Source of the DNA: Xenorhabdus eapokensis
Lineage (GTDB): Bacteria; Pseudomonadota; Gammaproteobacteria; Enterobacterales; Enterobacteriaceae
NCBI RefSeq assembly: GCF_001908105.1
Contig: NZ_MKGQ01000069.1
Span: 1 to 5,052 of the forward strand
Direction of reading: 5' to 3'
Length of the DNA stretch: 5,052 nt
Below, one piece after another: positions 1-5,052 of this stretch. Both the position numbers and the translations under genes were made by a program. A model generated the notes under the pieces. The model did no database searches and was not told the DNA's origin. It saw only the letters and a program-made list of their open reading frames with translations. Within the stretch, counting starts at the first letter, position 1. Each line of letters opens with the position of its first letter.

Positions 1-33
1 CGGATAAGTGTTCAATCAGAGTCATAGGTCAGC

Positions 34-58
34 AATGAGAAGGAAAATAAATCTCATT
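34..58 (+). promoter_or_regulatory. Hairpin with AGGA in its loop, upstream of the small glycine-zipper gene
   Basis: The arms AATGAGA (34-40) and TCTCATT (52-58) are perfectly complementary. They enclose an 11-nt loop that begins with AGGA (41-44), the only Shine-Dalgarno-like element before the ATG at 64. Its spacing to that ATG, about 19 nt, is too long for normal use in linear form. The structure might modulate translation or be chance in AT-rich DNA. No promoter can be assigned in the 63 bases available. Confidence 0.25.
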
Positions 59-63
59 AGATC

Positions 64-396
64 ATGTCATTTGCCTTCATTCAAGAGGTGCTAAAAAAAA
101 GTATGCTCGCGCCCTGGGTAGTTGGTAAACAGGTTGGAGGATGGGTTGGCTCTCAGGCTGGAGTTATGGCGGGTGCTGCGGTTGGAAGTGTTGTTCCAGT
201 AGTTGGTACTGTAGGTGGTGCGATTGTTGGAGGTCTGGCCGGTAGAATAGGAGGAGGGATAGTTGGGCAAGCTGCAGGTGCTGAGGCTGGTCGCAGGGCT
301 GCAGGCTCATCATTTATACGAGATTTGTTTACAAGACCTCCAGTACCAGAAAGTGGAAGTCACTACTGCGGGGATACAGGTTGTAATTATTGTTAA
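64..396 (+). CDS. Glycine-zipper small protein, candidate bacteriocin/microcin-like export substrate
   Basis: This is a 110-residue protein that I do not recognise as a named family. Glycines fall every four residues in two uninterrupted series: G21, 25, 29, 33, 37, 41, then G48, 52, 56, 60, 64, 68, 72, 76. P45 lies between them, which suggests a membrane-inserting helical hairpin. A basic stretch (R77, R78, R86, R91) and a Pro-rich linker follow. The tail has cysteines at 102, 107 and 110, comparable to the cysteine-containing C-terminus of microcin V. There is no classical signal peptide or lipobox. A GG pair at 25-26 has hydrophobic residues at -7 and -12 but Gln at -4, so it is a poor double-glycine leader. 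The ATG at 64 is the first start after an in-frame TAG at 58; an alternative is ATG 103 (M14), which follows AGAGG at 84-88 with long spacing. GC is visibly higher than in the genes downstream, partly because Gly and Ala codons are GC-rich. The bacteriocin role is inferred from the neighbouring exporter; a membrane-stress or structural glycine-zipper protein is the alternative. Confidence 0.6.
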   Translation: MSFAFIQEVLKKSMLAPWVVGKQVGGWVGSQAGVMAGAAVGSVVPVVGTVGGAIVGGLAGRIGGGIVGQAAGAEAGRRAAGSSFIRDLFTRPPVPESGSHYCGDTGCNYC

Positions 397-423
397 TATT
401 AACCTAGTATCTTTTTATATGTG

Positions 424-458
424 ATTAAATTTCACTGAATGAAATTAAATTCCCTTTT
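424..458 (+). terminator. Weak terminator-like hairpin after the small gene
   Basis: The arms AATTTCA (428-434) and TGAAATT (440-446) pair perfectly around a 5-nt loop. Past one A/A mismatch the stem extends by three more pairs (424-426 with 448-450). A short T-rich stretch, TCCCTTTTAT, follows. The stem is AT-rich and the T-run is broken, so termination would be leaky at best. Read-through into the exporter operon is plausible. Confidence 0.3.
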
Positions 459-485
459 ATATCAATAAAATGAGTAATTTCATTC
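437..485 (+). repeat. 11-bp inverted repeat overlapping the terminator-like hairpin
   Basis: GAATGAAATTA (437-447) is the exact reverse complement of TAATTTCATTC (475-485), with a 27-nt loop. Its left arm shares bases 440-446 with the right arm of the hairpin at 428-446, so the two structures exclude each other. This resembles an attenuator arrangement. It could also be coincidence in AT-rich sequence. Confidence 0.3.
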
Positions 486-524
486 CCCCTGACATGAACG
501 CATAACTATATATGTTTAGATACT

Positions 525-538
525 TCCTTAGATAAGGA
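525..538. promoter_or_regulatory. Operator-like hyphenated palindrome
   Basis: TCCTTA and TAAGGA are perfect inverted arms separated by GA. TTAGATA also occurs twice, 12 bp apart (516-522 and 528-534), the second copy lying in the palindrome. The size and symmetry fit a dimeric regulator site about 105-145 bp upstream of the predicted promoter. No specific regulator is recognised. Confidence 0.2.
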
Positions 539-583
539 TATTATTTTATATATCATTTTGAACTTGGGATGTGCTCAGTACTC

Positions 584-625
584 TTACTTACTACTTATTA
601 TTTATTACTTATTACTTATTATTTA
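584..625 (+). repeat. Six tandem copies of a 7-bp unit, consensus TTAYTTA
   Basis: Six units run head to tail without a phase break: TTACTTA, CTACTTA, TTATTTA, TTACTTA, TTACTTA, TTATTTA. Variation is confined to the C/T positions 1 and 4 of the unit. The array ends 17 bp before the -35 region of the predicted exporter promoter. Unit length 7 is not a multiple of 3, and a change of copy number would shift upstream elements relative to the promoter by about two thirds of a helical turn. Confidence 0.8.
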
Positions 626-642
626 GTACGTTTTGATTATGA

Positions 643-671
643 TGCACAACTCATGTTCAAATTATTATAAT
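643..671 (+). promoter_or_regulatory. Predicted sigma-70-type promoter of the oxygenase-exporter operon
   Basis: A perfect -10 hexamer, TATAAT (666-671), is preceded at exactly 17 bp by TGCACA (643-648), which matches four of six positions of the TTGACA consensus. Transcription would begin near 678. That makes an ATG at 678 essentially leaderless and favours translation from ATG 717 with a leader of about 40 nt. AT richness lowers specificity, but spacing and placement are good. Confidence 0.5.
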
Positions 672-716
672 TAATTTATGTTAGTATCTACATTTATTGT
701 AAAAATAGTAAATATA

Positions 717-1877
717 ATGACAATTAATTTTAATATTGAAAAAAAATATTTTTTAGATAATTTTTTTGAAAAAAAACCATATGTATTTAAGAGCATATAT
801 GATGTGAATTTTATAAACAGGAATGAAATAGAAGATATATACAATCGTTCTGACTTAGAATCATTTGAAGGACTTAAGTTAATGTATAATGGTATTCTAG
901 ATAAAAGAGAATACCTAGAATCTTATCAAGATTTAGGGAATACAAGATATAGATATATCTACTCTAAGTTATATGATTATTTAAATGCTGGTGCAACATT
1001 AGTTGCAAATGGTATTATCAACGAACCTAAAATTGATTATTTAGCTAAATGCTGTTCTTCATTGACAGATAGTCATACTTTTTCAAGTATATATTTAGCT
1101 TATGGAGAGAAAAGTTCATTTAAACCCCATTGGGATAGCAGAGATATTTTTGTAATACAACTAACTGGCAAAAAAAGATGGGTTATTTATGAGCCATCAT
1201 TTCAAAACCCTTTGTATGTACATCAATCAAAGGATATGGAAGATATATATCCATGTCCTTCTGAACCATATGATGATTTCGTATTAGAGGCTGGAGATGT
1301 TCTTTATCTTCCTAGAGGTTGGTGGCATAATCCATTACCTGTTGGTGAAGAGACTATACATTTATCTGTTGGAATTTTTCCACCTTATGTCTTTAATTAT
1401 TTATACTGGTTATCAAATAAAATAAATGATTTTGAGATAGGGAGAAAATCTCTTCCTAGATCATGGGTACAAGCTAAAAGTGAAATTGAAGATTTATCAA
1501 AGTTTATTTTTAAATATTTAGGTTCAGAAGAAGCATATAATGAATTTTTACAATCAATTGGCTCAGAACAAAGAATACCAAATAAATTGAATTTAGATTT
1601 ATTTTGCAATAATAAATCTAAATTATCTGATAAAGCATATTTAAGAATAAATTCAAATAATAATTTATCTATAGATGATGGATATGTAATTTGTAATGGG
1701 ATTAAATTAAATTTAGATCATGGCTCTACTGAATTGCTTAAGAAAATTGATGATAATCCATATATTTCTCTTGAAAAATTACTCTCTTTCTTTGAAACTG
1801 AAATGCATGAAAAAATGAAAGATCTGATTTATAATCTTGGCTATCAAAATATATTAGAAATTATAAATGATGTATAA
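717..1877 (+). CDS. JmjC/cupin Fe(II)/2-oxoglutarate-dependent oxygenase (RoxA/YcfD-like), putative peptide hydroxylase
   Basis: Predicted cytoplasmic non-haem iron oxygenase that would use 2-oxoglutarate and O2 to hydroxylate a protein or peptide side chain. Numbered from the Met at 717 (386 residues), the iron triad is visible as H138-W-D140 and distal H204 in the RGWWHNP segment. The intervening TGKKRW (150-155) matches the strand after the HxD motif in YcfD/RoxA proteins and carries basic residues suited to 2-oxoglutarate. The N-terminal FLDNFFEKKPYVF is the usual family opening. The C-terminal 70 or so residues resemble the winged-helix domain of this family. Family members hydroxylate arginine or histidine of ribosomal proteins, but placement in an exporter operon suggests a dedicated substrate here, possibly the small glycine-zipper protein. 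The frame stays open up to ATG 678, adding 13 residues, but that start coincides with the predicted transcription start. No clear Shine-Dalgarno precedes either start. The stop overlaps the next gene by 11 nt. The beginning of the gene is dense in A and T runs. Confidence 0.85.
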   Translation: MTINFNIEKKYFLDNFFEKKPYVFKSIYDVNFINRNEIEDIYNRSDLESFEGLKLMYNGILDKREYLESYQDLGNTRYRYIYSKLYDYLNAGATLVANGIINEPKIDYLAKCCSSLTDSHTFSSIYLAYGEKSSFKPHWDSRDIFVIQLTGKKRWVIYEPSFQNPLYVHQSKDMEDIYPCPSEPYDDFVLEAGDVLYLPRGWWHNPLPVGEETIHLSVGIFPPYVFNYLYWLSNKINDFEIGRKSLPRSWVQAKSEIEDLSKFIFKYLGSEEAYNEFLQSIGSEQRIPNKLNLDLFCNNKSKLSDKAYLRINSNNNLSIDDGYVICNGIKLNLDHGSTELLKKIDDNPYISLEKLLSFFETEMHEKMKDLIYNLGYQNILEIINDV

Positions 1878-3138
1878 AGACGACCTTTTTCGTCAAGAAG
1901 CTTTGAAAAAAAAATCAATACCTATGGCTGGCCAAATGGTTTTGACCAGTCCATTTGTTTTTACTGTATTGACATACCTTTCCAGCTTGCTTGTAGTATT
2001 TATTATTATATTTATCATTTTTACTGAATATTCTAGAAAAACATCAATAAAAGGTCAAATTTATCCTAAAGATGGAATGTCTAAGATTTATTCTAAAGAA
2101 ATTGGTGTTATTAGTGATATTAAGGTTAAGGATGGGCAATTTGTTAAAAAAGGAGATGTTTTAGGTGTTATTTATAAGGCTCAGTATATAAATGAAGGAA
2201 CATTGCAGGATAGTTTAAAAGAACAAGCAATTCTAAAAAAAATTACATTAATCAATGAGATCAATAAAATGGAATCTCTTCAAGTTAACCGAATTGAGTT
2301 GCTTAAAAATAATCTTAATGGTTTAATTAAACAAAAAGAGCAAATAAAAATTCAAATAAAAATACAAAAAAAGAGATTAAACGATTTAAGGGAAAATACA
2401 TATAGATATAGAAGTTTAGAAAAAAAAGGTTTTATATCAAAAGAATATATGTCTTCGATTGAGGGTAATGAGTTAGAACAATTAGAAAGACTAAATTTAA
2501 CTAAAAAGGACCTTATAGAAATAGATCGTTTAATTACTGAAAAAGAATTGGAAATTGAGGATGCTCCATTAAAAAAAATTATAGAACGACAAGAAATAGA
2601 AAGAGTATTGTCTTCTGTTAACCAAGAAATCTTAAATATTGAAAGTCAGACTGAGTCTGTAATAAGAGCCAATTCATCCGGCTTTGTTAATATTAACAAT
2701 TTTGAGTTAGGCTCATATGTGGATCAATCAACATTACTATTGAGTATAGTTCCTAGTAACCAAGATCTTGTTCTTCATTTATATGTACCTAATCAGTCTA
2801 TAGGATTTATAAAAATCGGAGATGTTGTAAATATAAAATATTCAGCATATCCATATCAAAAGTTTGGAATATTCAAGGCAAAAGTTACATCTGTTAGTCG
2901 ATCTGCTATGGCTGCTCAGGAAATAAAAAGTATAGGAAGTGTATTTCCAGCATTAAATGCCACAAATGAACCAGTTTACTTAATAAAGGCTGAGCTTGAA
3001 AAACAATATATTGAAATTAATAAAATCAAGAAGCCATTGGAAATTGGAATGACTATTGATGCGGACATTTTGCATGAAAGAAGAAAATTATATGAGTGGA
3101 TGTTTGAACTTTTATTTTCAATAAATGATAGTATTTAA
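1867..3138 (+). CDS. HlyD/CvaA-family membrane-fusion (periplasmic adaptor) protein of a type I peptide exporter
   Basis: This subunit would link the inner-membrane ABC exporter to an outer-membrane TolC channel. The 423-residue protein has a short cytoplasmic N-terminus, one strong transmembrane helix (about 30-53) and a half-lipoyl segment (about 62-105, with KVKDGQFVKKGDVLG). A long charged coiled-coil hairpin follows (about 113-260), then the second half-lipoyl and beta-barrel region (about 265-345). The conserved end runs from PLEIGMTIDADI to LYEWMFELLFS. Order and length fit CvaA-type adaptors of colicin V/microcin export. It starts at ATG 1867 inside the end of the oxygenase gene (a second ATG follows at 1870), so translation is probably coupled. 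An A9 run (1906-1914) lies at codons 14-16. The gene appears intact. Confidence 0.9.
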   Translation: MMYKDDLFRQEALKKKSIPMAGQMVLTSPFVFTVLTYLSSLLVVFIIIFIIFTEYSRKTSIKGQIYPKDGMSKIYSKEIGVISDIKVKDGQFVKKGDVLGVIYKAQYINEGTLQDSLKEQAILKKITLINEINKMESLQVNRIELLKNNLNGLIKQKEQIKIQIKIQKKRLNDLRENTYRYRSLEKKGFISKEYMSSIEGNELEQLERLNLTKKDLIEIDRLITEKELEIEDAPLKKIIERQEIERVLSSVNQEILNIESQTESVIRANSSGFVNINNFELGSYVDQSTLLLSIVPSNQDLVLHLYVPNQSIGFIKIGDVVNIKYSAYPYQKFGIFKAKVTSVSRSAMAAQEIKSIGSVFPALNATNEPVYLIKAELEKQYIEINKIKKPLEIGMTIDADILHERRKLYEWMFELLFSINDSI

Positions 3139-5002
3139 AATGATAAAATTGAATCAGATTAGATTTTGGTCTTCTAATAATTTGCCAGTTATATTGCAAA
3201 CAGAAATGGCTGAATGTGGTTTAGCTTGCCTCGCGTCCATTGCTTCTTTTCACGGGTATCAGATTGATTTACTTTCACTTAGGAGAAAGTTTTCTGTACC
3301 CCTTACTGGTATAAATCTTAATGATATTACTAACTATGCTAAAGAACTAAATCTATCCTATAGAGCAATTCGTTTAGATATTGATGAAATAGAACAACTG
3401 ACATTACCATGTCTTCTCCACTGGGGGCTTAATCATTTTGTAGTGCTAAAAAAGGTATTATCAAAAAAAATAGTTATTATGGATCCAAGTATTGGTATAA
3501 GATACTTAAGCTTTGATGATTTTTCCGATTATTTTACAGGTATCGCTGTTGAATTTTGGCCGAATAATGATTTCAAAAAGAATATTTTAAAAGAACGAAT
3601 AAATGTTTCAAAGTTTATTAGAAATATATCAGGAGTGAAAAAATCAATAATAAAAATATTATTATTAGCTTTTGCACTAGAGTTTTTTGCGCTTATTAGT
3701 CCATATTATATGCAATTAATAATTGACCATGGGGTTGTTTCTGAAGACAAAAATTTAATATTATTGTTATCGTTTAGATTTGGCATATTACTAATTTTTG
3801 AACAAGTTATAACTATTGTGCAGAGTTTATTAACTACATATATTAGTACTAATTTGAACATACAATGGAAATCAAATGTTTTTACACATTTAATCAATTT
3901 GCCAATAGATTTTTTTAGAAAAAGGCACTTAGGTGATATAATATCAAGATTTTCTTCTATTGATAGTATACAAAATACTTTAACATCTTCTTTTTTTATC
4001 TCTATATGTAATAGTTTTGTATCTGTAATTACGATTTTTATTATGCTAATGTATAATTTTAAATTGACTTTAATATCAATAATTACACTTCTTATTTATA
4101 TGGTCATACGAATTGCATGGTATTTTCCTTTAAGGGAAATTTCTAAAGAAAATATCGCTCATTCAGCAAAACTAAGTTCTAACTTTATGGAAACAATAAG
4201 AGGGATAAAAACGATAAAAATTTTCGGAAAAGAAAGTTATAGATATAACTCTTGGTTATCATTATCTATTGATACACTTAATTCAAGTCTTAAAACTCAA
4301 AGATTATCCTTGCTCTTTTCTTTTGTTAATAAAATATTATTTGGAATTCAAAATGTATTGATAGTGTATTTAGGTACACTTCTTATATTTGATAATGTAT
4401 TTACTATTGGAATCTTAATGTCATTTTTGGCATATAAATCCCAATTTGAGTCTAGAGTTCTATCTCTTATTGATCAGTTTATTTCTTTGAAAATGCTAGG
4501 AATTCATCTTGAGAGATTATCGGATATTGTCCTAACTGAAACAGAGTTTAATTCTGATTTATCTCTGAAAGAAAAAGAAATATCGTCAAGTAATGTAAAA
4601 GTTAAAAATCTCTGTTTTAAATATAATGATAACTCCCCTTATTTGATAAAGGATTTATCTTTCAATATCCCGGCTGGAGGTTCTGCTGCTATAATAGGGG
4701 CTTCGGGATGTGGTAAGTCAACATTGCTTAATTTAATGATGGGTAGTATTCTTCCTACAGAAGGGAAAGTCATAATTGGAAATGTTGCAGTTAATGAATC
4801 TCATATTAAAAGCATCAGGGATAGTATAGGTTATGTTGCACAAGATGATGCATTATTTTCTGGCTCCATTATGGATAATATAACTTTTTTCGATGAAAAA
4901 CCTGATATAGAAAAATCGGTAAATTGTGCTAAAATAGCTGCAATACATGATGATAAGTCCTCAAGAGAAATTAATTGCAAATTGGTCACCATAACCAGCT
5001 AA
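3125..5002 (+). CDS. CvaB-type peptidase C39-containing ABC exporter, 3'-truncated in the ATPase domain
   Basis: It would cleave leader peptides and pump the product across the inner membrane. The C39 peptidase domain (about 20-145) keeps its Gln (Q25), Cys (C31 in AECGLACLA), His (H104) and Asp (D120), so it looks catalytically complete. Transmembrane helices occupy about 172-440. The nucleotide-binding domain starts near 490 with Walker A GASGCGKST (525-533) and the Q-loop (Q573 in YVAQDD). Homology ends at IHDD (607-610, base 4954), then 15 unrelated residues lead to a stop. Signature LSGGQ, Walker B, D-loop and switch His, roughly the last 90-100 residues of a family protein of about 700, are missing. 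Transport activity is therefore unlikely. Start 3125 overlaps the adaptor gene by 14 nt and gives active-site numbering close to CvaB; ATG 3140, just after the adaptor stop, is equally possible. Neither has a clear Shine-Dalgarno. Confidence 0.85.
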   Translation: MIVFKMIKLNQIRFWSSNNLPVILQTEMAECGLACLASIASFHGYQIDLLSLRRKFSVPLTGINLNDITNYAKELNLSYRAIRLDIDEIEQLTLPCLLHWGLNHFVVLKKVLSKKIVIMDPSIGIRYLSFDDFSDYFTGIAVEFWPNNDFKKNILKERINVSKFIRNISGVKKSIIKILLLAFALEFFALISPYYMQLIIDHGVVSEDKNLILLLSFRFGILLIFEQVITIVQSLLTTYISTNLNIQWKSNVFTHLINLPIDFFRKRHLGDIISRFSSIDSIQNTLTSSFFISICNSFVSVITIFIMLMYNFKLTLISIITLLIYMVIRIAWYFPLREISKENIAHSAKLSSNFMETIRGIKTIKIFGKESYRYNSWLSLSIDTLNSSLKTQRLSLLFSFVNKILFGIQNVLIVYLGTLLIFDNVFTIGILMSFLAYKSQFESRVLSLIDQFISLKMLGIHLERLSDIVLTETEFNSDLSLKEKEISSSNVKVKNLCFKYNDNSPYLIKDLSFNIPAGGSAAIIGASGCGKSTLLNLMMGSILPTEGKVIIGNVAVNESHIKSIRDSIGYVAQDDALFSGSIMDNITFFDEKPDIEKSVNCAKIAAIHDDKSSREINCKLVTITS

Positions 5003-5052
5003 TAATGTATTGATCTCATATTCCATGGTTTCCTGAGTCCAGGTGATAAAAC
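4961..5052 (-). CDS. Possible 3' end of an unidentified reverse-strand gene
   Basis: On the minus strand a frame is open from the window edge (first full codon at 5050) to a TGA at 4961-4963, giving 29 residues that end in LLAGYGDQFAINFS. It begins only a few bases after the point where homology of the ABC exporter is lost, and its base composition is less AT-rich than the operon. It could be the C-terminus of a transposase or other gene brought in by the rearrangement, but I recognise no family and see no terminal inverted repeat. Being this short, the open frame could be chance. Confidence 0.35.
   Translation of the reverse strand, partial: FITWTQETMEYEINTLLAGYGDQFAINFS

Follow-up and report, generated by a model that had tools for sequence, protein, structure and literature searches.

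The 5,052-nt window analysed here (the whole stretch of DNA) very probably holds what is left of a class II microcin operon with an associated JmjC gene, decayed in this Xenorhabdus, a nematode-symbiotic bacterium, and the 110-residue ORF on its forward strand is the remnant of a microcin cut by an insertion sequence (IS). To the fuller reading, in which the C-terminal tail of the microcin would be hydroxylated before export and a membrane protein would provide immunity, we assign a probability of about 0.7. Directly observed are both IS junctions, the relatives of the peptide, the linkage of the genes, the association of the tail with the JmjC gene and the conserved Fe(II) triad.

The chimeric ORF and its neighbours

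The layout is summarized in Table 1. The sequence-only reading had described six glycines (21, 25, 29, 33, 37, 41) followed by eight (48, 52 and so on to 76), with Pro 45 between the series and cysteines at 102, 107 and 110, and all of these positions are confirmed. The periodicity of the glycines exceeds chance: when residues 18-92 were shuffled 20,000 times, only 9 shuffles had eight or more glycines in series at i+4, and none had two such series (at least eight and at least six). The ORF has 23 glycines in total, the others being interspersed among the two i+4 series.

Table 1. Features of the window
Positions	Strand	Feature	Basis or remark
1..116	.	IS end (DDE_Tnp_1 transposase type); inverted terminal repeat 98-116	genome matches and the L093 element
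64..396	+	reported ORF	chimera: IS end (residues 1-17) and microcin remnant
117..396	+	microcin core and tail without leader, 5' part removed by IS	alignment with X. kozodoii and G014
124..186	+	glycine series 1, residues 21-41	
205..291	+	glycine series 2, residues 48-76	
355..393	+	tail GSHYCGDTGCNYC, a pair of G-x-[N/D/H]-Y units; putative oxygenase substrate	
717..1877	+	JmjC oxygenase, ROXA-like, 386 aa from ATG 717 (listed ORF start 678), frame intact	Pfam
1867..3138	+	HlyD-family adaptor, frame intact	Pfam
3140..4953	+	C39-peptidase ABC exporter, truncated, without ABC signature and Walker B (listed ORF 3125-5002)	Pfam
4954..5052	.	IS630-family element end	97% to NZ_LN681228 94936-95034, annotated IS630 family transposase

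Window 1-120 is matched in 21 of 30 Xenorhabdus genomes, in some of them through the short end repeat alone, and in 9 of the 21 the match spans window 1-116. The repeat at 98-116 equals both ends, in inverted orientation and with 0 mismatches, of an element in locus L093 that encodes a DDE_Tnp_1 transposase (Pfam). Because window 1-116 recurs across Xenorhabdus genomes and its end repeat flanks a transposase element, the ORF is IS-encoded through residue 17 and into codon 18, and this part does not belong to the peptide. A double-glycine-type leader is absent from the window (0 leader-like ORFs). At the far end, the exporter ORF is broken at 4953/4954 by the IS630-family element. The near search of plasmids matched the IS630 end alone, the near phage search matched nothing, and the distant plasmid search with window 1-120 gave no match.

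Pfam assigned the ORF to 0 families, and the Rfam search likewise returned 0 families. A protein search with the ORF gave seven matches; one is a true relative, a 76-aa protein of X. ehlersii (P0001), and the other six were dismissed as glycine-rich or weak. By eye, a short run of TTATTACTTA-type repeats is seen at window 590-630, between the peptide ORF and the JmjC gene.

Pfam recovered all the neighbours named in the sequence-only reading: the JmjC oxygenase, HlyD and the C39-peptidase ABC exporter, the last in truncated form. The homologous exporter of X. kozodoii has 697 aa and retains the ABC signature that the window lacks. In one further locus (L125), a precursor and a JmjC gene are found with no HlyD or exporter within 13 kb.

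Leader-bearing relatives and a candidate immunity gene

The nearest named relatives come from Xenorhabdus, namely X. ehlersii P0001 and a contig of X. kozodoii. Among the 30 Xenorhabdus genomes the peptide was found in two, X. kozodoii and G014. The G014 precursor has 123 aa and begins MRELTIKEFDLVSGA, a double-glycine-type leader; leader-bearing precursors are also present in three Photorhabdus genomes (G328, G387, G421). In G328 and G387 the gene order is membrane protein, precursor, JmjC, HlyD, C39 ABC. A 142-aa membrane protein likewise lies directly upstream of the G014 precursor. Since the G014 and G328 copies are 41% identical and both stand upstream of the precursor, we regard this small protein as a candidate immunity protein. 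Small membrane ORFs occur near the precursor in further loci, and no immunity-gene candidate was found in the window. Thus, the sequence-only reading was right about a bacteriocin-type zipper peptide with relatives beside C39-ABC, HlyD and JmjC genes, but incomplete in that the window copy is decayed, leaderless and IS-encoded at its N-terminus.

Residues 1-51 of the G014 precursor match Pfam MccV (PF17508) with an E-value of 0.0021 and 19.1 bits, under the cut-off of 27. Membership of a housekeeping glycine-zipper family, an alternative raised together with the bacteriocin proposal, was checked by profile and none of these families reached the Pfam cut-off: PF05433 and PF13488 stayed below the gathering score (18.4 versus 24.2 bits for G014, 18.1 versus 25 bits for G328). 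A protein search with the G014 precursor gave 26 matches at E<=1, the best at 5.9e-3 and none convincing; such peptides are probably easily missed by annotation. The AlphaFold model of the precursor has helices at 29-55 and 59-92, but it is poor (pLDDT 47.8) and was given no weight.

Insertion sequences and decay

The X. kozodoii precursor has also lost its 5' part, through a different repeat: bases 1-99 of its contig are present at six sites of its own genome, its own site included. Not one of the six loci from Xenorhabdus and Photorhabdus is intact as assembled. The leader is missing in the window and in X. kozodoii; G421 has its HlyD gene split by a transposase gene; and the G014 exporter lies as two pieces on two contigs, the G328 exporter is matched as three pieces close to a contig end and the G387 JmjC is cut off at a contig end, the breaks at contig ends being possibly assembly artefacts. 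Three loci found elsewhere (L109, L116, L155) have JmjC, HlyD and exporter each as a one-piece match, together with a tail-bearing precursor. IS decay was also noticed on two A. baumannii plasmids (L147, L148), in which ISAba10 or ISAba13 lies before or after the cupin gene of the same cassette.

In the pairs compared, dN/dS is 0.15-0.25 for JmjC and 0.15-0.22 for HlyD. For the microcin core it is 0.67 between the window and X. kozodoii, over just 92 codons. Given the IS-cut start of the precursor and the cut exporter, the window locus is probably silent.

The JmjC oxygenase

The JmjC protein of the window scores 114 bits against JmjC_2 and 30.2 bits against ROXA-like_wH (cut-off 22 for both), and NCBIfam returned 0 families. 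All 53 aligned relatives keep its Fe(II)-binding triad H-x-D...H (H151, D153, H217). The AlphaFold model has a pLDDT of 91.5, and the nearest solved structures, by sequence, Foldseek and VIA-align, are NO66, MINA53 and YcfD. These enzymes hydroxylate His or Arg of ribosomal proteins, the target of RoxA/YcfD being an arginine of uL16; FIH, a related enzyme, acts on Asn, Asp and His. The accessible text of PMC12710340 describes fusions of JmjC domains to RiPP recognition elements, and bacterial homologues in RiPP-like contexts. By analogy, the winged-helix domain at the C-terminus (PF20514) might have the leader as its binding partner.

At E<=1e-5, a JmjC match is found in 29 of the 30 Xenorhabdus genomes, mostly at ~30% identity, the RoxA-like copies being no more than distantly similar; the microcin type (79-92% identity) is confined to two of them, G001 and G014. 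The nearest named relative of the window protein is that of Xenorhabdus sp. TS4, at 98%, and the G328 protein is identical to that of Photorhabdus akhurstii at 387 of 388 positions. Relatives of 28-32% identity in G109, G212 and G318 were not counted as microcin loci, having no adjoining HlyD or C39 exporter. Another JmjC type, 28-32% identical, lies with a ThiF-like adenylyltransferase, a ThiS-like protein and an MFS transporter at L104:2301-6667 and L105:229-4615 (labels assigned by eye); judged by this gene content, the two loci represent a different RiPP-like system. A JmjC gene of the ThiF-associated type also stands alone at L103:64-1047.

A tandem C-terminal tail associated with the JmjC gene

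Two G-x-[N/D/H]-Y units close the tail-bearing precursors; they read GSHYCGDTGCNYC in the window, GSHYCGDTSGCDYC in G014, GTNYCNSSGSNYCH in G328, GNDYCEDGGNY in Acinetobacter, GSNYDCGDGTDYQG, GSDYGDGCNYQ and GSNYGDGCNYQ in Pasteurellaceae, and GANYQDGSNYQK in G1426. Asn, Asp or His fills position three of every unit in the matching tails. Long glycine zippers form the cores of the Xenorhabdus, Photorhabdus and G1426 peptides; those of Acinetobacter and of three peptides from Pasteurellaceae loci have no long glycine run. Cysteines number from 0 (G1426) to 3 per whole tail-bearing precursor, and disulfides were therefore rejected as a conserved feature. Hence, the tail is conserved across precursors, unlike the zipper and the cysteines. 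The sequence-only reading had put its weight on a cysteine tail with neighbouring His, Asp and Asn residues: the cysteines are indeed present but are not the conserved part, and the tandem pattern was recognized only in part.

The tail occurs in 15 of the 20 loci with a microcin-type JmjC; it is absent from all 20 JmjC-free Xenorhabdus C39-exporter loci and from all six loci with another JmjC type. A first scoring had given 13/17, 0/20 and 0/4, respectively; three Acinetobacter records (L148, L151, L152) and two other-type loci were scored after these 17. Fisher's test of 13/17 versus 0/24 returns 1.4e-7, a value that overstates independence, since many of the 20 JmjC loci are near-copies. Within Xenorhabdus, the tail is present in 3/3 JmjC loci versus 0/20 controls (p 5.6e-4). 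The loci collected by then contain 6,201 distinct closed frames of 40 aa or longer; 12 of these have the tail, and all 12 lie beside a microcin-type JmjC gene. Among leader-like ORFs, 13 of the 20 in the 17 JmjC loci bear the tail, and none of the 15 in the controls does; 8 of the 20 control loci gave no leader-like ORF, making the control thinner than 20. The tail pattern was fixed late, after most loci were known, and G1426 was discovered only after a first form of the pattern had been noted.

Five of the 20 JmjC loci lack the tail. The Neisseria precursor in L110 is frameshifted and keeps GTDY as its second unit, with GNGY as the first; in L111 the JmjC gene is split; in L126 and L149 the contig or record ends within it; and in L148 an IS lies upstream and JmjC is partial. 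Moreover, among the leader-like ORFs of the 17 JmjC loci scored first, 7 of 20 are tail-free. At least four of these look like real precursors (L110 9246-9593, L111 McbC, L116 6107-6334 and L123 10284-10631), so the tail would not be on every peptide of such loci.

Other peptide genes were noticed in these loci. L110:9246-9593, from an N. gonorrhoeae record, encodes a second leader peptide of the zipper type, whose end is rich in cysteine and lacks the G-x-[N/D/H]-Y tail. In G1426 (L155 ~9410-9800, minus strand), a second, frameshifted leader-bearing gene lies directly upstream of JmjC and has an end with DY, GSDY and GTNY units. The Xenorhabdus C39 loci without JmjC (L127-L145) hold several kinds of unannotated-looking MKELN/MKELT leader peptides.

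Taxonomic distribution

With the JmjC protein as bait, 6 of 392 genomes of the family matched at E<=1e-12, G328 and G387 among them, and the microcin type was present in 3 of 12 genomes of the genus of these two. A tblastn search of the plasmid collection gave 97 records, mostly of distant JmjC types; 11 carry the microcin type, eight from Acinetobacter, two chromosome-size records from N. gonorrhoeae and one from Moraxella. The loci examined from this collection were H2, H4, H5, H6, H8, H10, H12 and H14, with H3, H7 and H9 left out. On pMC23.1, a 61-aa precursor with the same type of leader stands immediately before JmjC. The JmjC gene is present in 5 of 140 genomes from the family of G963, with leader-bearing ORFs next to it at four loci; matches to named Pasteurellaceae proteins are the reason for taking this family as Pasteurellaceae. 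The phylum scan added one locus, G1426.

Altogether, tail-bearing precursors lie beside JmjC in Xenorhabdus, Photorhabdus, Acinetobacter plasmids, Pasteurellaceae and one 6.6-Mb proteobacterium. Further JmjC relatives exist in Pseudomonas, Burkholderia and Achromobacter. Even draws of genomes gave 1/369 for the class, 2/394 for the order and 2/398 for the phylum, each count including G001; with so few matches, the microcin-type JmjC locus appears to be rare. Viral contigs gave 51 pattern matches and 0 relatives.

Proposed mechanism and alternatives

We think it likely that the JmjC protein acts on the tail. Tail hydroxylation is favoured by the association of tail and JmjC gene, the conserved Fe triad, the hydroxylase-like fold, the presence of Asn, Asp or His at the variable position and the published JmjC hydroxylation of another RiPP. 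Weighing against it are the JmjC loci and precursors without the tail, locus L125 with no exporter, the late choice of the pattern, the thin control, the poor precursor model and the protection given by mcaB alone in A. baumannii. An intact precursor would comprise a double-glycine-type leader, a glycine-zipper core, expected to fold as a two-helix hairpin, and the tandem G-x-[N/D/H]-Y tail. The ROXA-like JmjC protein would hydroxylate the Asn, Asp or His of each unit in the cytoplasm, Tyr being a less likely site. The C39 exporter with HlyD, and presumably TolC, would then cleave the leader and secrete the peptide, which may act on competing bacteria by killing them, and the small membrane protein would confer immunity on the producer. 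In the window strain, the precursor lost its start to one IS, and the exporter was cut by an IS630-family element.

The JmjC protein could instead be an immunity factor that modifies the producer's own target, the tail being a mere receptor- or target-binding element. Its fold is nearest to that of ribosomal hydroxylases, which modify ribosomal proteins. In the accessible text of PMC10333792, moreover, mcaB alone protected A. baumannii cells from Mcc17978 and is proposed as the immunity gene. Nevertheless, G014 and G328 each have a distinct small membrane protein ahead of the precursor, small membrane ORFs lie near other precursors, and the tail accompanies the JmjC gene across different cores, which makes this an unlikely explanation. 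We are more doubtful still of an unmodified class IIa-like microcin with disulfide-bonded cysteines, in which the role of JmjC would be unrelated. The three cysteines of the window tail and the MccV match of the G014 precursor, weak and below cut-off, would agree with it, but cysteines vary from 0 to 3 while [N/D/H]-Y persists, and the linkage to JmjC is kept in distant genomes. Finally, the 110-aa ORF might be a working leaderless peptide as it is, IS-encoded start included, given that its frame is open across the IS junction from an ATG at 64. This we consider highly improbable, as its first 17 residues are IS sequence, the leader seen in G014 and Photorhabdus is missing and the exporter is cut.

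Hydroxylation of the tail thus remains the preferred reading. A broader version of it, to which we give even odds, is a mobile family in which JmjC would hydroxylate a portable tandem G-x-[Asn/Asp/His]-Y tail attached to different cores, the tail serving as a new post-translational tag for uptake or target recognition, with a role like that of the siderophore tail in class IIb microcins. These cores would include long glycine zippers and short zipper-free peptides, in Enterobacterales, Pasteurellaceae, Moraxellaceae, probably Neisseriaceae and another proteobacterial lineage.

Comparison with known systems

The window JmjC is distant from NO66, MINA53 and YcfD/RoxA, at 14-19% identity. Microcin V (PF17508) resembles the family in that the G014 leader and the glycine-rich start of its core match weakly, and in its C39 exporter and HlyD, although the G014 score is under the Pfam cut-off. 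To our knowledge, the MccV operon has no JmjC gene and MccV has no tandem G-x-[N/D/H]-Y tail.

The closest counterpart in gene order is mcaABCD (Mcc17978) of A. baumannii ATCC 17978, which, as far as the accessible text of PMC10333792 describes it, comprises a microcin with a GA-ending leader, a cupin-like gene, HlyD and a SunT-type exporter, and inhibits E. coli. Precursor, cupin/JmjC, HlyD and C39 ABC follow one another in the same order in the window, so that the gene layout is not new. Nevertheless, the cupin of mcaABCD is proposed there as immunity, the window copy is IS-broken and the likeness described here is one of gene order. Mcc1229 (mctABC) of E. coli is likewise a microcin operon with a cupin gene, described in the accessible part of PMC8853679 as needed for activity; however, the MctC-type protein (pHUSEC41-3) is 26% identical over 235 aa, and the MctA-like peptide ends cysteine-rich, without the tail. 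In biphenomycin, the JmjC oxygenase BipG/BpmG hydroxylates an ornithine of a RiPP, according to the portions of PMC12707348 and PMC12257519 available to us. This too is a JmjC oxygenase acting on a ribosomal peptide, but precursor, enzymes and residue differ, and the likeness is drawn from the published description.

Open-licence PMC literature yielded no JmjC-modified (hydroxylated) class II microcin, no G-x-[N/D/H]-Y tail and no Xenorhabdus class II microcin. Thus, the gene order and antibacterial action (mcaABCD) and JmjC hydroxylation of a RiPP are already known, and what looks new is that a tandem G-x-[N/D/H]-Y tail goes with the JmjC gene. Such a tail provides a simple sequence rule for finding more of these peptides, and the role of the unexplained 'cupin' gene in the Mcc17978 and Mcc1229 loci becomes directly testable. 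In the accessible text of PMC6795089, class IIa microcins are described as modification-free and some class IIb microcins as carrying a siderophore. If true, a tail that travels with JmjC would be a third kind of microcin maturation.
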